Made by a program: the position numbers and the translations under genes. The notes beneath the pieces were generated by a model. That model was not told the DNA's origin, ran no database searches, and saw nothing but the letters and a program-made list of their open reading frames with translations. From positions 1-64,000 of the forward strand of contig WALW01000007.1 in NCBI GenBank assembly GCA_015522635.1: DNA of 64,000 bases, in the 5' to 3' direction. This DNA is from Candidatus Tiamatella incendiivivens (GTDB lineage: Archaea > Thermoproteota > Thermoprotei_A > Sulfolobales > Acidilobaceae). This document shows positions 1-64,000 of the stretch, piece after piece. Each line of letters starts with the position of its first letter. The stretch's first letter is position 1.

Positions 1-2
1 GA

Positions 3-302
3 TTAATACTCGTTAGATCTATTCAACTCTATGGTAGATCAGAATATGTGAAAGCTATGGGCTTTCTCTTTGTAGGATGGGCACTTGGATTAATATTGAT
101 GATTCTAAATGTATTAGTAATATTCGCTGATGTACTAGATGCTTATTATCCTCTTCTCTGGGGTGAGAGTGTGGAAGGCTGGTGTTTAGCAAATGATCCT
201 TGGGGAATCTCGCCTTATTTAATCCTTGGAATATTTGCGATACCTATTTATTGGTCAAATGCTGGAATCAAGAGGATGCTTAGAGGGATAATACCTAAAT
301 AA
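3..302 (+). CDS. Membrane protein, probably 5'-truncated by the window edge
   Basis: Two hydrophobic segments are visible, one around FLFVGWALGLILMILNVLVI and one around YLILGIFAIPIYW, joined by an acidic, Trp-rich loop. The frame is open to the left edge, and the upstream codons read smoothly into the first helix, so this is more likely the C-terminal part of a larger integral membrane protein than an 84-residue protein starting at the GTG at 48. No family is recognised. It ends about 70 bases before the NifX-like gene on the same strand. Confidence 0.5.
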   Translation, partial: LILVRSIQLYGRSEYVKAMGFLFVGWALGLILMILNVLVIFADVLDAYYPLLWGESVEGWCLANDPWGISPYLILGIFAIPIYWSNAGIKRMLRGIIPK

Positions 303-373
303 CTATTTTACTGTTGAGTTAATGATATTTTACGGGCAATGCCAATGATTTATGAAAGGAGTATAAGTTAAAG

Positions 374-727
374 GTGAGCTATTTGAGAATAGCTATATCA
401 ACGAAGGGATATAGAGGGCTGGATGATGAGGTATCGGATGAGTTGGCGAGAAGTCGAACAATAACTTTGATTGATATTTACGGAAAAGAGAAAGGATATC
501 AGCTTGTTGAGGTAATAAAAAACAAGGCCGTAGACTTTAGTCATGGAGCTGGGCCAGTTTTTGCTTATCTTTTGTTAGAGAAAGGTGTAGAATTAGTGGT
601 TGGTCCGGATATAGGAGTGGGTGTACAAGAATTGTTTAATGATATTGGAATAAAGTTCTTGAAATATAGTCCTAAAACCAAGGTTAGGGATGTTGTCAAT
701 GATCTTTTAAGAAAAGGTTTGAATTAA
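374..727 (+). CDS. NifX/NifB-type dinitrogenase iron-molybdenum cofactor domain protein
   Basis: A 117-residue stand-alone domain of the NifX/NafY/NifB-C-terminal superfamily, which in nitrogen fixers binds iron-sulfur or FeMo-cofactor precursors. The RNase H-like alternating pattern is clear: an N-terminal strand RIAISTKG, the SHGAGPVFAYLLLEKGVE helix, then the VVGPDIGVGVQELFNDIGIK glycine-rich turn and final helix. Crenarchaea carry such proteins without nitrogenase; their role is unknown and may concern Fe-S or metal cofactor handling. It starts at GTG 374 with an AAAGGAG-like site near 354-360. No nif genes are nearby, so no nitrogenase role is implied. Confidence 0.75.
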   Translation: MSYLRIAISTKGYRGLDDEVSDELARSRTITLIDIYGKEKGYQLVEVIKNKAVDFSHGAGPVFAYLLLEKGVELVVGPDIGVGVQELFNDIGIKFLKYSPKTKVRDVVNDLLRKGLN

Positions 728-792
728 TTTTATTGTAGGACTGTGTAGGTAAGATCTGTACGGTGACGAGATACCGTTTTCTAAGTTACATG

Positions 793-814
793 ATAATGTT
801 ACTATGAACATTAT
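793..814. repeat. Inverted repeat ATAATGTT-N6-AACATTAT, possible operator
   Basis: Two perfect 8-base arms (793-800 and 807-814) are separated by ACTATG. A third copy of ATAATGTT lies at 895-902. All sit in the 294-base gap before the FAD oxidoreductase/GlcG operon, which otherwise shows only AT-rich DNA. The spacing suits a dimeric regulator, but no regulator gene is adjacent and AT-rich repeats arise by chance. Confidence 0.25.
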
Positions 815-1021
815 AGTGATCGATCTATTATGCTTGTCATATGATATGGACAAGGAAAGCTATGAAGCTTCCGTTCATGATACTAATATAATTAATAATG
901 TTTTGATGGACATACATAAGGGTTAATTGCTACTGATCATTGTATGTTTGATAAGTTAATAATATATTTCGAAAACAATAATTTTAATACTTGAATTAAT
1001 GGTTTCAGGAGGGGTTTTTAA

Positions 1022-2227
1022 TTGGAAGAACTAGAAGTGGATGTAGCCATTATTGGAGCCGGTGTAGCCGGTTTATCCGTTGCGAAGGAGTTGTCTAGAT
1101 ATGATATTGATATAATTGTTATTGAGAGAAATGATGATGTTGCTTTAGAGATGACTGGTAACAATATGGGGTTGGTCTGTCAAGGAGCAGACTCTCTAAC
1201 TTTTAGGCCTGGAACTCTTCATGCTGAGCTTAACATTAAAAGCATCCCGCTATGGCCTAAGTTTGCTGAGGAACTAGGTGTCCCATTCAAAAGGGTAGGA
1301 GGATTAGGGCTCATTTGGAACAAGGCCGATTATCTGAGGTTCCTAAAGATGTACTCCAGAGCATTTAAGTCATCGTTAAAACCGAACGCGTCATACTACA
1401 TTCCGGAAGGCAGTTTTAAGCCGCTGCAGTTCCTAGATAGGAGATCCTTGAAGGATCTAGAGCCCAATATTAATCCTAAAATTCAAGGAGCCCTGTATGA
1501 CCCTAACCTAGCTGTAATAGACCCGGTAGTACTAACTAAATCATTGGCTGAGAATGCTAAAGCAAATGGCATTGAACTCTTACTTGGAAACGCGGTGAAG
1601 AACATTGAGAGGAAGGATACATACTTTCTGATCAACACTAATGAAGCTACGGTCAAGGCAAGCTTTGTGGTGAACGCTGCAGGTATAAATACTGATAGAA
1701 TAGCTGAAATGGTGAGAGCAAGGAACTTCAGTTACGTTCCAGTGAAAGGTGTTCTAACAGATTTTGATGAGGAGACCAGTGAAGTCTTTAGTCACCAGGC
1801 ATTTTACCTCCCAAGACTTGGCGATCCTCATGTTAGAGCGGTTGTACCTATAGTTTACGGAGGCCTCAGAATAGGTATATACCTCGACTTCGTAATGAAG
1901 AGTGATAAAACCCTCCCTCCTCAGGGACTAAAACATAATCTCAAGGTAGTTAAGGAGGTCATACCAGGCTATCCATTTGAAAAACACATCAAAAGAACAT
2001 TCTTCGGAATAATGCCTATAACAAACGCTGAAGTAGGTTGGCACGATTTCATAGTCGATGTGCCAGAATATGTGCCAAGATGGGTAAATATAATACTAGG
2101 CCCTGCAGGGGTCAGCTCAGCGCCCATGCTAGGGAAGAGAGTCGCTGAGCTACTAATGACATCAGGCCTATATCTTCTACCAAAATCTAATTTCAATCCC
2201 ACAGAAAAAGGAGGTGTTAAGGCATGA
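1022..2227 (+). CDS. FAD-dependent oxidoreductase (DAO/GlpA/L-2-hydroxyglutarate oxidase type)
   Basis: A 401-residue flavoprotein of the D-amino-acid oxidase/glycerol-3-phosphate dehydrogenase superfamily. The N-terminal dinucleotide fold is visible as DVAIIGAGVAGLSVAKEL with the acidic end IVIERN. A later FAD motif is FVVNAAGINTDRIAEM, and the C-terminal ILGPAGVSSAPMLGKRVAELL closes the FAD domain. The substrate is probably a 2-hydroxy acid, amino acid or polyol phosphate; the sequence alone does not decide. It starts at TTG 1022, chosen because GGAGG lies at about 1007-1012. The stop overlaps the ATG of the tandem GlcG gene (ATGA), so the two are translationally coupled and probably functionally linked. 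Confidence 0.8.
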   Translation: MEELEVDVAIIGAGVAGLSVAKELSRYDIDIIVIERNDDVALEMTGNNMGLVCQGADSLTFRPGTLHAELNIKSIPLWPKFAEELGVPFKRVGGLGLIWNKADYLRFLKMYSRAFKSSLKPNASYYIPEGSFKPLQFLDRRSLKDLEPNINPKIQGALYDPNLAVIDPVVLTKSLAENAKANGIELLLGNAVKNIERKDTYFLINTNEATVKASFVVNAAGINTDRIAEMVRARNFSYVPVKGVLTDFDEETSEVFSHQAFYLPRLGDPHVRAVVPIVYGGLRIGIYLDFVMKSDKTLPPQGLKHNLKVVKEVIPGYPFEKHIKRTFFGIMPITNAEVGWHDFIVDVPEYVPRWVNIILGPAGVSSAPMLGKRVAELLMTSGLYLLPKSNFNPTEKGGVKA

Positions 2228-3066
2228 CTGCGCTTCCTCAAAAAATTACTCTAAATACTGCCCTCAAGATGATCAATGCAATGATAAGATTTGCAAAGGA
2301 CAACCAAATATTTCCGGGAAGTTATGCAGTGGTAGATGAGGGAGGTCACGTAATAGCTTTCGAGAGAAGAGACATTGCACCGATAGCAACAGCTGATATA
2401 GCGATCGACAAAGCATGGACCGCGGCTACAATGAAAGCCTCGGGCAGGATGCTCGAGGTTATAACTAGAGGAGAGGGATGGAGGCTTAACGTCAAACACA
2501 AAGGTAGGCTAACCATAATACCTGGGGCCATACCTATAATAGCTCATGGACGAATCCTAGGAGGAATCGGTCATAGCGGAGGCTCAGCGGAAGAGGACTT
2601 GAAAATATCTCAAGCCGGCTGGACAGCTATATTCAGGGAAGAAGACTTCAAAGAAGAAGTCGAAGAGAAATTGTCAAAAGCGAGGCTAATAGCTGAAGAA
2701 GTCCTAAGTATAATAAAAGAAAGAAACCTAAAACCTGTAAGTGTAGCCGTTTTAGATGAATGGGGAGGGCTCCTACTGCTTTACAGGATGGACAGAGCTC
2801 CATATGGAACCCTTGAACTCTCAAGGGACAAAGCTTGGACAGCTGCAGCTTTTAAGACTTTCTCCGACTACGCTTTACAATTCTATAATAACAATGTAAA
2901 TAATGTGAACTGGAACGAACGTGTTACACCAGTTCCTGGTGGCGTACCATTCTCTACGGGGGAAACGTTTTGTGGTGCGATTGGGATTTCAGGTGATGAG
3001 CCGGAGATAGATAAAGAAGTAGCAATAGAGGCTCTTAAAAGATTAGCAATTAAAGTGCGAGAGTAA
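2224..3066 (+). CDS. Tandem GlcG/HbpS-family (DUF336) protein
   Basis: This 280-residue protein is two GlcG/HbpS domains in a row. Domain 1 (about 8-135) has YAVVDEGGHVIAFERRD, DKAWTAATMKAS and a GGIGHSGGSAEED end. Domain 2 (about 150-280) repeats the pattern with VAVLDEWGGLLLLYRMD, DKAWTAAAFKTF and GAIGISGDEPEID. GlcG is encoded in bacterial glycolate-oxidase loci and HbpS is an extracellular heme-binding sensor; the family's biochemical role in archaea is not settled. Coupling to a 2-hydroxy-acid-type flavoprotein mirrors the bacterial glc linkage. No signal peptide is seen, so a cytoplasmic location is likely. Confidence 0.8.
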   Translation: MTALPQKITLNTALKMINAMIRFAKDNQIFPGSYAVVDEGGHVIAFERRDIAPIATADIAIDKAWTAATMKASGRMLEVITRGEGWRLNVKHKGRLTIIPGAIPIIAHGRILGGIGHSGGSAEEDLKISQAGWTAIFREEDFKEEVEEKLSKARLIAEEVLSIIKERNLKPVSVAVLDEWGGLLLLYRMDRAPYGTLELSRDKAWTAAAFKTFSDYALQFYNNNVNNVNWNERVTPVPGGVPFSTGETFCGAIGISGDEPEIDKEVAIEALKRLAIKVRE

Positions 3067-3186
3067 TTTTTTCCATTTCATTTTCCTATTCTTATACCAC
3101 AATAGGGCAGGTTATGGGAAAACCAGTAACTCTACTAGCGTATCAATTACTGTGGTAATAGCAAGTGTATGAGCAATCACATGCGT

Positions 3187-3522
3187 TTATCTAGGCTGGA
3201 ATATTTCATACTCATTGCCCTCTGGATCATTGAAAAATGCGAGTAAACCGGATCCTATATCACTTATCTCACTAACCTTAACACCCCTGGCCTTCAGTTT
3301 CTCCACAATTTCACGTATGCCGTCCACTTCAAATACAACGCCTGTTCTCTTGGGAGAAGCATCTTCGTCATGAAGCAACGCGATTACTATGTTTTCCAGA
3401 GGTATCTCGCTCCAAACACTAGTAACGTATGATGGCTTCAAACCTATATTATCTCTCCAGAAAGATACCATTTTACTAACATCAGAGACACGAACAATGA
3501 CATATCTCACATTCTTAAACAA
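3187..3522 (-). CDS. VOC (glyoxalase/bleomycin resistance/dioxygenase) family protein
   Basis: A 111-residue single vicinal-oxygen-chelate domain with two beta-alpha-beta-beta-beta units: VRYVIVRVSDVSKMVSFWRDNIGL, then GVVFEVDGIREIVEKLKARGV and the closing FFNDPEGNEYEIFQP, which carries the usual C-terminal Glu ligand. The first-strand ligand position (usually His or Gln) is not obvious here, so metal binding may be incomplete. Such short proteins dimerise. The substrate cannot be inferred. It stands alone, convergent with the GlcG operon. Confidence 0.75.
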   Translation of the reverse strand: MFKNVRYVIVRVSDVSKMVSFWRDNIGLKPSYVTSVWSEIPLENIVIALLHDEDASPKRTGVVFEVDGIREIVEKLKARGVKVSEISDIGSGLLAFFNDPEGNEYEIFQPR

Positions 3523-3790
3523 ACCTATGTTCCCCCAATCATCTAGATTCTAGCCTGAAAGTTAAATTAGTAATAGTCAAGAATGGGACTACCGCTTCTA
3601 CATTTACCATAGCAATCCAGTTTCCCAGTCACTCATACATGTAAAAGATTGTTGCCATGCCTAGTAGAGGCTTTGTTTTATTAAGCTGGTTTGTTTATTG
3701 GTCCATTGTTATCTTACATGTAACTCCAAAAAATGACATTATCATCGAGTTTTACCGTTAACCACGAGCTTTCGCATAAAGTAATGTTAA

Positions 3791-4192
3791 TCATAAGTCC
3801 TCTAGGCATACTACATCGACCATGCTGTTTGCCTTGCTTGATAGTTTCTGGTCTTCTGTTACTAGTATTAGATTGTGTTTTAGGGCTATGGCTATGTAGG
3901 AAGCATCATATACTGTTATGTTCTTTGAAATTGAGGTTTCTAAAATATCTTTCTCTAAACCATATGGTTCTATGATGACCACGTCTCTGAGTAGTTCTGT
4001 AAAGTCACTAATAATTAAGCTGGCCTCCTCCTGGTCGAGCTTATGTAGGAGGTTAGCCTCTTTCCAGAAAGCATTGAGTACCTCGTATATTGTAAGCCAT
4101 TGTAGTGCCTGTCCGCCCAGGGGAATTATCTTGGCTTTCTTTATGGCTTTTACGATGCTTGACGCGTCAAATAAGTATGTGGGCCTAGTCAT
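3791..4192 (-). CDS. vapC: PIN-domain ribonuclease toxin, VapC family
   Basis: A 133-residue PIN domain. The acidic residues expected of the Mg-dependent nuclease site are present: Asp in YLFDASSIVKAI near residue 9, Glu in LTIYEVLNAFWKE, Asp in VYDASYIAIALKHN, and Asp in LVTEDQKL. It lies directly after a VapB-like gene with an ATGA overlap (4189-4192), the usual antitoxin-first order. VapC toxins cut tRNA or rRNA; the target here is unknown. No lesion is seen, so the pair looks functional. Confidence 0.88.
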   Translation of the reverse strand: MTRPTYLFDASSIVKAIKKAKIIPLGGQALQWLTIYEVLNAFWKEANLLHKLDQEEASLIISDFTELLRDVVIIEPYGLEKDILETSISKNITVYDASYIAIALKHNLILVTEDQKLSSKANSMVDVVCLEDL

Positions 4193-4356
4193 CTCGAATC
4201 CCTATCCTCTCGCATTAGCTTTACCAGCTCGTCCACGTCTATCTTAGCCAGTATATCCTGTTTCTCCCTAAGTTTTTCCTCTAGTTTTAACAGCCTCCTT
4301 TTGCGCACCTCCTCCTCAAGAGCTTTCCTCAATACCTCAGAAACGTTAACACCCAT
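4189..4356 (-). CDS. vapB: Short VapB-type antitoxin, 55 residues
   Basis: Reading the minus strand from ATG 4356 gives a 55-residue protein starting MGVNVSEVLRKALEEEVRKR and continuing as a charged coiled helix to KLMREDRDSR. The first part matches the second helix of VapB-type ribbon-helix-helix antitoxins (VSEVLRKALEEE), but the beta strand and first helix are missing. An in-frame TAG five codons upstream rules out an extended start in this frame. Its TGA overlaps the ATG of vapC. A TATA-like CATATATACA lies about 60 bases upstream (near 4415). Confidence 0.75.
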   Translation of the reverse strand: MGVNVSEVLRKALEEEVRKRRLLKLEEKLREKQDILAKIDVDELVKLMREDRDSR

Positions 4357-4778
4357 AATAGTCTGCTACAAGACAAGATAGAAGAGGTTAGAGTACGACA
4401 TTTCTTCGTGGAATGTATATATGCACATGATACATACTCTTCTGCTAGGTGCCATAAATTAGGAATGGCAGACTCGTTCACAAGTATTCCTTGATAAATG
4501 GCTAGAGAAGGATCTGATCAGCACCATGATCAAAAACACAAAATTAATTGTCGAACAGAGACCTCATGTGGCTATATACAGCAATGGCTATTATAGCTGC
4601 TATTCTAATATTTATGCTATCAGAGAGACTAGTTCAGTGCTGGAACAGTGTCCCGCGACTTGAGTTGCATGATCTTTGTCCCCTCATTTACTGTAGGTTT
4701 TTGTTATGTTTGTGCAATCAGCAGAATTTGTTCTGGATGGACGTAGGCAATAAGTTTTTCTTTAAGTTAACTGGGGTA
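4357..4778. other. Intergenic region between vapB and the NosD-like gene
   Basis: A 422-base AT-rich stretch. It holds the putative vapB promoter near 4415. A plus-strand frame from TTG 4548 to 4796 encodes a hydrophobic start (LYTAMAIIAAILIFML) followed by Cys-rich sequence without family likeness; it overlaps the end of the NosD-like gene and lacks a ribosome site. I see no supported gene. Confidence 0.4.
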
Positions 4779-6077
4779 TCAGTATTTCTTCGGTAACGTG
4801 ATTGCTACTCCTATAGCTATCGCAATTATTACTCCTACTATTATCAGTGTGTAAGTCTTGTTTGCGTGTTTTGATGGAGAAGCGGTTATCGAAGCTGTCG
4901 TTGAGGTGGTTAAGCTCATTGTTACTGTAGTGGTGGAGTGAGTTATTGGTGTCGTAATTGATGTCATTGATGAGCTGGTTGCAGACGAGGTAGTGCTTGT
5001 TTGGGATGTTGTAGATATTGGTGTAGAAGTTGTTCCCCCTCCTGTTGTGGTTGGTGTCCTAGATTGAGTTTGTGTTGACGTTGTTGGGTGAGTAGTTGTT
5101 GGTGACGATGTTGTGGTTGTTTGGGTTTTAATGATATATGGCTTCATTAGTGGGTAGTAGTCGATGTTGCTCTTACTATTATTAATGATGTATGGTGTGT
5201 CGCCTATTCCGTCGCTGTTTGAGTCAGTACCCTTATAGTCACTCCAATAATTTCCCCCTGAAGGATACCCGTTATCCCAAATGTTAACTGAGTTTAAAGC
5301 AACAGCTTGCACAGAATTATTGATGAAGTCATTGTGATAGATAGTGTTGTTCGAAGAATCGAGGAGGCCTGCACCGTATTTATTGTTGATAAATAAGTTA
5401 GCATAGATAGTGTTGTTTGATGAAGCAAAGAGGCCTATGCCATCATGACTGTTGCTTATTACATTACCGTAAATGGTATTGTTATCTGAATAAGAATAAA
5501 GAATTATGCCGGAACTGTTACTCATTTCGTTGTTATAAACAGTATCATATGAAGAATTATACAATACTATGCCAACTTGGTCATTGCCTATTTTGTTATT
5601 ATAGATCTTATCGTTTGAAGAGCCATAGAAAACCATGCCTAAATACTTATTATTTACTATGTTATCATAAATGTTGCTGTCTGAAATATTAGTTAAAAGC
5701 ATGCCGTCATTGAAACTTCCACTTATTTCTATGTTTTTTATAGTTATGTCACTTAAGTTTACTGCTACTATTCCTATCCCTCCTCCATTTCCTACTCCCA
5801 CTATCTTATGACCATCTCCGTCAAGGACGACATTACTCGTTTTTATCATAGTTGCATTTATGTCGGAAGGGATGCTGATGTCCGTATTTAAGACATATGT
5901 TCCTGGCTTGGTAATGTTGTATGGCAAATGATTAATGTAGTGGATGGTTTCCCCTGTTGTATTTAACCATTGCTCTCTTAAAGCTGAAATGCTTGAAGCT
6001 GAAATGTATGTTAAGAGGAATAATACTGCAATGAAAATTTTTAAGTTTTTAATCGTGATAACCACCAATTTAAACAT
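4779..6077 (-). CDS. Secreted NosD-like parallel beta-helix surface protein
   Basis: A 432-residue exported protein. It has an N-terminal hydrophobic signal (IKNLKIFIAVLFLLTYISAS). From about 75 to 270 there is a right-handed parallel beta-helix with many short turns of the type SSNDKIYNNKIG, SSYDTVYNNEMS and SSNNTIYANLFI. Next comes the archaeal NosD-type closing block NYWSDYKGTDSNSDGIGDTP, a long Thr/Ser linker (about 315-400), and a C-terminal membrane anchor (IIVGVIIAIAIGVAITL) with KKY at the end. Related repeats occur in NosD, carbohydrate-binding and S-layer-associated proteins. It probably sits on the cell surface, heavily glycosylated. Ligand unknown. Confidence 0.82.
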   Translation of the reverse strand: MFKLVVITIKNLKIFIAVLFLLTYISASSISALREQWLNTTGETIHYINHLPYNITKPGTYVLNTDISIPSDINATMIKTSNVVLDGDGHKIVGVGNGGGIGIVAVNLSDITIKNIEISGSFNDGMLLTNISDSNIYDNIVNNKYLGMVFYGSSNDKIYNNKIGNDQVGIVLYNSSYDTVYNNEMSNSSGIILYSYSDNNTIYGNVISNSHDGIGLFASSNNTIYANLFINNKYGAGLLDSSNNTIYHNDFINNSVQAVALNSVNIWDNGYPSGGNYWSDYKGTDSNSDGIGDTPYIINNSKSNIDYYPLMKPYIIKTQTTTTSSPTTTHPTTSTQTQSRTPTTTGGGTTSTPISTTSQTSTTSSATSSSMTSITTPITHSTTTVTMSLTTSTTASITASPSKHANKTYTLIIVGVIIAIAIGVAITLPKKY

Positions 6078-6903
6078 TTACATATTATAATTATCATATA
6101 AAAATTTGTTATATTTAACTACTTACAAAAAATCCAAACTTGATGATAACTCACGTTCATAGGATGCCTTTATTACAGCATTTATTATACAGGTTGCGCA
6201 AGAAAACACGAATTCATATTCCTTAACTAGGATGACAAGAGTTACATTGTTATTAAGACTATCTCTTTTCGCATTAACTTAAAAATCTTACTGATGTTAG
6301 CTTTGTTCGAGGCTTTACTCTACTCAAATCTACACTAAAACTCACAGCACTCCCTTACTTTATAGAGCTGCTGGCGGGATTTGAACCCGGGATCTCCGGC
6401 TCCGGAGGCCGAAACCATAAATACGATCGTCCTATTCTCTCTCATTGTTTCGGGCCAGTTAGGTATGTTTTCACGTCTATTATCTAGTGTGTGAGGTAGC
6501 GGGTTTAGATAGGTGGTGTTATCAGTGCTAGTTTTAACCTACTATATTGTCAAGAAATCTAAGGGTTAATGGGTTTTATAAATCACTATTACAGGATATT
6601 GTGTTTGTTAATAGTGGTTACCATGATAATTAAGGCCTATACTAGATGTGCTTATAATTGTGTTTTAAGGACTCCGGTATTTCTCCTAGCAGGCTCGTGA
6701 GAGTATTCATCACTTGCGGGACTTGCCTTGTATGATTCTGTCTAGAAGAGAAATATTGTTGCTGGATAATCGTTGAGCAATGATGTTTTCATGAGATAGA
6801 GGATGTAAATAGTATGCCAGGAATCTAAGAGATATTAGCTATGGGGCCCATTATTAAGTAATGGGTATTTGAGCCTTGTCTGTTTCAACTACTAAAAAAA
6901 AGC
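6078..6903. other. Long intergenic region with a tRNA remnant and a small hairpin
   Basis: These 826 bases hold no convincing reading frame. Two structures stand out: the tRNA-Arg-like remnant at 6375-6411, and a perfect hairpin CCCATTA-TTAAG-TAATGGG at 6847-6865, about 40 bases before the DUF5678-like gene. The remainder is AT-rich and looks like decayed sequence, consistent with an old insertion junction. Confidence 0.5.
6375..6411 (-). pseudogene. Partial tRNA-Arg(CCG) copy (anticodon arm through T-arm)
   Basis: On the minus strand this segment reads as an anticodon stem-loop with loop CTCCGGA, a variable region and a T-arm (CCGGGTTCAAATCCCG). It matches 10354-10390 of the complete tRNA-Arg(CCG) at 35 of 37 positions, in the same orientation. 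No D-arm or 5' acceptor strand is found beside it, and the flanking 3' strand (CAGCAGC) does not pair with anything nearby. It is therefore a fragment, most simply an attachment-site copy left by an integrated element. A split-tRNA half is less likely because it already contains the whole anticodon arm. Confidence 0.7.
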
Positions 6904-7101
6904 GTGAAGCTCGTTAAACCTGGTGAGCTGGATCAAGTTCCACCTGGTTACTGGGCTGCTATTATAGATGGTGGAGTCGTGGCTTGGGCTGAAAGTCTCC
7001 AGAGACTATTATCAGTAATGGAAAGTAAAGGGTACAAGAGGAGCGAGTATGCTGTAGTCAAAGTCCCGCCGGACGAGCTACTAGTCGCCAAAACAGGTTA
7101 A
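6904..7101 (+). CDS. DUF5678-like small protein
   Basis: A 65-residue protein of the type GYWAAIIDGGVVAWAESLQRLL followed by YAVVKVPPDELLVA. This fits the DUF5678 pattern (a Trp-Val/Ala strand, a DG turn, a second strand, a helix, then a VP strand). It begins at GTG 6904 and is followed after 15 bases by the frameshifted aspartic-protease-like gene, which has its own AAGGAGGT site. Such small proteins are often next to retropepsin-like genes in crenarchaea as I recall; function unknown. It may be a partner or antitoxin-like protein, which is inference. Confidence 0.6.
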   Translation: MKLVKPGELDQVPPGYWAAIIDGGVVAWAESLQRLLSVMESKGYKRSEYAVVKVPPDELLVAKTG

Positions 7102-7116
7102 AAAGGAGGTATAGAC

Positions 7117-7535
7117 GTGGCTGAACAACTAGTATTCGAATACGTTGAAAGACTTGGCAGACCATACCCACTAGTACCCGTGACCCTAAGAGCCCAAAAA
7201 GAGTTAACCCTATACGCTCTCTAGATAGTGGTGCTGTCATAAGCCTCTTCCCAGAAGATGTCGCAAACGTTATAGGACTTGACTTGAGCAATAGGGAGAC
7301 ACTATACTTAACTGGAGTGGGAGGATATATAAAGGGAAAACACGTTCCAAACGTAGAGGTCATGATAGGAGCATATAGCTTAAGAATCCCAATAGTATTC
7401 ATACCATACATTCCCATAGAACTAGCAGTTCTCGGGAGAAAAGAGTTTTTCGATGCATTCGAAATAGCGTTCAGGGAGTGGGAGAGAAAACTAATAATAA
7501 AACCAAGAAACATGCAAGCAAATTACCAGTTATAA
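7117..7535 (+). pseudogene. Retropepsin-like aspartic protease, frameshifted
   Basis: Translation from GTG 7117, with a strong AAGGAGGT site at 7103-7110, runs VAEQLVFEYVERLG...TLYAL and hits TAG at 7222. A shift at about 7218-7223 restores the frame: LDSGAVISLFPEDVANVIGL, then YLTGVGGYIKGK, and IPYIPIELAVLGRKEFFDAFEI to 7535. The joined protein of about 139 residues has the DSGA catalytic-type motif and the ILGxxF-like motif (AVLGRKEFFD) of single-domain retropepsin-like proteases. One missing base exactly before the active site explains the break. It is either a pseudogene, a sequencing slip or a programmed frameshift. Confidence 0.75.
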
Positions 7536-7570
7536 TACTTAATGTGTATTTATGTCTAAAATTTATGCAT

Positions 7571-7625
7571 AAATGGCGGCTCCGCCCGGATTAGCTGACC
7601 AGAGACCACCGGCTCGGTTTAGAAA
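7571..7625. other. GC-rich intergenic island, possible structured RNA
   Basis: In AT-rich surroundings this stretch is distinctly GC-rich and contains GGCGG-CT-CCGCC (7575-7586) and other complementary blocks (ACCGGCTCGGT). In AT-rich thermophiles such islands often mark structured RNAs. It does not fold as a tRNA by eye and I cannot see clear C/D-box pairs. Strand and function are unknown. Confidence 0.25.
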
Positions 7626-7659
7626 CGATTAGGAGAATTGTGATGTCATGGGATGCTAA

Positions 7660-8691
7660 ATGGGGAATCAAACCATTTACCTTGTTTACTTAGACTTCCT
7701 CATTACGATAATAGGTGCTTTTGCTATATACTCGACGAACTTCATAGCATATACTAATACGGTTTTTATATTTGGAACTATTTATGGCATCGTTATAGTC
7801 ACACGTGGATTCATGCCATTACTGATTTATAGTGAAAGGCTTTTCAAGACAATGCCGTTCGTCCACCTACTTTTCCTGTTCCTAACAATCACGTTAGCTT
7901 TACTTCTCAACAACATCACAATCTACCTTATGGGAATATCAGTCTCTGCGTTACTCGGAATTTATACCGGAGGCTACATATACAATCTAGAGGTGAGCTG
8001 GTCTAAACACCTAAGAGATCCGTCAAAATTCTTTTCACTAATCTCAGGTGCTGAGGCCGTTGCGTTCTTCGTTGCGCCGATACTCACATATATAACGCCG
8101 AATAAGATAGTCTTCCTCGCAGTCCTATCAGTGTCCACGGCATTCGGACTCATTCTCCTCTTCTATTTTGCTCGTCTTGGTGGTGCTGAAATAAAACCTA
8201 GATTCTTCTCCGGGGAACTAGCGTTGATTAGGAATGTTGCTCCTCTTGCAATATTGGCAGCTTTAAACTGGTTCTTACAGTACCTCTGGATGGGAATGGT
8301 GTTTGAGCTTGGAGCTAGACAAGGCATATCGGGTTTCCTAGTGTTTGTAGCGGTTGAACTCGAAACAGCCACGTATATGGCTATCCAGTTTATTATCAGT
8401 AGGAGGGGTCTTAAGAAGCTAGCAAGTATGAGGTCAGTTTCTATGTTAATGGCTGTCTATGCTCTAGTTGTGATATCGTTTGCTTCTCTTATTATCGTTA
8501 AGATAGACTCGAGTATATTCTTCCTTATTTTACTTGCTTTAGCAGCTTCGTCAAGCCCGCTTGAGCCTCTTATTAATACACTTGTCTCGTTTACTGATCG
8601 TGCTCCTGAGATCTCTACTATTGTCTTAAGCTTTAACTACATAGGAGGCGGGATTGGCTATACATTATCCTCGCTTCTACTCAGAATCTAA
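7660..8691 (+). CDS. Multi-pass membrane transporter, MFS-like
   Basis: A 343-residue hydrophobic protein with about ten membrane segments (for example YLVYLDFLITIIGAFAIY, FVHLLFLFLTITLALLL, VAPLAILAALNWFLQYLW, FIGL-like helices near the end). Short basic loops such as SRRGLKKLASMRS fit the cytoplasmic face. It is shorter than a 12-helix MFS protein and lacks the loop 2-3 signature, so the family call is tentative. The start is ATG 7660: the upstream in-frame ATG at 7648 meets a stop after three codons. Substrate unknown. Confidence 0.6.
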   Translation: MGNQTIYLVYLDFLITIIGAFAIYSTNFIAYTNTVFIFGTIYGIVIVTRGFMPLLIYSERLFKTMPFVHLLFLFLTITLALLLNNITIYLMGISVSALLGIYTGGYIYNLEVSWSKHLRDPSKFFSLISGAEAVAFFVAPILTYITPNKIVFLAVLSVSTAFGLILLFYFARLGGAEIKPRFFSGELALIRNVAPLAILAALNWFLQYLWMGMVFELGARQGISGFLVFVAVELETATYMAIQFIISRRGLKKLASMRSVSMLMAVYALVVISFASLIIVKIDSSIFFLILLALAASSSPLEPLINTLVSFTDRAPEISTIVLSFNYIGGGIGYTLSSLLLRI

Positions 8692-8965
8692 CTACTCTCT
8701 TTGTCTTTCCCTCATTATTATCATTTCTGGGTCAAAGCTTGATTATGATTTCATTTCTCCAGATATTGTTAGTGTTAGTGAGTTGGAACAGGATAGCGGG
8801 CTCCTGATTCTGCAAACTGTAACTGTAAATACAATTGTCCCAGAACCCCATAGGAAATAGAACGAATCTAAATAGGATTTATACCCGCTAGGTTAATTGG
8901 ATATAGCACTCTTATATTTGACTAGGTTTTGCTCTTATACCCATGGTATCGCTTTTTAGGCTTTC

Positions 8966-9236
8966 ATGTTGATTTATGTTACCGGTGTTGTGTTTTTGTC
9001 ACGGGAAGCTGTAGTTAGGGTTCGGGTTCCCTCTTATTATGCTGGTAGGGTTGAGGAGGAGGTTAGGCTGGCCTACGCTATTGATCTTTTCCTGCGTGGA
9101 GTTGTGAGTGTTGAGCGTGCCGCGGAGCTGGCTGGTTTACCGCTCTACAACTTCCTAGTTGAACTGCGCAGAAGGGGGAATCTACGCTTACTCCTATAGT
9201 GACGAGGAGTTCCGGAATGAGCTAGGGATTGAGTAG
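8966..9236 (+). pseudogene. UPF0175 antitoxin-like gene with a frameshift in a G5 run
   Basis: The first frame gives VVRVRVPSYYAGRVEEEVRL, then AIDLFLRGVVSVERAAELAG and LPLYNFLVELRRRG, a good UPF0175 match. It then stops early at 9199. Removing one base from the GGGGG at 9174-9178 continues as GIYAYSYSDEEFRNELGIE to a stop at 9234-9236, the expected C-terminus of this family. The true start is probably TTG 8996 rather than ATG 8966. The stop overlaps the start of the DUF3368-like remnant, so the pair was a normal antitoxin-toxin operon. Confidence 0.75.
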
Positions 9237-9520
9237 CAAGTCAGCTGAATGCATAGTGCTGAACTCAAGCCCCATTATAGCTCTCGCAGCCATAAACCTA
9301 CTAGAAAGCTTAATAGAACTGTTTCCAAAGATTATTGTGTCTACTGCAGTCTACGAGAAGGTCACAGTCAAAGGAAGTGTTTATGGATAATGGAATCTGT
9401 CTAAGTGTTTAAAGATCGCTGAGGGAGATAGAAAATGTAAGGCACTGGAAATTAACCCTTAAAGGGATAACGTTAATGTTGGAAACTGGGATAGGAGTCT
9501 TATCTTAGAGTTGAAGATAT
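9229..9520 (+). pseudogene. DUF3368 PIN-like toxin remnant
   Basis: From TTG 9229 the frame encodes IVLNSSPIIALAAINLLESL, then ELFPKIIVSTAVYEKVTVKG, the typical N-terminal half of DUF3368 (a PIN-related nuclease family), and stops at 9390. Downstream, pieces of the family's C-terminus survive in other frames: EGDRKCKALEI near 9421-9455 and GITLMLETGIGVLS near 9473-9520, resembling the usual DxRKAxxLA and xIGTLGVLL blocks. The middle is deleted, so the toxin is inactive. Confidence 0.7.
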
Positions 9521-9547
9521 AAAGCATTGTATTTGGAATGATATTGT

Positions 9548-9802
9548 TTGGCGGTGGCTAGTATGGTTCTTTTGCCTGGTTATAAGTGGCTTGAAATAGT
9601 GTCTGGTAGACGTGGCGGCAGACCTACTGTGAAGGGTACAAGGATATCTGTTGACGATATTCTAGACATGCTCGCGGCTGGCTGGAAACCCGAGGAGGTT
9701 GCTGAGGAATTCGATATTCCGTTGGAGGCTGTGTATGAAGCATTGAGGTTTGCATCTAAGGCTCTAAAGAGGGTTACAGTGGTTGCTGAGGCTTCTAGCT
9801 GA
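9548..9802 (+). CDS. DUF433-family antitoxin
   Basis: An 84-residue DUF433 protein. The family core is seen in GGRPTVKGTRISVDDILDML, then AAGWKPEEVAEEFDIPLEAVYEALRFA, a winged-helix-like DNA-binding fold. These proteins pair with DUF5615 PIN-like toxins, and one follows with a 20-base overlap. The start may be TTG 9548 or ATG 9563. It probably represses its own operon and neutralises the toxin. Confidence 0.85.
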   Translation: MAVASMVLLPGYKWLEIVSGRRGGRPTVKGTRISVDDILDMLAAGWKPEEVAEEFDIPLEAVYEALRFASKALKRVTVVAEASS

Positions 9803-10136
9803 TGAGAACATACCTAAAAAGCTGGTAATCTCCTTGAAGCGGTATGGCGTGAATGTTGCTCGTTTACAGGACCTGGGTACCCGAGGTATTAGTGATAGGG
9901 AACTAGCCAATATAGCAAACGAACTTGAGAGAACAATATTAACAAGAGACGCTGACTTTACAGAACCAAGCCTCTTACCTCTGATAAGGCATGGAGTAAT
10001 CTACATCTCCTATCAGCCGCCTAGGAAAGAAATACAAGGACTAGCCGAGAGAATAGCCTCTATAGCTAACCAGCTAGAACCTAAGCCTGAGCTACTCATA
10101 ATCATAGACCATAAATATATAGAAATCTATGACTAG
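9783..10136 (+). CDS. DUF5615 PIN-like toxin
   Basis: A 117-residue Mut7-C/DUF5615-type PIN-like domain. It has LLADENIPKKLVISLKRYGV, LQDLGTRGISDRELANIA, TILTRDADF and GVIYI, matching the family's conserved D-E-N, G-x-x-D and T-x-D-x-D-F blocks. It is read from TTG 9783 inside the end of the DUF433 gene, so translation is coupled. Predicted ribonuclease toxin; target unknown. It looks intact, unlike the adjacent UPF0175/DUF3368 module. Confidence 0.85.
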   Translation: MLRLLADENIPKKLVISLKRYGVNVARLQDLGTRGISDRELANIANELERTILTRDADFTEPSLLPLIRHGVIYISYQPPRKEIQGLAERIASIANQLEPKPELLIIIDHKYIEIYD

Positions 10137-10341
10137 CATCTACATCAACGGTTTACTACTCTAAATGTAGAAGTCTAAATTTTATGTAATAACCATGATT
10201 TCATAGCTAAACTACAGGCTAGTGGCCATATAATTAGGGTTGGCAACCATACAACTCCATTATTTTATTTTAAGAAACAAATCACGGAGGAGAAGCGTAT
10301 CTTGTGGAATATGGAAAAATATACTAAAAACTATGTATGAG

Positions 10342-10419
10342 TGGCGGGCCCGCCGGGATTTGAACCCGGGACCCCCGGCTCCGGAGGCCGGTGCCCTATC
10401 CTGGCTAGGCCACGGGCCC
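10342..10419 (-). tRNA. tRNA-Arg (anticodon CCG)
   Basis: On the minus strand the acceptor GGGCCCG pairs with CGGGCCC. The D-arm is GCCTAGCCAGGATAGGGC, the anticodon stem CCGGC/GCCGG encloses loop CTCCGGA (anticodon CCG), and the T-arm is CCGGG-TTCAAAT-CCCGG. G73 is followed by an encoded CCA (10342-10344). No intron is seen. Its anticodon-to-T-arm segment recurs at 6375-6411. Confidence 0.95.
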
Positions 10420-10498
10420 ACTCGTATTAACTTGGTTTCTTTGGATGGTTAATAATAGAGCGCTGGTTATTCTGATTTATCTGTTTAGAAATGTTGTT

Positions 10499-11854
10499 TC
10501 ATAGATTATGTGGCTTTCCTAGTGTGATTATGTTCTTGTAGTTGTCGTCGTTTTGTATGTATGTTGTGGTGTCAATGATTAGCGGATTTTCTCTCTTAGT
10601 TATCTCCTTTATTTGGGTTGTTTTGAGGTCTTTGTATTGGCTGTGTCTTGTTAGAACTAGTATTATCTCAGCGTTTTCGAGGGCTTTTTCTAAATCGCTT
10701 GTTAATGGTATGTGTAGATTCTCTAGTATGGGATCATGCTTAACATATGGATCGTGGGCTATGATTTCCTGGTAGCCTCTGGCTTTGAGTATTCCCAGAA
10801 TGTCATATGTTGGCGAGAGTCTCGTATCATCTACGTTGCCTCGGAATGCTACTCCTAGTACGGCTACTTTACTCGATGGGGGGATCCCTATTTTTCTACG
10901 GTATTCTTCTAGCAGGTTGGCAATGGTTAACGGCATATTCTCGTTTATCTGTCTTCCAGTAATGGTTAGTTTCATGATGTATTTTCTTTCGAGGAGGCTA
11001 TTTGCTAGATAGTATGGGTATATAGGTATGCAGTATCCCCCGACACCTGGTCCGGGGAGGTGTATGTGGGAGTATGGTTGGGTGTTAGCTGCTTCACATG
11101 CTTCGTAGAAGTCTATGCCTAAATTCATTGCAGCTAATGCCAGTTCGTTTGCGAGTGCAATGTTGACGTCTCTATATATTCCCTCAGCTAGCTTCTCGAA
11201 TTCCGCTGTCATAGGCCGGCCTACGCGTAGAACTCCCTTCCCAGCTATTTTCTCGTATAATTTTGATACGAGCTCTAGGCTCTTCTCATCTATTCCTGAA
11301 ACTATTTTAAGGTATCTATCTTCTATGTCCTCAACCGCCCTTCCAACGTATACCCTCTCTGGACTGTACGCAAGGTAGAAATTTCTCCCTGCTTTTAAAC
11401 TGCTAGCCTCCTCAAGAACAGGCTTGGCTTTATATTCAGTGGATCCTGGGGGTACGCTGGACTCTATTATTACTAGGTCTCCCTCTTTCAACCCTTTTCC
11501 TATGTCTCTCAGAGTAGCTGTCCACGAATCATAGTTTACATCTTTTGTTATCCAGTCAAGGTATACTGGAACAGTTACTACTTTAACCACGGAATCGGCG
11601 GACGCTTTAACACCGTCAGTAGTTAATAATAGCCTGTCTTCCTCAATGCCCGTTCTAATAGCGTCTTTTATTTTCTCCTCAATAACATCCTGTGCTCCTT
11701 GCCTGATCTTTTCCAGTTTATCGTGATCTATATCAACGCCGATTACCTTCAACCCTTTCCTCAGGTATACTGCTATGAGCGCCAATCCGACGTATCCTGT
11801 CCCGTAAACGGCTATCCATCCTTTGCCATCGAACACTTTGTCTACTGCATCCAC
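10499..11854 (-). CDS. UDP-sugar/GDP-mannose dehydrogenase family (WecC-type)
   Basis: A nucleotide-sugar dehydrogenase performing two NAD-dependent oxidations of a UDP-hexose or UDP-HexNAc to the uronic acid. The Rossmann motif is WIAVYGTGYVGLALIAVYLR. The central helix has FEKLAEGIYRDVNIALANEL and the catalytic Cys lies in GPGVGGYCIPIYPYYL. The C-terminal domain has VAVLGVAFRGNVDDTRLSPT. I place the start at GTG 11854, where GGGAGGTG sits seven bases upstream; longer starts at 11878 and 11905 would overlap the acyltransferase more. It follows the acyltransferase in one operon, consistent with making an acylated amino-uronic acid for S-layer glycans. Confidence 0.85.
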   Translation of the reverse strand: MDAVDKVFDGKGWIAVYGTGYVGLALIAVYLRKGLKVIGVDIDHDKLEKIRQGAQDVIEEKIKDAIRTGIEEDRLLLTTDGVKASADSVVKVVTVPVYLDWITKDVNYDSWTATLRDIGKGLKEGDLVIIESSVPPGSTEYKAKPVLEEASSLKAGRNFYLAYSPERVYVGRAVEDIEDRYLKIVSGIDEKSLELVSKLYEKIAGKGVLRVGRPMTAEFEKLAEGIYRDVNIALANELALAAMNLGIDFYEACEAANTQPYSHIHLPGPGVGGYCIPIYPYYLANSLLERKYIMKLTITGRQINENMPLTIANLLEEYRRKIGIPPSSKVAVLGVAFRGNVDDTRLSPTYDILGILKARGYQEIIAHDPYVKHDPILENLHIPLTSDLEKALENAEIILVLTRHSQYKDLKTTQIKEITKRENPLIIDTTTYIQNDDNYKNIITLGKPHNL

Positions 11855-12567
11855 GTCTGAACACCTCCCTCTTCCCATTCTCTCTTCTTTCTCTCGAATT
11901 CCCATCTATCAGATACGATTCTGGCAGGAACTCCGGCAACCACACTTTCACTGGGAACGTCTCTAGTTACGATGCTTCCCGCAGCCACTATAGAGTGCCT
12001 ACCGATTTTTACACCGGCTATTAATATGGCGTTTGCACCTATAGCTGCTCCTTCTTCTATATAGACTCCTATAAGCTTCTTTGACATGGGATACCGGTCG
12101 TTAGTGACTAATGCGAAGGGCCCTAGGAAGACATTGTCCTCTATAATGCTCTCGGGGGGAATATAGACTCCTGATTCTATCCTGACGTTATTTCCTATTC
12201 TAACCCTTCCATCTATAACGCTTGATGAACCTATGACTGTATTGTCCCCTATTCTAACGTTCTCTCTTATGAGGACGTTATGCCCTGTCTCAACACTATT
12301 TCCTATAACGGTTCCCTCGTAAATACTCGTACCCGGGCGTATGTGAACTTTAGATCCCAGAATAGATCCATCGCTAACCGCATCCAAGGCCTCCAAGTAT
12401 AAGTTATTATCTCCTACTTCGAGACCCCGGATCTTCGATCTAATAGGATAGCCTATGATTGTATTGATGTCTACGATGGATCCTTGGCCGATTACTGATT
12501 CGCCTAAAACCACTGCAGACTCGGCCAATAGGACTTTGTCGATCCTAGCCTTCTTTGAAACATACAA
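11842..12567 (-). CDS. Left-handed beta-helix acyltransferase (hexapeptide repeat)
   Basis: A 241-residue trimeric acyltransferase with around ten hexapeptide turns such as VLGESVIGQGSIVDINTIIG, IGNNVRIESGVYI and IGANAILIAGVKIG. The C-terminal cap IVTRDVPSESVVAGVPARIV is typical of sugar O- or N-acetyltransferases. The likely product is an N-acetylated nucleotide sugar in the WlbB/PglD manner; the exact substrate is not clear. It starts at TTG 12567 and precedes the sugar dehydrogenase with a short overlap, so both probably act in surface glycan synthesis. Confidence 0.82.
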   Translation of the reverse strand: MYVSKKARIDKVLLAESAVVLGESVIGQGSIVDINTIIGYPIRSKIRGLEVGDNNLYLEALDAVSDGSILGSKVHIRPGTSIYEGTVIGNSVETGHNVLIRENVRIGDNTVIGSSSVIDGRVRIGNNVRIESGVYIPPESIIEDNVFLGPFALVTNDRYPMSKKLIGVYIEEGAAIGANAILIAGVKIGRHSIVAAGSIVTRDVPSESVVAGVPARIVSDRWEFERKKREWEEGGVQTWMQ

Positions 12568-12680
12568 ACCTTGTACACCTACTATAACAAGAATGAGATG
12601 GGTAGATAATTATCTTATACTACTTCCGTCGAGTAAATGTATAAGTCTCCTAGTTACTCAAGTGATGCTTATGGGGTTAG

Positions 12681-13271
12681 ATGATGAGGCGGTTGATAAA
12701 GAGGGCTAGCTCTAATAGCTGGGAGGAGTTATGTATACCATTGGATGACCGGTTAAAAGAGCTCCTCAAATATTACCTGAACTCTACTGATGAAGGCGAA
12801 AAAGGGAAGTCGGTACTTGATTTACTGGAGAAAGGCTACAGATATTGGTTACTTGAGAAGAATTACGGGGAGGAGAAGGTTGGGGATAGGGAGAACTGGG
12901 ATCCGGTTTACTGGAGTATGAAGCTGGCTTCAGGATTTGCTTTCTACAAGATAAGGCTGAGAGATGCTATTGAGGAATTGAAGAAGTTAACAATGTCCTT
13001 GAGCGGTGTACTGGGAGATCTAAAGCTCTGCTATGATAAGCCGGAAACAGTGAGAAGGGATCCTAGTTTTGGCAGGCGAATAGAGGAATACCAGAGGGAA
13101 GTCAATGCATATGTTGAGAAGTTCATAACAGCCCTAAGAGAAGACGTGGATTCCTCCGAAAGGTATGTCGAAGACGAAGAAAAATTCCTAGATGAACTAG
13201 AGTCCCTCATAAAGGACTATAGAAAACTACTTAGAGAAAAGAAATTAACGTCAAAAACGCATTCTAGCTAA
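12681..13271 (+). CDS. Hypothetical charged helical protein
   Basis: A 196-residue protein, rich in Lys, Glu and Arg. The first third includes LDDRLKELLKYYLNSTDEGE and a short Trp/Tyr motif (GYRYWLLEKNYGEEK). The last third looks like a coiled coil (FITALREDVDSSERYVEDEE and SLIKDYRKLLREKK). No signal peptide or membrane segment is seen. I recognise no family. It stands alone, divergent from the acyltransferase and convergent with the ion carrier. Confidence 0.6.
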   Translation: MMRRLIKRASSNSWEELCIPLDDRLKELLKYYLNSTDEGEKGKSVLDLLEKGYRYWLLEKNYGEEKVGDRENWDPVYWSMKLASGFAFYKIRLRDAIEELKKLTMSLSGVLGDLKLCYDKPETVRRDPSFGRRIEEYQREVNAYVEKFITALREDVDSSERYVEDEEKFLDELESLIKDYRKLLREKKLTSKTHSS

Positions 13272-13278
13272 TTCGCGT

Positions 13279-14385
13279 CTAACCTAGTATGAACGTTATA
13301 ATGATGTAACCCGTTATCGTTATTGTACTAGAGAAAACTAGGCTTTTCCTAACATAAGCCTTCCAACTGACGTTACTTAACCTTAATCCAATAAGATTGG
13401 CTAGGCTTCCTATGGGAGTAAGGTATCCAGCGATATTTGCACTTACAATCAAACTGTTCCATTGCTGTGTTATTTTTGTAAGGAAAATAGTTGTGGGAAC
13501 ATTACTGATTACTTGTGAAAAAGCGAGTGTTCCTAGGTAAATTAGGCTTCTATTGGTTACTGGATGAATTAAGTGTTTAGATAAAATAAGTGCTAGCGAG
13601 TTGAAGTCTAGGAATAGGAATATGAATAGAAGAGCAAGGGCCCAGTCAACAGAATATACGATGTACCTGTCGACTAGGACGAATATACCTAGTGCTAAAA
13701 GAAAAGCATATGAACCATATCCTTCATTAGACAAAGCAATGCCTAATAGCAGTAAAAGTAGAGTTGTATATCCTGTAGTACTGGAGATTTTCACCTTAGG
13801 ATAACTCGCTACCCTCTCTAATCGTTTTCTCCCTATTTCTAGGTAGACCACTAATAACAATATGAGTGTCGCTATAGCAAAAACTACAGATGAAACTTCT
13901 ATGAAACCGGTAAAAGACACATTATAGTATTGCCAAATAATGATATTCTGAGGGTTGCTGAACGGAAATAAAATCGAACCCGTGTTTGCAGCAATCAATC
14001 CCAGAACAACTATAGAAACAGGGTTCCATCCAGAGATTTCCGACAACTTTAAACCTACAGGAATCATTACGAGTACAGCTCCATCATTAGTTGCCATCGC
14101 TGAGAGAACAATAGTGGATAGAAGGTAGAATAATAGAACACTAAATCCGTCTGCCTTACCCTTTGCACGTATCCACTGAGCTAACCTTGTATTTAGACCG
14201 CTTATAACGAATCCTCTCGAGATAAGTAAGAAAAACAGGATGGTTGAAAGCGACTTTATATCTAGTAGACGTGGAACATCATAGAGACTTGAACTTGAAC
14301 ATTTAAGCAAAATGGGTGTTGCAATAATAGCTATTGAAATAATTAAACTTCTAAAACCTATCGTCCGCTTAGTTATATTATGCAA
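13279..14385 (-). CDS. ArsB/CitM/NhaD-type ion transporter
   Basis: A 368-residue membrane protein with about ten helices, resembling the ion transporter (IT) superfamily of ArsB, CitM and SLC13 carriers. The diagnostic hairpin region ALSAMATNDGAVLVMIPVGL and the second-half counterpart LAFSQVISNVPTTIFLTKI with IGSLANLIGLRL are both present. Substrate may be an anion or sodium/proton exchange; the sequence does not decide. The start TTG 14385 overlaps the end of the upstream 155-residue gene by eight bases, so the two are co-translated. Confidence 0.78.
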   Translation of the reverse strand: MHNITKRTIGFRSLIISIAIIATPILLKCSSSSLYDVPRLLDIKSLSTILFFLLISRGFVISGLNTRLAQWIRAKGKADGFSVLLFYLLSTIVLSAMATNDGAVLVMIPVGLKLSEISGWNPVSIVVLGLIAANTGSILFPFSNPQNIIIWQYYNVSFTGFIEVSSVVFAIATLILLLVVYLEIGRKRLERVASYPKVKISSTTGYTTLLLLLLGIALSNEGYGSYAFLLALGIFVLVDRYIVYSVDWALALLFIFLFLDFNSLALILSKHLIHPVTNRSLIYLGTLAFSQVISNVPTTIFLTKITQQWNSLIVSANIAGYLTPIGSLANLIGLRLSNVSWKAYVRKSLVFSSTITITGYIIITFILG

Positions 14386-14845
14386 TTCTACTCGAAACCT
14401 CTGCAGTCAATCCACGATCCGAGACGACCTCGGAGCCATCCCTCGAAACTTTAATATGTGCCACAATAAATTTGCCCCAAGCTAAGGGGATAACCCAACA
14501 GTCTTCGGGTTCTCTAAATTCGGCAGCATCTAGAACTCTAAGCTCCTTGAACAATTCTTTTACCTTAACTGAAATAGCACCTTCATCTAAACCCGGAATA
14601 GCGGATACTGCAGGTCTGCCCTTAGGGGAGAATTCACTAGAATTCAAGTCAAAGTGTATTCTATCCAAAGCAAACCCGTTATAGAGAATGGGCACATCTA
14701 CACTAATACCATCAGGATGACGATGTACAATAAGAGGCCCGGGAATAATTAAGTTAATGAGTGAGGAAGCAGTCTCGATAGCTTTACTAGCCATCTCTTG
14801 GGAGACTGTATTAGGAACTGTTTCCCTTGAGGAGGGTTTAGGCAA
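14378..14845 (-). CDS. Hypothetical protein coupled to the ion transporter
   Basis: A 155-residue soluble protein with an N-terminal helix (MASKAIETASSLINLIIPGP), a central mixed region (VDVPILYNGFALDRIHFDLN, FSPKGRPAVS) and a closing strand with WVIPLAWGKFIVAHIKVS. No family is recognised. It overlaps the ArsB-like carrier by eight bases, which suggests a regulatory or partner role, but that is inference. The start is TTG 14845. Confidence 0.6.
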   Translation of the reverse strand: MPKPSSRETVPNTVSQEMASKAIETASSLINLIIPGPLIVHRHPDGISVDVPILYNGFALDRIHFDLNSSEFSPKGRPAVSAIPGLDEGAISVKVKELFKELRVLDAAEFREPEDCWVIPLAWGKFIVAHIKVSRDGSEVVSDRGLTAEVSSRIA

Positions 14846-14942
14846 TATTGTACACCGTATTTAGTACGTACGGGTATCGAATTATTTTAAGGATATAGGT
14901 GATAGTGTCCAGGGAAAATACGCAACCCTACCTTCAAGTTGA

Positions 14943-15545
14943 TCAATCTATAGTTAGAGAGGTGTTTAAGCATTTTACAATGTCTACTGTAAACTCTTTT
15001 TTAAATTGATTATCCATCTTATAGATTCCAGCATAAATTTTATCGAGAATCCTTATTATTTCATTCCCTTCGATCTCGGCTTCAATTTTGAAATACTTAA
15101 CATATCCTACTGGGCGGGGATTTGATAAGTCAAGGTTACGTATTAGAAAATGTGCTGATCTAATTTCATTTACATCACTATCATTAACTTCGTTTTCCAA
15201 TTTCTTATAAACTCGATCTCCCGGGGTTATGAGGGTTGCTAGTCTCAATCCAAGCAATTTTAAGGGATTTTTATTTCTCTTCACCGGTAGATTAGTAATT
15301 GCTTCATCCAAAGAGTTCCTCAGGTTTCTAAGATCGGTTAATTGGTTATATACATCGATTTTGCCTTTCAATATACAATCCACATTTCTTATGGACTCTA
15401 CATCATCGAGGAGGTTTTCAAGCCGCATTAACAGGAGTTTTCTGAAGCCTTTTTCCAAGCTACACCAGAACCTGGCATCTGCTCCAATCTTCTTATTCCC
15501 CAGAGCTAGAATATTATATGGTATTGCTACGGCAATCTTTTTCAA
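14943..15545 (-). CDS. Hypothetical protein
   Basis: A 200-residue, mostly helical, basic protein (SLEKGFRKLLLMRLENLLDD, LRNLRNSLDEAITNLPV) with a C-terminal alpha/beta part including VGYVKYFKIEAEIEGNEIIR. No signal peptide, membrane segment or known motif is seen. It is divergent from the peptide ABC operon, sharing a 169-base intergenic region, and ends before the 155-residue gene. It could be a regulator of the neighbouring operon, but no DNA-binding motif supports that. Confidence 0.55.
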   Translation of the reverse strand: MKKIAVAIPYNILALGNKKIGADARFWCSLEKGFRKLLLMRLENLLDDVESIRNVDCILKGKIDVYNQLTDLRNLRNSLDEAITNLPVKRNKNPLKLLGLRLATLITPGDRVYKKLENEVNDSDVNEIRSAHFLIRNLDLSNPRPVGYVKYFKIEAEIEGNEIIRILDKIYAGIYKMDNQFKKEFTVDIVKCLNTSLTID

Positions 15546-15631
15546 TCCAGCGAAATACCTCCACTTTAAGGTTATACTTTAATCAAAGTTTTTTAATCTT
15601 AATTTTAATATTGTATCAATAGAACTGTGAA

Positions 15632-15647
15632 CTGCAAAAATTATTTA
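15632..15647 (+). promoter_or_regulatory. Candidate TATA/BRE promoter of the peptide ABC operon
   Basis: GCAAAAATTATTTAAC lies about 70 bases before the TTG start of the binding-protein gene, in a form that fits a BRE plus TATA box. The start itself has GAAGGTGAT at 15700-15708, a good archaeal ribosome site. Confidence 0.3.
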
Positions 15648-15714
15648 ACTACTATCATATTATAGGTTATACATGCCAAGCTCTTTCTAGGAAACGTTAG
15701 AAGGTGATATAAAT

Positions 15715-17991
15715 TTGAGTTCAAAGGGACTCTCAACATCAGCTTGGATAGGTATTATTATAATAATCATAGTCATAATAGGCGCTGGTTGGTGGGCTGC
15801 AACAAGACATGGAGCACCGACTACAACTACGACTACAACTCCTACAGGTACTTCAACTACATCAACTTCACCGACTACAACTACGACTACGACCACATCA
15901 TCGATCACTGGAACAGCTACTACGACTACTACAACAACAATGATGCAGGGATATACATTCATACCTCCCAAACCGGGGTATGCAGCTGTAATTGAAACAA
16001 GCAATGCGTTCGTAGTAGTCGGTCCTACTGGATCTAAGGTTCCACAATTTGACAATAAAGGAAAGCAGATAATTGTTGTTAAGTTTAAGGCAAATGAAAG
16101 CGCTACTTTACCTGCTGAAAACTCTACTGCATTCGTCAATATAGATCCAGGGTTCTACAGGAACTCCTATGCAGATGCATTAATGATGGCTGGAAGACAG
16201 GAGCCAAATCCAGCACTCAGGACTCAGATGTATGAAGCTGTTTATAAGCTAAGCAATTATTATGAGCCTATGATCTGGCTAGGACAGTACATTGCAGTCT
16301 TCAACTACTGGAGCTGGGTACATGGAAGATACTATCAGCCAACCTTGGGTGAAAGATTCGATCTCATTACCGAAGACTCTAATGCACCTAATATCCCTCT
16401 AGGCATCGGTAATTATGCTAATAATGCGACAACATACGTAGATGTCACTATAGGATGGCCTCAAAGTTTTGATCCTGCGAAGTCGTATGAAACATTCGGT
16501 TGGCTAATCTTCCACGAGATAGGTGACACACTAGTAACGTACTGGAAGAACCAAACAGAGGTATTAAGCCCGGATCTAGCAGTAGCATGGGCTCACAATA
16601 AAGACGGAACAGATTGGTATTTCGTTATAAGAGGCAATGTAAAGGCGTATGATCCATGGCACAATAATGTATATCCTGTTAATGCTACCGACGTCCTCTT
16701 CACTCTATGGAGGATAGCTAGGCTGAACCTAGATCCTAGCTGGATGATAACGTCTTTCATCAATGTTAACCAGAGCACTGTACTAACAGAAAATGAGCTA
16801 AGTAGTGTATTGTCTAAAGGAGGAATATATACTAGCTATGGGAACTTCCAGGGAGAGGTAAAAAGCTTATCGCAACTACTACAAGTTTACGACTACAGCG
16901 GATCTACCGCTGGTGTTGTCGAGCTAAAGCTATATAAGCCGTATGGTGCCATACTCGAAATACTTGCAGATCCGTTCACGATGGTTGTACCTATGAAATA
17001 CATGTTCGATTACACACCACAACTACAGGGCAAATACACACAGGCACTTAAAGATAGCAACTATGGAAGGAGCCCGTCTGCATGGGCGAAATATGTCGGT
17101 ACTGGAGAACAAGAGCCTACACATCAGCTTCTACATAAGTATCCTGTAGGTACTGGTCCATACTATGTGAAGGAATACAAGGAGAACAGTTACATAGTGC
17201 TCCAGTATAACCCTTATTACTGGAACGTAACACTGTGGAAACAGCTATATGGCACTAATGCACCGGAGCATAAGACGGCTATATTCCTAATTAATAATGA
17301 TGCTGTCACTAGGATAGAAATACTTAAGAGAGGTCAGGCAGATTATGGAGCTATACCCATGGATAGGCTAAAAGATGTTGAAGGGTATCAATATTCTGGA
17401 ACAAACTATAAGGTAGTGGTAAAGAATCTAGGGTTGGATCCAACGATACTCTACATAGTTCTCAACGATCTGAAGCCTCCTCTGGACAATCTGTATGTCA
17501 GGCAGGCACTAGCATATGCTGTACCTTACACACAGATATATAATCTTGTATATGCTGGTTATGCAACCGAGCTTTACGGTGTATTACCAGCAGGCTTCAT
17601 AGGTCATAATGACAATATTGTGGCAAAATATTCATTTAATCTAACGAAAGCTAAAGAATTATTGCAAAAGTCTGGTGTCGACCTAAGTAAGTATAGTATA
17701 GAGGTATGGTATAACACAGGGAATAGTCAGAGAGAGAAAATAGCGACATTACTGCAAAACACCTGGGGTTCACTAGGACTCAAGGTTACAGCAAAAGCTC
17801 TAAATTGGCCGACATTACTGCAAAACACAGAGAAGCCTAGTTTCGATGTATATATAATAGGCTGGGCACCTGATTATATAGATCCCGACGACTATGCAGG
17901 ACCACTATTCTATGGAGGAACACAGTTCAGTGTACTACAATGGACTACCGTTAACAGCGTATCCAGCGCAGGAAGTTACCTAAGCGGATGA
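15715..17991 (+). CDS. Peptide/oligosaccharide ABC substrate-binding protein (SBP family 5), circularly permuted
   Basis: A 758-residue surface solute receptor for the downstream importer. The N-terminus MSSKG-LSTSAWIGIIIIII fits a class III (pilin-like) signal cleaved after Gly5, as in Sulfolobus sugar receptors. A Thr-rich linker follows (about 35-75). Then comes what is normally the C-terminal end of family 5 receptors (PGFYRNSYADALMMAGRQEP, LRTQMYEAVYKLSNYYEPMI). Only after residue about 238 does the usual N-terminal lobe begin (VDVTIGWPQSFDPAKSYETF, LSPDLAVAWAHNKDGTDWYF). The protein ends just after FDVYIIGWAPDYIDPDDYAG, where other members continue. The domain order therefore looks rotated. 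It starts at TTG 15715. Confidence 0.9.
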   Translation: MSSKGLSTSAWIGIIIIIIVIIGAGWWAATRHGAPTTTTTTTPTGTSTTSTSPTTTTTTTTSSITGTATTTTTTTMMQGYTFIPPKPGYAAVIETSNAFVVVGPTGSKVPQFDNKGKQIIVVKFKANESATLPAENSTAFVNIDPGFYRNSYADALMMAGRQEPNPALRTQMYEAVYKLSNYYEPMIWLGQYIAVFNYWSWVHGRYYQPTLGERFDLITEDSNAPNIPLGIGNYANNATTYVDVTIGWPQSFDPAKSYETFGWLIFHEIGDTLVTYWKNQTEVLSPDLAVAWAHNKDGTDWYFVIRGNVKAYDPWHNNVYPVNATDVLFTLWRIARLNLDPSWMITSFINVNQSTVLTENELSSVLSKGGIYTSYGNFQGEVKSLSQLLQVYDYSGSTAGVVELKLYKPYGAILEILADPFTMVVPMKYMFDYTPQLQGKYTQALKDSNYGRSPSAWAKYVGTGEQEPTHQLLHKYPVGTGPYYVKEYKENSYIVLQYNPYYWNVTLWKQLYGTNAPEHKTAIFLINNDAVTRIEILKRGQADYGAIPMDRLKDVEGYQYSGTNYKVVVKNLGLDPTILYIVLNDLKPPLDNLYVRQALAYAVPYTQIYNLVYAGYATELYGVLPAGFIGHNDNIVAKYSFNLTKAKELLQKSGVDLSKYSIEVWYNTGNSQREKIATLLQNTWGSLGLKVTAKALNWPTLLQNTEKPSFDVYIIGWAPDYIDPDDYAGPLFYGGTQFSVLQWTTVNSVSSAGSYLSG

Positions 17992-18104
17992 TATAGTTTT
18001 TCCAAAAGTACTCTGTATTCTTTTTTCCAAACAATTAATCTATCGATATAGTTTTACTTTTTTTGATAATGATATTTTAACCTCTCCAATTACCTCCAAA
18101 ACAA

Positions 18105-18167
18105 GGATGCAATGGTCTCCCCCCCGTAGTGGGCCAATCTCGGGAACCTAAGTCTTGGCATACATCC
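18105..18167 (+). other. GC-rich element between the binding-protein and permease genes
   Basis: The 193-base gap contains a T-rich stretch (TTTTTTCC near 18020-18030 and TTTTACTTTTTTT near 18050) and then this GC-rich segment. GGATG at 18105 pairs with CATCC at 18163-18167, and GGT...CCCCCCC and GGG...CGGGAACC blocks can pair inside. It could attenuate or stabilise the operon mRNA so that receptor exceeds permease, or be a small RNA. Not verified. Confidence 0.3.
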
Positions 18168-18187
18168 GTTAATAGAGGGAGGATATG

Positions 18188-19186
18188 ATGGCCGAACTTA
18201 GGAGGTTTCTTGTTAGGAGGTTCCTAACTTTCATTCCTACCTTAATAGGTGTAACCTTCATAGTTTACTTGATAGCTGCAGTGGTTCCCGCTAATCCAGC
18301 GAGGCTTTGGGCGGGGGGTCAAAAAGCGAATCCTCAAGTTATTAACATGCTTGTAAGAGAATATCACCTTAGGGACCCGTTTTATGTTCAGTATTATTAC
18401 TTCATGAAAGGTTTCCTCGAAAACTCTATGGTAAGCCCCGTTACAGGATATAAAGTATGGTATGAAGTGAAAACATATATGCCTGTAACGGTTCAACTCA
18501 CGCTTATTTCCTTCGTATTTATTGTCCTTATAGGAATTCCCTTGGGAATCATATCTGCCTTGAAGAAGGATACTTGGATAGATGCAGTGATAAGGGTTAT
18601 AGCTTTAGTTGGGGTTTCTGTACCGATATTTTGGCTAGCATATTTAATGATATTCCTGTTCTTCACAAAGCTAGGCTGGATAACACTATCAGGTACCCCT
18701 ACTCCTTCCTATAGTATAACCGGTATTCCGTTAATAGATTCTATCTTGAAACTTGATTGGCATACCCACTATGAGATAATAAAGAGATACTGGCTCCCTG
18801 CAATAATACTTGCATATCCAGGTATAGGAGTTATAGCCAGGTTGGTACGGAACTCTTTCCTGGACGCATTAGGTGCTGATTTCGTTGAGTTCATAGATGC
18901 GAAGGGTCTTCCTAAGTCACAGAGGTACCGTCATGTCCTAAAGAATGCGATGGTGCCTATTATCACGGTACTGGGACTCCAGTTTGGCGGTCTTTTAGCT
19001 GGCGCACCCATAACTGAAACTATATTCGGTCTTCCAGGTATTGGTAGGTTTATGCTGACAAGCATATACAGTTTTGACTATTTAAGCCTGATGGGCGGCG
19101 TATTTGTGATAGCATTGATCTATATGACGGTAAATCTAATCGTAGACATATTCTATGCCTTAATTGATCCTAGGGTTAGATATTGA
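18188..19186 (+). CDS. dppB: Peptide/oligosaccharide ABC transporter permease (DppB type)
   Basis: An inner membrane permease with the N-terminal FLVRRFLTFIPTLIGVTFIVYL helix typical of DppB/OppB, further helices at VTVQLTLISFVFIVLIGIPLG and VGVSVPIFWLAYLMIFLFF, and the EAA coupling loop near DALGADFVEFIDAKGLPKSQ, which contacts the ATPases. ATG 18188 is preferred over ATG 18185 because GGGAGG lies about six bases before it. It is second in a five-gene operon. Confidence 0.92.
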   Translation: MAELRRFLVRRFLTFIPTLIGVTFIVYLIAAVVPANPARLWAGGQKANPQVINMLVREYHLRDPFYVQYYYFMKGFLENSMVSPVTGYKVWYEVKTYMPVTVQLTLISFVFIVLIGIPLGIISALKKDTWIDAVIRVIALVGVSVPIFWLAYLMIFLFFTKLGWITLSGTPTPSYSITGIPLIDSILKLDWHTHYEIIKRYWLPAIILAYPGIGVIARLVRNSFLDALGADFVEFIDAKGLPKSQRYRHVLKNAMVPIITVLGLQFGGLLAGAPITETIFGLPGIGRFMLTSIYSFDYLSLMGGVFVIALIYMTVNLIVDIFYALIDPRVRY

Positions 19187-19197
19187 GGTGATGTATT

Positions 19198-20373
19198 ATG
19201 GCTACTAAAGCTGCTAGTGAAGTTTATAAGAAAAAGGTTCTGGATAGGTTTTCGGATGTATTTATTGATGGTTTAGCTAGCTTCATGGAGAAAATACGTC
19301 CAGGGTGGAAGGTAAGGAACCAGGCAAGAATAGATGAATGGAAGCTAATGTTCTACGCGTTTAATAGGAGTCCGCTGGGTATAACTGGTGCTATCCTGGT
19401 TTTAGCGTTTCTCGTAATAGCAATTATCGGACCTTGGATAGCTCCGTTAAGCTATGATACTTCTCTAGCGCTGTGCAACCAGCAAGCATACCTTGCCCCT
19501 CCGAAGACGACAGTGACCATTCCAACAGGATGCGAGGCGCTCGGTGTTAAGCCTGGTAACTATACGCTATATCTGGGTGGTGATAGTTTTGGCAGGGATT
19601 TAGGTAGTAGAATGCTGTTTGGGGCTAGGACTAGTTTTGTCGTAATGATATTTGTCTTGCTAGTAGGGCCTTGGATAGGTATAGGATTGGGGCTTATTTC
19701 AGGTTATTTCGGCGGTTCAACAGATGAGGTAATCATGAGGACTACTGATATCTTCCTAGTATTCCCAGGGCTGATACTGGCTATAGCTTTCTCAGCAGTT
19801 CTTCCAACGAGGATTTCCGGGTTTCTTTCAAGCCATCACATTGTAAGTTTATTCTTCCTACACTTATTCTCATTGAAAGTTCAGCATGAGGGATCCTTAG
19901 CAAGCCTATTATCTGTGATTATAGCCCTCTGGATAGTTTGGTGGCCTGGTTATGCTAGACTTGTTAGAGGAATGGTTCTATCAGAAAAGGAGAACACCTA
20001 TGTAGAAGCTGCTAGAGCCTTAGGTATACCTTCAAGGTCAATACTCGTAAGGCATATACTACCCAATATATCAGGTCCAATACTTGTATATCTATCCCTC
20101 GATTCGGGGGGAGTAATTCTAACAGAGGCTGGGCTTAGCTTCTTGGGAGTAGGAGCTGTTCCACCGATAGCTGATTGGGGTAGAATAATTTATGATGGGT
20201 CACAGTACTTCCCTAATGCTTGGTGGCTCATCTTCTTCCCAGGCCTGGCTATATTTTTAACAGTATTTGGCTTCAACCTACTCGGTGACGTGTTGAGAGA
20301 CGTGTTAGATCCTAGGACAAGGAGAAGCATTGAGTTCAAGTTGAAGAAGGAGGAGGCGGGCGAGGAGCAGTGA
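19198..20373 (+). CDS. dppC: Peptide/oligosaccharide ABC transporter permease (DppC type)
   Basis: A 391-residue partner permease with a 70-residue cytoplasmic N-terminus, a first helix (GAILVLAFLVIAIIGPWIAP), an external loop containing a Cys pair (LCNQQAY, PTGCEAL), the DppC-type block YLGGDSFGRDLGSRMLFGAR, and the coupling loop YVEAARALGIPSRSILVRHI. The gap to dppB is 11 bases, and its stop overlaps the GTG of the first ATPase. The external loop is longer than in bacterial DppC. Confidence 0.92.
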   Translation: MATKAASEVYKKKVLDRFSDVFIDGLASFMEKIRPGWKVRNQARIDEWKLMFYAFNRSPLGITGAILVLAFLVIAIIGPWIAPLSYDTSLALCNQQAYLAPPKTTVTIPTGCEALGVKPGNYTLYLGGDSFGRDLGSRMLFGARTSFVVMIFVLLVGPWIGIGLGLISGYFGGSTDEVIMRTTDIFLVFPGLILAIAFSAVLPTRISGFLSSHHIVSLFFLHLFSLKVQHEGSLASLLSVIIALWIVWWPGYARLVRGMVLSEKENTYVEAARALGIPSRSILVRHILPNISGPILVYLSLDSGGVILTEAGLSFLGVGAVPPIADWGRIIYDGSQYFPNAWWLIFFPGLAIFLTVFGFNLLGDVLRDVLDPRTRRSIEFKLKKEEAGEEQ

Positions 20374-21368
20374 GGTGCAGGGATCCTATAATAGTAGTGA
20401 AAAACCTGTATGTAAATTTTTACACGTATGCAGGAATCGTCCAGGCAATAAATGGCGTTTCATTCGAGATTTGCAGGGGAGAGACATATTGCCTTGTAGG
20501 GGAAACAGGTTGCGGGAAATCTGTAACTTCAAAAGCACTAACCAGGCTCATACGGTCTCCTGGGAGAATAGAGAAAGGAGAAATACACTATTATCCTGAG
20601 CCAGGGAAAAAGGTAGACATTATGAAACTTGCTGAGACGGAATTAAGGGAAATAAGAGGGGATGAGATTTCCTATATATTTCAAGATCCTAGTACTTCTC
20701 TAGATCCGTTGTATACTTTGGGTTATCAAATAGCGGAAACTATGGTGTTTCATAATGTAGTCCATGATATTAAGGAAGGTATTAGGAAGGCTGTGAGTGT
20801 TCTGAAAAGTGTTATGATGCCAGATTCAGAGACTAGAGTTAAAGCGTTCCCACACGAGCTTAGTGGAGGCTTAAAACAGAGGGGTGCTATAGGTATAAGT
20901 CTAGCTAATAAGCCGAGGCTACTTATTGCTGACGAACCGACTACGTCGCTTGACGTGACTATTCAAGCCCAAATAATGGACTTCCTTAGGAAGCTGAAAG
21001 AAAAGGAAGGACTAACACTATTATTAATAACTCATAACATGGGGCTTGTTGCAGAGATGTGCGATACTGTTGCTGTTATGTATGCTGGGGAGATAGTTGA
21101 GGAGGCTCCGGTTGAGGTATTATTTAAGAACCCGTTACATCCGTATACTAAAGGCCTCCTGAAAGCTGTTCCGGTACATGTAGGTAAGAAGGTGACCCTT
21201 CACTCGATACCTGGTACAGTGCCGAATCTAATCTTCCCACCGCCAGGATGCAGGTTCCACCCGAGATGCCCTTATAAATTTGACCCTTGTGACAAGAAGA
21301 GACCACCATTGATTGAAGTAGAAAAAGATCACTCAGTTGCTTGCTGGCTGTATGAAGAGAAGAGGTGA
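20370..21368 (+). CDS. dppD: Peptide/oligosaccharide ABC transporter ATPase (DppD type)
   Basis: A 332-residue ATPase: Walker A GETGCGKS (near residue 45), Q-loop SYIFQDPSTSLDP, signature LSGGLKQR, Walker B LLIADEPTT, and H-loop LLITHNMG. The C-terminal oligopeptide-transporter extension has CRFHPRCPYKFDPCDKK and a final Cys (VACWLY), the cysteine set that binds an Fe-S cluster in some members. It starts at GTG 20370, overlapping the permease stop. It pairs with the next ATPase as a heterodimer. Confidence 0.94.
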   Translation: MRCRDPIIVVKNLYVNFYTYAGIVQAINGVSFEICRGETYCLVGETGCGKSVTSKALTRLIRSPGRIEKGEIHYYPEPGKKVDIMKLAETELREIRGDEISYIFQDPSTSLDPLYTLGYQIAETMVFHNVVHDIKEGIRKAVSVLKSVMMPDSETRVKAFPHELSGGLKQRGAIGISLANKPRLLIADEPTTSLDVTIQAQIMDFLRKLKEKEGLTLLLITHNMGLVAEMCDTVAVMYAGEIVEEAPVEVLFKNPLHPYTKGLLKAVPVHVGKKVTLHSIPGTVPNLIFPPPGCRFHPRCPYKFDPCDKKRPPLIEVEKDHSVACWLYEEKR

Positions 21369-22384
21369 TGGTGTTGGAGAGTAGGGAAATCTTAAAGTAT
21401 ATGCAGTCTAACCTTGGAAAGCCCTTAGTAGAAGTCGAGGATCTTAGAAAATACTTCCCAGTTAAGGGGATCTTCAGGGTAAAGGGGAACCTCAAAGCAG
21501 TTGACGGCATCTCATTCATAGTGCCTAGAGGAAAAACTGTTGGTCTGGTCGGCGAGAGTGGTTGCGGGAAAACTACAACAGGAAAACTAATACTCCGCCT
21601 CATAGAGCCTACAGGTGGCCACGTTTATTTCGAGGGTAAAGACGTTTTTAAACTAAAAGGAAAAAACCTCATGAAATTTAGAATGAGAGCCCAAATGGTA
21701 TTCCAAGATCCATACATGAGTCTTAACCCTAGGAAGACAGTATTCGACTCAATAATAGAGCCAGTCAGGGTTCATAAAATAGAAACTGGAGACCCGCATG
21801 AATTTGTAGTTAAACTATTATATGAAGTCGGACTAAACGAGACCCATATATATAGGTATCCTTACGAGTTTAGCGGCGGCCAAAGGCAGAGAATTGCCGT
21901 AGCAAGAGTCCTTGCTCTGGAACCTGAATTCATAGTCCTAGACGAACCTACAAGCGCTTTAGATGTCTCTGTACAAGCTCAGATACTTAACATGCTAAAA
22001 GACCTCCAAGACAAGAGAGATTTAACATACCTATTCATAAGCCATGACCTAGGAGTAGTACGATACATGAGTGACTATATAGCTGTAATGTACCTCGGTA
22101 AAATAGTAGAATTCGGATTAGCCGAGGAGGTATTCGAAAAACCATTACACCCATACACAAAGATGCTGTTTACATCTATGCCTGTCCCAGATCCTGAAGC
22201 AGCTAAGAAGAAACCTAAAATGGAAATAAAGGGAGAGCCGCCATCCCCCGTAGACCCACCGCCAGGATGCAGGTTCCACTCGAGATGCCCTTATGTAATG
22301 GGTAATTGTATGAGTAATGAACCACCACTTGCCATGGTAGAAAAGGATCACTTTGTAGCTTGTTGGCTCTATGAGAAAAAGTGA
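21365..22384 (+). CDS. dppF: Peptide/oligosaccharide ABC transporter ATPase (DppF type)
   Basis: A 339-residue ATPase: Walker A GESGCGKT, Q-loop QMVFQDPYMSLNP, signature FSGGQRQR, Walker B FIVLDEPTS and H-loop FISHDLG, then the same Cys-containing end (CRFHSRCPYVMGNC, VACWLY) as its partner. The frame can start at GTG 21365 or ATG 21368; both overlap or abut the dppD stop. It closes the operon; AT-rich DNA with no further gene follows. Confidence 0.94.
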   Translation: MMVLESREILKYMQSNLGKPLVEVEDLRKYFPVKGIFRVKGNLKAVDGISFIVPRGKTVGLVGESGCGKTTTGKLILRLIEPTGGHVYFEGKDVFKLKGKNLMKFRMRAQMVFQDPYMSLNPRKTVFDSIIEPVRVHKIETGDPHEFVVKLLYEVGLNETHIYRYPYEFSGGQRQRIAVARVLALEPEFIVLDEPTSALDVSVQAQILNMLKDLQDKRDLTYLFISHDLGVVRYMSDYIAVMYLGKIVEFGLAEEVFEKPLHPYTKMLFTSMPVPDPEAAKKKPKMEIKGEPPSPVDPPPGCRFHSRCPYVMGNCMSNEPPLAMVEKDHFVACWLYEKK

Positions 22385-22672
22385 GTGTGCTATTAAATGA
22401 TATTATTACATATTCAATTAAAAGCATCTAAAATATATTATTCTATATAAATATTTTAACTTTAATAGAAAGGTATATAGGAACAAATAAATTATAGTAT
22501 ATAGAACTTGTTAGATCTAATAAATAAAGTTATATAATTAAGGTTTGTTGACGATTTGCCCTATTATGAGAAGGACTATCCGGCCTTTAACTTGGATAGG
22601 GTTCCAGAAACCTTTCAAAGAATCAACCGTGATAATAAGGAAGAAAAAGAATGGTGAGTTTAATGAACTCAC

Positions 22673-23014
22673 TTACTTTCTATATGCTATTAGTATTCCA
22701 CCGATAAGCCCTATCCAAGCTCCGCATGTATAAAATCCTCCGTCGAACGGCAGTGTGATTATTGCTAGTATTGCTACTGTCCATCCAACTGCTTGCGGTG
22801 ACTTATTGTACCAGTATAGAACGATGAATATTATGATGCTTAAGATAACTTCTGTCCAGCCTACTACTGTAGCACTACCGTAGTGCCATCCATAAAAGTT
22901 ACCTGTGGCTAGTACAATGGCTCCGTCTATTATTATTAGAAGGGCTCCTATTATTGCAAGCCATAAACCGGTTTTTCCTACTGTGGGTTGTTTCTCTTGT
23001 TTCTCTTCAGACAT
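22673..23014 (-). CDS. Small four-helix membrane protein, hypothetical
   Basis: About 113 residues, with a charged N-terminus (MSEEKQEKQPTVGK) and four hydrophobic segments: TGLWLAIIGALLIIIDGAIV, WTEVILSIIIFIVLYWY, AVGWTVAILAIITLPF and WIGLIGGILIAYRK. I favour ATG 23014, since GGTGA lies five bases before it, over TTG 23026. Similar small proteins of unknown function are common in crenarchaea. No functional motif is seen. Confidence 0.65.
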   Translation of the reverse strand: MSEEKQEKQPTVGKTGLWLAIIGALLIIIDGAIVLATGNFYGWHYGSATVVGWTEVILSIIIFIVLYWYNKSPQAVGWTVAILAIITLPFDGGFYTCGAWIGLIGGILIAYRK

Positions 23015-23371
23015 TTTTCTCACCAAACTTATAGTTTTAATGAATTTTAATGTTTATAAAACCTAATGTATATCAAGACAATGAAATTTTTTATTTTAAC
23101 TAGTATAATTCCCGTGTATTAACAAATGAATAGTTCTATCTTTATGAAAAATTATTTTTAAAAGAATTGTTGTTTTGTTGAAATAATTTTCTAAAATCCT
23201 TCCGTATTTATGAGTATGAATGATTAATTCAATGAATTTGTATAAGGTATCATTTCTATAGCTGAGCATTGAATTTAAATTACCGGGATATAATCACTGC
23301 TTGACTTCTCGTCGAATTGGAATATAGAATTAAAGTGGTTAAAATGTAGTTAAATATAATTAACTCGGTTT
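23015..23371. other. AT-rich intergenic region
   Basis: This gap separates the four-helix membrane protein and tRNA-Thr. It is very AT-rich, with stops in all frames, and I see no gene or repeat. It contains the promoter of the membrane protein, probably the TATA-like stretch near 23050, but no box is distinctive. Confidence 0.4.
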
Positions 23372-23447
23372 TGGAGCCGCCGCCGGGGTTTGAACCCGGG
23401 GCCTCCGCCTTACCGGGGCGGCGCTCTACCGGCTGAGCTACGGCGGC
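23372..23447 (-). tRNA. tRNA-Thr (anticodon GGT), with C33
   Basis: On the minus strand, GCCGCCG pairs with CGGCGGC, followed by T73 and an encoded CCA. The D-arm is GCTCAGCCGGTAGAGC. The anticodon stem CCGCC/GGCGG encloses loop CCGGTAA, giving anticodon GGT with C rather than the near-universal T at position 33. The T-arm is CCGGG-TTCAAAC-CCCGG. T73 and the G1-C72, C2-G71 pairs fit archaeal tRNA-Thr. A TATA-like TGTATAAATC lies upstream near 23467-23476. Confidence 0.93.
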
Positions 23448-23506
23448 CTCCATTATGCGGGTTTGGATTTATACAAGCTGGGAAATATTAGTTTTGCTTC
23501 CCGGGA

Positions 23507-24145
23507 TCACCTGCCTTTATAGGTGTCAACAAGGGTCTTAGCGGCGAAATACAGCAACACTATAGCTAGAATAAACATTAACCCTCTATACACCACTAGA
23601 CTAATACCACTGGCAAGCCCGCCGGCGGCAGCTAGGAAAGCCAGCCATGCATAGTCCATCCATATATGGCTACCATACATTGCTATCAACCCCTCTCTAC
23701 CTTTCTTAGAAGCCTCTGTAACCAAGGGGTATCCCACCGTTATCCACCACATTAGGAAATACGGGTTCAAACCTGTTAGCATAGCTCCGACGGATACGGC
23801 TCCAAGAGTACCTATGCCGGCTGGATGCGAGTTGACATTAAGAGGATTCAGCTGCATGGATGTCTGGAATAGGAGGTATGAGAAGTAAATCAGGAAAGCT
23901 GAGACGAGTAGGTTCATAGGTACTTTAGCTCTCTCCAAGTACTTCTTGGTTTTCTCCATTGAGAAGTAGAGTAAAATGATGTAAGGAAGTTCCACTAGCA
24001 TATGACCTAGAGCAAGGAATACTCCTCCCAGTATACCGAGTGTGAGACCTGCTGTTACAGCCATGGCTGATAAGGGGCCTGGGCTTAGTGCCCCGCTCGG
24101 ACTTATTGCAATGGTTAAAGTTGCTATCTTTTTAAGTTCACGCAT
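23507..24145 (-). CDS. LysE/RhtB-family exporter
   Basis: A 212-residue membrane protein with about six helices. The conserved N-terminal block is ATLTIAISPSGALSPGPLSA, similar to the family's SPGP motif, and a second motif is MLTGLNPYFLMWWITVGYPL, matching the G-x-x-N-P-x-x-x-x-W signature. Such carriers export amino acids. It is third in an operon behind the penicillin-acylase-like enzyme and a small membrane protein, so it might export an amino acid or amine released by the acylase; that is inference. Confidence 0.8.
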   Translation of the reverse strand: MRELKKIATLTIAISPSGALSPGPLSAMAVTAGLTLGILGGVFLALGHMLVELPYIILLYFSMEKTKKYLERAKVPMNLLVSAFLIYFSYLLFQTSMQLNPLNVNSHPAGIGTLGAVSVGAMLTGLNPYFLMWWITVGYPLVTEASKKGREGLIAMYGSHIWMDYAWLAFLAAAGGLASGISLVVYRGLMFILAIVLLYFAAKTLVDTYKGR

Positions 24146-24204
24146 TGCTCTTCAACTTATCGATAAAAAGAAGGAATAGGTTTTATTTTATAATTTTCCC
24201 TGTG

Positions 24205-24561
24205 TTATTTTCTATTTCTAAGAATAAGTGTAGTTCCAATGGACGTTATCAGAATCACTATGAAGACTTGTATGAAGGGCAGAACCCACATTATACCCGT
24301 CTTAGTTATTGTCAGCACTTGAGAGCCAGTCAATAACAATCTTGCACCAATTATCAGTAAAGGAGCGAAAAAACCTGTTAAGATGCCGGCAATAGTAGAT
24401 TGTTTTACTGTTTTAGACGTAGCTCCTACAACTAGTCCTGCTATGAAAGGTGCAACCAGCGTTATAGTATAGCCTAGAGGTATGTACGCTATTATATAGT
24501 ACGCTATTAACCCGTACAATACTGCTCCAAGCAGGCCTGGTTCTTTACTAGTTTTCTCCAT
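24205..24561 (-). CDS. Hypothetical four-helix membrane protein
   Basis: A 118-residue protein with hydrophobic segments at GAVLYGLIAYYIIAYIPLGY, TLVAPFIAGLVVGATSKTV, AGILTGFFAPLLIIGARLLL and IMWVLPFIQVFIVILITSIG. It resembles small DUF5518-like archaeal membrane proteins only in general layout, and I make no family call. It begins six bases after the acylase stop and is followed after 59 bases by LysE, so all three are probably co-transcribed. Confidence 0.65.
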   Translation of the reverse strand: MEKTSKEPGLLGAVLYGLIAYYIIAYIPLGYTITLVAPFIAGLVVGATSKTVKQSTIAGILTGFFAPLLIIGARLLLTGSQVLTITKTGIMWVLPFIQVFIVILITSIGTTLILRNRK

Positions 24562-24567
24562 TCAAAC

Positions 24568-27276
24568 TCACCTCCCAGGGGACAGTGTTATAGTATGTTC
24601 TGCTATGTCCTTCAAACTCGCTGGGCTGCTATCCATCCTTATATTGTGATACTCCAGGCTCACCCACTGGAAGTACTGGTCAGTATAATGCCTGCTAAAC
24701 GGGTTGCCATCGTTACCGCCGGGTAGCATTAGATAGCCTGTACCAGGATCCTTAGGGTTTAGTATTGCTATAAACCTTATACTAGGCCCATGGTTTACAG
24801 GAGGCAGACTCTTATAAGGGTTCTTAGGTAGCTGTGGTGCGACATTGATAGTGAAGGCTCCTCCGCTAGCTGGTTCCTTGGGATAGTTGAGCCAGGGGAG
24901 TACGCTTCCCATGGCGTGTTGGAAATAGTAATAGTGTATTTTACCCCAAATCCACTTCTGCGGATTGTCTGGTGCCTTATAATAGGATCCAAGTAGTTTC
25001 TCTGCTTCATGGAGACGGGTTATGACGAATAGTGACGCATCATTACCAAAGTACTTCTCGAGTTCAGTATTACCGTTAAGTACCTGTTTCAAGCCATAGC
25101 TCGTGAACTCTGCTTTGGCGAGGCAGTAATCCATGCCTAGTGACGCCCTCGACATTAGGGGGTACCATGTATTATAATGGACTAACAAAGCCCAGAGGAA
25201 GCCTATGCTCGGCTCAGGCTTGTTTTTATCCATAACATAGTTCCACTTGCCAAGCATATTCAGTACTTGTTTATCAAGGTTTGTCAGCTTATCAGGGTGT
25301 TTCTCAGCCAATTTGATGAGCGTTGGTACGATATCCTCCATTGCACTGCTCTTTATATCACCCTGTATGTGCATCATATCCTCTATAGTTATACCATTGC
25401 TCTTGTACCCGTTCAATAGTTCCTCTATCCTATAGTGTCTATAGTGATCACAATAGTAACTCTGAAGCTCCCATGGATATAAACCATAAGCAAGTATCCT
25501 ATTATTAGCAGTGGCCACATAGCCCCATGATGGATTAAGTAACCGGGGAATATATGGGAAACTAATGTATCCAACCCATTTGCCTTCATCAGCACTACCG
25601 TTGAAAGGTAGCTCGCCATAATCTACTATCTTTATATTACCTTTCTTTAGTATAGGTATGTTATCTCTAACGGGTATGAGGCCAGTAGGACTGTAAAGAA
25701 TGTTACCTTTATCATCGGCAACTACCGCGTTTTGTATAGCTGCATCAAAATATTGCTGTGCTTTCAAGAAGTCCCAAACGCTTTCTGAGTGATCCATTAG
25801 ATAAGCCCATACTGGTACTAAACTAGGTTTAAGCCCTGTCCATTGGACGGCATATAGTATTTGTCTTCCCTGGAAATCCTTCTCGAATAATGGTCCATGA
25901 ACTGTTTCCTTAACAGTTAGATTTACGAGCTTATAACCGGAGCCTTCCTTAACTTTTATTGTCTCAGCTTTCTCCATAGGCTTTATCCATTGTCCATTGT
26001 AGTAGTATTCGCCGTTCGAGTTCCACTTATAATAGTACCAGTCAACAACGTCAATGAAGCTGTCTGTAAACCCCCATGCTGCATGAAGCGTTCTCCCTAT
26101 AATGATGAATGGAACTCCAGGGAAAGCTACACCATAGACGTTTAGCCCTGTATCTTTCGAGACTAAATGCATTTCTATCCATATAGGAGGAACCATCAGG
26201 GTTAGGTGGGGATCATTGGCAAGTAACGGGTACCCATATTTTGTTATATTACCACTAACAACCCAGTTGTTAGAAGCCCCAAGGCACCTAGTGTAACCCA
26301 ATAGTTTATCAACAGTCTTAGAGAGGTTCAATGGAGTAACTGCAACAATATTAGGCGTGTTTATTGGTCCTTTGAATGTCCGTACAAAGGTATGCGGATG
26401 AAATGTCTGTGGGTTGATATAGGTATAGTTGTACTTGAATTCCATGCCTTTGAAATCATTAATGTGATCCCAGTAGTGATTGCCATGTATTATTGGTTCA
26501 TTAAAGTCCTGCTTTAACATGTTGAAGTCGAGGAGTATCTGAGGTCCATTAGCTAATGCTAGATGCAACCTACCTACATCACTATCATCATATGCTAAAT
26601 CATATATTATCAATTTCGCTACCGCTGCACTGTCAGAAAGCTTCCAGGGTTCTGGTTTCACACCGAGTAGTTTATACTCGACGGGAAGAGAGTCACGATC
26701 CTCCGCCCATTTAATATAATCGTTCACACCATTAGTATAGGCTTCAAGCATATCCAATGCTTTCGCAACATTAGGATCCTTTTTAGCCATTTGCTTCATG
26801 AGGTTAATGCTGTCCACCGCGCTCTCGTATAGCTGTAGGTTTCTCATAAACTTATCTTGGTTTAATGTTTCATTGCCGAAGAACTCTGATAAGCGACCTG
26901 CAACTATTCTCCTCATTAGATCCATTTCAAATAATCTGAACCTAGCCTGCACCCATCCTACTGCAGTAAACAAGTCCTTTTCATTGTCCGCGTAAATATG
27001 AGGTACACCCTCTTTATCCACTATAACTGTTACTTTACCTGTTAAACCGGGAATGCTAACCTCGTTAGGGTACTTTGCTTTAACAGGTTCCTCCCATAAA
27101 CCCTTTACAGGGTCGAAAAGGTAGGGATACGGAGTCCCTTGAGTAAGTGGGAATACCGAGAGGATTATAGCTATTATGAGGAGCAGTGATCCGATTGCTA
27201 TCTTTGATCCTTTACCAAACCTCAATTCTCTCACCACATTCAAACAAGGTTTAAGGATAGTGCTCGCTAGTTTCAT
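24568..27276 (-). CDS. Penicillin acylase (penicillin amidase) family Ntn hydrolase
   Basis: A 902-residue secreted or membrane-anchored amidase. Residues about 25-45 form a signal anchor (IAIGSLLLIIAIILSVF). The alpha part contains VIVDKEGVPHIYADNEKDLF and the beta part begins after the autocatalytic site CLGA|SNNWVVSG, where Ser335 becomes the N-terminal nucleophile. Downstream motifs YPLLANDPHLTLMVPPIW and AYGVAFPG-like GVAFPGVPFIIIGRT are typical. The family hydrolyses N-acyl amides such as acyl-homoserine lactones, acyl-amino acids or penicillins; the natural substrate is unknown. First gene of an operon with a small membrane protein and LysE. Confidence 0.9.
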   Translation of the reverse strand: MKLASTILKPCLNVVRELRFGKGSKIAIGSLLLIIAIILSVFPLTQGTPYPYLFDPVKGLWEEPVKAKYPNEVSIPGLTGKVTVIVDKEGVPHIYADNEKDLFTAVGWVQARFRLFEMDLMRRIVAGRLSEFFGNETLNQDKFMRNLQLYESAVDSINLMKQMAKKDPNVAKALDMLEAYTNGVNDYIKWAEDRDSLPVEYKLLGVKPEPWKLSDSAAVAKLIIYDLAYDDSDVGRLHLALANGPQILLDFNMLKQDFNEPIIHGNHYWDHINDFKGMEFKYNYTYINPQTFHPHTFVRTFKGPINTPNIVAVTPLNLSKTVDKLLGYTRCLGASNNWVVSGNITKYGYPLLANDPHLTLMVPPIWIEMHLVSKDTGLNVYGVAFPGVPFIIIGRTLHAAWGFTDSFIDVVDWYYYKWNSNGEYYYNGQWIKPMEKAETIKVKEGSGYKLVNLTVKETVHGPLFEKDFQGRQILYAVQWTGLKPSLVPVWAYLMDHSESVWDFLKAQQYFDAAIQNAVVADDKGNILYSPTGLIPVRDNIPILKKGNIKIVDYGELPFNGSADEGKWVGYISFPYIPRLLNPSWGYVATANNRILAYGLYPWELQSYYCDHYRHYRIEELLNGYKSNGITIEDMMHIQGDIKSSAMEDIVPTLIKLAEKHPDKLTNLDKQVLNMLGKWNYVMDKNKPEPSIGFLWALLVHYNTWYPLMSRASLGMDYCLAKAEFTSYGLKQVLNGNTELEKYFGNDASLFVITRLHEAEKLLGSYYKAPDNPQKWIWGKIHYYYFQHAMGSVLPWLNYPKEPASGGAFTINVAPQLPKNPYKSLPPVNHGPSIRFIAILNPKDPGTGYLMLPGGNDGNPFSRHYTDQYFQWVSLEYHNIRMDSSPASLKDIAEHTITLSPGR

Positions 27277-27637
27277 TTTATTACTACTATATATAATATA
27301 AAGCTATCATAAAAACCTTGAATTCTATAGAAAACTACGGGTGAAATAAAATAAGCTTGAAGGATGGATCAGGATTTAATAGTAATACCAGCTCTTATAG
27401 TCCTCTGGATCTTCCTCAAAGACCTCTGTAGCTCGTCTAAATACATTCTAATAGAGACTATGTCGGTATAAACATATGGGTCAACTAGTTGTATGTTCTT
27501 CTCCCACCTTACCTGTAGATATCCCATACAATTATGAGTATAACAATAATGTACCATGGAATACCGTTGAAACTAGTGAAAAAGTGTGTAATCACACATG
27601 GTTATAGTGCACTATGGTTCTCACAACTAAAACAGCT
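27277..27637. other. Intergenic region with a weak small ORF
   Basis: The gap contains the acylase promoter (TATATATAATATAAAG near 27289-27303, minus strand). A 62-codon minus-strand frame at 27369-27557 encodes DPYVYTDIVSIRMYLDELQR and a basic end. It has no clear ribosome site and no family likeness, so I do not call it a gene, although a short helical protein is possible. Confidence 0.35.
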
Positions 27638-28915
27638 TTACCCGCTTATAATGTTCTTTACCACAGCACCTTCCTTTACAACTAACCCTACATTCTCCAT
27701 TCCAACCAGCAGATTAATATTATCCAAGGGGTTACCCTTAACTGCAATAAAATCAGCAATATAACCCGGCTTCAATAACCCAATTCTATCCTGCAACCCG
27801 GCAATATAAGCCGAGTTCACAGTTACGGCAATAATAGCCTCCATCGGGGATAACCCTATCTTCTCAACAAGCAACATTAGCTCAAGACCATTCATCCCAT
27901 AGACATTATAATCCCTACTATTAATGAAGAAATCGGTTCCAGCAGCTAGCCTCACACCTTGCCTGTAGGCTTTCCGTATATTCGAAATATGCGCGTCATG
28001 AGCCTCTCTGGCTTTCTCTAAAGCCCAGCTAGGGAGACCAGAGGCTTCACCGAGCTTCAGTAGTAAATCAACAACCGACAGGGTGGGAATAACAACAGCA
28101 TTCTTCTCCAAAGCAAGATTAATACCATCTTGGTCAATATAGATTCCATGGGCTATCCTAGTAACTCCAGCCTTCAACGCGTTAACAATACCCTCAGATC
28201 CCTCAGCATGGATATGAACGAATCTATTAGCCCTCCTAGCCTCCTCGACAATAGCTCTAATCTCCTCTAGAGTAAACTGGGGATACTCAGGCCTATCCCT
28301 CTGAGAAGCAACACCTCCCGTCGTGAATATCTTTATAAAATCAACTCCATTCCTAAGAGCGTACCGTGCAGCTTTTCTACAATCATCTGCACCATCACAC
28401 AACAAACTCATAAACGGGGATAATAGTCTCGAACTCCTAGCATCAACAAGTTCAACAGGCAGGAAATGAATATCACCATGACCAAAAGTCTGTGAAACAG
28501 GATAACCCGAAGCAACTATACGGGGACCCCTAACAGACCCTTCATTTACTGCATCTCTCAAGTGAAGGGCTACCACACTACCGGCATCAACGATAGTAGT
28601 GAAACCGGCATCAAGAACCCTACCAATATCAACTATTCCCCTCGCAACAAAAACACCGAAAGGAGTAAGCAGACTCTCCTTTACGTAATCACCGCTCCTG
28701 AACCCAGTTATATGCATATGGGCATCAATCAATCCAGGCAGAATAGTATAACCCTTAAGCCAGATAGGCTCAACATTGCTAGGAACCTCCACGGAACCCT
28801 GGGTACCCACGGTAGTAACCCTGTTATTCTTCATTACGATGCAACCATTCTCGAAAACTTTACCCAGCTCTCCAGTAAAAACACGGTCGCCGCAATAAAC
28901 ACTAGGCAGAGGCAA
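27638..28915 (-). CDS. Metal-dependent amidohydrolase (imidazolonepropionase/prolidase-like)
   Basis: A 425-residue amidohydrolase superfamily enzyme (COG1228 type). Metal ligands are visible in order: HxH in GLIDAHMHITG, Lys in VDFIKIFTTGGV, His in FVHIHAEGSEG, His in RIAHGIYID and Asp in LAAGTDFF. The closing small beta domain has GLLKPGYIADFIAVKGNPL. Members cleave Xaa-Pro dipeptides, imidazolonepropionate or other cyclic amides; peptide use fits the surrounding genes. It starts at TTG 28915 and has no obvious operon partner. Confidence 0.85.
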   Translation of the reverse strand: MPLPSVYCGDRVFTGELGKVFENGCIVMKNNRVTTVGTQGSVEVPSNVEPIWLKGYTILPGLIDAHMHITGFRSGDYVKESLLTPFGVFVARGIVDIGRVLDAGFTTIVDAGSVVALHLRDAVNEGSVRGPRIVASGYPVSQTFGHGDIHFLPVELVDARSSRLLSPFMSLLCDGADDCRKAARYALRNGVDFIKIFTTGGVASQRDRPEYPQFTLEEIRAIVEEARRANRFVHIHAEGSEGIVNALKAGVTRIAHGIYIDQDGINLALEKNAVVIPTLSVVDLLLKLGEASGLPSWALEKAREAHDAHISNIRKAYRQGVRLAAGTDFFINSRDYNVYGMNGLELMLLVEKIGLSPMEAIIAVTVNSAYIAGLQDRIGLLKPGYIADFIAVKGNPLDNINLLVGMENVGLVVKEGAVVKNIISG

Positions 28916-29015
28916 ATAAATATCACCATTCTAATATGCGTGTTATAGCAGTAAAAAGATTACTAGTCTCAGAAACAAATAAGAATTAACAAATCAATAA
29001 ACCACAATAAGAAAA

Positions 29016-29093
29016 GGGCCCGTGGCCTAGCCAGGATAGGGCGCCGGCCTGCGGAGCCGGCGATCCGGGGTTCAAATCCCCGCGGGCCCACCA
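29016..29093 (+). tRNA. tRNA-Arg (anticodon GCG)
   Basis: The acceptor GGGCCCG pairs with CGGGCCC. The D-arm is GCCTAGCCAGGATAGGGC, the anticodon stem CCGGC/GCCGG encloses loop CTGCGGA (anticodon GCG), and the T-arm is CGGGG-TTCAAAT-CCCCG. A73 is followed by an encoded CCA (29091-29093). No intron. Its 5' half is nearly the same as that of tRNA-Arg(CCG). Confidence 0.96.
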
Positions 29094-29127
29094 CAAATTA
29101 ATATGGATGTCTTTACTACTTGACGGG

Positions 29128-30138
29128 TCAAACCCATATTTTTGCTACAGCCACTAGCCCCCTCATTTCTCCTTTCTTCATTCTTATCATTGCTTCTTGT
29201 ATATCTTCGAATCGTACTATTTCTTTTTCTATGGTTAGGTTTAGCCTGTTTGCTATTTCTAGGAATTCTCTTCCGTAGTCTCTTCTTACTTGGTATAGTG
29301 TTTTGATATTCTTTCCCCAAAGATTTGCTGTATAGTCTCTTATCTCTATTGGTGTCATTGATACTGCTGCTAGAACTAATGTTCCTGATATATCTAGGTT
29401 CTCTAATGCTTTTTCAACAAGTTTTCCTGCTGGTGGGAAGAATATTATGGAATCCATTTTCTCAGGCATTCTCTCAGTAGCAATATTTCCCACCCACGTT
29501 GCTCCATTATTCCTTGCTATCCTTTTATGTTCCTCGCTTCGAGTACTTACATAGAGATCTATGCCCATGCTCTTAGCTACATGGAGTACGTAGTATGCTG
29601 TCGGTCCGAAGCCTACAAGTCCGAGTTTACCACCCTCCTTTACATTGGCTAGTTTAAAGGCGAAATGCCCTGATACACCTGGACACATTAGTGGAGCTAG
29701 ATCCTCGTCTCTTAGCCTCATTTTATTGAGATTAAAAGCGAAGTCCTCTTTCGCAATAAAGTATTCTGCATATCCTCCGTCTACATCCCATCCAGTCCTC
29801 TTTATTTCTGGGCAGTAATTTTCTTCTCCCCTCATACAGTACTTACATTTTCCACAGGTACTGTATAGCCATGTGACTCCGGCTTTATCCCCGGGTTTAA
29901 ACTTCGTAACACCTTCACCGATTTTATCTACTACTCCCACGATCTCATGCCCAGGTATAACCGGTTTTTTGTGGAGGGGTATGTCGCCCTCGGCGATATG
30001 TAGATCGGTTCTGCAGATGCCGCAATAGCTTACCTTTATTCGAATCTCACCTGGATCCGGTTCCGGAGTAGGTATTTCCACAAGCTTCATCGGTTTCTCT
30101 TCTATCGGTTTCTGCTCCTCTACGATCCAAGCCTTCAC
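29128..30138 (-). CDS. Zinc-dependent alcohol dehydrogenase (MDR family)
   Basis: A 336-residue medium-chain dehydrogenase. The catalytic zinc site has Cys in SYCGICRTDLH and HE in PVIPGHEIVGVV; the structural zinc lobe has the four Cys of CGKCKYCMRGEENYC. The NAD(P) fold is GKLGLVGFGPTAYYVLHVA with STRSEEH following the second strand, which suggests NADP use. The GTG at 30138 (VKAWIVEEQ) is preferred over 30180, because CAGGGTGG precedes it and the upstream NnrDE gene ends at 30140. It is probably in one operon with that gene. It likely oxidises short alcohols or reduces aldehydes. Confidence 0.9.
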   Translation of the reverse strand: MKAWIVEEQKPIEEKPMKLVEIPTPEPDPGEIRIKVSYCGICRTDLHIAEGDIPLHKKPVIPGHEIVGVVDKIGEGVTKFKPGDKAGVTWLYSTCGKCKYCMRGEENYCPEIKRTGWDVDGGYAEYFIAKEDFAFNLNKMRLRDEDLAPLMCPGVSGHFAFKLANVKEGGKLGLVGFGPTAYYVLHVAKSMGIDLYVSTRSEEHKRIARNNGATWVGNIATERMPEKMDSIIFFPPAGKLVEKALENLDISGTLVLAAVSMTPIEIRDYTANLWGKNIKTLYQVRRDYGREFLEIANRLNLTIEKEIVRFEDIQEAMIRMKKGEMRGLVAVAKIWV

Positions 30139-30139
30139 G

Positions 30140-31708
30140 TTAAACCACCCTGATTGAATATCGTTTTTTGACGCTGTCAAAACTTGTTCTAAGAAGTTTT
30201 AAGGCTAGGGGCAGGTACTCCATTATATCTCTAGCCACGATACCATCCTCACCTTTCGCTTCTGCTGCTAAATCACCTGCAAAGCCATGGATGAAAACAC
30301 CCATTCTAGCGGCTTCTTCGAGGCTTAGACCTAAACCATACATAGCAGCTATAGCTCCCGTTAAAACATCACCGCTTCCGGCCGTAGCCATACCTGAGTT
30401 CCCACTCATGTTAATATAGACCCTGTCATCCGGGATAGCTATTTGCGTATGAGCCCCTTTCAATATAATAATAGAATTTAACTCCCTAGCGTATTTCCTA
30501 GCAACATTTATTCTATCCTCAACTATATTGCTTATATCTAGGCCAGTTAATCTAGCCATCTCACCGGGATGCGGTGTCAAAATTGTTCCACACTTCCGTT
30601 CTCTAATAATACTCGGGTTTCTAGACAAGGCAGTTAACCCATCTCCATCCACTATTAGAGGCTTCTCTATGGCTGGAATAAGTTCTAGCATAAGTTTCTG
30701 GGTTTCATTATTCAAAGAAGTTCCAGGACCTAATACAACTATGTCAACAGTGTTGACTAGTTCAAGTATTTCTTCTTTAGCCGAATAACTTATACTCCCA
30801 TCATCCGTCTCGGGGAGAGGATGGAAAACTACTTCTCTAGCACTAGTTCCTATGAAAGGGGCTACAGAACTTGCTGTTGCGAGTCTTGAGTATCCACCGC
30901 CAGCTTTCAAGAATGATAATGACGATAGTAGAGGTGCGCCGTAATATTTTCTTGCTCCGGCGATGAATAATGCTTCACCGAAACTGCCTTTGTGCCCGTC
31001 TTTTTTCCTGGGAGGTAGTATTATTGGATCATTCAAATCTATTAATACATTACTACTTTCATAAATAGCGGGTGGGAAGGATATATGGGAGACAACGACT
31101 TGCCCACAGTATTCATAACCCGGATACAATATATTCCCTATTTTAGGCAAACCAAACGTTATGGTATACCTAGCTCTCACAGCCTTACCCATAACCTTAC
31201 CAGTATCACCAGAAATCCCAGAGGGAATATCAATGCTGAAGACTAGTTTATCAGAGCTATTTATCAAATCTATAGCTTCAGCGTAAACACCACCGACGTC
31301 TCGGGAAAGCCCTGTTCCAAAAATACCGTCAATGATAGCATCAGCCTCTCTTAGAGCATTCACAACAGCATCATGATCAAAATCCTGAACATCTACCCCT
31401 ATTTTGCTAGTTATTTCAAAGTTCTCCCCAGCAGGCCCCTTGTATTTTGATGGATTAGTAAGGAGAAATACCTTTACAAACGCACCCATAGAATGCAATT
31501 TTCTAGCAACTACTAGAGAGTCTCCTCCATTATTACCCGGTCCAGCAAACACAACGAACCTCTTACCTCTAACATCCCCATAGTGCTGGAGAATAACAAA
31601 GTACACAGCATGACCAGCATTCTCCATCAACTGGATGTGACTAATACTATACTTATCCACAGCTATTTTATCCATTCCATGCATTTCCTCGACTGTACTA
31701 ACCTTCAA
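30140..31708 (-). CDS. nnr: Bifunctional NAD(P)HX epimerase/dehydratase
   Basis: A 522-residue fusion that repairs hydrated NADH and NADPH, a frequent damage at high temperature. The N-terminal epimerase domain (1 to about 215) has FVVFAGPGNNGGDSLVVARK and FSIDIPSGISGDTG. The C-terminal ADP/ATP-dependent dehydratase (about 230-510) has VVLGPGTSLNNETQ, TILTPHPGEMARLTG and NSGMATAGSGDVLTGAIAAM. The start TTG 31708 has AGGTGA upstream. The alcohol dehydrogenase begins one base after its stop, so an NAD(P)H user is coupled to the repair enzyme. Confidence 0.95.
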   Translation of the reverse strand: MKVSTVEEMHGMDKIAVDKYSISHIQLMENAGHAVYFVILQHYGDVRGKRFVVFAGPGNNGGDSLVVARKLHSMGAFVKVFLLTNPSKYKGPAGENFEITSKIGVDVQDFDHDAVVNALREADAIIDGIFGTGLSRDVGGVYAEAIDLINSSDKLVFSIDIPSGISGDTGKVMGKAVRARYTITFGLPKIGNILYPGYEYCGQVVVSHISFPPAIYESSNVLIDLNDPIILPPRKKDGHKGSFGEALFIAGARKYYGAPLLSSLSFLKAGGGYSRLATASSVAPFIGTSAREVVFHPLPETDDGSISYSAKEEILELVNTVDIVVLGPGTSLNNETQKLMLELIPAIEKPLIVDGDGLTALSRNPSIIRERKCGTILTPHPGEMARLTGLDISNIVEDRINVARKYARELNSIIILKGAHTQIAIPDDRVYINMSGNSGMATAGSGDVLTGAIAAMYGLGLSLEEAARMGVFIHGFAGDLAAEAKGEDGIVARDIMEYLPLALKLLRTSFDSVKKRYSIRVV

Positions 31709-31898
31709 AATAATTCACCTAGAAAATTATACCGATTCCAATTTACAGTGTTTGATGGGCAAAAAAGATTTTCACTTAAATTAACCCGATTTTGAAACAT
31801 CATGATGCGCTATATTGATTTAAGAGTTAGTGGCTATTTAGTTCTAAAAATAATCTGATCGTATGAATATGACGTTTTTAGTTAGTGGAAAAGGGGTT

Positions 31899-32888
31899 TT
31901 AGCTAGGCCCGATTTGAATTGCTATATTCCCCATATTACCTTGTATTTGCATTAGTATTATCAGTTCTATCGAATGATCGGTTGTCTGAGCATATATTCC
32001 TAGTTGTGCTGGGTTGGCTGCTATTGTAACATTTGCCCATCCCTTGGTTTCTAGTCCTTTACTTATTTGTGTTAGGTAGTTGTTGATTTGACTTGGATCC
32101 AAGTTTGTTACAGTAAAGTCTTCATTATAAGCACCGTTTTGTATTGCTGCGACATTACATGCCATATTATTGGGTCCAAAAACACCCGCAAGTACTTCTA
32201 ATACACCGTCATTTAATTCTTTAAGGTTGCTTGGAGGTTGTACTGTACACATTGATATACCTGTTTGAGTCTGGGTCGTTGTGGTGGTTTCTGTTTGGCT
32301 TGTTGTGGTGGTTGAAATCTGAGTTGTTGTAGTACCGCCTTGACTGGTAGTTTGAGTGCCGGTGGTAGTGTGTGTGGTGGTTTGAGTTTGCTGGCTTGTT
32401 GTAGTTTGCTCCATGCATGGTAGTTCGTTGCTCGAGCTTTCCTTTACGCCTTCCCAAGACCCCGAGTCATAGTTTGTTGAGAAGTGTCATGAACCGCTCG
32501 CCTTGCCCCCAGAGATTGTTCCTGAGAATAATACTGCATTTGGTCCTACTGAACCTATTTCTATTTTGTCCCCACTGAGTGATACTGTTATTGGCATCCA
32601 GCCTTCATCGGATGCGTATGTTCCTGTGCTTTGTAGACAACCGGTGTAAGAAGTTGTTCCGGTTTTCTTGATTATCCATTTCCATTCTCCAGTTCCCTTT
32701 ACACCTTTATAGGTTCCGTGCCATGTTCCTTCTATGTTAGCTGTACTCTCTTGCGTGCTCTGAGTTACCGTACTTCCGGTTTCGCTTGTGGTAGTGGTGC
32801 TACCACTTCCTCCGTGGCCTAATGCAAGTGCGCCAGCTATGGCTACTACTACGATGACCGTTATAATCCCAATTATCTTGGTTTCCAA
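31899..32888 (-). pseudogene. Secreted Thr-rich protein split by an in-frame UGA
   Basis: Two frames (32888-32487 and 32414-31899) lie in the same reading frame and are joined by open sequence apart from one TGA at 32487-32489. The N-terminal part has a pilin-like or signal-anchor start (IIGIITVIVVVAIAGALALG), a Thr/Ser linker and a beta-rich domain (GTWHGTYKGVKGTGEWKW, FSGTISGGKASGS). After the TGA the reading continues HFSTNYDSGSWEGVKESSSN, a fitting end of that beta domain, then a second Thr/Gln linker and a 110-residue domain (CTVQPPSNLKELNDGVLEVL). The whole would be 329 codons. Either a nonsense mutation, an error or readthrough. The second half has no signal or ribosome site of its own. 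Confidence 0.75.
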
Positions 32889-33096
32889 AGATAATTAACC
32901 TCCCTAATTAAAGTGCCGACTGTTTGGATGCCTGTAAAATATCAGGATCCTTGGGGGCCGGCTTTTGATTCTAGGGATAATACGGTGTTAAGCAATATAA
33001 ATATGTTATAGTCTAATAGAGTGCGTGTTTATATAGATTATATATGTTTTTATGTGTGTAAATTATCTTTATACACGAAAAACTACTCCATTAGAT

Positions 33097-34878
33097 TTAG
33101 ATTTCTTTCATTTTATCTGTTATGAAGTTGATCATTTGACTATAAACGAGTATTCTATTACTTATCCTTGTTATACGGTGTCCTTCATCCCTTAACAATA
33201 TGTATTTAACATCTATCCCGCGCTCCCTAAGTTTTGTCACTAGCTGCTCTGCTTCTGAGACGGGGACTCGTGTATCATTTTTACAGTGGATAACCATAAG
33301 AGGCGCCTTCAGTTTATCTATATGTGTTATCGGGCTTAGTTCTAGCATTATTTCTCTATGTTTATCAGGGTCGCCGTACTCATCCATCCTATACTTCCTC
33401 CTCTGGGGACTAGTATTCCTTATGAATGTGACAAGATTGACTATTCCCGCTATTTCTGTTCCACACTTCCATATGTCGGGATAGAAAGTCATAGCCATCA
33501 ATGTTAGATATCCTCCGTATGATCCGCCCGTGACACATACTTTGCTAGGATCTAGGAGTCCTTCATTAACTAATGAGAGGTATGCATAGTATACATCTTT
33601 GACAGCATCACCTCTTTTCTCTATATCGTCTAGATGGGTGAAAGTTTTTCCATAACCTATAGTACCCCTGAAATTAGGGGCTATAACGAGGTATCCTAAC
33701 CTTGTGAGTAGCTGAATAAGGGGATTGAATCTAAACGTGACTTGACTTTCCGGCCCTCCATGGAGGTACATAATCCCTGGATATGGCTTATTCCCATTCT
33801 TTGGCTTGAATAAGAGGCCGTTTATTGTTAACCCATCGAAAGATTCATACTTAAAATGCTCCGGTCTTACAAAGTCCTTCCGGCTCAAAAGAAGTTTTGG
33901 GGAATATGTTAACTTTCTCATTTCACCCGAATTTTCATCCAGGAGAAATATCTCTTCACCGTATTCTGATTTCGACAGTGATATAATTAATTGCGATAGA
34001 TTTTCACTATATTCTACTCTAGTTACATATCCTTTTGTTGAAATTATTTTAGATGGTTCTCCACCTTCTTCTAGGCTTATTTTATAGAGTTCACTTTCTC
34101 CGTTTTTATTTAGTGTGAAATAGGCAGTTTTACCCGTCAATGTCACGTGATCTACATCCCATTCTCCATTGTAAAGGTATTTCCATCGCTTTGATTCAAG
34201 GTTGTATAGTCCTATCCCTTTGAATTCGCTATCTACATTTGTTATAAAGAGAAAGCTTTTGTCATTAATTGGGATTGGAGAATAGTTGAGAGCTTCACCG
34301 TTATGCCCGGTGAGATTATATAACCGTTTCATTTTTATATCGTAAAGCAATATATCTGAATCTAGGTTAGTGTAACTTTTGGTTAAGAGTAGCTTTGAGC
34401 CCTTGATCCAGTGTTCGGCGTGTAGTATTCCCTTGTTTCTCATTACAAGCCTTGGTAGGCTACCTAGTTCGTATAGGTATAGGTCGAAGTTGATTAGATC
34501 CTTTTTGTTTGATGTGAATGCAAGAGTCGTACCAGCGGGATTCCATGATCCTAGGTAGTTAATATAGTCTCTTCCCTTTGAAATTTTTATAATACTTTTT
34601 CCTGTGTCAATATATAATCCCCAAAACTCGTTGCCGATATCGTAGTCTGTGGTGAAGGCTATTAGTTTGCTAGTTGATATAGTGTAATCGTCTATTCTGC
34701 CTTCCCAGGGTATTGCAATGTCATAGATAAAGCGCTTATTCTCGGCGCTGGCAACCCACAATTTGTCTATTCCTGTCGTGTTTGAGATGTAAAATACACA
34801 GTGGTCTCTTCCTGGTTTGCCTTCCCTGGCAGATCTTATTCTAAGGTATTTAGTTACTTTGTAACTTGTTTCTTCCAA
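33097..34878 (-). CDS. S9 family peptidase (acylaminoacyl-peptidase/prolyl oligopeptidase type)
   Basis: A 593-residue serine peptidase. The N-terminal half is a beta-propeller with repeats such as STSKLIAFTTDYDIGNEFWG and PAGTTLAFTSNKKDLINFDL. The C-terminal alpha/beta-hydrolase has PGIMYLHGGPESQVTFRFNP (oxyanion region), nucleophile VTGGSYGGYLTLMAMT, Asp in HCKNDTRVPVSEAEQ and His in LRDEGHRITR. It cleaves short peptides or removes acylated N-terminal residues in the cytoplasm (no signal peptide). It starts at TTG 34878 and stands alone. Confidence 0.93.
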   Translation of the reverse strand: MEETSYKVTKYLRIRSAREGKPGRDHCVFYISNTTGIDKLWVASAENKRFIYDIAIPWEGRIDDYTISTSKLIAFTTDYDIGNEFWGLYIDTGKSIIKISKGRDYINYLGSWNPAGTTLAFTSNKKDLINFDLYLYELGSLPRLVMRNKGILHAEHWIKGSKLLLTKSYTNLDSDILLYDIKMKRLYNLTGHNGEALNYSPIPINDKSFLFITNVDSEFKGIGLYNLESKRWKYLYNGEWDVDHVTLTGKTAYFTLNKNGESELYKISLEEGGEPSKIISTKGYVTRVEYSENLSQLIISLSKSEYGEEIFLLDENSGEMRKLTYSPKLLLSRKDFVRPEHFKYESFDGLTINGLLFKPKNGNKPYPGIMYLHGGPESQVTFRFNPLIQLLTRLGYLVIAPNFRGTIGYGKTFTHLDDIEKRGDAVKDVYYAYLSLVNEGLLDPSKVCVTGGSYGGYLTLMAMTFYPDIWKCGTEIAGIVNLVTFIRNTSPQRRKYRMDEYGDPDKHREIMLELSPITHIDKLKAPLMVIHCKNDTRVPVSEAEQLVTKLRERGIDVKYILLRDEGHRITRISNRILVYSQMINFITDKMKEI

Positions 34879-35025
34879 TAATTTTCACCGGAGTTTTCAT
34901 TGATTGTGTAACTTACTTACTATTTCTATCTGTTAGTGATTATATAGTGTGATAATATATTAACATTGGGTTTATCTATGCAGTTATATTTAACTGAAAA
35001 AGGTTAAGGTTTATCTTACTGATTT

Positions 35026-35700
35026 CTAGATGGAAAGGATAGCTATACTCCTAAGCAAGTCAGCAGTATCCTCACACTTATCAGTGCTCATCTCTAAAGA
35101 CGTCAAAGTATTGTAGAGAGCAGTACAAGTCCCAGGTGCAACCTTAGTATTACACCACTCTAACAGTCTCTCCTCAGTGGCACTACGTATATCATCGGCC
35201 TCTTCTTCCATTTTCTCAACCATTTTAGCGAGCTGTATAGTTTTTTTAGGGTCGCTTCTCACCAGCTTAACTGCATCAATTATTGTTTCAACAGACTCCT
35301 GCACAAGTTCAGCTATCTTCTCCAGGGGATCTAACAAGTTTGCAGGTATCTCACACTCAAGACGACATAACAGCAGTATCCTCCTGGAAGCTGACTTCAA
35401 ATATGCTGCTATATCATCTGCTGCCAGTACAACCCTGAGTAATTCCTCCCTATCTATTGGATGGAATATACCAGTTGAGAGCTGTTCAATTATATGGTCT
35501 TTGACTTTATCAGCGTTCCTCTCTTCCCCCTTGACCTTAGTATAAAGTTCATCAACATCCTTTTCGGATTTCCTTTTGAATGCTTGTACTAGGCTCACAG
35601 TAGCCTTTGAAGCATCATATATATGGTTGAGGTGCTCTAACTCCATTGCAAGGATTGACTCCTCTCTTCGTTTACTGATCCAAGACCAGGTACTGACCAA
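35026..35700 (-). CDS. DUF47 (PhoU-like) phosphate-transport regulator
   Basis: A 224-residue all-helical protein of the DUF47 family. It has the PhoU-like helices MELEHLNHIYDASKATVSLV, GEERNADKVKDHIIEQLSTG, HPIDREELLRVVLAADDIAA and MVEKMEEEADDIRSATEERL. DUF47 genes accompany Pit transporters, as here, where the gene follows pit after 19 bases. It probably tunes Pit activity. The start TTG 35700 has GGAGGT about eight bases upstream. Confidence 0.9.
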   Translation of the reverse strand: MVSTWSWISKRREESILAMELEHLNHIYDASKATVSLVQAFKRKSEKDVDELYTKVKGEERNADKVKDHIIEQLSTGIFHPIDREELLRVVLAADDIAAYLKSASRRILLLCRLECEIPANLLDPLEKIAELVQESVETIIDAVKLVRSDPKKTIQLAKMVEKMEEEADDIRSATEERLLEWCNTKVAPGTCTALYNTLTSLEMSTDKCEDTADLLRSIAILSI

Positions 35701-35719
35701 TTTAAAACTACCTCCAATT

Positions 35720-36760
35720 CTAAACTATATATAACAAACTATATATCCCCGCGGCAAGCCCCGCGGCGATTGGAAGGGTAAAGACCCATCCTGCAATGAT
35801 TAATCCAACCATCTTCCAGTCAACGCCGGAAAAGCCTTTCTCCTTAGCCATACCTACTCCTATCACTGAGGAGACGCTGGCATGGGTAGTTGATACAGGC
35901 ATTCCCATGAGAGTGAAAAGATATACTACACTAGCATTAGCGAGCTCTGCAGCAGTACCTGAGACATAGTCAAGTCTTGTTATTTTGAACCCTATTGTCA
36001 TGATAACCCTGTAACCCCATAGTAAAGCTCCAGCCATTATTCCGAAACCGCCAAGTACAGCGAGGAGATGCATTGTTTTTTGATCTGGAACTCCGAATGT
36101 AGATGAGACCACTGATACGTATACACCAGTAGCATTACCAACATCGTTAGCCCCATAAGCATATGCGCTGAATGCCATTGTACCTATTAGCAGGACTCTG
36201 AATATGCTTATAGCATTATATTTTCTTGAAAGCAGATTGCTTGACCATAAGAAGCAGATATAGAGAATTGATGCGAGAATCATTGCTCCCAGCGGGCTTG
36301 TTACCCAGCTGAGAATAACTTCACCGACAACATTCCATTCTATTTTAGGTGCTATACCAAGAAGATAGCCATGCATCAGGCCTACTCCAACAATGGCACC
36401 TACTGTCGAGTGCGTTGTTGAAACGGGTAATCCTTTCCTAGTCGCTATTGTAACCCATAATCCGGCTCCTAGTGAGGCGCTGATAGCCATTATAGGATCA
36501 ATATCCTTGACTACTCCTTTGCCTAATGTTTTTATCACATGGTACCCTTGAAAGTATGCTCCAAGGAATGCGAATAAAGTGAAGAGTACCACTGTTTTCT
36601 TTAAGGACAATGCACCAGAACCTATTACCATATTAGTAGGGTTTGCAGCATCATTACCACCTAGATTAAAAGCCATATAGAAGGCTAGTATCAATCCTAT
36701 ACCAACTAGGATTTCTGGGTTGATGTTCCCGACAGTCAAACTGTTTCTTCCCAATTCCAA
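35720..36760 (-). CDS. pit: PiT-family inorganic phosphate transporter
   Basis: A 346-residue low-affinity phosphate symporter with two inverted halves. The first signature is FNLGGNDAANPTNMVIGSGA and the second is YAYGANDVGNATGVYVS; each half also has a PVSTTHSTVGAIVG or PVSTTHASVSSVIG loop. About ten membrane helices. It starts at TTG 36760. It is the first gene of a two-gene operon with DUF47. The divergent region with the tryptophanase-like gene (36761-36951) holds both promoters. Confidence 0.94.
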   Translation of the reverse strand: MELGRNSLTVGNINPEILVGIGLILAFYMAFNLGGNDAANPTNMVIGSGALSLKKTVVLFTLFAFLGAYFQGYHVIKTLGKGVVKDIDPIMAISASLGAGLWVTIATRKGLPVSTTHSTVGAIVGVGLMHGYLLGIAPKIEWNVVGEVILSWVTSPLGAMILASILYICFLWSSNLLSRKYNAISIFRVLLIGTMAFSAYAYGANDVGNATGVYVSVVSSTFGVPDQKTMHLLAVLGGFGIMAGALLWGYRVIMTIGFKITRLDYVSGTAAELANASVVYLFTLMGMPVSTTHASVSSVIGVGMAKEKGFSGVDWKMVGLIIAGWVFTLPIAAGLAAGIYSLLYIV

Positions 36761-36951
36761 GGTTCCATTTAGCGTTATAGAAAAATTTTCTTGTAAGATA
36801 TCTCTTGAATCGTATTTAATACCTTAAGTTATACAATTAAAATCTACTAGAGATCATCGGGACGATTGACTTATTGTTTTTATTATAGCAATAATAACAA
36901 GCTTGAACGAGAGAGTCTTATATTCTATTATATTCCTGGGGTGTGTAATAC

Positions 36952-38325
36952 TTGGGTTTGCCCATAGAGTATTACCGGGTTAAGATGGTTGAAAAGATAA
37001 GGCTCCCCCCTAGAGAAGAGCGTCATAAGCACCTGATCGAAGCCGGCTGGAACGTGTTTCGTTTAAGAAGCAGGGATATATTTATCGATTTGCTGACTGA
37101 TAGCGGTACGGGTGCTATGAGCAAGGAGCAATGGGCTTCTCTTATGATGGGAGACGAATCTTATGCAGGAGCTGATAGTTGGTTTAGATTCAATGATGCT
37201 GTTGAGGAAGTCCTGGGATTTCCTTTCGTTTTACCTGTGCATCAAGGTAGAGCTGCAGAAAGGATCCTGTATACCACACTGCTTGATAAGAGTAAACCAG
37301 CAAATACGGTTCCTGCTAATACTCATTTTGATACCGGGAAGGCTGTCATAGAATTTTATGGAGCAAAACCTCTGGATCTGCCGATAAAGGAGGCATTAAA
37401 TTATAAGAGCAATTATCCGTTCAAAGGAGACATTGACTTGAAAAAGCTCGAGAATGTTCTGTCAACAGGAAAAGTTTCATTTATTCTACTGGTTTTGACT
37501 AATAATACGATGGGAGGTCATCCAGTGTCTCTTGAGAATATCAGAGCCGCGAGGAAACTAGCGGACGACTACAGTATCCCTTTGGTTCTCGATATCAGTC
37601 GGTTTGCTGAGAATGCTTTCCTTCTCAAGGAACGACACCCATTATATCAAGGTAAAAGCGTAAAGGAAATAGTAAAAGAAACAATGTTCTATGCTGACCA
37701 CGCGATTATGAGCGCTAAGAAGGATGCCTTAGCAAATATTGGAGGGTTTATAGCGACTAAGAGCGAAGAACTCTATAACGAGATGTCTGCAAGAGTAGTG
37801 CTTGAGGAAGGCTATGTTACCTATGGGGGTCTTGCAGGAAGAGACCTTGACGCCATTGCTACAGGGCTCAGGGAGGTTATTGACGAGAATTATCTCCAGT
37901 CAAGAATAAGTCAAACTAGATATTTATATGAGAGGCTTATCGAGGAAGGTGTTCCTGTTGTACATCCATATGGTGGCCATGCAGTCTATATAGATGCACT
38001 CGAAACGCTTCCTCATATACCAAGGGAACAGTTCCCTGCAGATGCCTTGGCTGTTCATCTATACCTTGAAAGTGGTGTCAGAGGAGTAGGACTCGGGGCG
38101 CTTGCCTTTGCTAGAGAAACAGAGAAAGGTGTGGAGTACCCGGAAAACGAGTTCCTTCGACTAGCGATTCCGAGGAGGGTCTATACGGTTAGTCATATAG
38201 ACTATGCAGCTAGATCGCTAGGAGTGATAGTAACTAACTCCCGTAAAGTTAAGGGTTTAAGAATAATTTGGGAACCTCCTATTAAGGGTATAAGGCACTT
38301 CCTAGCAAGACTTGAGCCAGTCTAG
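36952..38325 (+). CDS. tnaA: Beta-eliminating lyase, tryptophanase/tyrosine phenol-lyase family
   Basis: A 457-residue PLP enzyme of aminotransferase fold type I. Motifs include LLTDSGTGAMSKEQWASLM, FPFVLPVHQGRAAERILYT, LVLTNNTMGGHPVSLENI, LVLDISRFAENAFLL and the PLP Lys region HAIMSAKKDALANIGGFIAT. The family cleaves tryptophan to indole or tyrosine to phenol, with pyruvate and ammonia; I cannot separate the two by eye, so the symbol marks the family. It starts at TTG 36952. Its stop overlaps the convergent MetF-like gene by four bases. The role is probably amino-acid catabolism. Confidence 0.85.
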   Translation: MGLPIEYYRVKMVEKIRLPPREERHKHLIEAGWNVFRLRSRDIFIDLLTDSGTGAMSKEQWASLMMGDESYAGADSWFRFNDAVEEVLGFPFVLPVHQGRAAERILYTTLLDKSKPANTVPANTHFDTGKAVIEFYGAKPLDLPIKEALNYKSNYPFKGDIDLKKLENVLSTGKVSFILLVLTNNTMGGHPVSLENIRAARKLADDYSIPLVLDISRFAENAFLLKERHPLYQGKSVKEIVKETMFYADHAIMSAKKDALANIGGFIATKSEELYNEMSARVVLEEGYVTYGGLAGRDLDAIATGLREVIDENYLQSRISQTRYLYERLIEEGVPVVHPYGGHAVYIDALETLPHIPREQFPADALAVHLYLESGVRGVGLGALAFARETEKGVEYPENEFLRLAIPRRVYTVSHIDYAARSLGVIVTNSRKVKGLRIIWEPPIKGIRHFLARLEPV

Positions 38326-39389
38326 AGTTCTCTAAATTGTTTTATTATGTTTGCTATTCCTTCCGCATAGTTCCAGTCTCCTGAGAAAACTATTAAAATA
38401 CCATTTATATAGTTCAGGGATAGGAGCATATTAATTGTATTTTCAAGCTCTTTCAAGGGATCGGTTATTCTCTCTAGGTTCAAGTGGAAGTGATTTTTAA
38501 CAACGCTTCTATCCCACTTATTTCTTACAAGCATTACAGTAGCTATTAGAGGCAAATTCCGGAGTAATGGTTCATCTTTAATGTCTTTTAGCTTTCTTAT
38601 TGCTTCGTCATTGAAGAGGGGTTGTGAAACGATGAACTCCATCCCGGCTTTCCTCTTAGCCTTTAGCTTCCTCAGCTCGATCTCCCATAATGAATACGGG
38701 TTCGTTGCACCTGCAATGTTGAATCCTGGAACTTCCTTGATCTTACCTCCCATATAATCTAACCCGTGATCTCGGAGTAATCTAAGCATATAAATTAGCC
38801 TCACGGCGTCTAGGTCGAATACTGGTTTGACGTGAGGTCCAGCCATGATCCCAGGCCAGTCACCAGTTAAGGCAAGGTAACTTCTTACACCCAACCAGAG
38901 GCCGCCCAATGCTGAACTAGTAAGATTGGCTCTGTTACGATCTTTGCATGATAGATGAACTAGTATGTCTTCAGTGAATCCGTTAGCTCTCAGATAACCT
39001 GCTGCAGCAACAGGGTCTGCCTGTACTCTGCCTAATGGGTTATCCGTTATTGAGAACCCGTCTACAAGTCCTTTAAACGACTTTGCTTGATCCAGGAATC
39101 TTAATCCATGCCCGCGTCTACTGGGCTCCAATTCTAAGAGGAATACAATATTATTGTTGAGCATTTTCTCCATAAAACCTGCGTATCCTTTTAGATCAAG
39201 GCTAATATCCCTCTTAATGAAACCAGGGCCTAGAATGGGATTCTCTAAAACTTCCGGCTTGTCCTCAAGGAGCTGAATATATGGGCAAGGTCTACCATCA
39301 ACCTCACACCTACCCTTAGGGTCAACTCCTCCACAAGGCCCGTTAACCATGTTTTTAGGGCAGCCTTTTTCCAAGAAACCCACCATCAC
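38322..39389 (-). CDS. Fused MetV-like domain and methylenetetrahydrofolate reductase-like barrel
   Basis: A 355-residue protein. The first 45 residues hold a cysteine motif CPKNMVNGPCGGVDPKGRCE followed by GRPCPY, typical of the MTHFR C-terminal/MetV domain (PF12225). Residues about 70-350 form a MetF-like TIM barrel (VFLLELEPSRRGHGLRFLDQ, DGFSITDNPLGRVQADPVAA, FIVSQPLFNDEAIRKLKD). In acetogens MetV and MetF are separate subunits. Here they are joined with the MetV part first. The probable reaction is reduction of a methylene-pterin; the carrier in this organism is not known. Confidence 0.8.
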   Translation of the reverse strand: MMVGFLEKGCPKNMVNGPCGGVDPKGRCEVDGRPCPYIQLLEDKPEVLENPILGPGFIKRDISLDLKGYAGFMEKMLNNNIVFLLELEPSRRGHGLRFLDQAKSFKGLVDGFSITDNPLGRVQADPVAAAGYLRANGFTEDILVHLSCKDRNRANLTSSALGGLWLGVRSYLALTGDWPGIMAGPHVKPVFDLDAVRLIYMLRLLRDHGLDYMGGKIKEVPGFNIAGATNPYSLWEIELRKLKAKRKAGMEFIVSQPLFNDEAIRKLKDIKDEPLLRNLPLIATVMLVRNKWDRSVVKNHFHLNLERITDPLKELENTINMLLSLNYINGILIVFSGDWNYAEGIANIIKQFREL

Positions 39390-39522
39390 TAGTAGCTAAT
39401 GTCAAATCTGTCTCGGAGTAAACTATTAAAACAAATCATATGCTGCTTCAATACCCTTTTTATGAGTATACTGTTTATTATTCCATAAAGTGTAGCATAA
39501 AATCATTTTCAGGTGGAGATGT

Positions 39523-40434
39523 ATGGGCAAAGCAAAGATGGTGTTCCTAGCTACAAGACCTTGGAGTTTCCCTATGACTATTCTAGTTGGGCTGATTGCA
39601 GGGTTAGCGGGATGTTATAATGGATATCCCATTGATTGGATGCTGCTAACTATAGGCCTTATTGGCAGCGTTCTTCTCCATGCCATGGTTAACGTATTGA
39701 ACGATTACTATGATACTAAGAAAGGACTGGATAGGCGTGGGGTGGGGACGGTTGAATATAGACCTCATCCAATACTCCATCAAATACTATCGCCTAGAGA
39801 AACGTTACTCTTAGGCCTAATATCCGGTATAGTAGGCCTTATACTAGCAGCTTTGGTGTGGTACACGAGTAGACCTTTGGCCATTCCATTAGGGTTAATA
39901 GGATTCATACTTGCATACATTTACACAGGTCCGCCTTTTCCACTGAAATATCATGCTTTGGGAGAGATAGGTGTTTATTTAGCATGGGGTGTTGTAATTC
40001 CTATGGGAAACTATTACCTTGCTACTGGGAAAATAGACTGGATGCCCATAATTATTGTAATGCCGATGGCGATACTTGTTGTTAATGTGCTTCTAGCTAA
40101 CAACCTAAGGGACGTTGGAGTAGATAAAGAGGGAGGTATAAGGACTCTAGCTACAGTATTAGGCTTTAATGAAGGAAGGAAACTATTTAAGGCACTCATA
40201 ATTCTAACGTATACTATTCCACTGCTATATCTGCCTATAAAGTACGCATTGTTCATATCAGCGTTACCCATATATCTAACGATAAGGCAGGGAAGAGATC
40301 TATTTAGGATGATGGACACGGGAAAGGCTCCGCCAGATGCGGATCCCAGAGTAGCAGGTGTACTCCAAAACTATGCAATACTATATCTCGTCGGTATTAT
40401 CGTCGTGTGCATTGCAGGTTACTGGGTAAAATAA
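39523..40434 (+). CDS. UbiA-family prenyltransferase (MenA-like)
   Basis: A 303-residue membrane enzyme with about nine helices. The first Asp motif is VLNDYYDTKKGLDRRGVGTV and the second is NLRDVGVDKEGGIRTLATVL, the pattern of 1,4-dihydroxy-2-naphthoate prenyltransferases; the final helix carries LQNYAILYLVGIIVV. It may prenylate a quinone precursor, but other UbiA branches (geranylgeranylglyceryl-phosphate, heme) are possible. No other quinone gene is nearby. Start ATG 39523, with GGTGGAG just upstream. Confidence 0.85.
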   Translation: MGKAKMVFLATRPWSFPMTILVGLIAGLAGCYNGYPIDWMLLTIGLIGSVLLHAMVNVLNDYYDTKKGLDRRGVGTVEYRPHPILHQILSPRETLLLGLISGIVGLILAALVWYTSRPLAIPLGLIGFILAYIYTGPPFPLKYHALGEIGVYLAWGVVIPMGNYYLATGKIDWMPIIIVMPMAILVVNVLLANNLRDVGVDKEGGIRTLATVLGFNEGRKLFKALIILTYTIPLLYLPIKYALFISALPIYLTIRQGRDLFRMMDTGKAPPDADPRVAGVLQNYAILYLVGIIVVCIAGYWVK

Positions 40435-40437
40435 AAT

Positions 40438-41169
40438 TCAAACCCAGCTTTTATTCAGACCTATAGATAAGTTTTCAATGAGATTGACATATGGTTTCGA
40501 ATACTCTGTTTTGAGAAACTCGTCTTTACCGAATACGCCAACTAGTTTTCCTTTAAGCATATAGGCTATTTTATCAGCAATAAACAATGCTTCCAAAATA
40601 TTGTGAGTTACATGTATTGCCGTGAAATCAAGCTTTTCCCTCAAACTCTTCAGAAACCTCAGACCTTTCAACTGGAGCTCTGGATCAAGAGCATTGAAAG
40701 GCTCGTCAAGCAAGATTACTTTAGGATCCACAGCTAATGCTCTAGCTAAAGCAACCCGTTGCTTTTCTCCCCCGCTTAACGTATCTGGCTTCCTATCAAG
40801 AATTTCTTCTATTTTTAATAACCTTGCTAGATATAGGGCTTTATTGTATGCCTCGTTTTTAGGCACCCCCCTTACCCGCATTCCATAGATTATATTATTG
40901 ATTACAGTCATATGAGGAAATAACGCGTAATCCTGAGGTACAAGCGAGACTCCCCTCTTCTCTGGTGGAAATTCAGTTACGTCAATACTTCCCACATAAA
41001 CTCTCCCTTTATCAGGTTTTATGAGACCAGCAATAGTATAGATGAGTAGTGTTTTACCCACACCGCTGCCTCCTAGAACAGCTAGATATTCTCCTTCACC
41101 TACTTCTAGTCTGTCAACCCATAGCTCAAAACCCTCTAGTTTAACATTTATTTTATCTAGCATTATCAT
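40438..41169 (-). CDS. wtpC: Tungstate/molybdate ABC transporter ATPase
   Basis: A 243-residue ATPase with Walker A GGSGVGKT, the Q-loop SLVPQDYALFPHMTV, signature LSGGEKQR, Walker B VILLDEPFNALDP and H-loop AIHVTHNI. It lacks the C-terminal Mop-like regulatory domain of bacterial ModC. It overlaps the permease gene by four bases and closes the wtpABC operon. The tungsten assignment rests on the receptor gene. Confidence 0.9.
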   Translation of the reverse strand: MIMLDKINVKLEGFELWVDRLEVGEGEYLAVLGGSGVGKTLLIYTIAGLIKPDKGRVYVGSIDVTEFPPEKRGVSLVPQDYALFPHMTVINNIIYGMRVRGVPKNEAYNKALYLARLLKIEEILDRKPDTLSGGEKQRVALARALAVDPKVILLDEPFNALDPELQLKGLRFLKSLREKLDFTAIHVTHNILEALFIADKIAYMLKGKLVGVFGKDEFLKTEYSKPYVNLIENLSIGLNKSWV

Positions 41170-41951
41170 TTCGAAGCCACCATCTTCAATACAATAAATA
41201 TTAGTAATACAATCGACGCGTAAATTGCAGATAACGTTGCAGCATACTTTAATCCATAAACACTCAAATATTCAAGTATGAGTATGTTAACCGTTTTAGG
41301 ATAGTATGCAACTACAAGTAAAGCACCAACCTCACTTAAACCCCTTGCCCATCCAAGAAGGGCTCCAGCTAGAATATGTTTAAATGATAATGGAAGTGTA
41401 ATAGAAGTAAACGCCCTCCATTCACTTGCTCCTAAAGTTCGTGCTACAGATTCTAATGACGATCCGATTAATTGGAATCCTACCTTAACAGTATCAACGA
41501 GTAAAGGAATAGAAACAAATGCCATAACTATTACAATACCCTTAAAGTTGTCTTCGATGATGAATCCTATGTCACTGAAATAGCTTCCCAATAGCCCTCT
41601 CGAACCGAATGCAGAGAGTATCATTATCCCGGCAACTGCATGAGGCATGACGAGGGGGAGATCTACTAATGCTTCGACAAACTGTTTTCCCGGAAAACTG
41701 TGTCGAGCTAAGATGTAGGCAAGTGGGACTCCCGTTACAATGAGAAGTAAAACACTCAATATGGAAGCTTCAAGTGAAACTTTAATAGCATTGATAACTT
41801 CTTGATTTTCAATCATTTTTCCTGACAAACTAGGATTCGCTTCCATAAAAAGAGATACAAGTGGTGCAACTATGAAGAACAGTAACAATGCGGATAAGCC
41901 TATGATTATGTATTCGAACTTGTTAACTTTTACTGTTTGATTCTTCAACAA
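41166..41951 (-). CDS. wtpB: Tungstate/molybdate ABC transporter permease
   Basis: A 261-residue permease with six helices (YIIIGLSALLLFFIVAPLVS, AILSVLLLIVTGVPLAYIL, ALVDLPLVMPHAVAGIMILS and others). The ATPase-coupling EAA loop is SLESVARTLGASEWRAFTSI followed by GWARGLSEVGALLVV, typical of ModB/WtpB. It overlaps the receptor gene by 29 bases and the ATPase by four, so translation is tightly coupled. Confidence 0.9.
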   Translation of the reverse strand: MLKNQTVKVNKFEYIIIGLSALLLFFIVAPLVSLFMEANPSLSGKMIENQEVINAIKVSLEASILSVLLLIVTGVPLAYILARHSFPGKQFVEALVDLPLVMPHAVAGIMILSAFGSRGLLGSYFSDIGFIIEDNFKGIVIVMAFVSIPLLVDTVKVGFQLIGSSLESVARTLGASEWRAFTSITLPLSFKHILAGALLGWARGLSEVGALLVVAYYPKTVNILILEYLSVYGLKYAATLSAIYASIVLLIFIVLKMVASK

Positions 41952-42993
41952 GTCTCACCAATTCCCTTGGAATGACGCCTGAACCTATTGGTTTCTCCAA
42001 GAAAGGTTGGCCAAGATTATTGAAAACATTCCCCCCGTCTTTTAGTATATACTTAACAAATTTTAGAGCATCATTCTGCTGCTTGGATGTTGTAGGTATA
42101 GTTAAACCGTATACTATAGGTGCCATAGTTATTGCTTTCTCACTATTTGTTCCTACTAATATGTGGACAATAACTTTGGAATAGTTTTGAGCATAGTCCG
42201 GATTGCCTAAGTTTACATCATCTGGAAGTGTTATATAACTCAGGTTGTGTTGAACTGCAACACTCTGATACTCGAACGCATAATCTAGTTCGCCGGACTC
42301 CAGTAGGGAGATAAGTTGTATACTTTTAGGTCTAATTACTAAGTTGCCAGTGGGGTTAAATGATGGTGGTATATATATGCTTAGTGTACCATTGGTAAGA
42401 TTGTATTTTGATCCGGGTATTTTATGGATAACGAGGTTCTCTAGTAGTGACATATTATGAAGATACAGGCTCAGTAAGCCGATAACGCCTACTGATCTGT
42501 AACCGCATGGATCTCTGTTAGGATCGGAGAATCCGTATTTAACATTGGAGTTGAGCATGTCATTTAGAATGCTTGTCAAACTATGGTTTCCTTTGGTATT
42601 TTGACTCATAACGATAACGAGTTTGTTAGAAGCAAATTCTACATACCATTTCGTATAGTTTGGATACATGTACAAGGGTATAAGCCTGTAATCAGCTACA
42701 GCGACTATATCGCATGTTTTATGCAGGTCTGTCACTTTTCTAACTGCATCAACGCTACCGCTGGGTTCTAGGAGTATTTTCACACCGGTTTCCTCTTGGT
42801 AGGTATCTGATATTTTCTGCAGTGGAATTGTCAAGCTACCGGCGTTGCATACGACTAGTTCTACATTTTGCTTTTTATTACTTTCATAGTGCTCAAAAGC
42901 TAGGGATCCGGCTATGATGATAAGAATGATTATCACTAGTGCGGCTTTCGAACTTGTCAATATAGACCACCGTGTCTTCTCGTTTGGGATCAT
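41923..42993 (-). CDS. wtpA: Tungstate/molybdate-binding protein (WtpA type)
   Basis: A 356-residue extracellular receptor. The N-terminal signal anchor is AALVIIILIIIAGSLAFEHY. The oxyanion-binding features of WtpA/ModA are visible: VVCNAGSLTIPLQKISDTYQ, LLEPSGSVDAVRKVTDLHKT, DIVAVADYRLIPLYM, and GFSDPNRDPCGYRSVGVIGL. WtpA proteins bind tungstate or molybdate with six-fold coordination and feed tungsten enzymes common in thermophilic archaea. A perfect 18-bp palindrome lies 13 bases upstream of the ATG. Confidence 0.92.
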   Translation of the reverse strand: MIPNEKTRWSILTSSKAALVIIILIIIAGSLAFEHYESNKKQNVELVVCNAGSLTIPLQKISDTYQEETGVKILLEPSGSVDAVRKVTDLHKTCDIVAVADYRLIPLYMYPNYTKWYVEFASNKLVIVMSQNTKGNHSLTSILNDMLNSNVKYGFSDPNRDPCGYRSVGVIGLLSLYLHNMSLLENLVIHKIPGSKYNLTNGTLSIYIPPSFNPTGNLVIRPKSIQLISLLESGELDYAFEYQSVAVQHNLSYITLPDDVNLGNPDYAQNYSKVIVHILVGTNSEKAITMAPIVYGLTIPTTSKQQNDALKFVKYILKDGGNVFNNLGQPFLEKPIGSGVIPRELVRLVEESNSKS

Positions 42994-43005
42994 TAGCTTT
43001 TAAAA

Positions 43006-43023
43006 TTATCGGATATCCGATAA
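43006..43023. promoter_or_regulatory. Perfect palindrome TTATCGGATATCCGATAA, candidate operator of wtpABC
   Basis: An uninterrupted 18-bp palindrome is centred about 22 bases before the wtpA start. A likely TATA element (AATTTATCC on the minus strand, 43026-43034) lies upstream, so the palindrome should cover the transcription start. An extra half-site CGGATAA follows at 43024-43030. Tungstate- or molybdate-dependent repression is the natural guess; no ModE-like gene is present in the window. Confidence 0.6.
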
Positions 43024-43142
43024 CGGATAAATTCCTAGCCAGGCTAGCTTTAATCACTAATATTATTTACAAACAAAAAAAGATTCCCGTAATAGGATTA
43101 ACGAGGTATGCAAAAACTCTATATATACCGGTAAAAAGCACG

Positions 43143-44039
43143 CTATTTTTGGCAAACCTGTAGATCTGTTATTGTTTCATTAAGTTTCTCTGGGATACTT
43201 CCATCAGCAAGAGGTCCGGGAATATAGGCTATCCTAACATTGAACGAGCCTGCGCTTATACTGTTAATGAGGTCTTGAAGTTGCCTCGAGGTTGAGGTTG
43301 AAGCGATTATACAATGAACTTCCTTACTTGTAAGTGCCTTGTTTATTTTATTGAGTTCATCGAAAGATGCTGGTGTGCCATGTTCAATAACGAACAGATA
43401 CTTAACCTTTAGCCCCAGCCATGAAACCTCGTATTGCACTGTTGGGTCTGATGCTATTACTGTCATATTATACTCTCCCTTGAATTTTAACAATTGTTCT
43501 ATTTCAGCATTGACTTTATGCAGGTTTTGCACATGTATACTTGCGCACTTAGGGTCGACTTGATTTAGGACTGTGACTAGTTTTTCCATGAAGAGAATGT
43601 AGTTATAGGGGTCCATAATCGGCATATGATAGTTTGGCTCACCTGTTACAGGGTTATTCAGTATCTTTATCCCCGGCATTTTCGGTATTTCAATTAGAAT
43701 AGCTCTAGTCTCATTACTCTCAACTAGATTCCGAATTTTAATTTCAAATGGAGCATGTCCTGTTGAAACTATAACTGTAGCTTTCTTCAAAAGACCAGCA
43801 TCCCTTGGCGTTAACTGGTAATCATGAGGATCAACACCCTTAGGTACAATTGTTTCAACAGTCTCATTCGCACATGTAACCAGTTTGATATCATCTACGA
43901 GTGATGGAAATGTAGACACTATTAGAATCTCATTGCTCTGAGTTACTTTTTTACTATTATTTTGCAGTATATAGTATCCTACACTGGTGATTATAAGTGC
44001 TAATATTATTATTGAAGCCATTCTCGACATCGTACTCAT
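43143..44039 (-). CDS. Metal ABC transporter substrate-binding protein (ZnuA-like)
   Basis: A receptor of about 299 residues from the cluster A-I metal family. The signal anchor is MASIIILALIITSVGYYIL. Likely metal ligands are His in VPKGVDPHDYQLTP, His near NYHMPIMDPYN, and an acidic/His pair in FVIEHGTPASF; there is no His-rich loop. The start is ATG 44039, 44030 or 44021; the frame open to 44114 would run into the divergent gene's region. It is divergent from the ATPase-permease-NikR operon and shares its operators, so the system is zinc, manganese, nickel or cobalt uptake. Confidence 0.85.
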   Translation of the reverse strand: MSTMSRMASIIILALIITSVGYYILQNNSKKVTQSNEILIVSTFPSLVDDIKLVTCANETVETIVPKGVDPHDYQLTPRDAGLLKKATVIVSTGHAPFEIKIRNLVESNETRAILIEIPKMPGIKILNNPVTGEPNYHMPIMDPYNYILFMEKLVTVLNQVDPKCASIHVQNLHKVNAEIEQLLKFKGEYNMTVIASDPTVQYEVSWLGLKVKYLFVIEHGTPASFDELNKINKALTSKEVHCIIASTSTSRQLQDLINSISAGSFNVRIAYIPGPLADGSIPEKLNETITDLQVCQK

Positions 44040-44080
44040 TGTGCACACCCAAGGTATATAATTTATAAATTTGTGCACAA
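44039..44080. promoter_or_regulatory. Divergent metal-transport promoter with two TGTGCACA palindromes
   Basis: TTGTGCACAC at 44039-44048 and TTGTGCACAA at 44071-44080 share the core TGTGCACA and lie 32 bases apart, about three helical turns. Between them is GGTATATAATTTATAAATT, which contains TATA boxes for both directions. One site overlaps the start codon of the receptor gene. The NikR-like regulator encoded downstream is the natural candidate to bind them. Confidence 0.7.
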
Positions 44081-44104
44081 TAATAAGAATTGCGGGAAGC
44101 AGGA

Positions 44105-44875
44105 ATGGAGCCAACGATTACGGCGGAAAACGTAACAGTACATCTAAGAAACGAAGAGGTAATCCACGATCTTAACATCGAGTTAGAAGGGCCTGGACTA
44201 ATTGTGATTATAGGCCCTAACGGAGCTGGGAAAACTACATTTTTCAAAACACTGGTCGGCCTCTTAAAACCTGTCAAAGGCGCTATTAAAATAAATAATA
44301 TCGATGTGACTGGGAATTCTAAATTAGCTGGAAAATACATAGGCTATATGCCTCAATTATCACAGGTTAACAGGTCATTCCCAGTCACGGGGAGAGAGTT
44401 CGTAGAAAGTAGTGTCCTGTTCAGGATGAGGCCTCCGAGACTTAAAGTGCCACTCTGGGTTAGTAGGAAAGCCGAAGAGATAGTCAAGGAGCTTGGAGCT
44501 CTAGAATTCATGGATAAACCCCTATCGGAGCTGAGTGGAGGTCAAATTCAAAGGCTTATGATAGCGAGAACAGTAGTACCCGATACTCGTATTCTATTAC
44601 TAGACGAGCCCACATCAGCTATAGACCCCAAAGGTAAGTTTGGCATCATAAAGTTTATCGAAAAACTCTCGAAGAGCAAGCTTGTCCTGCTAACAACGCA
44701 TGACCCAACAATCTTCAAGGAGAGGGCGAGGCTACTCATAGTTTTCTGGAGAGGAATAAAGGCTATCGGTAAGCCAACGGAAGTTCTTAAACCAGAAATC
44801 CTCCGTGAGATTTACGGCGAAATGGTTGTCCCAATCAAGGAATGCATCCACTTGGTGGATACCCATGCTGTTTGA
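44105..44875 (+). CDS. Metal ABC transporter ATPase (ZnuC-like)
   Basis: A 257-residue ATPase of the zinc/manganese import family: Walker A GPNGAGKT, Q-loop IGYMPQLSQVNR, signature LSGGQIQR, Walker B ILLLDEPTSAIDP and H-loop LLTTHDPT. The ATG at 44105 is chosen, since the longer frame from 44090 (TTG) would start within the operator zone. It overlaps the permease gene by 11 bases. Confidence 0.92.
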   Translation: MEPTITAENVTVHLRNEEVIHDLNIELEGPGLIVIIGPNGAGKTTFFKTLVGLLKPVKGAIKINNIDVTGNSKLAGKYIGYMPQLSQVNRSFPVTGREFVESSVLFRMRPPRLKVPLWVSRKAEEIVKELGALEFMDKPLSELSGGQIQRLMIARTVVPDTRILLLDEPTSAIDPKGKFGIIKFIEKLSKSKLVLLTTHDPTIFKERARLLIVFWRGIKAIGKPTEVLKPEILREIYGEMVVPIKECIHLVDTHAV

Positions 44876-45659
44876 AATCAGATGGTTGATACTTATCACG
44901 CTAGCGGGACTTGCGTTTGGAGTGTTAAGCCCCATTGTTACTGCTAGGAGAATGATGTTCTTAGCTGCTGCCATGCCTCATTCAGCTCTCTTAGCGGCGG
45001 TGCTAGGTATACCTTTAAGCGTCGAGTACGGATTATCTCCAAGCCTCTGGGCTATCGTTATAGGCACACCACTACCCCTCATAATCTATGCTCTTGAGAA
45101 AAAAGGCATAGAAGAGGATGTTGGAACCTCGGTATACGTGGCTGCTACAGCATCACTAAGTGTGGCTTTAATATACTATGTACTCACCAGGTATCCACTA
45201 AAATCTAGCTTGTGGGGCTATATCTTAGGCGACCCTCTTCTCTCAACATGGAATGATATCTACTTAGTTTTAGCTATCACAGTACTCTTACTAGTCCTCT
45301 TAGTACCATTCATGAGGGAGCAAATATTATTAGGAGTTGATAGGGATTTCGCTGTATCCTCTGGAATTCACGCCTCTCTGTATGATATTGTTTTCCTATT
45401 ACTACTTTCCCTCTCATCCATAGGGTTCATGAGAACAGTAGGGTATGTACTGGAGCATGTGCTAATACTCTTACCCGCTTCTGTAGCATTACTCATATCG
45501 AACAGTGGTAGAAATGTCGTATTGTATAGTATTACTGCAGCTGTTCTAAGCGCTATAACAGGACTCTTCTTAGGCATATCCTTAAACCTTCAAGTAAGTG
45601 CTAGTGTAGGGCTTGTATTACTAGTTGTTTACATATTAGCTATAGTTTGGAGAAGGTGA
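44865..45659 (+). CDS. Metal ABC transporter permease (ZnuB-like)
   Basis: A 264-residue cluster A-I permease with about eight helices. LAGLAFGVLSPIVTARRMMF and FLAAAMPHSALLAAVLGIPL carry the conserved start of the family; the coupling region is REQILLGVDRDFAVSSGIHA. I place the start at ATG 44865 (MLFEIRW), inside the end of the ATPase gene, since the longer frame adds a non-conserved head. It is followed after six bases by the NikR-like gene. Confidence 0.9.
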   Translation: MLFEIRWLILITLAGLAFGVLSPIVTARRMMFLAAAMPHSALLAAVLGIPLSVEYGLSPSLWAIVIGTPLPLIIYALEKKGIEEDVGTSVYVAATASLSVALIYYVLTRYPLKSSLWGYILGDPLLSTWNDIYLVLAITVLLLVLLVPFMREQILLGVDRDFAVSSGIHASLYDIVFLLLLSLSSIGFMRTVGYVLEHVLILLPASVALLISNSGRNVVLYSITAAVLSAITGLFLGISLNLQVSASVGLVLLVVYILAIVWRR

Positions 45660-45665
45660 ATAGCT

Positions 45666-46100
45666 TTGGAGTCTACTGGGAAGAGAAGGTTTGGTATATC
45701 TATAGATGAACGTATAGCAATGGATCTAGATTTACTAGCGACAAGGCTAGGTACAACCAGGAGTAGCCTAGTGGAAAGAGCCCTAGAGGAATATATACAT
45801 GATAGGCTTCACATAATAACTCCACATGACTGTGAGGGTATTCTACTAGTCAAACATTCAACCAACCTCGCGGGCAGGGTCTCTAACGTAATTGAAGGCT
45901 ATACTGACATTGCACTGATAGGATTACATTTCCATACTAGTGACGGCACATGCATACGAATGCTCCATGTAAAAGGTAACAGTACAAGGATCACTGAGTT
46001 CGAGAGAAGGCTAAGGGAAACAGGAGTTGAGATGACCAGGTATATAGTTATTAGGCCTCCTCAGAAGGATCAAGAACAGAACTTATCTACTGCACCATGA
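45666..46100 (+). CDS. nikR: NikR-family metal-responsive regulator with an altered ligand set
   Basis: A 144-residue regulator. The ribbon-helix-helix DNA-binding domain is RFGISIDERIAMDLDLLATR and SSLVERALEEYIHDRL. The C-terminal ACT-like metal domain has LHFHTSDGTCIRMLHVKG: His88, His90 and Cys96 match E. coli NikR His87, His89 and Cys95. The fourth ligand, His76 in E. coli, aligns with Glu77 here. Encoded last in the metal uptake operon, it probably represses it when metal is plentiful. It starts at TTG 45666. Its 3' end overlaps the convergent thioesterase by 31 bases. Confidence 0.88.
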   Translation: MESTGKRRFGISIDERIAMDLDLLATRLGTTRSSLVERALEEYIHDRLHIITPHDCEGILLVKHSTNLAGRVSNVIEGYTDIALIGLHFHTSDGTCIRMLHVKGNSTRITEFERRLRETGVEMTRYIVIRPPQKDQEQNLSTAP

Positions 46101-46483
46101 GCTTTCAGTATTTCTCTCAGTTCCATAGGTATAGAAATTTTCTTGGGTGGGAACCCGGTTACCGAAACAGTCACTATACTGCATGTTGCTACAGTTTCGC
46201 TGGTATCATTCCTAAACTCATAGTAATATGTAATACTACTTTCTCCCAGTTCTATCTTTGTCAATGCTACTTCATATGTGGTTCTTGGAAGTAGTGGTTT
46301 CTTGTAATCACATTTAGCATGCACTCTGGGAAACCATATTTTTCTCCCTGACATTCTAGCTTTCTCCCCCATACCTATGTGAAAGTAGAATTCTTCTTCT
46401 AGTCTCTCACATATAATGAAGTACCTGGAGAAATGCATTATTCCAGCAGCATCGGTCTCGCTCCACCATACACGCCATTTCAT
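46070..46483 (-). CDS. Hotdog-fold acyl-CoA thioesterase (YbgC/4HBT type)
   Basis: A single hotdog domain of about 137 residues. The catalytic region RVWWSETDAAGIMHFSRYF carries the Asp of the 4-hydroxybenzoyl-CoA thioesterase family, followed by the long helix and VHAKCDYKKPLLPRTTYEVA. It hydrolyses acyl-CoA; the acyl chain is unknown. ATG 46483 is preferred (GGGAGA upstream); ATG 46501 or the frame's first codon at 46516 are possible. It ends convergently inside nikR. Confidence 0.82.
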   Translation of the reverse strand: MKWRVWWSETDAAGIMHFSRYFIICERLEEEFYFHIGMGEKARMSGRKIWFPRVHAKCDYKKPLLPRTTYEVALTKIELGESSITYYYEFRNDTSETVATCSIVTVSVTGFPPKKISIPMELREILKAHGAVDKFCS

Positions 46484-46686
46484 ATTGAATATGTCTCCCA
46501 TTTTCAAACGCTTCACCGTGTAGGGAACGCTGTTTATATCGAAAATATATGCTTAATCAAGAATTTATTCTAGCTATTTTTATAACCATCTTGCATCCAC
46601 TAGAGAGACTTGGAAAAAAGCCTGTTACTAGAACAGTTTTGAGGTGTATTGTATTGCCGTTTGATAAGAAAAACATCTTAGAGGAA

Positions 46687-49425
46687 ATGGATACATATGA
46701 AGGCAGAACTAAGATTTACAGTCTAAGGAAACTAGAAGAACTAGGAATAACAGAACTCGATAAATTGCCATACTCGATAAGAGTACTATTGGAAAACCAA
46801 GCCAGACACTATGACGGCTATGTCGTTACAGAAGAAGACGTGCTAGCACTAGCGAAATGGGAGCCACAGGGTGAAAGGAAGGAAATACCCTTCATGCCCT
46901 CTAGAGTGGTATTACAGGACTTCACAGGAGTCCCTGCAGTAGTAGACTTTGCAGCACTGAGGGATGCTATGCAGGAACTAGGCGGGGATCCCTCATGGGT
47001 AAACCCTCTAATACCCGGGGATCTTATAATAGATCACAGCGTACAGGTAGACTTCTACGGCACTGTCTATTCAGTATTCAAGAACCTAGACATGGAGTAT
47101 AGGAGAAACCGTGAGAGATATACGCTGCTAAAGTGGGCGCAGAAAGCGTTAAACAATTTCAGGGTGGTTCCGCCTGGTAAAGGTATAATCCACCAAGTAA
47201 ACTTAGAGTACCTGGCACAGCTAGTACATATAAGGGAAACAAAGAACGGTTTAGAAGCCTTTCCAGATACACTTATAGGTACAGACAGCCACACAGTTAT
47301 GATCAACGGTCTAGGAGTCCTAGGATGGGGAGTCGGAGGAATAGAAGCAGAGGCAGTCATGCTTGGACAACCCTACTACATGCTAGTCCCAGACGTAGTA
47401 GGAGTCAAACTAGTAGGAGAACTCCCGGAAGGAGCAACAGCTACAGATTTAGTTCTAACAGTAACAGAGTTACTTAGGAAAGAAGGAGTTGTCGGGAAAT
47501 TCGTAGAATTCTTCGGTCCAGGTGTGAAGAAGCTAAGCCTACCCGACAGAGCTACTGTAGCCAACATGGCTCCTGAATATGGTGCTACAATGGGCTATTT
47601 CCCACCAGACGAGGTTACATTGACATACATGGGGCTAACAGGTAGACCACCGGAACACATTAAGTTCGTTGAGGAATACCTTAAAAAACAGAAGCTATTC
47701 TATAATCTAGACAACCCTGAACCCGTATATACGAAAGTCCTGGTTCTAGATATGTCTACAATAGAACCGTCAATAGCAGGTCCACGGCAGCCGGATGAAA
47801 GAATACCTCTGAAGAATGCAAAGGAAATCGTTGAACAGCACATCAGGGACTTCCTAGATCAGAGAAGGAAAATGAGGGGAACAACGGGTGGAGACTATTT
47901 GCATCATGAAGGTGCTCCGCACCATGAGATCGTGGAAGAAGAACTCCACAAACCAGAAGTCGAAGTAGTAGTTCACGGTGATAAATCCATAATGACTCAT
48001 GGAAGCGTTGTCATTGCAGCTATAACCAGCTGTACAAACACCAGCAACCCCAGCGTACTCATAGGAGCGGGATTACTCGCTAAGAAAGCGGTTGAACTAG
48101 GCTTAAAGACACGCCCACATGTAAAGACAAGCTTAGCACCTGGAAGCAGGGTAGTCGTAGACTACCTCAAGGAAGCTGGCCTCCTACCGTATCTTGAGGC
48201 TCTTAGGTACCATGTAGTAGGATTCGGGTGCACGACATGTATAGGTAACAGTGGACCACTACCTGAACCTGTCGCGAAAGCCGTACAAAGCTATGATCTA
48301 TATGCTGCATCAGTATTGAGCGGCAACAGGAACTTCGAGGGCAGAATACACCCCCTCAGCAGAGGGAACTATCTCGCAAGCCCGATACTAGTGGTTGCAT
48401 ACGCTCTAGCTGGAAGAGTAGATATAGACTTTGAGAAAGAGCCAATACAGTATGACCCTAACGGTAACCCCGTATATCTAAGGGACATATGGCCTAGCCA
48501 GAAAGAGATAAGGGAATATATGGAGAAGGCCATTAAGCCTGGAATGTTCAAGGAGAAATATTCTAACGTCTTCGAGGGCGACGATAGATGGAAGTCTCTA
48601 CAGGCACCTGCAGGTACGTTATTCCACTGGGACCCTGATTCAACCTATATAAGGAGGCCGCCATTCTTTGAGAATATAACCCTTGAGCCGCCGGAGCTCA
48701 AAGATATTAGAGGTGCTAGAGTGCTGATGGTGCTTGGTGACAAAGTGACAACAGATCACATAAGTCCAGCGGGGGCAATACCGAAAGATAGTCCTGCAGG
48801 TAAATATCTAATTGGACACGGAGTAAAGCCTTACGAGTTTAATACGTATGGCTCAAGAAGAGGCAACCACGAGGTAATGATGAGAGGTACTTTTGCTAAT
48901 ATAAGAATAAGGAACTTCCTAGTACCGGATAGGGAAGGAGGATGGACGAGGCATTTCCCCGACGGCGCTGTTATGACGGCATATGACGCAGCCATGAAGT
49001 ATAAGGAAGAAGGTATACCTCTGATAGTTATTGCCGGGAAACAGTATGGGACAGGATCAAGCAGAGACTGGGCAGCCAAGGGAACATACCTACTTGGAGT
49101 AAAGGCTGTAATAGCAGAAGGCTTTGAGAGAATCCATAGAAGCAACTTAGTTGGAATGGGGGTTTTGCCACTAGAGTTTATGCCCGGAGAAAATGCAAAG
49201 AGCTTAGGATTAACAGGAGAAGAAGTATACGATATAATTGGTATTGAGGAAGGTATGGATCCGGGTAAAATACTGAATGTTAGGGCAACAAAACCTGATG
49301 GTAGTGTCACAGAATTCAAGGTAAAGACGAGATTAGACACGCATGTTGAGGTAGAATACTTCAAACATGGAGGAATATTGCAGTACGTCCTGAGAAAATT
49401 GTATAAAGAGCACAAAAGTCAGTAA
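46687..49425 (+). CDS. acnA: Aconitate hydratase (AcnA/IRP type)
   Basis: An approximately 912-residue aconitase converting citrate to isocitrate. Iron-sulfur ligands appear in ITSCTNTSNPSV and GFGCTTCIGNSGPL. Other motifs are LIGTDSHTVMINGLGVLGWG, MAPEYGATMGYFPPD, DHISPAGAIPKDSPAG and GKQYGTGSSRDWAAKG. The open frame extends upstream to 46549, but the 46 extra residues are unlike the family, and ATG 46687 (MDTYEGRTKIYSLRKLEELG) fits the usual start. Stand-alone gene. Indicates a partial or full citric acid cycle. Confidence 0.95.
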   Translation: MDTYEGRTKIYSLRKLEELGITELDKLPYSIRVLLENQARHYDGYVVTEEDVLALAKWEPQGERKEIPFMPSRVVLQDFTGVPAVVDFAALRDAMQELGGDPSWVNPLIPGDLIIDHSVQVDFYGTVYSVFKNLDMEYRRNRERYTLLKWAQKALNNFRVVPPGKGIIHQVNLEYLAQLVHIRETKNGLEAFPDTLIGTDSHTVMINGLGVLGWGVGGIEAEAVMLGQPYYMLVPDVVGVKLVGELPEGATATDLVLTVTELLRKEGVVGKFVEFFGPGVKKLSLPDRATVANMAPEYGATMGYFPPDEVTLTYMGLTGRPPEHIKFVEEYLKKQKLFYNLDNPEPVYTKVLVLDMSTIEPSIAGPRQPDERIPLKNAKEIVEQHIRDFLDQRRKMRGTTGGDYLHHEGAPHHEIVEEELHKPEVEVVVHGDKSIMTHGSVVIAAITSCTNTSNPSVLIGAGLLAKKAVELGLKTRPHVKTSLAPGSRVVVDYLKEAGLLPYLEALRYHVVGFGCTTCIGNSGPLPEPVAKAVQSYDLYAASVLSGNRNFEGRIHPLSRGNYLASPILVVAYALAGRVDIDFEKEPIQYDPNGNPVYLRDIWPSQKEIREYMEKAIKPGMFKEKYSNVFEGDDRWKSLQAPAGTLFHWDPDSTYIRRPPFFENITLEPPELKDIRGARVLMVLGDKVTTDHISPAGAIPKDSPAGKYLIGHGVKPYEFNTYGSRRGNHEVMMRGTFANIRIRNFLVPDREGGWTRHFPDGAVMTAYDAAMKYKEEGIPLIVIAGKQYGTGSSRDWAAKGTYLLGVKAVIAEGFERIHRSNLVGMGVLPLEFMPGENAKSLGLTGEEVYDIIGIEEGMDPGKILNVRATKPDGSVTEFKVKTRLDTHVEVEYFKHGGILQYVLRKLYKEHKSQ

Positions 49426-49433
49426 AGAATATC

Positions 49434-49784
49434 TCACTCTTTTTCTTCCATTATATTCTTTACAGCCTCGCCGACATTATCAGCTGGTACAGCCCCAACC
49501 CAAGCTCCCTTTATCACTCCATTATCGACTACTATAGTAGTAGGCGTCCCAGGAATTCCTAAGTGGAATGCCGCTTCAGGACAAGAAGCTATGTTGAACC
49601 ATACAAATTCGATTTCCGGGAATTGCTCCTTAGCATAATCAAACTCTGGTTTATATATTTCGCATGCCCCGCAAGTGGGACTGGAGAAAGCAATGACTAC
49701 CGGCTTTTTTGTTTTAAAGTATTTCTCAATAATACTGCAACCCTGTGCTTCGTAGACTGATTCGTATTTCTCCACAAATCTCAC
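49434..49784 (-). CDS. Thioredoxin-family protein
   Basis: A 116-residue single thioredoxin domain. The redox motif is SPTCGACEIYKPEFDYA (CGAC), the cis-Pro loop is GIPGTPTTIVVDNG, and a WVG turn follows. Extra cysteines occur at QGCSII and IASCPEAA, so a second disulfide is possible. No signal peptide, so it is cytoplasmic. It is convergent with aconitase, eight bases apart. Likely a protein disulfide reductant. Confidence 0.88.
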   Translation of the reverse strand: MRFVEKYESVYEAQGCSIIEKYFKTKKPVVIAFSSPTCGACEIYKPEFDYAKEQFPEIEFVWFNIASCPEAAFHLGIPGTPTTIVVDNGVIKGAWVGAVPADNVGEAVKNIMEEKE

Positions 49785-49864
49785 CTAAACCTACGATTGG
49801 CCGGATAGTTTTTATAGGTTTATATATATTCGAATGGATAAACTTTGTTCGAGTTCAAAGGAGT

Positions 49865-50446
49865 TTAGATGAGAATGGCTATGATGCCTTCAACTACTCC
49901 AATAACGAATCCTAGAATGAATCCCATGTATTCCACGAAGCCGAGCTCTCTTCCTGCTATTTTATGGAAAATATCCTCAAGGTCATTTACATCTAGTCTA
50001 TTAAATTCTGATTCAATAAGTTCCCCCATATCAATTTTGCTTGAAGCCTGTTCCCCAAGTTTCCTCAGGTAAGGTGATAGATTTTCTGCTAGGGCCTCGG
50101 ATAATAGTGGAATAGCATTAGCCAATATAGGAATCCTTATTGGGAGGCTTTGAAGCTTTTCTTGGAGGATTTCCCTAACAGCAGTTGCCATGGAACCTTC
50201 TATTTTATCCCAATACCTGTTTAAGGCATCAGTAGTCATAGCATAACTGGAGAATATCTCGCCCAGCCTTAATGCGAGCTCTTTCTTCTTACCTGGGATT
50301 ACTCCCTGAAAACATAGTCTCCTGCCAGGTAGGAGGCATATTTTATCTTTAGGGTGGAACAGCATTTTGATTGCCAATACGTTCGTGAAATACCCTATGA
50401 TTCCACCTATCACCCCAAACGTTAGTATAATCTCCAAAGTATGCAA
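49865..50446 (-). CDS. DUF445-family membrane protein
   Basis: A 193-residue DUF445 protein. The N-terminal helix and conserved block LTFGVIGGIIGYFTNVLAIK, MLFHPKD and GVIPGKKKELALRLGEIFS are diagnostic; the C-terminus has a second helix (GFILGFVIGVVEGIIAILI). The soluble part lies between. It is shorter than bacterial members (about 400 residues), with one repeat of the helical region. Function unknown. Confidence 0.85.
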   Translation of the reverse strand: MHTLEIILTFGVIGGIIGYFTNVLAIKMLFHPKDKICLLPGRRLCFQGVIPGKKKELALRLGEIFSSYAMTTDALNRYWDKIEGSMATAVREILQEKLQSLPIRIPILANAIPLLSEALAENLSPYLRKLGEQASSKIDMGELIESEFNRLDVNDLEDIFHKIAGRELGFVEYMGFILGFVIGVVEGIIAILI

Positions 50447-50550
50447 TGTTAGGTCGAAGATTGCTCACCAGGTGATGAGGAATCTAATCTTCCAGTATTA
50501 ATATTGTGATGATGCAATCCCACGTTTTTATTCAACCATTGGCTATAATA

Positions 50551-50562
50551 TTTTATATTAGA
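50551..50562 (+). promoter_or_regulatory. Candidate TATA box of the acetyl-CoA synthetase gene
   Basis: TTTTATATTAGA lies about 30-40 bases before the TTG start at 50591, which fits a leaderless or short-leader archaeal mRNA. Confidence 0.35.
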
Positions 50563-50590
50563 CTGATAAAATGAAGGGTGCTATTTTCCC

Positions 50591-52552
50591 TTGAACTCGT
50601 ATCCTAATATTTGGTATCCTCCAAAGGATTTAGTCAACTCAGCTAATGTTACATCTTTCATGGAATCTCAAGGGTTGAAGGATTACAAAGAGTTCGTTAA
50701 ACGCTCGACTGATGATATAAAATGGTTCTGGGGTAATTTGCCTGATTGGCTTGGTACGGAATGGTTCAATCCTCCAGCTAGAACTATTGATACGTCAGGA
50801 GGGCCCATGTGGACTAAGTGGTATATTGGGGGGACTCTTAATATAACCTACAACACTGTAGACAGGCATGTTAAAAACGGTCATGGAGATAGAATAGCGT
50901 TTATATGGCAAGGAGAAGACGGTTCACTGGAATACTATTCATATTCTAAGTTAAAGGAACGCATTGATAGAATGGCCTCCAGGTTTGTAGAACTAGGAGC
51001 CAATAAAGGAGATAATATCCTACTGTACATTACCATGATCCCGGACATGATGGTAGCTTTCTATGCTGCTCTCAAGATAGGAGCAGCAGTTGCCCCTGTA
51101 TTCTCCGGTTTCGCCCCGGCTAGTGTAGCTGAGAGAATAGATGCGAGCAAAGCCAAGATAATAGTTTCAGCAGACGGGTACTATAGAAGAGGTAAAAAGA
51201 TAAACCTTTTACAAAACTTGAGGAATGCTCTAAACTTGTCGAATTACAAGCCTCCAGCTATAATATACTCAAGAAGACTAGGGTCGAATGTTGAGCTGCA
51301 GAGTAACGAGTATTGGTTCAATGACCTTGAGAACGGTGCTAGGCCGAGATACGAAGCAGAAGAAGTCTCTGGCGAAGATATAGCACTCCTAATGTATACT
51401 AGTGGAACAACAGGGAAGCCTAAAGGAATACAGATACGGCAACACGGAGCACTACTAATGCCCACCAAAGACATTTACTTCAACATGGACCTTAAACAGG
51501 GGGATAAATTCTTCTGGGTAACTGATATAGGATGGATGATGGGTCCTTGGCAGATAATAGGAGTGAACACTCTGGGAGGAACGCACATTATAATAGAAGG
51601 TGCAATAAACTATCCTAAGCCCACAAGAATACTTGATTTGATAGATAACTTCGAGATAACTCAGTTCGGGTTTGCAGCAACTGTTGCAAGACTATTAAAG
51701 AAGGATATAGGTGAAGCCTCGGATAACTATGACCTATCCACGCTCAGAACGTTTGGTAACACAGGAGAGCCCATAGACAGGGACACCTGGATGTGGGTAA
51801 TGTACTCCCTAGGCAAAGGGAAAAGGCCATTAATAAACTTAAGCGGTGGAACAGACATGTTCGGCCCCATAGTACTTCCATCACCTACCGTTCCACTGAA
51901 ACCTTCAACACTATGGGGCCCAGGGCTTGGATGCGATGTTGACGTGTTTAACGATGAAGGAAAGCCTGTAAGGAGGGAGGTAGGTTACCTCGTCATAAAG
52001 AAACCCATACCTAGCCTAACATGGGGCTTCTTTGGAGAACCTCCGGACAGGTACCTACGAACATATTGGTCGAGATTCCCAGGCGTATGGTACCACGGCG
52101 ACTGGGCTCTAATCGACGGGGAAGGCTACTGGTTCATACTAGGTAGAGCAGATGATGTGATAAAAGTTGCCGGTAAACGTATAGGATCTGCTGAGATAGA
52201 AGACGTAGTAAACTCCCACCCTGAAGTAGCTGAGACTGCCTGTATAGGGGTTCCAGACCCTATTAAAGGAGAAGTAATAGCCTGCTTTTCTGTTATGAAG
52301 GAGAAGAAAGAGGTGACCGGACTGGAAGAAGAGCTTAAGAACCTGGTAGTAGAGAAGTTAGGGAAGCCCTTCGAGCCTAAATATGTGCTCATAGTAGACG
52401 ATCTCCCTAGAACAAGGAGTGGGAAGATTCTAAGACGTGTGATCAGAGGAATATTAAAGGGATGGGAGCTTAAGGATAAATCGATCCTGGAAAACCCGGA
52501 GAGCTTGGAATCGATAAGAGCCGTGGTTGAGAAGCTAAAACAAGGTGGCTAA
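50591..52552 (+). CDS. acs: AMP-forming acetyl-CoA synthetase (acyl-CoA synthetase)
   Basis: A 653-residue adenylate-forming ligase that makes acyl-CoA from acid, ATP and CoA. Motifs are IALLMYTSGTTGKPKGIQIR (ATP P-loop), FFWVTDIGWMMGPWQIIGV, YHGDWALIDGEGYWFILGRA and DVIKVAGKRIGSAEIEDVV, and the acetylatable Lys in LPRTRSGKILRRVI. Acetate or propionate is the likely substrate. It starts at TTG 50591. The PLP gene follows after two bases, so they are probably co-transcribed. Confidence 0.93.
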   Translation: MNSYPNIWYPPKDLVNSANVTSFMESQGLKDYKEFVKRSTDDIKWFWGNLPDWLGTEWFNPPARTIDTSGGPMWTKWYIGGTLNITYNTVDRHVKNGHGDRIAFIWQGEDGSLEYYSYSKLKERIDRMASRFVELGANKGDNILLYITMIPDMMVAFYAALKIGAAVAPVFSGFAPASVAERIDASKAKIIVSADGYYRRGKKINLLQNLRNALNLSNYKPPAIIYSRRLGSNVELQSNEYWFNDLENGARPRYEAEEVSGEDIALLMYTSGTTGKPKGIQIRQHGALLMPTKDIYFNMDLKQGDKFFWVTDIGWMMGPWQIIGVNTLGGTHIIIEGAINYPKPTRILDLIDNFEITQFGFAATVARLLKKDIGEASDNYDLSTLRTFGNTGEPIDRDTWMWVMYSLGKGKRPLINLSGGTDMFGPIVLPSPTVPLKPSTLWGPGLGCDVDVFNDEGKPVRREVGYLVIKKPIPSLTWGFFGEPPDRYLRTYWSRFPGVWYHGDWALIDGEGYWFILGRADDVIKVAGKRIGSAEIEDVVNSHPEVAETACIGVPDPIKGEVIACFSVMKEKKEVTGLEEELKNLVVEKLGKPFEPKYVLIVDDLPRTRSGKILRRVIRGILKGWELKDKSILENPESLESIRAVVEKLKQGG

Positions 52553-52554
52553 TA

Positions 52555-53454
52555 GTGAACTCTATTCTCAAACACAGACTAGAGAAACTGCGATTACAGG
52601 TAGGGAATACCCCAATTAAATGTTACACGATTGATAAAGTAGATGTCTGCGTAAAATTGGAATACACTAATCCTAGTGGAAGCCATAAAGACCGCATAGT
52701 TCTAGGTATGCTAGAAAACCTGGTAGATAAAGGAGAGGTAAAAGAGAACGGCTGCATATCTGAGGTAAGTAGTGGTAATACAGCTCTTGCAGTGGCATGG
52801 GCTGCAAAATACTTAGGATTAAATGCAAGAATATACACTACACCAGCAGCTCCTAAGACTAAGAAGCAGCTGATTGAAGCTCTTGGCGCCACTTTAATCG
52901 AAGCACCCAGAGGCGCTGATAGAGACGAATTGATAGCTGAAGCAAAAGCAAAGGGATGCACCTCCCTGAGACAGGATGACAATGAATACAATATACTCAT
53001 ACATTACACTGCAACCGGGCAGGAAATGCTATACCAGCTAAACGGTGTGTTGGACGCGTTTTTCATGGGTATAGGCACCGGTGGCACAATTGTAGGTGTA
53101 GGATCTAGGTTAAAGCAATTCAGTAATGAAATAAAGATAGTTGGAATAACGCCCAGAAACAGTGCACTAGCAGGCGGAAAAGGTGGAGACGTTATCCCAG
53201 GGCTAGCGAGCAAAGAAGTCCCCCCTTTAATCACACAGTCCAGAGGAATAGTGGACGCGTTATTGGCTGTTAGTAATGAAGAGGCATGGGAACACTCATG
53301 GAAACTTTACCAAAAGACTGGTCTCTTGACAGGACTCTCAACAGGTGCCTCATATGCAGCAATAGAAAAAGCTTTGGAGCAAGGTTTAATCAGTGAAGGC
53401 TCTAGGATAGCCATAATTGCAGCTGATAGGCTTTACCCCTATATCATAGGCTAA
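52555..53454 (+). CDS. PLP-dependent cysteine synthase-like enzyme
   Basis: A 299-residue fold type II PLP enzyme. The Schiff-base Lys is in YTNPSGSHKDRIVLGML, the phosphate/substrate loop is SEVSSGNTALAVAWAAKYL, and the PLP-phosphate loop is MGIGTGGTIVGVGSRLKQF. It is most like O-acetylserine or cysteine synthases. Starts at GTG 52555, coupled to acs, perhaps because acyl-CoA is needed for O-acylation; that is inference. Convergent overlap of four bases with the MEMO gene. Confidence 0.86.
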   Translation: MNSILKHRLEKLRLQVGNTPIKCYTIDKVDVCVKLEYTNPSGSHKDRIVLGMLENLVDKGEVKENGCISEVSSGNTALAVAWAAKYLGLNARIYTTPAAPKTKKQLIEALGATLIEAPRGADRDELIAEAKAKGCTSLRQDDNEYNILIHYTATGQEMLYQLNGVLDAFFMGIGTGGTIVGVGSRLKQFSNEIKIVGITPRNSALAGGKGGDVIPGLASKEVPPLITQSRGIVDALLAVSNEEAWEHSWKLYQKTGLLTGLSTGASYAAIEKALEQGLISEGSRIAIIAADRLYPYIIG

Positions 53455-54344
53455 GACTCCCTCATTGACAACGAAGAGTAGCCTACAATAACTGAGGGAT
53501 CGCCTGTAAGCTCCCCGGAATTATAGTACTTTAACAACCGTAACTCCCATCCTTTCCCCCTAGCTATCTCCATTAGAATCATTATTCCAGGCCATCCGCA
53601 GATCGTTGAATTATACTCTCTTACCATGTTAAAGAAGCCTATCGTGTCTTTTTCAGTTATTTTCTTGATAAACGATCTGTCAAGCTCTCCTACTTTATCT
53701 ATAGGGTTAACAGTATATAGAACGTATCCGTACATTGGACCGTGATGAGTGAAGTCGCTTGAAACAATAAACAAAGGCTTCCTATCTAAATCTCCTAGAA
53801 CCTTCATAATGTTTTCAGCATAATACCTCGCCTTATCCGGTGTAAAAGGTTTAGTAACTATAGGAACAAGCCTCCAATCTCCTTTAAGGGCAAACTGTGC
53901 AAATGGGATTTGAACCTCTATCGAATGCTCCTGCTCGTGTGCCCTCCTATTATCGACAATACCACGCATATCTCCCAGAAGGCCTCTTACAACCTCCATA
54001 TCCACTAGAACCCTGCCTAGAGGTGTGATCCATTCGTCAAAGGCTGAAGTAGTAGTTAAATCGCCTCCGAATCCGGTGTGATTAGTACCTATTACAACAA
54101 CAGTGTCGAAATCGACACTTTTCTCGGCCAAGTCGAGGTAAAGCCATGCTGTACATGGACCACTATACGTGTATCCTGCATGGGGAGCAATCCCACCGTG
54201 AACACTTTCCTGCGACTTATCTTCAGGCAATTTTCCAGGTCCAAATTCTTTATCCAAGTAGCATCTCTTAATGCTCTTCAAAAGTAAATCCTTATCTAGA
54301 GGGTAAAACCCCCAGATACCCGCTACTGGTTCTCTAGCCGTCAT
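53451..54344 (-). CDS. MEMO1-family protein
   Basis: A 297-residue member of the MEMO/AmmeMemoRadiSam B family, related to extradiol dioxygenases. The conserved residues are in HGGIAPHAGYTYSGPCTAWL, VVVIGTNHTGFGG, AHEQEHSIEVQIPFAQ, FIVSSDFTHHGPMYGY and ICGWPGIMILMEIA. The human protein binds copper or iron. No radical-SAM partner (AmmeMemoRadiSam A) is found in the window, so the cellular role is open. Confidence 0.92.
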   Translation of the reverse strand: MTAREPVAGIWGFYPLDKDLLLKSIKRCYLDKEFGPGKLPEDKSQESVHGGIAPHAGYTYSGPCTAWLYLDLAEKSVDFDTVVVIGTNHTGFGGDLTTTSAFDEWITPLGRVLVDMEVVRGLLGDMRGIVDNRRAHEQEHSIEVQIPFAQFALKGDWRLVPIVTKPFTPDKARYYAENIMKVLGDLDRKPLFIVSSDFTHHGPMYGYVLYTVNPIDKVGELDRSFIKKITEKDTIGFFNMVREYNSTICGWPGIMILMEIARGKGWELRLLKYYNSGELTGDPSVIVGYSSLSMRES

Positions 54345-54395
54345 TTCTAACCCATTGTTTTTATATTACTCTCTACCCCTTAAAACGGCTTAAGG

Positions 54396-56684
54396 ATGAA
54401 AAGAGAAACCGAGAGAAGACAGCCAGTAATCAAGTATCAAGAGAGTGCTATAGAATTGCCTTGGTGGAGTAAACCCCTAAGAGTATTACAATTCAATCTA
54501 GAGGATCCATACGGCTTCTACGCATACCGCGTTAACGATGATCTACTACTGGATCTAGCCTCGAGGCTACATGCCAACATGTTAGTAGTATTTGCCCGAG
54601 ATCCTTGGGGGAGGGTTTTCTATGACGGAAGTAAACTGTATCCACGCCATCCTAATTCGAATCTAGATGTGTCAAGACTAGTAGAGAAGGGAAAGTCTAG
54701 GGGGATCCGTGTAGTAGTGATGAGTGCTCATACTGCAAACCGACATATTTACAGTCTGCATCCCAGTTGGGCTCAGAGAACTAAGGAAGGAGAGGTAGTG
54801 GTATTAGAGCACTATCCTACAAAGATGAGGATCAGAGATCCTCATTGGCCTTTGATATGTATAAACAGCCCAGCCATGGACGAGTATTTTATTCCTGAAG
54901 TGGAGGAATCCCTGAAAGCGACAGGAGCAGACGGTGTTTTACTAGATAGCTTCAGGTATATGCCTGACCCGGAGAGAGCTTGCTATTGCAAGTACTGTCA
55001 AGCTAGGTTTAAGAAGGAAACAGGTTTTGATTTACCTATGGATGATACTGCTGACGAGGAAGCGTATAGATTGGCCTGGGAATGGAGGGAGAATGTGATT
55101 GTTGATGCTCTCCGGAAGCTATGGAGAGCTTCCAAGCAGGCTGGGAAAGATGTAATGTTCTTCTACAATAGTCATCCTGCTGGTTGGTCTGGACGTGGGA
55201 ACGTCATAGTTGAGAAGTCCAGAAACATACTTGATGCTGTTTTCGCCGAGGCATCAGAGGTGGATACAAATGCTCCTGGAATGCTTACCCTCGCAACTAA
55301 GCTTACAAGAGGGGTTTTGGGGGATAATACTAAACCGGTATTTGTTAGCAGGAACTTGTTCTATCTCCTTAGAACCACTCAGTCCCCCCCACTTATACAT
55401 GTCCGGCAGGGTATAAGGGAAGTAGTTGCTGCTGGTGGACAGCCATGGGTACTGTTATTTAGTAGCCAGCTTTTCGAGGATCCTAGAGCCTTGGAAGCTG
55501 TGGAGCAAGTATATGGAGAGCTAGAGAAGGCAGAAGAGTATCTCGATACTTCTAGGCCTGTAAGCCATATTGCTATAGCATTTTCGACTGAGACCCTCGA
55601 AAAGGCGTACAGAAAGTCCCCAGAATTTTATGTTGGCGAAGTATCAGGATTCACCTATATGCTATCAAACCTTCATATACCCTGGGACATAGTATCCCTT
55701 AAAGACATCAGTAGACACGACGTATGGTCGAAATATAAGGTAATAATTCTGCCTAACACAACAGTTGTCTCGGACGACTGTATTAGAGGACTAGTTAACT
55801 TCTCCCATAACGGGGGGTATATCATAGCAAGCCATGAACTAGGGACAATGAAACCTGATTATACTTATACACACACTCTTGCCTTGAAAGACTTGATGGG
55901 AATAGAGTTTGAAGGCATGTTTAGATTCGGATATGCATATATCCACCTAGATAAGTCAAATGGAATATGGAAAGGACTTCCTCAGGCTATACCTTTCGGA
56001 GATCAGAGCATAAGATTCGAGTATGAAAGAGTAGAGGTTAGGCTTGGAGAATTCGTACGGGCCCGCCCCATAGACACAGAGGTTTTAGCACGAACAAGAC
56101 TGGGAAGAAGCCATTATGGATACGAGTATACTCTGGGGAGAAGTACCCCAGCACCGGATTCAATACTTGATATAGCATCTATAATACATAGAAAAATAGG
56201 TGGAGCTGGAGGCGGTATAATATATTATGGAATGAGACTAGGATTACACTATAGTAGACTAGGCCACCCAGACTACAGGGAATTACTCAGAAGGCCACTA
56301 GAAAAATATGTAGGTGAACCCCCTATCAAGGTGGAAGCACCTGAAACTATTCAAGCAGAGTACTATCATGTTGGAGAAGGAGTAACAGTCCACCTAGTAA
56401 ACCATACTTATAACCAGCGCATACTACATGCACCAACAGGTCCATCCAAACAGTCAACACCCGGGTTCTCTCTAACATATACCGTTCACCCTGCTAGAAC
56501 TATAATACCGATAAGAGAAGTTATGATAAGAATATCTGAAGAACTACTTGGAACCAAAGATGTTAAGGCCATTGATGTTATAAGCGAAGAAGAGTTCGAG
56601 GTAACGTATGAAAAAGGCTGTATTATAGTGAAGATACCATATGTAAATGAATATAGATTAGTGTATGTCCATCCCAAAGAGTAA
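54396..56684 (+). CDS. GHL6/beta-galactosidase-trimerisation type glycoside hydrolase
   Basis: A 762-residue protein. Residues about 30-300 form a (beta/alpha)8 barrel of the hypothetical glycosyl hydrolase 6 type: NLEDPYGFYAYRVNDDLLLD, GIRVVVMSAHTANRHIYS, GVLLDSFRYMPDPERACYC with acidic candidates, and VMFFYNSHPAGWSGRG. A short CYCKYCQARF motif may bind metal. A later part resembles a beta-galactosidase trimerisation domain (IAIAFSTETLEKAY, VIILPNTTVVSDDCIRGLVN). No signal peptide, so it acts inside the cell. Substrate unknown; the two sugar-size MFS transporters next to it could deliver it. Confidence 0.75.
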   Translation: MKRETERRQPVIKYQESAIELPWWSKPLRVLQFNLEDPYGFYAYRVNDDLLLDLASRLHANMLVVFARDPWGRVFYDGSKLYPRHPNSNLDVSRLVEKGKSRGIRVVVMSAHTANRHIYSLHPSWAQRTKEGEVVVLEHYPTKMRIRDPHWPLICINSPAMDEYFIPEVEESLKATGADGVLLDSFRYMPDPERACYCKYCQARFKKETGFDLPMDDTADEEAYRLAWEWRENVIVDALRKLWRASKQAGKDVMFFYNSHPAGWSGRGNVIVEKSRNILDAVFAEASEVDTNAPGMLTLATKLTRGVLGDNTKPVFVSRNLFYLLRTTQSPPLIHVRQGIREVVAAGGQPWVLLFSSQLFEDPRALEAVEQVYGELEKAEEYLDTSRPVSHIAIAFSTETLEKAYRKSPEFYVGEVSGFTYMLSNLHIPWDIVSLKDISRHDVWSKYKVIILPNTTVVSDDCIRGLVNFSHNGGYIIASHELGTMKPDYTYTHTLALKDLMGIEFEGMFRFGYAYIHLDKSNGIWKGLPQAIPFGDQSIRFEYERVEVRLGEFVRARPIDTEVLARTRLGRSHYGYEYTLGRSTPAPDSILDIASIIHRKIGGAGGGIIYYGMRLGLHYSRLGHPDYRELLRRPLEKYVGEPPIKVEAPETIQAEYYHVGEGVTVHLVNHTYNQRILHAPTGPSKQSTPGFSLTYTVHPARTIIPIREVMIRISEELLGTKDVKAIDVISEEEFEVTYEKGCIIVKIPYVNEYRLVYVHPKE

Positions 56685-56692
56685 ATTCCAAT

Positions 56693-57853
56693 TCATTTCC
56701 TCCGTAGGAAATACAGTGTAAATGCGCCGAGTGCAACCACGTTAAGTACAGGATATATTAATATAGCCAACCTATACCCAGAGAATGAACTTAACACTCC
56801 TCCTAATAGAGGCCCTATCAGCCCCCCGATATCCCAAGATATTGTCGAGAAGCTGAAAGCGGAACCATATTCCCTGTTATCAGTAACTTGGGAGACGCCT
56901 ACAAGCATTGATGGAACTAGCGTTCCTAAACCAAGTCCAATGAATACTGGTGAGATAATATATGATATAAATCCTCTTGATAACACTGTCATAGAACCTA
57001 CTAGAATCAAAGTAAATGCCAACTCTATTGCTCTAGATGCACCTATTCTCTCTGATAGAATTCCACTCCCTGCTCTGGTGGGTATACTTGATAAACCAGC
57101 TATAGTGAAGAACGTCCCAGCTAGTTGAACTCCCCTTCCATACGCTTCTTGGTAATATAAGCTAAGAAACGTCTGCAGGGAACTATATCCAGTTGCCATC
57201 ACTGTCACAGCTACTGTAGTCCAAAGTATGAAAGGCTTCCTGCCCATAGAGAACCATCTCTCCAGTATTTCTGCTAGTTTCAAGGCAGGCTTACGCCTAT
57301 ATTCAATTCCTTCCTCTAGCTTTAATGCAAGATATATGAAAGGTAACGGAGTTAACCCTAGTGCGATAAAAGGTGCATGAAACCCGTAGTCGACCGTGAG
57401 ATACGCGGAGGCTAAAGGTCCAATAGTAAAACCTAGTCCATTAAGAAGGCTTCTAATCCCCATATGCATTCCGAGCTTACCAGTTTTCTTCGCCAAGTAT
57501 GATGTGAGAGCAATGCTTCCAGGAACGTAGAAGGCTACACCTATACCTTGGAATACTCTGCCTAATGGTACAATATACCTGGGAGAGACGTATAGAAGAC
57601 CTGACAAGGCTGTAGCGGACAGTCCCACTACGACAAGGTACTTTCTGCTCCAGCAGTCAGCTACGACGCCTGTGAAGGGCCGGAGAAGCATCGAAGTCAG
57701 GGGCGTTAGCATTGCTATGACCCCTATCTCGGTGTCACTGAATCCTAGGGAGGCCAGATAAGGGCCCAGGACGGGTATGACTACGCTCATGGCGAAGAAT
57801 ATTGTGAATGTTGAGCTATGGATAATCGTTAACTGCTCATTGTTTCTATCCAT
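56693..57853 (-). CDS. MFS transporter, paralogue 1
   Basis: A 386-residue major facilitator with 12 helices. The loop 2-3 signature is FSDTEIGVIAMLTPLTSMLL followed by RPFTGVVADCWSRKYLVVVG. ATG 57853 (MDRNNEQL) is chosen because GGGAGG precedes it and the second paralogue begins at the same place; the longer frame adds 20 unrelated residues. It is highly similar along its length to the neighbouring gene. Substrate unknown, perhaps a sugar product of the adjacent glycosidase (inference). Confidence 0.88.
   Translation of the reverse strand: MDRNNEQLTIIHSSTFTIFFAMSVVIPVLGPYLASLGFSDTEIGVIAMLTPLTSMLLRPFTGVVADCWSRKYLVVVGLSATALSGLLYVSPRYIVPLGRVFQGIGVAFYVPGSIALTSYLAKKTGKLGMHMGIRSLLNGLGFTIGPLASAYLTVDYGFHAPFIALGLTPLPFIYLALKLEEGIEYRRKPALKLAEILERWFSMGRKPFILWTTVAVTVMATGYSSLQTFLSLYYQEAYGRGVQLAGTFFTIAGLSSIPTRAGSGILSERIGASRAIELAFTLILVGSMTVLSRGFISYIISPVFIGLGLGTLVPSMLVGVSQVTDNREYGSAFSFSTISWDIGGLIGPLLGGVLSSFSGYRLAILIYPVLNVVALGAFTLYFLRRK
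57710..57768. repeat. 59-base exact repeat, copy 1 (in MFS paralogue 1)
   Basis: These 59 bases encode the region around DTEIGVIAM and are identical to 58985-59043, whereas the flanking coding sequence of the two paralogues diverges at many synonymous sites. This points to recent gene conversion or selection on the DNA itself. Confidence 0.85.
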
Positions 57854-57961
57854 TATCGGCCTCCCAGAGTCAAGGCTTGGTGTAGTATAGGTATATATCT
57901 CATTATATTGCATAGAGAGTTATTGGCAAAAGAAAGGCTTCAACAGCTAGGAATTAGCATC

Positions 57962-59128
57962 TCAATTATTTCTCTCAAATAAATAGTATATCGTAAATGA
58001 TCCAACAGCTAAAGCGTTTAACAGGGGGTATAATAGTACAGCCAGCCAGTAACCTGACAAGGAACTCAATATCCCTCCCAGTAATGGTCCTATCAACCCC
58101 CCTGTATCCCAATAGGTTGTTGAGAAACTGAAAGCAGCCCCATACTCCTCGTTATCTGTTACTTGAGATACTCCCACGAGCATAGAAGGTATAAGCAATC
58201 CTAACCCTAGGCCTATGAAAATGGGTGAGAAAATAAATGAAAGAATTCCTTTCAACAATATAGTTGTTGAACCAAGCAGTATTAGGATCAAAGCCGTCTC
58301 CACTACCTTATATGCACCCTTCTTCTCGGATAATATACCGCCTATAGCTCTGGTAGGTATACTTGATAAACCCAAAATCGTGAAAAATATCCCAGCGAGA
58401 ACTACGCCTCTCCCATAGGTTGCCTGGTAATATAAGCTGAGGAATGTTTGTATAGAAGTATAACCCACAGTCATAAGAGTCATCGACAGCGTTGTCCATA
58501 GAATGAAGGGTTTTCTTCCTACGACGAGCCATCTCTTCAATATTTTAATGTAATTTATTTCTGGACGTTGCCTATGAGTTATCCCGTCATCGAGCCTCGT
58601 GGAAAGATAGACGAATGGTAGTGGTGCGATTGCTAGTGCAATAAAAGCTGCATGATAACCATAATTAACAGTCAGATAAGCTGATGTGAGTGGTCCGACT
58701 GTGAAGCCGAGACCATTAAGCAGGCTTCTTGCACCCATATGCAATCCAAGCTTCCTCACTCTCTTAGCTAGATATGATGTAAGAGCTGTACTCCCAGGAA
58801 CAAATAACGCCATACCTATACCTTGGAATACTCTCCCGAAAGGTACAACTAGCCTAGGACCCACATAGAAGAACCCTGCCAATACTGTTGCAATTAGTCC
58901 AGTCATCAAAAGATACTTCCTACTCCAAGTATCTGCAATAAATCCCGCTAAGGGCCTCAGAATAATTGATGTTAGAGGCATAAACATTGCTATGACCCCT
59001 ATCTCGGTGTCACTGAATCCTAGGGAGGCCAGATAAGGGCCCAATATAGGAACCACTATATTCATTGCGAAGAAAATGGTAAATGTCGCACTATGAATAA
59101 TTCCTAGTTGCTCATTGGTTTTATTCAA
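57962..59128 (-). CDS. MFS transporter, paralogue 2
   Basis: A 388-residue major facilitator paralogous to the previous gene: MNKTNEQLGIIHSATFTIFF aligns with MDRNNEQLTIIHSSTFTIFF, and the loop signature is RPLAGFIADTWSRKYLLMTG. Both genes contain the same 59 bases (57710-57768 and 58985-59043). It starts at TTG 59128. The two genes are in tandem with a 108-base gap and probably arose by duplication. Confidence 0.88.
   Translation of the reverse strand: MNKTNEQLGIIHSATFTIFFAMNIVVPILGPYLASLGFSDTEIGVIAMFMPLTSIILRPLAGFIADTWSRKYLLMTGLIATVLAGFFYVGPRLVVPFGRVFQGIGMALFVPGSTALTSYLAKRVRKLGLHMGARSLLNGLGFTVGPLTSAYLTVNYGYHAAFIALAIAPLPFVYLSTRLDDGITHRQRPEINYIKILKRWLVVGRKPFILWTTLSMTLMTVGYTSIQTFLSLYYQATYGRGVVLAGIFFTILGLSSIPTRAIGGILSEKKGAYKVVETALILILLGSTTILLKGILSFIFSPIFIGLGLGLLIPSMLVGVSQVTDNEEYGAAFSFSTTYWDTGGLIGPLLGGILSSLSGYWLAVLLYPLLNALAVGSFTIYYLFERNN
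58985..59043. repeat. 59-base exact repeat, copy 2 (in MFS paralogue 2)
   Basis: Identical to 57710-57768, direct orientation, 1.28 kb apart; see the paralogous gene entries. Confidence 0.85.
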
Positions 59129-59405
59129 GCAAGTACACCTAGTGACAGTGCATGCAGTCTAATTCAGCATTCTTAATCTTATGTATTAAGCTATATTAAG
59201 GTTCCCGAGATAATGGGGTCTTATATAAGCTTCATAATAAGGATAACTGAATGAATTATAGAATCAACCTATACATAGGAATTTACGTTGAAAAGGTATG
59301 ATCGACTATTTCAATCTTACATTGAAAAATAGAGATCTATCTATACTTTACTTCATTGCTCTCCTTACTAGAAGGTTACTAAGTATAAGAACCTGCGGGG
59401 CCTAG

Positions 59406-59479
59406 TGGGCCCGGGGGGATTCGAACCCCCGACCCCCCGGTTATCAGCCGGGTGCTCCACCTGGCTGAGCTACGGGCCC
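59406..59479 (-). tRNA. tRNA-Ile (anticodon GAT)
   Basis: On the minus strand the acceptor GGGCCCG pairs with CGGGCCC, A73, and CTA rather than CCA follows, so CCA must be added. The D-arm is GCTCAGCCAGGTGGAGC, the anticodon stem CCCGG/CCGGG encloses CTGATAA (anticodon GAT), and the T-arm contains GGGGG-TTCGAAT-CCCCC. No intron. It differs from the three other tRNAs here in lacking an encoded CCA. Confidence 0.95.
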
Positions 59480-59522
59480 TAATCCAAAGAGTCATTGGTT
59501 TACAGGCTGCGATAAATAAGGG

Positions 59523-60446
59523 TTACCTATTCCTCCTATCCGTCTTCAGTTTCTCTTCCTCTTGTATCTGCCTGTTAACGAGGATGACTGTTGACTTGTC
59601 TTCAAGGGGGAGCTTGGATTTTAATGCAGAGTTTACCTCAATGGCACCCCTCTTCTCTAGTTTACTAAGCGTCTTTACAGTAGAATACGCCGCGAGTGGT
59701 TTGCTCAGATCGGATTCGCTATAGGTTTTAACTAGTTCTTTGATGAGGTTGTATATTATTTCAAGGTCTTTCAGGTTATCGATCATCAGTGTTTCTCCGG
59801 ATGCCATGATGAGCTTTGACAGCCTCTCATAGGTATCCTTGTCCATTATTACGAGAAGGCCGTCTCTCGAGTCTTTTGTTTCTTTTATTATCCTTATTCC
59901 CCGATTCATTTTACCATCTGGTCTCAGGTGTGTTCTTTCGAAGTTCTCTTCTTCCTGCTCGAGGACTGATTCCGAGACGTATTCGTCGAATAGGTCATCG
60001 TTCTCTGTGTAGATTACTGAGCCTCTCGGTGAGACTACGAGTAACGCTACATAGGGAGGTTGGCCTGATATATTGTTTGCAAGTGACTTTATGCTTTGGA
60101 TTACAGCGAAGCTTTCACCGGTGTTACTCATGTCCCATGATACTAGTTCCTCGTCATCATCAATGGTATAGTATTCTGTTTCAAATACTCCGGTTGTTTC
60201 ACCTGTTTTCTTTATCTTGGTAGCTAAAGTTAAGATTAGGTATACTACTGCGGAGACTCCGTATACGAGGACTTGCGTGTAATAGAGAATTACGGCTAAT
60301 CCTATGGAGGATAGTAAGGCTATTACGGGGTTTTGGGGAGGTACTATTATTCCTTGGATAAGTATAATGAAGAAGGCTATTGCAACAGTTATCGAGAATG
60401 CTAGTTGGAAATGCCTGAATCCCAGCTTAGGGGTTAATCTTATCAC
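59523..60446 (-). CDS. Hypothetical membrane protein with a large cytoplasmic domain
   Basis: A 307-residue protein. Two or three helices occupy residues 15-75 (LAFSITVAIAFFIILIQGII, VIALLSSIGLAVILYYTQVL, AVVYLILTLATKI). The rest is soluble and charged, with a possible alpha/beta sensor-like part (YVALLVVSPRGSVIYTEND, GLLVIMDKDTYERLSKLI) and a basic C-terminus (EEEKLKTDRRNR). No family recognised. GTG 60446 has GGAGG immediately before it, closer than usual. It ends the operon with the phosphatase and metallo-hydrolase, so a signalling role is possible (inference). Confidence 0.6.
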   Translation of the reverse strand: MIRLTPKLGFRHFQLAFSITVAIAFFIILIQGIIVPPQNPVIALLSSIGLAVILYYTQVLVYGVSAVVYLILTLATKIKKTGETTGVFETEYYTIDDDEELVSWDMSNTGESFAVIQSIKSLANNISGQPPYVALLVVSPRGSVIYTENDDLFDEYVSESVLEQEEENFERTHLRPDGKMNRGIRIIKETKDSRDGLLVIMDKDTYERLSKLIMASGETLMIDNLKDLEIIYNLIKELVKTYSESDLSKPLAAYSTVKTLSKLEKRGAIEVNSALKSKLPLEDKSTVILVNRQIQEEEKLKTDRRNR

Positions 60447-60499
60447 ACCTCCCCTGCATGTTAATGGGATGCTCCAAGCCTTTTATATAAACAATACTT

Positions 60500-61201
60500 T
60501 TACTCGAATGGTATTTCTAAAGTGCTCCCGGTTCTCGCTGGAATGTATTTCTCTGAGTAGACCTTTCTAACGTAGTTTTTGGCTTGCTCTCCACTACAAT
60601 GTATTGGTGAAACGAACCTGGTGAGGCGAGTGAGGTTATCTAGAGTACCTCTACTAGGCATATGAAATCCTCCGATAACCAGGTATAGTTTTTCACCTAT
60701 AATTCTCGTAGCTGCCTCCGCTAGCTTATCTACTCCCGGGTGACTGCATCCTACTAGGAGTACAGGATGTTTTTCTTGAGGGTATATTAGGAGCGCTTGT
60801 TCTAATAGGCCATATGCGGGTAAAGGCGGTGTCAAGTAAAGGCTTTCGCTTATTCTAAGCCCATCTCTGTTTACTTTGATTAGTTCGAACCCATAGTCTC
60901 TTACTTGGCTTAGCGAGTCAGCCGTAACATATAGTTCAATCCTATTATTTACCATAGCTATGTAACTTAAACCGCCGCTGTGATCCATATGCCTATGACT
61001 AAGTACTCCTATCCTAATATTACCTGGATCAATACCGAGCTTCTCCATGTTGAACTTCAATACGCTGGGTTCGGTGTCGAAGTCGAAGATAACTTCCATA
61101 CCTATTGGAAGCTTAGCATGTATACTTAGCCCCCATTCATTCATCAATCCTTGTCCCGGTTCATTATCATTAATGATCGTCAGGACTAGACTAGACTTCA
61201 A
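60500..61201 (-). CDS. Metallo-beta-lactamase fold hydrolase
   Basis: A 233-residue MBL-fold protein. The metal motif is VLSHRHMDHSGGLSYIAM (HxHxDH), and the third His is in LLVGCSHPGVDKL; the entry strand has IFDFDTEPSVLKFNMEKLG. The pattern is that of the COG1237 group, which includes 7,8-dihydropterin-6-yl-methyl-aminobenzene-5'-phosphate synthase (methanopterin-related) and nucleases; the reaction here is not proven. TTG 61201 fits GAGGTG six bases before it better than GTG 61210. It follows the phosphatase stop directly. Confidence 0.85.
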   Translation of the reverse strand: MKSSLVLTIINDNEPGQGLMNEWGLSIHAKLPIGMEVIFDFDTEPSVLKFNMEKLGIDPGNIRIGVLSHRHMDHSGGLSYIAMVNNRIELYVTADSLSQVRDYGFELIKVNRDGLRISESLYLTPPLPAYGLLEQALLIYPQEKHPVLLVGCSHPGVDKLAEAATRIIGEKLYLVIGGFHMPSRGTLDNLTRLTRFVSPIHCSGEQAKNYVRKVYSEKYIPARTGSTLEIPFE

Positions 61202-61211
61202 TTTAAACACC

Positions 61212-62168
61212 TCATTTTACTCTAACGAGTTCTATGGAATCATTCCAGAGCAAGGCTACACCAGCACCTCTTAAATGGTATTCGCTTGTGAAAACCGTGA
61301 AAACCGGGTGATCTAGTTCACTAATCATTATCTCTTTACCCTTCACATATTCTTCCAGCATTTCACCTTCATAGTACTTTCCATTAGCAAGCCAAAGGGC
61401 ATAAGCGTCTTTTACCTCATGAGACCGTATAATGCCCTTGAGACTGTTCCTGTCGAGAAATGATTTCCACGCAAGCCTTCCATATACATATATTCCCTCT
61501 CCCCTGATATTAGGGGCAAACCAATTTACACCTCCATCTGGATCATTCCACAGGGCCTGTATTAGAATGCTAGGTATTCCCTCAGTAGTCTCAATAGCAT
61601 TCTTCGCATTCTCTGCAGATGTGAATAATTCTTCAAGGCCGGCCGGTTCACCGTTTGTAGCACTGCAAATTTTACATGGGACTCCTCCGTGAATTAAATA
61701 CCAGTCACCAGCTATCATTAACCAAGTTAGCTTCTGGTATAGGTTTAGGATAGCTAGGAACAGTTTAAACCCCAGATCCCCCCCGAACTTTGTATGAAGC
61801 TCGTCGAGGAACCCGTAGTATGCATTCATACGTCTAGACTCGTGGTTTCCTCTGAGGAGAAGGATTCTTTCAGGGTCATTAAGCTTCATCTCAATTAGAT
61901 TGCATATAACTTCAAATCCACTATTCCCCCTGTCTGCATAGTCCCCTAGGAAAACTATTTTGCTAACATTCCTTTCTTCAGCAAATTCTATTGCTTTGGA
62001 GAGATTATCAAGTGACCCATGGATATCACCGACTATAAGGAAGCCTTTCGACAAGTCTGCCCTATCAGCCTTCAACCAAGGTGTGAACGGTATTTTCCCC
62101 ATGTATTCATTTATGAGATTGCTACAATATGTCGAGTCGATTTTACGGGTAAGTTTAATCCTCATCAC
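61212..62168 (-). CDS. PPP-family serine/threonine protein phosphatase
   Basis: A 318-residue PP1/PP2A-type phosphatase. The metal motifs are LIVGDIHGSLDNLSKAIEFA (GDxHG), VFLGDYADRGNSGFEVICNL (GDxxDRG) and LLLRGNHESRRMNAYYGF (GNHE), with later His ligands in YLIHGGVPCKICSATNG and IIRSHEVKDAYALW. A Cys pair (PCKICS) is unusual. Starts at GTG 62168 or ATG 62165. It is the first of three genes in an operon. It probably reverses protein phosphorylation in this archaeon. Confidence 0.9.
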   Translation of the reverse strand: MMRIKLTRKIDSTYCSNLINEYMGKIPFTPWLKADRADLSKGFLIVGDIHGSLDNLSKAIEFAEERNVSKIVFLGDYADRGNSGFEVICNLIEMKLNDPERILLLRGNHESRRMNAYYGFLDELHTKFGGDLGFKLFLAILNLYQKLTWLMIAGDWYLIHGGVPCKICSATNGEPAGLEELFTSAENAKNAIETTEGIPSILIQALWNDPDGGVNWFAPNIRGEGIYVYGRLAWKSFLDRNSLKGIIRSHEVKDAYALWLANGKYYEGEMLEEYVKGKEIMISELDHPVFTVFTSEYHLRGAGVALLWNDSIELVRVK

Positions 62169-62681
62169 CTCAATAAAGCTAATCTCCCATATTTGTAATA
62201 ATTACTGTTTTATAGTTATATTAAAAGAGATGTTCTTTCAAGCAAGGTTAAGTCTATTAACTATGTAGCTGGATGCATCTAATTAAATACGGTCCATCCC
62301 TTGAGTAATTACTATTAAATGATTATGTTTTCTACTGTAAGCTCAATTATCAAATTACCTGTCTTCAGATGTTAGAGATTAATTTTTACCATTAGTTAAG
62401 CATGGTACTTGAAGAAATTTCTTCACTGAAGCTAATATAACCATAGCATACTTGCTGGAAAGGTAATCTTAGTCAAATATCTCATATTCAGAATTACTTT
62501 TAGCGAATAGAATACTGATCAAGTATAGTCGAGGAATTCACCATAATGTATTTCCCAGTACAATAAAGGCACTTACATACTAAGTAAACAGGAAGGAAGC
62601 TTCTTCCTTATATATAACCACGAGTTTAAAGTTAACTATATATTCTTCATTCTGGACAAATATAAGCGTCAGTCATTTCCT
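62169..62681. other. AT-rich divergent intergenic region
   Basis: This 513-base gap separates the phosphatase operon (minus) and the Ntn-hydrolase gene (plus). I see no gene. It holds the perfect palindrome GAAGAAATTTCTTC at 62411-62424, a near-palindrome around GAAGCTTC at 62595-62602, and a TATA-like TTATATATAACC at 62608-62619, a likely promoter of the Ntn-hydrolase gene. Confidence 0.45.
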
Positions 62682-64000
62682 ATGAGGCGGTTTCTATTGA
62701 AGAAACCATTAACCATACTAACCGCGGTCCTTATCCTAGTCCTATTCACAGGATCCACTATAGCATATGCGAGTTCATCTGTGAAAACCAATCAAGCCTA
62801 TATTGGAAGAACATCAGGATTTATAAATCGGCCATCAGGAGCGGGGTTCTTCATTTTAGTTGGTATGACATATACTGGGCCATTAAAAGTCCTCTATATA
62901 TCTGGCAACCCGTATGATAGGGGATATGAGTATGGTTTCCTTGCTGGAGAGGAGATTTATGGACTTCTAACCTGGGCATACGTAGTGCTAAGCCATGCGC
63001 AGGGAATACCAACTAGTACTTGGAGGCAGAGACTACTTGGAGCAGCAGGATTGTATGAGAAGTATATTCCACAGGAATATATTGATGAAATGAAAGGTAT
63101 GGCAGATGGCTTCAACTATTTCCAAGCAAAATATCCGGGCTTAAGCCTCGGATATAACATAACATACCTTGATATACTTATGATCAACGCATTTGTAGAC
63201 TTTAGCTGTACTGGGGCGGCAATATCAGGGAACCTAACAGTAGATGGTAATGCTATAATAGGTACAACCATAGACGCTGAAGCCCTTGCACCCTACTTCA
63301 TATACGTGGTGGAATCGCCTGAACCAGGCGATGGGCATAGAATAGCATACTTCACAGCTGCAGGTAGCCTCTTCCAAAACGGCTTCAACGATGTGGGCGT
63401 GGGCATGATAGAACATCATATAGAGGGTTGGGAAAATATTGTAGGTATGCCTGAAATGATAAGGGATAGATACGTTTTACAATACGCTGATAATGTATCC
63501 CAAGCTATACAGCTATTCAAAGATATATTCAACAAATACGGGTTCTCCGGCTACGGTGACGATGTGTCACTATCAGATATGAAGGGGAACATAGCTAAGG
63601 TCGAAGTAACACCATACAGCCTAGGATTCATAGTAAATCCCCACACACAGCCAACATGGCCTAAAGAAGACCCCTTCCTAAAGACCGGTAGAATGCTCGA
63701 GCCGGTGCCGTACATTAAATATTACAAGGAAGGTTATAGCAGTGTCTTAAGAGGAGACGGCTGGATTGTTAACGGTTTATACACTGTTAATGAAACAGTA
63801 ATAGGAATACCTCATCATCCCTCCACTTGGCAGGAAGCCATTTCAAATGAGAGCTATAGTTGGATGTGGGAGGCACCTGAGAGATATATGATAGCCCACT
63901 ACATATACGACGCACAAATACGTGGCGACAAGCTAACGTTAAAAGATGGAGTAATAATGTCCCAGCTACCACTAGTTGGTGACGCACCACACGATGATGG
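62682..64000 (+). CDS. Secreted Ntn-hydrolase of the acyl-CoA:6-APA acyltransferase (IAT/C45) family, partial
   Basis: The frame from ATG 62682 runs open to the window end (439 codons seen). The signal peptide is FLLKKPLTILTAVLILVLFT with AYASSS after it. The IAT-like fold has GNPYDRGYEYGFLAGEEIYG near the N-terminus, and the nucleophile is probably Cys176 in NAFVDFSCTGAAISGNLTVD, at the autocleavage site with GNAIIGTTIDAEA following. Further conserved features are AGSLFQNGFNDVGVGMIEH and WIVNGLYTVNETVI. Relatives cleave or transfer acyl groups on peptides or ceramides (DUF4872/phospholipase B-like). The substrate here is unknown. The C-terminus lies beyond the window. Confidence 0.82.
   Translation, partial: MRRFLLKKPLTILTAVLILVLFTGSTIAYASSSVKTNQAYIGRTSGFINRPSGAGFFILVGMTYTGPLKVLYISGNPYDRGYEYGFLAGEEIYGLLTWAYVVLSHAQGIPTSTWRQRLLGAAGLYEKYIPQEYIDEMKGMADGFNYFQAKYPGLSLGYNITYLDILMINAFVDFSCTGAAISGNLTVDGNAIIGTTIDAEALAPYFIYVVESPEPGDGHRIAYFTAAGSLFQNGFNDVGVGMIEHHIEGWENIVGMPEMIRDRYVLQYADNVSQAIQLFKDIFNKYGFSGYGDDVSLSDMKGNIAKVEVTPYSLGFIVNPHTQPTWPKEDPFLKTGRMLEPVPYIKYYKEGYSSVLRGDGWIVNGLYTVNETVIGIPHHPSTWQEAISNESYSWMWEAPERYMIAHYIYDAQIRGDKLTLKDGVIMSQLPLVGDAPHDD

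Follow-up and report, generated by a model that had tools for sequence, protein, structure and literature searches.

Among the ribbon-helix-helix (RHH) repressors, MetJ places one dimer on each 8-bp met box, its sites being contiguous and its ligand SAM. NikR has been described as the sole metal-regulated RHH family, and its canonical nickel site is formed by His87, His89 and Cys95 together with His76 of the neighbouring subunit (PMC7055735). The E. coli NikR site, GTATGA-N16-TCATAC, has its half-sites 22 bp apart from centre to centre, and in the delta-proteobacterial site, GTGTTAC-N13/14-GTAACAC, this distance is ~20-21 bp (PMC7055735, PMC545781).

Here, a pair of palindromes is described that lies between a znuA-like gene and an operon ending in a NikR-like gene, in a 64-kb stretch of archaeal DNA (hereafter the window, meaning the whole stretch analysed). 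We know of no characterised zinc-type metal-uptake regulator in Crenarchaeota. A search of openly readable literature found no paper that pairs the octamer TGTGCACA with archaea and none on archaeal NikR-like control of ZnuABC; an earlier prediction of the motif, in RegPrecise or in subscription work such as that on archaeal DtxR regulons, is possible. The pair is read here as the operator of the NikR-like protein, whose metal-loaded tetramer would repress both znu promoters, and we assign this reading a probability of roughly 0.77.

The Divergent znu Locus and Its Palindromes

In the window, the gene of the ZnuA-like metal-binding receptor (PF01297; 43143..44039, - strand, 298 aa from its ATG) is divergent from a tight + strand operon, which consists of a znuC-like ABC ATPase gene (44105..44875, with an alternative TTG start at 44090), a znuB-like ABC-3 permease gene (PF00950; 44865..45659, overlapping the end of znuC, its start codon picked from the sequence) and the NikR-like regulator gene (45666..46100; RHH and NikR_C domains, 144 aa). 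These domain matches bear out the preliminary description, in which a ZnuA-like receptor faced a ZnuC-ZnuB-NikR operon. At the position of E. coli ZnuA His207, the ZnuA-like receptor lacks what is normally the third His, hence its sequence does not tell which metal it binds. The tungstate transporter WtpABC adjoins the locus (40438-42993, - strand), with WtpA scoring above its TIGR cut-off.

The start codons of znuA and znuC are separated by 65 bp, and inside this interval lie two exact TGTGCACA octamers 32 bp apart, at 44040-44047 (operator 1) and 44072-44079 (operator 2), as had been noticed beforehand; both are perfect 8-bp palindromes that are kept in relatives. Operator 1 is immediately adjacent to the ATG of znuA (complement 44037-44039) and hence overlaps the region where a leaderless transcript would be expected to start, and operator 2 lies upstream of znuC. 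The 24-bp spacer between them (44048..44071, TATATAATTTATAAAT) is A/T-rich and TATA-like in both directions, and from its sequence and the spacer base composition in relatives it presumably supplies the TATA/BRE elements of both divergent promoters.

The 9-mer TTGTGCACA occurs at 44039-44047 (+), 44071-44079 (+) and 44072-44080 (-) and has no other copies in the window; 0.32 copies are expected in 64 kb, and three were reached in 0/100 shuffles. The octamer alone is unremarkable, as 0.57 copies are expected in 64 kb and two or more occurred in 9/100 shuffles, so that the significance rests on the pairing: the chance expectation for exact pairs at 32-34 bp in 64 kb is ~4e-5. The palindromes had been given as 10-bp operators, of which only the core stood, since comparison of 117 operators showed that the 8 bp of TGTGCACA are conserved and that the outer T and A/C vary; the 10-bp version was rejected. 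A scan of the window's own genome gave no further pairs and placed none of the hallmark genes of zinc regulons, such as zinc-free ribosomal paralogues, under the operator. The other four copies of TTGTGCACA in this genome are single and lie inside unrelated ORFs, and a wider regulon was therefore rejected.

Conservation of the Octamer Pair

The preliminary description had proposed a search of related genomes as a check, and the outcome was favourable: in many families of the order, in other Thermoproteota and in Archaeoglobaceae metagenome-assembled genomes (MAGs), the two octamers recur with their spacing preserved and in company of the NikR-like gene. The NikR-like protein is present in 43/60 relatives, adjoining ZnuA/B/C in most of them, and the divergent znu regions of 26 genomes contain the same palindromes in almost all cases. 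At least two sites with at most one mismatch were found in 64 of 75 non-identical znuA/znuC divergent regions (0.16 in shuffles), and these 75 regions hold 60 site pairs at 32-35 bp (0.005 in shuffles), with distances of 32 bp (27 pairs), 33 bp (25), 34 bp (7) and 35 bp (1). In most of the remaining regions the pairs are weaker, with a spacing of 32 or 33 bp; one region, L115, was only partly extracted in this count, and its pair is visible at the fuller locus. The sole site-free region among the 75 (L159) comes from a genome, G030, without a NikR-like match.

On a wider scale, the exact pair at 32-34 bp was identified in 33/214 genomes of the order, compared with 0/214 for a reversed-pattern control, and 30 of these 33 pairs are at znu promoters. 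A looser pattern matched 52 genomes of the order (control ~9 genomes), and a scan of 398 genomes from the phylum added five exact pairs outside the order, each of them at a znu promoter. A pair in G134 lies inside a cinA-like gene and one in G209 adjoins a transposase-like gene, and both look like chance occurrences. In the Acidilobus-type genome G020, a second 32-bp pair (L132:1501-1540; G020:C1:748732-748771) is located between MoaD-like and amino-acid-permease-like genes.

The gene cluster is also present in MAGs of the Archaeoglobaceae, a family outside this phylum, with exact octamers 33 bp apart in 4/5 loci; at L110-L112 and L115 the whole znu/NikR-like cluster is present together with the exact paired octamers. 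This suggests lateral transfer between phyla, although mis-binned MAG contigs may be the cause. The pair is not uniformly strong, as the second site is degenerate in many regulator-carrying genomes.

The Octamers Follow the NikR-Like Gene

Of the 33 genomes with an exact pair, 32 match the NikR-like family strongly, the exception being a genome that is 75% complete. In G051, znuC lies ~70 kb from znuA-znuB-nikR and has its own 32-bp pair upstream. The genera g4 and g10 have kept the NikR-like gene alone; g10 is without an ABC-3 match and g4 has only weak ones, which may represent other permeases. In g10 the octamer pair precedes an unrelated polytopic permease, and all nine g4/g10 genomes with a NikR-like gene and without a convincing ABC-3 permease have a 31-33 bp pair before another permease; these pairs were found on inspection, most of them having been missed by the exact-pattern scan, and the g4 orthologues are without an exact pair. 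Conversely, in genomes that gave no NikR-like match, four ZnuABC loci were inspected and had no octamer site, and an exact pair is absent from all 31 genomes of family f11, of which 12 were examined and showed canonical-type NikR only. By association, these cases of relocation, transporter replacement and absence would link the octamers with the NikR-like protein, and not with the genes around them.

The position of the TATA-like element differs between the two kinds of promoter, being between the octamers in divergent promoters and upstream of the pair in the one-directional permease promoters. As the spacing of 31-34 bp is kept in the latter, where the TATA-like element is outside the pair, it would belong to the protein and not to the promoter, which lends support to the earlier idea of a dimer-of-dimers.

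The replacement permease has ~300 aa and the motif HGxTPDEHTWPITFSYA (loci L183-L191, e.g., L183:1501-2418, - strand). It gave no match above cut-off in Pfam, NCBIfam or PDB sequences, with weak similarity to LysE/NicO, and is found only in the acidophile-type genera g4 and g10 and in family f11, being absent from the ZnuABC genomes checked; it is a candidate new metal importer. In the Sulfolobaceae-type family f11 (L194-L208), 15/15 permease promoters carry TTAGGGTNACCCTAA (0-2 mismatches) immediately after the TATA-like element, so the same transporter family appears to sit under a different operator there. This palindrome resembles the DtxR/MntR box, which would fit manganese or iron as well as zinc.

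A NikR Fold With an Altered Ligand Set

Both Pfam domains of the NikR-like protein pass their cut-offs (RHH_3, 28.8 bits against 21.6; NikR_C, 29.2 against 22), and the NCBIfam NikR models score 24-32 bits, far below their cut-offs of 83-175. An AlphaFold monomer model (pLDDT 89) was used for a structure search, in which the best PDB matches (2bj3: E 4e-8, TM 0.78/0.83) were NikR of P. horikoshii, with NikR of E. coli and H. pylori also among the best, and the protein is accordingly modelled to have the NikR fold. All 21 aligned relatives share the strand residues R8, G10 and S12, which occupy the DNA-contacting positions of NikR. In a phylogenetic tree, a 100/100 branch sets 38 NikR-like proteins apart from 16 canonical paralogues of NikR that come from the order as well, and several genomes carry a canonical NikR besides the NikR-like protein.

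The window protein has H49, H54, C56, E77 (at the position of NikR His76), H88, H90 and C96. While H88, H90 and C96 are kept in 37/38 NikR-like proteins, the His76 position is His in 0/38 of them versus 16/16 of the canonical group, with Glu/Asp in 29/38; H54 and C56 are present in 38/38 and H49 in 36/38, and the canonical group has none of these three. No NiFe-hydrogenase match was found in the window's own genome or in ~20 other carriers among the 60 relatives. The loss of His76, the new H54 and C56 and the lack of NiFe-hydrogenase matches make nickel less likely and favour a tetrahedral His/Cys site, with zinc as first choice, and the predicted ligand set fits zinc as corepressor. The protein fails four tested NikR features, and the unqualified name NikR is hence unsuitable: its naming in the preliminary description held for domains and fold, and did not hold in the sense of a nickel sensor, given the separate clade and the missing fourth nickel ligand. 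One NikR-like protein (L064, from G043) has S, K and Y in place of H88, H90 and C96, with a znu promoter that keeps an exact 34-bp pair; judging from these residues, it is perhaps a metal-blind or differently sensing member.

Predicted Mechanism and Relation to Known Systems

In the predicted mechanism, each octamer would be the symmetric site of one RHH dimer, and one tetramer would bridge both octamers on the same DNA face, the 32 bp corresponding to three helical turns. At either promoter, the metal-bound tetramer would cover TATA/BRE as well as the start region and block TBP/TFB or polymerase, so that znuA and znuCB-nikR would be shut off, including autorepression, until metal scarcity lifts the repression. 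To our knowledge, a three-turn spacing exceeds that of any NikR-DNA complex, hence two tetramers, each using one RHH dimer, could be bound instead. For the sensed metal, zinc is somewhat favoured, manganese is a plausible second candidate at clearly lower odds, and cobalt, iron or nickel would otherwise come into question.

Like NikR, the protein combines an RHH domain with an ACT-like NikR_C domain in architecture and modelled fold, keeps the H-x-H...C ligands, and would bind two half-sites on one DNA face to autoregulate a metal-uptake operon. In contrast to NikR, its half-sites are perfect 8-bp palindromes 31-34 bp apart instead of ~20-22 bp, His76 has been lost and H54 and C56 (and H49) gained, and the predicted targets are a ZnuABC-type or a replacement permease. 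E. coli NikR bridges half-sites two turns apart, and the present case would be a three-turn variant; the earlier contrast with GTATGA-N16-TCATAC was correct. The arrangement of one RHH dimer per 8-bp palindrome would be shared with MetJ, from which the NikR-like system differs in that its sites are 32 bp apart and a NikR_C domain is present. Like Zur, the NikR-like protein is a predicted metal-dependent repressor of znuABC and is often encoded beside it, and the operator lies at znuABC promoters and is linked to the regulator gene; unlike Zur, it has a fold and operator unrelated to those of the Fur family, no member of which is involved. The system would work like Zur, while its regulator forms a branch of its own within the NikR superfamily.

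Alternative Explanations

The same regulator could use the same octamers as separate dimers or tetramers that bind independently, in which case the 32 bp would merely set one operator per divergent transcription start. The operators of divergent regions do each lie between the TATA-like element and a start codon, and some promoters combine one strong with one weak site, but we consider independent binding unlikely, because pairs at 31-34 bp are also present at the nine permease loci and at the relocated znuC, all of them one-directional promoters, with a TATA-like element that the pair does not enclose at the permeases, and because several long intergenic regions hold two separate pairs, each of ~32 bp. 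Another DNA-binding protein encoded elsewhere, e.g., of the DtxR/MntR or ArsR/MarR type, might bind TGTGCACA and leave a different role to the NikR-like protein, whose link to the octamers is one of association; in Sulfolobaceae-type genomes, the related permease is preceded by a DtxR-box-like palindrome, which speaks for this alternative. This is very unlikely, as the pair tracks the NikR-like gene through relocation, transporter replacement and the Archaeoglobaceae MAGs and is missing where the gene is missing, and a perfect 8-bp palindrome suits one RHH dimer, as in the met box.

A true nickel-responsive NikR, governing a nickel importer of the ABC-3 type, would account for the Pfam scores above cut-off, the modelled fold and the retention of three of the four nickel ligands (H88, H90, C96). 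It has to be set against the replacement of His76 in 38/38 proteins together with the invariant H54 and C56, the fully supported separate clade, the failure of every NCBIfam NikR model, the carriers without a NiFe-hydrogenase match and the coexistence of canonical NikR in several genomes, and it is therefore quite unlikely. As for a chance or artefactual octamer without a role, its frequency in 64 kb is unexceptional when single sites are counted, whereas the low expectation for pairs and the conservation across the order and beyond refute such a reading, leaving it a negligible probability.

Implications

The broader picture would be that of a NikR paralogue rebuilt as a zinc (or manganese) sensor (H49/H54/C56 with H88/H90/C96) and acting on a three-turn double-palindrome operator. 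As a main switch for metal uptake in hyperthermophilic Thermoproteota, it would have reached Archaeoglobaceae by lateral transfer and persisted after a permease family not yet described took the place of its transporter; we give this picture, taken as a whole, an even chance. All exact pairs found but three mark znu promoters, hence the operator pair is specific enough to annotate such regulons in unstudied genomes. A conserved operator combined with a candidate sensor of altered ligands makes three questions accessible to experiment, namely the evolution of metal selectivity within the NikR framework, the means by which an RHH tetramer would reach across three turns of DNA, and the identity of the permease that took over from ZnuABC in acidophilic archaea. 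The recurrence of the pair with a re-tooled cousin of NikR in heat-loving archaea points to a largely unstudied metal-uptake switch.
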